10,420 bases of DNA from Endomicrobium sp. (GTDB taxonomy: Bacteria > Elusimicrobiota > Endomicrobiia > Endomicrobiales > Endomicrobiaceae). Positions 1 to 10,420 of this stretch are shown here, piece after piece; within the stretch, counting starts at the first letter, position 1; every line of letters starts with the position of its first letter. Made by a program: the position numbers and the translations under genes. The notes beneath the pieces were generated by a model that was not told the DNA's origin, made no database searches, and was given only the letters and a program-made list of their open reading frames with translations. Where the stretch lies: contig JAISRA010000010.1 in assembly GCA_031273885.1 (NCBI GenBank), positions 1 to 10,420 on the forward strand. Reading direction: 5' to 3'.

Positions 1-733
1 AATACCTACCGGCATTCAATATATTTTCTATACTAAAACCAAAATTGTTTGGAATTAATCTTTTTCTTTGTTCATCACTAACAGCATGCAAAGAAATTGC
101 AAGGCGAATACCAAAATTATTGTCCGCAAGTTTTTTTATCGCAGGCACAACACCTACGCTTGAAAGAGTTATATGTCTTTTGCCTATTGCAAACCCTTTA
201 TTTGACAAAAGCGAATCTAAAACAGAACTAATATTGTTAAAATTAAGAGTAGGCTCTCCCATACCCATAAACAATACACTAGAAATTTTTTCTTTGGTGT
301 CGTTTTCAATCTGTAAAATCTGTTCTAGTATCTCTCCTCTGGTTAAATTTCTGACAAGTCTAACTTTACCGGAAGAACAGAACGCACACATTACCGGACA
401 TCCAATCTGAGACGAAATACATACTGAACTTTTTCCTTTCATATGCAAAAAAACCGCAAAAAAATATTTTTTATCTATGGTTTTAAAAGTATATCTTATT
501 GTACTGTCAATTAAAGATTTTTCTTTTTTTACTATTTTTAAAGCTCTTAACAGAAACCTTTTTTCAAGTTTTTCTCTTAACTTTTTTGATATATTTGTAA
601 ATTCTTCAAAAGAAGCGACTTTTTTTACATAAATCCACTCTATCATTTGACTGATTCTATAATCTTGCTTTATTACAGATTTTACTGCCGTTTTAAGTTT
701 TGCATTTGTTAAATCCAATATATATTTTTTCAT
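1..733 (-). CDS. rlmN: RlmN, dual-specificity 23S rRNA/tRNA adenine-C2 methyltransferase (N-terminal part, cut by window edge)
   Basis: Radical SAM enzyme that methylates C2 of A2503 in 23S rRNA and of A37 in some tRNAs. About 244 codons are visible from ATG at 733 and the frame stays open to base 2. After a Lys-rich N-terminal accessory domain comes SSQIGCPVMCAFCSSG, with the CX3CX2C motif that holds the radical-SAM 4Fe-4S cluster. It is followed by LFMGMGEPTLNFNNI (the GMGEP SAM-binding motif) and LSSVGVVPAI, LAISLHAVSDEQRKRLIP, all typical of RlmN. The C-terminal part with the methyl-carrying Cys lies outside the window. The start is only 6 bases after the pgi stop and has no clear Shine-Dalgarno sequence, so translation is probably coupled to pgi. 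Several runs of six or seven A or T interrupt the gene, but I recounted them and the frame is intact. Confidence 0.95.
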   Translation of the reverse strand, partial: MKKYILDLTNAKLKTAVKSVIKQDYRISQMIEWIYVKKVASFEEFTNISKKLREKLEKRFLLRALKIVKKEKSLIDSTIRYTFKTIDKKYFFAVFLHMKGKSSVCISSQIGCPVMCAFCSSGKVRLVRNLTRGEILEQILQIENDTKEKISSVLFMGMGEPTLNFNNISSVLDSLLSNKGFAIGKRHITLSSVGVVPAIKKLADNNFGIRLAISLHAVSDEQRKRLIPNNFGFSIENILNAGRY

Positions 734-739
734 ACATAT

Positions 740-2386
740 TTATTTTTGATTCGCTTTAAAAATTTTTATTAAATTCTCTGTTGAACTGTCATGTTTATTA
801 TTTGCCTGCTCTTTAAGTTCAGGTAAAATAACGTTTGCCAAGACTTTTCCAAGCCCTACTCCCCACTGATCAAAACTGTTAACACGCCACATAATGCCTT
901 GAGTGAATATTTTATGTTCGTAAAGCGCAATTAACGCACCTAAGGTTTTAGGTGTAAGGCTATCAATTAAGATACTGTTTGTAGGTTTATTTCCTTCATA
1001 CACTTGATGTGGAGCTAAAATCTCTATCTCATTGAGAGAATGCCCCATTTCTTTAAGATTTTCAACAACTTGATCCTTGGTAAGACCAAAAGCCAAAGCT
1101 TCAGTTTGAGCAAAATAATTTGCCATAAGTTTTTCGTGATGATCGCCAACTTTTTGCATTGGTTTTATAAAACCTATAAAATCACAAGGAATGAATTTTG
1201 TTCCTTGATGAATAAACTGATAAAAAGAATGTTGTCCATTTGTTCCGGGCTCACCCCAGATTATAGGCCCTGTCTCATAGTCAACCCTATCACCTTCAAA
1301 ATTTACAGTTTTACCGTTACTCTCCATATCTCCCTGCTGCAAATATGCCGGGAATCTATGTAAATAGTGACTATAAGGTAAAACAGCATGTGTTGAAGCC
1401 CCAAAAAAGTTATTGTACCAAATTCCTAAAACAGCCATAATTATTGGTATATTCTCTTCGTAAGGAGCATTTAAAAAATGTTCATCCACATAGTGAGCGC
1501 CGTCTAAAAGTTCCAAAAATTTATCAAAGCCTATAAAACAAGCAATCGACAATCCTATTGCCGACCAGAGAGAATATCTGCCACCAACAAAATCCCAGAA
1601 TTCAAACATATTATTTTTATCAATACCGAACTCAGACACTTTTTTTGTGTTTGTGGAAAGCGCAACAAAATGGTTTACAACAGCTTTATCACCGAGCTTT
1701 TCTGTAACCCAATTCCTTGCAGTTAGCGCGTTAGTAATTGTTTCAGTTGTCGTAAAAGTTTTTGAAGCAACTATAAAAAGTGTATTTTCTGGTTTTAACT
1801 TTTTTAATACATTGTACATATCTGCAACATCGATATTAGAAACAAAATAAATATTGGGGCCGTCATTCGCATAATACCTTAATGCTTCGCAAACCATTCT
1901 GGGCCCTAAATCAGAACCGCCTATACCTATATTTACAACATCTGTAATTTTCTTACCAGTTGCGCCAAGCCATTTTCCGTTTCTTAAATCATTACTGAAT
2001 TTTTCCATTTTTGCAAGAACTGCATTAATTTCAGGCATTACATTGTTCCCATCAACATAAATGGGACTTTCACTTCTATTTCTTAAGGCTGTATGCAAAG
2101 CAGGTATTTTCTGAGTCCAATTTATTTTTTCACCTAAAAACATTTTTTTTGCCCACCCGTTTACTCGTGCGGCTTTTGCAAAATCCATTAAAAGTTTAAA
2201 AGTATCCGAAGTTATAATATTTTTTGAATAATCAAAAGTTATTCCTATGTTAGTATCACGTATAGAAAACTCATTGAATCTATTTTTATCTTTAAATAGA
2301 TCCCTTAAATGAAGATTTTTGACTTCATTATAATTCTTCTCAAGATTCTGCCATTGTGGAATTTTTTTGAGTTCAAATTTACTCAT
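740..2386 (-). CDS. pgi: Glucose-6-phosphate isomerase
   Basis: Cytosolic glycolytic enzyme interconverting glucose-6-phosphate and fructose-6-phosphate. The 548-residue length is normal for the long bacterial form. Family landmarks in order: [11 protein letters not shown] (about 152-162), SKTFTTTET (209-216), [12 protein letters not shown] (268-279), [10 protein letters not shown] (350-359), [14 protein letters not shown] (378-391) and [11 protein letters not shown] (504-514). The catalytic residues Glu355, His386 and Lys514 are all present. The usual FDQWGVELGK motif reads GVGLGK here, so a highly conserved Glu at 511 is Gly. The start is supported by AAGGAG seven bases upstream of ATG. It is the first gene of a pgi-rlmN unit and is divergent from the RNA methyltransferase; a candidate promoter lies at 2507-2535. 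Confidence 0.97.
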
Positions 2387-2506
2387 TATATTCTCCTTTT
2401 TTATATTTTATATTAATGAATGTGTTTATGACTGCGATAGATACAAACGAAAAAATACTAACTCTACACACCGGCTACTATAATATAGCACAGTTTATAG
2501 TATTGT

Positions 2507-2535
2507 GTTATAGTATTTTCTGTTTACTTTTGCAA
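2507..2535 (-). promoter_or_regulatory. Candidate sigma70 promoter for pgi-rlmN
   Basis: Minus strand: -35 TTGCAA (2530-2535), a 17-base spacer, then -10 TATAAC (2507-2512). The same -35 hexamer and spacing recur upstream of the rubredoxin gene (8427-8455). It would give a leader of roughly 115 bases before the pgi ATG. The -10 box lies within one copy of a direct 10-base repeat, so two overlapping -10-like boxes exist 13 bases apart. Predicted from pattern only. Confidence 0.45.
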
Positions 2536-2596
2536 CCCCTTTAAGCATTGACAACAATGTGTTGCACCTACTTGTTCGTAGGCGAAGCTAGGGGTT
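2534..2596. repeat. Inverted-repeat element that can fold as a three-way junction
   Basis: AACCCCT (2534-2540) pairs with AGGGGTT (2590-2596). AGC (2544-2546) with GCT (2587-2589) extends the closing stem across a 3-base bulge. Inside are two hairpins: ATTG/CAAT with a 4-base loop (2547-2558) and CCTAC/GTAGG with a 6-base loop (2567-2582). It is GC-richer than its surroundings. At 63 bases and without a D arm or anticodon arm it is not a tRNA. It could be a small structured RNA, an attenuator-like leader element or a dispersed palindromic repeat. Confidence 0.5.
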
Positions 2597-2827
2597 ATAC
2601 TAATTAATCTGTTACCAGTACCAGTATAAAGTACAAATAATCTTCGGCATATTTAAGCTATTTTTATTGAATTATAACTTTTGCTCTATTTGTTTTCTAT
2701 TGTATCTATTGAGGATCATTCTATATAGAAATTAAAATCTATCTTAATCTTACCTAAACTTAAATTTTTAATTTACGGTATAAATCACATTTTTTTTCTT
2801 CTATAAATAATATGATAAAATTTAAGA

Positions 2828-3586
2828 ATGAAAATTGAAAGTATTAGGAATCAAATATTTAAAGAAACACTTCAACTGCAGGATAAAAAATTTCGTGATA
2901 AAAATAATCTTTTTATTGTTGAGGGCAAAAAACAAGTCAAAGAAATTTCAAAATACTGGCATATAAAACAAATTTTTATCTCTGAAAAACATAAAAACAC
3001 TATTAAAATTAAGAATTTTACAAATGTTATAGTTCTTTCCGAGAATTTATTCAATAAGTTAGTATCAACACAATCTCCTCAAGGAATAATGGCTGTTGTA
3101 AAAAAAAAGCAATATAACGTTAAAAAAATTGTTAAAACACGTGGATTATTTATAATCTTAGAAAACATTCAAGATCCAGGAAATCTTGGAACGATTATAC
3201 GTTCTGCAAACTCATTTGCGGCCAAAGCCGTGTTTGTGTCAAAAGGGAGTGCTGATATCTATTCTGAGAAAACTTTAAGAGCCACAATGGGTTCGATATT
3301 TCATTTACCTGTAATAAACGATATTAATATTGAGGACACTTTAAACATAATGAAAAAGGAGAAAATTACTATTTTTGCAGCGTCTATAAAAGGGGAGAAA
3401 TATTTAAATGACATTAAATTCCCAAGCAAAAAAGCTTTTATAATAGGGAATGAAGCAAATGGACTGAAAAGTGAAACAGAAGATTTGGCGGATGAGCTTG
3501 TTAAAATATATATGCCTGGCAGGTCTGAATCTTTAAATGTTGCCATCGCTGCATCTATAATTATGTACGAAGCAACAAAGAGATGA
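2828..3586 (+). CDS. SpoU/TrmH-family RNA 2'-O-ribose methyltransferase
   Basis: SAM-dependent methyltransferase that methylates a ribose 2'-OH in rRNA or tRNA; the target nucleotide cannot be read from sequence. Residues 24-93 form the N-terminal SpoU substrate-binding (L30e-like) domain (FIVEGKKQVKE). The SPOUT trefoil-knot domain follows with its three motifs: ILENIQDPGNLGTIIRSA (110-127, Asn113 and catalytic Arg125), IIGNEANGL (205-213) and MPGRSESLNVAIAASIIMYE (229-248, conserved Ser/Asn). The 252-residue length is typical of this TrmH/RlmB-like subgroup. The ATG at 2828 fits the start of the binding domain, although the preceding Shine-Dalgarno is weak (TAAGA). It is a single-gene unit, convergent with the rubrerythrin operon. 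Confidence 0.93.
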   Translation: MKIESIRNQIFKETLQLQDKKFRDKNNLFIVEGKKQVKEISKYWHIKQIFISEKHKNTIKIKNFTNVIVLSENLFNKLVSTQSPQGIMAVVKKKQYNVKKIVKTRGLFIILENIQDPGNLGTIIRSANSFAAKAVFVSKGSADIYSEKTLRATMGSIFHLPVINDINIEDTLNIMKKEKITIFAASIKGEKYLNDIKFPSKKAFIIGNEANGLKSETEDLADELVKIYMPGRSESLNVAIAASIIMYEATKR

Positions 3587-3705
3587 TAAACGATTCATTG
3601 CTGAAGTTTAAGGGTAGATATTTTTATGAAATATTTTAATTTGCTAGACTTAAAAATATTTTGACATTATCAAATAGTTTTTTGTGCATACTTTATACTT
3701 TTGCA

Positions 3706-3746
3706 AATATTTAAAGAGTCGGAATAAAGCCGGCTCTTTAAATATT
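3706..3746. terminator. Long hairpin, likely bidirectional terminator
   Basis: A 17-base-pair stem (3706-3722 with 3730-3746, one G-T pair) closes a 7-base loop. It lies between the plus-strand methyltransferase, which ends at 3586, and the minus-strand rubrerythrin, which ends at 3763. The A/T-rich outer stem supplies U-rich RNA on both strands, although a separate U-tract after the hairpin is weak. The convergent position suits a shared terminator. The other roughly 120 bases of this gap hold nothing I recognise. Confidence 0.8.
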
Positions 3747-3762
3747 GCTTTATAAAGTCTGA

Positions 3763-4341
3763 TTAGAAATTATCAACCAACTTTTCCATGTAAGATTTAG
3801 TATGTAAACACGCCGGACATTTATTCAAAGCTTCCTTACTTTCATATACATATCCACAGTTGCGACATTTCCATTTTATAGCTACATCTTTTTTGAAAAC
3901 CCTGTCATTTCTAAGATTATCTAAAAGTTTTGAATATCTTGATTCATGATGTTGTTCAGCTACACAAATTTTTCTAAAACATTCAGCTATTTCAGGAAAG
4001 CCCTCTTCATCAGCTACCTTTGTCGCATTTGGATAAACTTTTGTATATTCCTCGTACTCCCCTTCCGCTGAAAATCTTAAATTCTCAATGGTAGTACTGA
4101 CAATTCCTGCAGGAAAAGTTCCAATAATTTCAAGAGAGCCGCCTTCCAAAAAATTGAAAAATCTTTCTGCATGTTCTTTTTCATTATCAGCAGTTTCTGC
4201 AAAAACTGCAGCAATTTGTTCAAATCCTTCTTTCCTTGCTTTTGCAGCAAAATAAGTATATCTCATTCTTGCTTGTGATTCTCCTGCAAATGACCCCAAC
4301 AAATATTTCTCTGTTCTTGTTCCCTTAATCGATTTTACCAT
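3763..4341 (-). CDS. rbr: Rubrerythrin (non-haem di-iron peroxidase)
   Basis: Reduces hydrogen peroxide to water in the cytoplasm of anaerobes, with electrons arriving through rubredoxin. The 192-residue length matches classical rubrerythrin. The N-terminal four-helix ferritin-like domain carries the di-iron ligands Glu21 (AGESQARMRY), Glu54 and His57 (EKEH), Glu94 and Glu97 (EGEYEEY), and Glu129 with His132 (EQHH). The C-terminal rubredoxin-like domain binds one Fe through Cys159, Cys162, Cys175 and Cys178 (CRNCGY...CPAC). AAGGAGGAG about ten bases before ATG supports the start. It is last in the oxygen-defence run, 49 bases after the superoxide reductase gene and followed by the strong hairpin. 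Confidence 0.97.
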   Translation of the reverse strand: MVKSIKGTRTEKYLLGSFAGESQARMRYTYFAAKARKEGFEQIAAVFAETADNEKEHAERFFNFLEGGSLEIIGTFPAGIVSTTIENLRFSAEGEYEEYTKVYPNATKVADEEGFPEIAECFRKICVAEQHHESRYSKLLDNLRNDRVFKKDVAIKWKCRNCGYVYESKEALNKCPACLHTKSYMEKLVDNF

Positions 4342-4390
4342 ATACTAAACTCCTCCTTTCTAAATCAATATTCATGTACAGTCAAATACA

Positions 4391-4840
4391 CTATTTTATT
4401 TCCACTTCATTAAACCACCGACCATGAATATTGCAATTTCCTATAACTTGAACCTTGCCTTTTGTCTTACTATTTAAATGAATAACTGCAGAAGGATTTA
4501 TATTAGCTGTAAGTATAATCTTTGATACAAATTTATTATCAATATAAAAAACTATCTCTGTTATATGATGCTCCGATAATGTAGGATGAGCTATTTCCCC
4601 AACTTTTACATGAACATCTATACAACCAGTATCTTGAAATAGACCACATTCTTGAACTATTGTGAACATCGGCACATGTTTTTTTTCTGTTTCACCAGTA
4701 CCGAAAACTACTTTAAAATCCGGCAGTTTATAAGCATCCTCTTTTTCCTCAAACACATTCTCTAAATGACAAACAGGGCACCAATCTTTCTTTCCATCTA
4801 ACGCGACGTATCCGCAAACTTTACACACTAATCCTTTCAT
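4391..4840 (-). CDS. dfx: Desulfoferrodoxin-type superoxide reductase
   Basis: Reduces superoxide to hydrogen peroxide without making O2, using electrons from rubredoxin; rubrerythrin next door can remove the peroxide. The C-terminal SOR domain has all five ligands of the mononuclear Fe site: His55 (KKHVP), His85 and His91 (HPTLSEH), Cys136 and His139 (CNIHGRW). The catalytic Lys before the first His is present (Lys54), but the usual Glu of EKHVP is Lys53, with a Glu one place earlier. The N-terminal domain is a rubredoxin or zinc-ribbon type CX2C...CX2C (Cys6, 9, 21, 24), like the tail of rubrerythrin, not a desulforedoxin domain with adjacent Cys residues. AGGAGG about ten bases upstream supports the start. 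The 84-base gap before it contains a perfect TATAAT (4882-4887, minus) without a clear -35, so an internal promoter is possible. Confidence 0.95.
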   Translation of the reverse strand: MKGLVCKVCGYVALDGKKDWCPVCHLENVFEEKEDAYKLPDFKVVFGTGETEKKHVPMFTIVQECGLFQDTGCIDVHVKVGEIAHPTLSEHHITEIVFYIDNKFVSKIILTANINPSAVIHLNSKTKGKVQVIGNCNIHGRWFNEVEIK

Positions 4841-4924
4841 AACACACTTCCTCCTAAATTTAAAAATTTAATTAACACATTATTATATATTTTAAATTAA
4901 GTTACAAATAATAACCGAAAAAAT

Positions 4925-6115
4925 CTACTTTTCGTTCTTTATTTTTAAAGCAAAAGCTTTACCTGCCTCAAAACATTTATTCAATTCTCCATCAGTAGGA
5001 TTAAAAATGACTCTTAATGACGAATCAAACGATGTAACGTTGGAAACTGTGTCTTCAATATCTTTAATTGCCTCGCCACTCCAACCATAAGAGCCAAATG
5101 CAAAAGATTTACGCTTTTTAGCTTTTGATCCTTTAAGGAAATGTAAAAAACCCGCCATTGCAGGTAGCATCTCACTATTATGAGTTGACGATCCAAAAAT
5201 CCAGCCTTTAGTGTCAAGCATATACGAAGCAATGTCTGTTCTGTCATTTTTTGTTACGTCAAACAAAACAGCATCAACACCTTCTGAGGTTACTCCCTCG
5301 ACAATCTTTCTCGCCATTTTTTCGGTAGACTCCCACATTGTTTCGTAGACAACAGCAACTCTATTTTTACATGAATGTGACGACCAGTACAAATATTTTT
5401 GCATAATTTCAGATATATGCTTGCGCCATACAAGTCCATGACTTGGAGCAATAAGTTCAATACCATTATTTAATTTATTTATTGCGGCAATTTTTGAAGA
5501 AACGAGTGCACTGAAAGGCCAAAGTATATTTGCATAATATTTTTGAGCTTCATCCATCAGAGCGGCAAAATTAACTTCATCATCAAAAATTTCATTTGTA
5601 GCATAATGCTGACCAAAACCATCATTTGAAAATAAAATCTTATCGTAACCCGAATACGTAAACATACTGTCAGGCCAGTGTATCATCGGAACGTCTATAA
5701 AATCTAAAGTTCTTACGCCGATATTTAAACTCTGTCCTGATTTTACCGCAATCCAGTCTCCGCTTACTCCGTAGTATTTTAAAAGTCCTTGCCTTGCTTT
5801 TTCTGTGCCATAAATTTTTGCATTTGGACAGAGTTTTAATATTTCAGGAAAGGAACCAGAATGATCCGGTTCGATATGATTGATTATTATTGTGTCTATT
5901 TTTGATGGCTCTATAACGGTTTTTATATTATCTATCAACTCTTTTTCAAAACCTTTACGTACCATATCAATCAATGTTATTTTTTTATCGAGAATTAGAT
6001 AAGAATTATAAGTAACACCTCTTTTTGTCACATACGTATATCCGTGAAAACGCCTTTCATTCCAATCTATCGACCCTACTGTATAAACACCATCTTTTAC
6101 TAATCTAGCTACCAT
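4925..6115 (-). CDS. fprA: Flavodiiron protein (rubredoxin:O2/NO oxidoreductase)
   Basis: Four-electron reduction of O2 to water, or NO to N2O, protecting anaerobes; fed by rubredoxin. The 396-residue length is the class A form. Residues 1-250 are the metallo-beta-lactamase-like domain with the complete di-iron set: His80, Glu82, Asp84 and His85 (HIEPDH), His146 (MIHWPDS), Asp165 (FSNDGFGQH) and His226 (APSHGLVW). Residues 252-396 are the FMN-binding flavodoxin domain (VAVVYETMWESTEKMA, FGSSTHNSEMLP, FGSYGWSGEA). There is no extra rubredoxin or flavin reductase domain, so it needs a separate rubredoxin such as the one at 8224-8382. AAGGAG seven bases before ATG supports the start. It lies 24 bases downstream of the small Cys-rich gene. 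Confidence 0.97.
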   Translation of the reverse strand: MVARLVKDGVYTVGSIDWNERRFHGYTYVTKRGVTYNSYLILDKKITLIDMVRKGFEKELIDNIKTVIEPSKIDTIIINHIEPDHSGSFPEILKLCPNAKIYGTEKARQGLLKYYGVSGDWIAVKSGQSLNIGVRTLDFIDVPMIHWPDSMFTYSGYDKILFSNDGFGQHYATNEIFDDEVNFAALMDEAQKYYANILWPFSALVSSKIAAINKLNNGIELIAPSHGLVWRKHISEIMQKYLYWSSHSCKNRVAVVYETMWESTEKMARKIVEGVTSEGVDAVLFDVTKNDRTDIASYMLDTKGWIFGSSTHNSEMLPAMAGFLHFLKGSKAKKRKSFAFGSYGWSGEAIKDIEDTVSNVTSFDSSLRVIFNPTDGELNKCFEAGKAFALKIKNEK

Positions 6116-6139
6116 AATTAAATCTCCTTTATATGAATA

Positions 6140-6313
6140 TTACTTATTTTCAGGTGTATGTAAAGGAACCTTATCGTATTTAGGTGCATACTCTGACACT
6201 TTCATATCTTTTTTTGCGTTAATGCCGCAAGGTCTGCAAAACTTAGGACTCATACAGCCATTTTTTAATTCGAGTTCACAATGAGGACATAAACAGCTCT
6301 GATTTTTATGCAT
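6140..6313 (-). CDS. Small six-cysteine protein, probable metal-binding knot
   Basis: A 57-residue protein that I cannot assign to a named family. Cys7, 9, 12, 20, 26 and 29 lie in the first half, with the core CPHCELELKNGC then FCRPCG, a CXCX2CX7CX5CX2C spacing that suggests a zinc-ribbon or iron-binding site. The second half is charged and probably flexible, with no Cys, signal peptide or membrane segment. I chose the start at 6313 because AAGGA, formed by the last codons of iscU, sits at the right distance. A longer frame beginning inside iscU would be an out-of-frame overlap without a ribosome binding site. Only one base separates it from the iscU stop, so translation is likely coupled. 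Its position between an Fe-S scaffold and FprA suggests a role in Fe, Fe-S or redox handling, which is inference only. Confidence 0.8.
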   Translation of the reverse strand: MHKNQSCLCPHCELELKNGCMSPKFCRPCGINAKKDMKVSEYAPKYDKVPLHTPENK

Positions 6314-6314
6314 A

Positions 6315-6692
6315 TTATTTTCCTTGTTTAATCTTATAGTTTTCAATTGCTCTATGCAATGCATCTGCTCCAAGATTTGAGCAATGCATTTTATTTGGTG
6401 GAAGCCCGCCTAAAGCCTTTGCAACATCTGCATTTGTGAGATTCATGACTTCATCGAGCGTTTTGCCAACCGCCATTTCTGAAACTATAGAAGAAACAGC
6501 TATTGCCGCACCACATCCAAAAGTTTTAAATTTAACATCTTCAATTTTATTATCTTTAACTTTTATGTAAAAAGTCATCATATCACCGCATACTGGGTTA
6601 CCAACTTCACCAACACCGTCTGCATCTTTTATTTCTCCGATGTTTCGCGGATTTGCGAAATGATCCATAACTTTTTCCGAATAAAACGCCAT
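6315..6692 (-). CDS. iscU: Fe-S cluster assembly scaffold IscU/NifU-N
   Basis: Scaffold on which 2Fe-2S and 4Fe-4S clusters are built before transfer to apoproteins. The 125-residue length is that of stand-alone IscU, without the NifU C-terminal domains. All key residues are present: Cys35 and Asp37 (GNPVCGD), Cys60 (FGCGAAIA), and Lys101, His103 and Cys104 (LPPNKMHCSNLGADAL). The N-terminal YSEKVMDHFANPRNIG is the family signature. The ribosome binding site is unusually strong (GGAGGGGG directly before the start). It follows the NifS-like gene on the same strand but is separated from it by 275 bases, so it may have its own promoter. The scaffold looks fully functional, in contrast to the altered NifS-like partner. 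Confidence 0.97.
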   Translation of the reverse strand: MAFYSEKVMDHFANPRNIGEIKDADGVGEVGNPVCGDMMTFYIKVKDNKIEDVKFKTFGCGAAIAVSSIVSEMAVGKTLDEVMNLTNADVAKALGGLPPNKMHCSNLGADALHRAIENYKIKQGK

Positions 6693-6967
6693 TTTCCCCC
6701 TCCAATATTTTTACTATTTCTGTTACACCGACAACAGTAATAACTAACACTTAACGATCATCAAAGTTACAGCACACAATTAGTTGTCTCTTCAGAGCTT
6801 AGGGTTTAAGTCGAAATATAAAAAATAAGAATACTAATGATTGGAAGCAAAACGAAGCAAATTGCTGTTATATAAGCTTTCATTTCTCAAAGTTGTAGCT
6901 TTAAATATCAAAATCGTTTAACCTGAACCCATCACTGATACGCCAAAAATACAGGCGCGTTATTTCT
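6693..6967 (-). other. Gap between NifS-like gene and iscU
   Basis: I see no coding sequence. On the minus strand TTGATG, a 16-base spacer and TATTAC form only a weak promoter candidate just upstream of iscU. Close to the NifS stop is a short GC-rich inverted repeat (CGCC/GGCG) without a U-tract, too weak to call a terminator. By contrast the neighbouring genes of this run are 1 to 84 bases apart. Confidence 0.4.
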
Positions 6968-8215
6968 CTATACTAAATGCTTATGATTGTGATCATAAAA
7001 GTCTGTACCTGCCCCCGTGACTTTCCTCTCACCTGTTTGTACAAAATACGAGTATAACGGCGACATATCTCTTAGTCTTTTAACAATTTTAGGAAATTCT
7101 TCTAAAATATAATCAATCTCTTCTTCTGTATTAAATTTTGACAAAGTAAACAAAATAGAACCTTGACCGACAGCAATATCTATATTCATAGCATCAAGAA
7201 CATGTGAAAGTTTAAGGTTTTTATTGGCACATGCAGAACCGATTGCAGCCATGATACCTTTGGCATCCAGAAGTAAAAACAGAGCTTCTCCTTCGACAAA
7301 TTCTATCGAAAAATTTATATTTCCCGGCAGACGGTTTTCTTTCATCCCGTTTAAATAAATATATTCTACTCTCTTTGGAAGTTCAATAATAAGCTTATCT
7401 CCTAACTTTTTAATAATTTCAGCATTTTTAACAAATTCTTTCTTAGCGATTTCGCAGGCTTTGCCAAAACCAACGATAGCAGGAATATTTTCGGTACCAG
7501 CACGTTTAGAATTTTCCTGAACACCGCCATCCATTTGCTGACTAATTTTTACACCTTTTTTAAGATACAAAGCTGCCACACCTTTAGGTCCGTACATAAC
7601 TGAAGCCGAAATACTTAGGGCATCGATATTCAAATCTTTAATATCTACAGGAATTGCACCACAAGCACTAACTGCATCGGTATGAAAAACAACGAAATCA
7701 TTAACGTTGCTATTTTTAACTATAGAAACTAATTTTTTTATATCTTGCACTGTCCCCACTTCAGGATTTGCATACTGAATAGATACCAAAATTGTATTTT
7801 TGCTCAACGCTTTCTTAAGTTCGTCTCCACTTATATTGCCTCTAGTGTCAACAGGCAAATAGGTTACTTCAAATCCTTCTTTCTGTAGTCTTTTTACAGA
7901 ATTTAAAACTGAAAGGTGCTCAATTGCAGAAACAATAATATGCTTCCCTCTGGTTTGTAAAGCACATGCAATGCCTTTTATTGCCAAATTATTAGATTCA
8001 GTTCCGCAAGACGTAAAAATAATCTCTTTAGAATCTGCATTAATGAAATCTGCAACCTGTTGCCTCGCTGCGTCAAGAGCGTCTTTAGAAACAGAACCTA
8101 AAGAGTAAATACGTTGAGGATTCCCATAATACTCTACAAAAAACGGTTTCATCGCATCAAAAACTCTTTTATCAAGTTTAGTATTCGACTGATTATCCAA
8201 ATATATCTGTTTCAT
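6968..8215 (-). CDS. nifS: NifS/IscS-like protein lacking the PLP-binding lysine
   Basis: Class V aminotransferase fold, full length (415 residues), with the overall layout of a cysteine desulfurase: YLDNQSNTK at the start, GTESNN (71-76), SAIEH with His100, HTDAV with Asp180, AGTEN (239-243) and the mobile catalytic loop IGSACANKN with Cys329. The usual S-A-H-K-x-Y-G-P-K-G motif is SASVMYGPKG (203-212), so the Schiff-base Lys is Val206 and the preceding His is Ser205. Other PLP-pocket positions also differ: NNE is NPE (150-152) and DAVQ is DAVS (180-183). It is therefore unlikely to act as an ordinary PLP cysteine desulfurase. A role as sulfide or persulfide carrier, or structural partner for IscU, is possible. 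The C-terminus ends in an unusual His-rich tail (DHNHKHLV). It starts 8 bases after the rubredoxin stop, with GAGAG in the rubredoxin tail as ribosome binding site. Confidence 0.9.
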   Translation of the reverse strand: MKQIYLDNQSNTKLDKRVFDAMKPFFVEYYGNPQRIYSLGSVSKDALDAARQQVADFINADSKEIIFTSCGTESNNLAIKGIACALQTRGKHIIVSAIEHLSVLNSVKRLQKEGFEVTYLPVDTRGNISGDELKKALSKNTILVSIQYANPEVGTVQDIKKLVSIVKNSNVNDFVVFHTDAVSACGAIPVDIKDLNIDALSISASVMYGPKGVAALYLKKGVKISQQMDGGVQENSKRAGTENIPAIVGFGKACEIAKKEFVKNAEIIKKLGDKLIIELPKRVEYIYLNGMKENRLPGNINFSIEFVEGEALFLLLDAKGIMAAIGSACANKNLKLSHVLDAMNIDIAVGQGSILFTLSKFNTEEEIDYILEEFPKIVKRLRDMSPLYSYFVQTGERKVTGAGTDFYDHNHKHLV

Positions 8216-8223
8216 ATTTTATG

Positions 8224-8382
8224 CTACTCTCTGTCAAAAGCAGACTTTGGAGCACCGCATAAAGGACATGTCCAGTCACTAGGAAGCTGTTCAAAAGAAG
8301 TTTCAGGAACAATGCCGTCTTCTTGAATACCTACAGCAGTATCAAAAATATATCCACACAAAGAACACTTCCACTTTTCCAT
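8224..8382 (-). CDS. Rubredoxin
   Basis: A 52-residue one-iron electron carrier in the cytoplasm. It has the two family motifs CSLCGYIFD (Cys6, Cys9) and CPLCGAPKSAF (Cys39, Cys42), which bind a single Fe(SCys)4 centre, and the conserved aromatic and Pro residues between them (PSDW). The start ATG is preceded by GAGGGTGG and by a promoter candidate at 8427-8455. As first gene of the run it is the natural donor for FprA, the superoxide reductase and rubrerythrin encoded downstream. No NAD(P)H:rubredoxin reductase gene is in the window, so the source of electrons lies elsewhere. Confidence 0.96.
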   Translation of the reverse strand: MEKWKCSLCGYIFDTAVGIQEDGIVPETSFEQLPSDWTCPLCGAPKSAFDRE

Positions 8383-8426
8383 AATATCCACCCTCTTATT
8401 TTATCTTAAAATTAGTAATTAGTAAG

Positions 8427-8455
8427 ATTATCTATTTTTTTGATTCTTTTTGCAA
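8427..8455 (-). promoter_or_regulatory. Candidate sigma70 promoter of the rubredoxin-nifS operon
   Basis: Minus strand: -35 TTGCAA (8450-8455), 17-base spacer, -10 GATAAT (8427-8432). It has the same -35 hexamer and spacing as the pgi candidate. Transcription would begin near 8420, giving a leader of about 40 bases before the rubredoxin ATG. The tandem 7-mer ATTAGTA overlaps the expected start site. Confidence 0.5.
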
Positions 8456-8471
8456 ATATTTTTACAAAACG

Positions 8472-8484
8472 GTACATTTTGTAC
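8472..8484. promoter_or_regulatory. Palindrome GTACA-TTT-TGTAC, possible operator
   Basis: A perfect 5+3+5 inverted repeat lies 17 bases upstream of the -35 box of the rubredoxin operon. This is a usual place for an activator or redox-sensing regulator to bind. No regulator gene is visible in the window, so the role is a guess from position and symmetry. Confidence 0.3.
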
Positions 8485-8754
8485 GCTATTTGAAATTGCT
8501 GTAGATGATCTGATAATAAGAGAAAAGCAACCTGTTGTATTTATACCTTTACAAATTAGATATTATGAGGTATTAAAACTATTTTTCTCAATATTGAATT
8601 GTGTTTCGTTTATAATCTTTTTATAAGCTTATAAAATTTTTAAAAATTAATAAAATAATGCATTTTTATAAAATATCGTTTCATATAAAATGAGTTTTTT
8701 TATTTCTTATAGTAATTTTCAAAAGTGGTATTCTCATTTTTTTTTACAGAACTA

Positions 8755-8979
8755 AAATAAAAATTATACCGTTTACGCTTTTAATGTTACCTTTACCATT
8801 TACAACAACAACTGTTAAAGTTTACATGGTTGTTTATCTGGATGTTTTTTTATTAACAGAAGCTTTATAATTTCAAATAATCTACTGCTCTATCAAAATT
8901 ATGTAATCTACCATCCTACCTAAAGTTTTTACTGGGATTGTGACAGTTTCTAAAATTTTAGTCGACTGCTCATCATAAC
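8755..8979 (-). pseudogene. Remnant of a third gene in the decayed MoxR operon, possibly BatD-like
   Basis: Two stretches of protein-like sequence remain directly after the DUF58 remnant. The first is a 33-codon open stretch (8882-8980) containing KILETVTIPVKTLGRMVDY, with the look of a beta-rich domain. The second, at about 8760-8818, reads VVVVNGKGNIKSVNGIIF, which resembles the G-x-GN-(L/I)-K motif of BatD-type proteins often encoded beside MoxR and DUF58. Several stops lie between them and no start is visible. The identification rests on one motif and operon context, so it is tentative. Confidence 0.35.
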
Positions 8980-9605
8980 TTAAAAAATCATAAAAATGAG
9001 ATAATATTCATGTGTATTTAAACTTGCATTATAGCTGTTTTAAAAAATATTCTTCCTGTCTCTTTATCCAAGATTTTCTCTTTTGTCTAAAAGATTCTAA
9101 TTATAACATGGTAGAACTTGATAGAACTGTTAGTATTATTGTTTTTTTGTTTCAGGATTTTCCATTTCAACTAAGCTTATTTTTGTAAAGTTTTTTCTCA
9201 TTTTTTTCAATTTTCATGATGAAAATCTGAAAGCTATTGAAATTGATATTTTTGTGCCCGATGGTTTTGAATTTAATATTTCATTTATAATTCTTAAAAT
9301 ATTATTTTTTTACATTTGTAGGGAGTAGTAATTTCCTCAATTTTAGATGATGAAACATCTGCAAGAAAAATAATAGTAAGGTCTCTTTCTTTAAAGAAAA
9401 ATTTTATATAACATTTCTCAATATCGGGCTGTAATAAACATTACGGTCGATACTTCTAAAGTTGTCTCTAATCTGATATTTTCTGACTTTGTAAATATTC
9501 TATTCTTCTACATTAAAAAATGTTTTGATATTGATCGATAAAGATTTCATTTACAAGTTTAGATGCTTAAGTTTCATATTCTACGCTTCAACGAATTTCA
9601 TGCCA
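8980..9605 (-). pseudogene. DUF58-family protein, degraded pseudogene
   Basis: Fragments in family order but in shifting frames, with stops. They are KLVNEIFIDQYQNIF (about 9518-9561), KYQIRDNFRSIDRN (9440-9495; intact families read REYQxGDDxRxIDWN), a TAR piece, then FKERDLTIIFLADVSSSK (9341-9398; normally EERxLTVxLLxDVSGSM). Next come IEEITTPYKCKK and RIINEILNSKPSGTKIS (9245-9292), LVEMENPETKKQ, and FRQKRKSWIKRQEEYFLK (9041-9092). DVSSSK joins almost directly to IEE, so roughly 45 residues of the von Willebrand-like core have been deleted. DUF58 proteins normally work with a MoxR AAA+ ATPase, whose remnant lies immediately upstream. The matches cover most of the family, so I am confident in the identity and in its being non-functional. 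Confidence 0.85.
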
Positions 9606-10062
9606 TACTGTGTTTATATTTTCTTCAGTTGAACACACAACATATATTCTAAAGTAATTACGTAATTAACATTCGACGTCTTATGCGTCATTTGTTATAG
9701 AACATTTTTATCAGATTTTTTCGATAGGAGGCTTTAAAATTTAAGCATAGAGCTGGCAATATATGAGCTTCAAGCACTTTCGGCGACCATCGCACAGCCA
9801 ATTTCATTGGCAAGAACTAACTGTACTTACAAACATATGACATTTTTACAGTAAAACTAATAAACCAGTGGGTCTATAATATCGGTGGGCAATAAATCCA
9901 GAGTAAACTGTATTTTTTATAATTGGATTTTATTGCAAATGACAAACTCTTCACAGTAAGAATTTTTGCAAGCTAAAATAAAAGACCTTCAAGCAGAATA
10001 CGCCACTTTGAAAAAAACCTACAAAACTATACAAAGGCGTACAAGATTTTGTAAAAATTGTT
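9606..10062 (-). pseudogene. MoxR-type AAA+ ATPase, degraded pseudogene
   Basis: Family-ordered pieces on the minus strand. FFSKWRILLEG and LAKILTVKSLSFAIKSNYKK (about 9913-10004) match the Walker A region GHILLEGVPGLAKTLxVKSL, with the P-loop itself ruined by a stop and substitutions. IQFTLDLLPTDII (9875-9912) matches the strongly conserved RIQFTPDLLPxDI. VLANEIGCAM (near 9788-9817) matches the Walker B LADEINRA. A C-terminal scrap STEENINTV (near 9610-9640) follows. At least one frameshift separates the first two pieces, and several hundred bases between Walker B and the C-terminus are missing. It ends where the DUF58 remnant begins, the standard MoxR-DUF58 gene order. Intact MoxR proteins are AAA+ chaperones of about 320 residues. 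Confidence 0.85.
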
Positions 10063-10102
10063 TAAAGCAATAAAATTTAGACTTCATGTAATGTACTTTG
10101 TC

Positions 10103-10420
10103 TTAATTCTCAAATGTAAATTCAAAATCTCCGATTCTAACAGTATCTCCAGACTTTGCCCAAGTTTTTTTAGCTCTGTTTCCAAACCCATTTTTTTAAG
10201 AATATTTTGATAACGCCTTAATGCTTCATCTTCACCAAATCTTGTCATTTTCGTAAGAGTTTCAATTTTCGCACCGCTAACCACAAAAATTTTATCTTTA
10301 CCAATATTAACCTTAAATTCGGCCTCGTAAATATATTCCCTTACAGGCACTGTTTCTATTTCATTTTCAAAACTAAAAATACTAGGTTTTTCAAGCACTT
10401 TTGAGATTTCTTTAAGCAGT
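10103..10420 (-). CDS. obg: Obg GTPase, C-terminal part with a frame break at a slippery A tract (cut by window edge)
   Basis: Conserved essential GTPase linked to 50S ribosome assembly and stress responses. The visible part is the OCT domain (FVVSGAKIETLTKMTRFGEDEALRRYQNILKKMGLE, split here as FVVSGAKIETLTKMTRF and GEDEALRRYQNILKKMGLE) plus some linker. The frame is open upstream to the window end, so an apparent GTG start at 10398 is internal. After ELKK the original frame runs on for 26 unrelated residues to a stop at 10084-10086. The conserved family ending, SGDTVRIGDFEFTFEN followed by TAA at 10103-10105, lies in the -1 frame. The switch falls exactly at a seven-A run (10165-10171) read as A_AAA_AAA. 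Either one base was lost, or slippage restores the protein, or this is a sequencing error. Confidence 0.88.
10165..10171 (-). other. Slippery heptamer A_AAA_AAA inside obg
   Basis: On the minus strand codons CTA AAA AAA CTT can slip back one base, so that reading continues as AAA AAA ACT TGG and enters the conserved OCT ending. Insertion of one extra A by RNA polymerase in the same run would do the same. A purine-rich AGAG lies a few bases upstream; I see no convincing downstream stem-loop. Confidence 0.55.

Follow-up and report, generated by a model that had tools for sequence, protein, structure and literature searches.

A NifS/IscS-fold protein without the PLP lysine, encoded beside NifU in Endomicrobium and conserved in a bacterial clade

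The window, i.e., the whole stretch of 10,420 nucleotides analysed here (Endomicrobium sp., assembly GCA_031273885.1, contig JAISRA010000010.1), carries on its minus strand, between positions 3763 and 8382, a run of oxygen-defence genes for rubredoxin, flavodiiron protein, desulfoferrodoxin, and rubrerythrin, within which lie the genes for NifU and for a NifS/IscS-fold protein lacking the PLP lysine. The latter, encoded at 6968..8215 (minus strand), is called NifS* below. The features are as follows.

3763..4341, minus strand: rubrerythrin
4391..4840, minus strand: desulfoferrodoxin-like protein
4925..6115, minus strand: flavodiiron protein, FprA type
6140..6313, minus strand: small Cys-rich ORF of 57 aa, between the NifU and flavodiiron genes
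6315..6692, minus strand: NifU/IscU scaffold, 125 aa, three Cys kept, as well as the Asp following the first Cys
6968..8215, minus strand: NifS*, full-length NifS/IscS-fold protein without the PLP lysine, 415 aa, frame intact
6971..7027, minus strand: C-terminal tail of NifS* (residues 397-415), the version found here of the AGPGTDY-(E/D)H-x-H-x-H extension typical of the clade, modelled with low confidence
7151..7153, minus strand: Leu355 codon, Arg in canonical NifS (E. coli R354)
7229..7231, minus strand: codon of the loop cysteine Cys329, kept in 417 of 417 lysine-less rows
7598..7603, minus strand: Ser205-Val206 codons, the Schiff-base site, His-Lys in canonical NifS
7667..7669, minus strand: Ser183, Gln183 in canonical NifS
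7760..7768, minus strand: Asn150-Pro151-Glu152, NNE in canonical NifS
8224..8382, minus strand: rubredoxin-like ORF, read by eye, with 8 nt between its stop and the start of NifS*

The linkage of NifS* and NifU to oxygen-defence genes recurs in many relatives. The 57-aa ORF has no match in Pfam or NCBIfam, and similar ORFs adjoin NifU in many relatives.

In the alignment with E. coli IscS, whose numbering is identical to that of NifS* at the lysine site, five positions are changed: K206->V206, H205->S205, N155->P151, Q183->S183, and R354->L355. Five others are kept, namely H104 (H100 in NifS*), D180 (D180), S203 (S203), T76 (T72), and C328 (C329). The preliminary description of this DNA, which had read a full-length NifS/IscS homologue with valine in place of the PLP lysine, NPE for NNE, and DAVS for DAVQ, and with His100, Asp180, and loop Cys329 retained in an intact frame, is borne out at each of these points. 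A second loss, absent from its list, is that of the SxRFS-motif arginine (Leu355 in NifS*), which in E. coli IscS (R354) presumably binds the substrate carboxylate. Thus, two features of active class I cysteine desulfurases, the Schiff-base lysine and the SxRFS arginine, are missing, and a third, the mobile-loop cysteine, is present as Cys329, as it is in 298 of 298 rows of the bacterial clade. The positions of His100, Asp180, Ser203, and Thr72 are, we assume, PLP contacts in active enzymes, and since they are kept, weak or non-covalent PLP binding is conceivable. A shift of the lysine to a neighbouring position was considered and rejected: the sole lysine in the printed motif rows is that of GPKG, which canonical enzymes have too.

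The Pfam family PF00266 (aminotransferase class V) matches NifS* with 243.4 bits, placing it in this fold family over its full length. The NCBIfam equivalog models for NifS and IscS cover it nearly end to end with scores under their curated cut-offs (478.2 against 530.75 for TIGR03402, and likewise under those of TIGR02006 and NF010611), these scores covering NifS* alone and not the active NifS proteins of the relatives. An AlphaFold model, built from 93 lysine-less sequences and informative about the fold alone, not about cofactor or partner binding, has a mean pLDDT of 90.1, with low confidence in the cysteine loop (328-333) and the tail. In structural comparison it comes closest to human NFS1 complexes and IscS enzymes, and it superposes on A. 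fulgidus IscS with an rmsd of 1.1-1.4.

Position 206 is not lysine in any of the 120 nearest proteins (best 120 matches listed), in any of the best 120 listed relatives of a divergent lysine-less member, or, among 32 named genome loci, in any of the 28 that extend as far as this position (the other 4 stop short of it). Among the window's genome and its relatives, 49 of 49 lysine-less copies read are devoid of both Lys206 and Arg355 (2 of the 51 are fragments that miss the site), whereas the canonical copies have HK and Arg in 53 of 53 cases, as judged by their motifs. Therefore, the loss is a fixed character of the clade and not a private mutation. The relatives do not have the normal HK motif that the preliminary description had named as contrary evidence, and the change is fixed in the genus, in the class, and beyond.

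A joint alignment of 446 rows comprised 298 bacterial and 119 archaeal lysine-less sequences (one Lys-bearing Archaeoglobus record was excluded from these) together with 29 canonical ones. Lys206 and Arg355 occur in 0 of 298 bacterial and 0 of 119 archaeal lysine-less rows, and Cys329 in all 417. In the bacterial rows, residue 206 is V, Q, A, T, E, S, L, P, I, M, or N, and such free variation is as expected of a lost site. H100 and D180 are among the pocket residues invariant in 93 rows, and both lysine-less groups share N75, S102, Q147 (78% in Archaea), K332, and N299, which are mostly absent from canonical rows. The tail residues are conserved in 86-91% of bacterial lysine-less rows; the tail is absent from the NifS* of five small Endomicrobium genomes (L058, L059, L069, L070, L077). 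The DNA pattern of the tail, AGPGTDY(E/D)H, was found in 32 stretches of GTDB genomes. All contain an ORF resembling NifS, lysine-less in each of the 28 that extend to the site; a Lys-bearing protein with this tail, sought as an intermediate, was not found among them.

The NifS* gene is under purifying selection. Its dN/dS values (NG86) against four close copies are 0.091, 0.093, 0.115, and 0.126, with dS near 1, and the canonical paralogue, compared over 238 codons for the genome pair of the first of these values (G000, G019), gives 0.091. The 25 closest listed pairs within the genus, none of which includes the window gene, range from 0.10 to 0.26. These ratios uphold the earlier judgement that simple decay is not involved, and the lysine-less state is real, neither a sequencing error nor decay.

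The genome of the window (915,914 bases, 87.3% complete, 6.3% contaminated) also encodes a second NifS, split across contigs C86 and C124 with overlapping ends, which reads SAHKFNGPKG and RFSFG; the intact copy for which the preliminary description had proposed a search, with HK and Arg, is present in the same genome. In the set of 59 genomes, i.e., this one and 58 relatives, in which copies were sorted by identity before their motifs were read, a lysine-less copy occurs in 51 (in two as fragments only), a canonical copy in 53, and both in 45. Lysine-less matches alone were found in six genomes, each at most 78% complete, and canonical ones alone in eight.

The closest named proteins among the matches listed belong to Endomicrobium, and NifS* is carried by the cultured Endomicrobium proavitum (P0071). 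A search of 340 genomes of the phylum yielded, among the matches listed, identities at the lysine-less level in numerous families within the class, together with some outside it, most of these rows being assigned by identity only. Source names among the listed relatives of the divergent member include WOR-3, Planctomycetota, Firestonebacteria, Latescibacteria, and Thermodesulfobacteriota. In six genomes from other groups (titled WOR-3, Desantisbacteria (two), Proteobacteria, Deltaproteobacteria, and just "bacterium"), motif reading identified lysine-less and canonical copies in 6 of 6 and SUFBD was found in 0 of 6. One Desantisbacteria genome, G343, has a further lysine-less copy (L145, G343:C350:2114-3277) of archaeal-like form, with SSTDIYGPLG, Asp at the lysine site, Arg replaced by Val, and one stop within the match. 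A plasmid collection gave 231 matching records, all below 60% identity, and the six that were read are all canonical.

The NifU ORF adjoining NifS* retains its three cysteines and the aspartate, in accordance with the intact iscU reported earlier, and bears the signature VSSxVSE, PPNK, CSNLGAD. In 45 of the 51 genomes with NifS*, NifU follows directly downstream, no more than 1 kb away and in the same orientation (the exceptions are G007, G011, G027, G043, G049, and G051); canonical NifS adjoins NifU in 9 of 53. All 104 NifU ORF rows beside NifS* (locus repeats included) have CSNLG and N, H, or Q preceding the LPP-motif lysine. NifU proteins beside canonical NifS read CS(V/I)LAE in L051, L062, L117, and L118, where both genes were read within one locus, and, assigned by place, in G050 and G054; that of G055 has another form. 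In three of the nine genomes, G049, G051, and G053 (the last with NifU between both NifS genes), NifU is of the NifS* type, so the signature is not strictly tied to linkage. Genome G037 (99% complete; L158) has a NifS*-type NifU and no NifS* match at all; therefore, NifS* is not indispensable everywhere.

At an E-value threshold of 1e-40, exactly one NifU match was found in 54 of the 59 genomes, two in four, and none in one. Weaker matches, near-full or partial in three cases (G039, G052, G054; E 1e-25 to 1e-19) and weak and partial in 16 more, are not part of this count. The weak partial NifU_N matches, at G000:C132:4034-4207 and 15 similar places, score 18-24 bits over positions of about 38-95; they come from several relatives and mostly lie in ORFs about 240 aa long. 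A search that recovered SUFBD from 14 of 14 known genomes in the control detected it in 1 of the 59, and A-type carriers (control, 9 of 14) were detected in 0 of 59. HscB was likewise found in 0 of 59; this says little, because the control recovered the family in only 1 of 14 known genomes.

Taken with these data, NifS* is probably a PLP-free, desulfurase-dead protein of the NifS/IscS fold that serves as a dedicated partner of NifU in Fe-S assembly. This reading builds on the residue losses, the kept cysteine, the conservation, the linkage and co-variation with NifU, the fold, and the absence of most other assembly genes from the genomes searched; the lack of PLP and of activity is deduced from the residues. 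The earlier proposal of re-use as a PLP-free scaffold partner of NifU gains support from fixation, selection, the second, intact NifS in the genome, and the A. fulgidus parallel. We infer that the NifS* dimer would bind NifU as in known IscS-IscU complexes and that the mobile loop would carry Cys329 to the cluster site of NifU. There, Cys329 might receive a sulfur atom, either as a persulfide passed on by the active NifS encoded elsewhere or made from sulfide; given the intact paralogue in the genome, a persulfide donor in trans is as possible as sulfide. Alternatively, Cys329 might coordinate the cluster for a time, in the way described for A. fulgidus IscS-IscU. The C-terminal tail of the clade, with AGPGTDY and its His and acidic residues, may help to dock NifU or to bring iron.

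It is unlikely that NifS* instead acts on the active NifS, by forming a heterodimer with it or regulating it, and tunes or directs its sulfur transfer to NifU, so that the functional unit would be NifS, NifS*, and NifU together. The canonical enzyme does accompany NifS* in 45 of 51 genomes and in 6 of 6 from other groups, and in rumen relatives (Ruminimicrobiellum and others; L090, L092, L093, L096, L112) the gene order is canonical NifS - NifS* - NifU; but in most of the 59 genomes the two NifS genes lie apart, canonical NifS adjoins NifU in those 9 of 53 only, and the A. fulgidus complex, going by a title in the reference list of PMC7585200, is (IscS-IscU)2, with one kind of IscS.

We consider it very unlikely that the old pocket of NifS* has acquired a new ligand or enzyme activity (a metal, non-covalent PLP, or another substrate), with the link to NifU being secondary. 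The invariance of H100, D180, and the like, the new conserved residues N75, S102, Q147, K332, and N299 common to lysine-less rows, and the Asp fixed at the lysine site in 119 of 119 archaeal rows would all suit such an activity, and the His/acid-rich tail could bind metal; yet residue 206 varies freely in Bacteria, as a lost site would, and the NifU linkage and the NifU signature point to assembly. Finally, a decaying NifS duplicate under relaxed selection, which the loss of several catalytic residues and the presence of an active paralogue might suggest, has next to no probability, and decay or a private mutation is rejected, as far as sequence can show, on the low dN/dS, similar to that of the active paralogue, and on residue changes fixed in relatives across several phyla, with Cys329 in every lysine-less row, the tail conserved, and the operon kept.

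Among the best 120 listed relatives of A. fulgidus IscS2, the lysine site is occupied by Asp in 119 and by Lys in one (P0242), the motif arginine occurs in 0 of 120, and the cysteine in 120 of 120. Asp in 119 of 119 archaeal rows could indicate a role for that residue. P0242 is itself a database entry for A. fulgidus IscS2, in which Lys takes the place of Asp199; P0241, on a contig of 2.18 Mb, has Asp there, and PDB entry 4r5f is a D199K mutant. Fifteen archaeal rows are 44-49% identical to the NifS* of the window. In a quick tree of 95 rows with the active-site columns removed, the bacterial lysine-less sequences fall on one side of a branch with support 84 (71 in the thinned set), and the archaeal ones are likewise grouped (98), not adjacent to them. 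Constraining all lysine-less rows together gave a log-likelihood higher by 7.58 and a p-AU of 0.598 (thinned set), by which a single origin is not rejected. It may be, though we hold this with more doubt than confidence, that a single ancient desulfurase-dead IscS lineage, spanning Archaea and several bacterial phyla, together with a co-evolved IscU forms a distinct Fe-S assembly system. Sulfur release would then be uncoupled from the scaffold complex, with sulfide or an enzyme in trans as the sulfur source, and the role of the IscS-like dimer would be just to hold NifU and lend a cysteine, in Endomicrobiia cells usually as the sole scaffold system.

In the literature consulted (PMC7585200), PLP-less IscS figures as an archaeal oddity, worked on chiefly in a single species; here, the lysine-less form is fixed across a bacterial class and reaches other groups. 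It adjoins an oxygen-defence cluster and accompanies a NifU gene that, as a rule, is the one Fe-S scaffold gene a genome has. As a bacterial, multi-group system, and one that is mostly the sole Fe-S scaffold pair detected in its genome, the PLP-less NifS-NifU pair is new; the titles and abstracts searched contain none on a bacterial lysine-less NifS clade, subscription papers being outside that scope and absence from the literature thus unproven. The pair makes two questions testable: is the scaffold role of IscS separable from sulfur release, and can anaerobic Fe-S assembly proceed on sulfide? The database name "cysteine desulfurase" is probably wrong for genes of the NifS* type.

Compared with known systems, NifS* differs from the class I cysteine desulfurases NifS, IscS, and NFS1 in being devoid of their Schiff-base Lys, His, and motif Arg. 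The minimal ISC system (MIS), MisS-MisU, is similar in that an IscS-like and IscU-like pair occurs without the ISC accessory proteins searched for, HscB (with a weak control) and A-type carriers, in genomes where SUF is almost entirely absent as well. However, MisS is described as a cysteine desulfurase in PMC11559095 and PMC12442378, whereas the neighbour of NifU here, NifS*, has lost the catalytic residues of such an enzyme. The closest likeness named in the preliminary description, A. fulgidus IscS, holds. In A. fulgidus IscS2 (PDB 4eb5, 4eb7, 4hvk), which reads SSNDIYGPKG and GTLLLTLG, the lysine (Asp199), the preceding histidine (Asn), and the arginine (Leu) are all replaced, as in NifS*; both proteins keep the loop cysteine and share the fold, and NifS* has an IscU gene adjacent. 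According to PMC7585200, A. fulgidus IscS has no desulfurase activity because its lysine is an aspartate, and one of its cysteines ligates the [2Fe-2S] cluster on IscU; Methanosarcina acetivorans IscS1 is described there as being without the catalytic lysine and possibly acting in the same way. The two lysine-less types differ at the lysine site (V, Q, and others in the bacterial clade, Asp in all 119 archaeal rows), in the AGPGTDY-His tail, conserved in the bacterial clade and absent from archaeal rows, and in the middle position of NNE (P, T, or S against G in 38%, N in 28%, and P in 23% of archaeal rows). The parallel extends to the partner: among solved structures, the window NifU is most closely related to A. 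fulgidus IscU, which likewise has CSNL and a Gln before the LPP-motif lysine.
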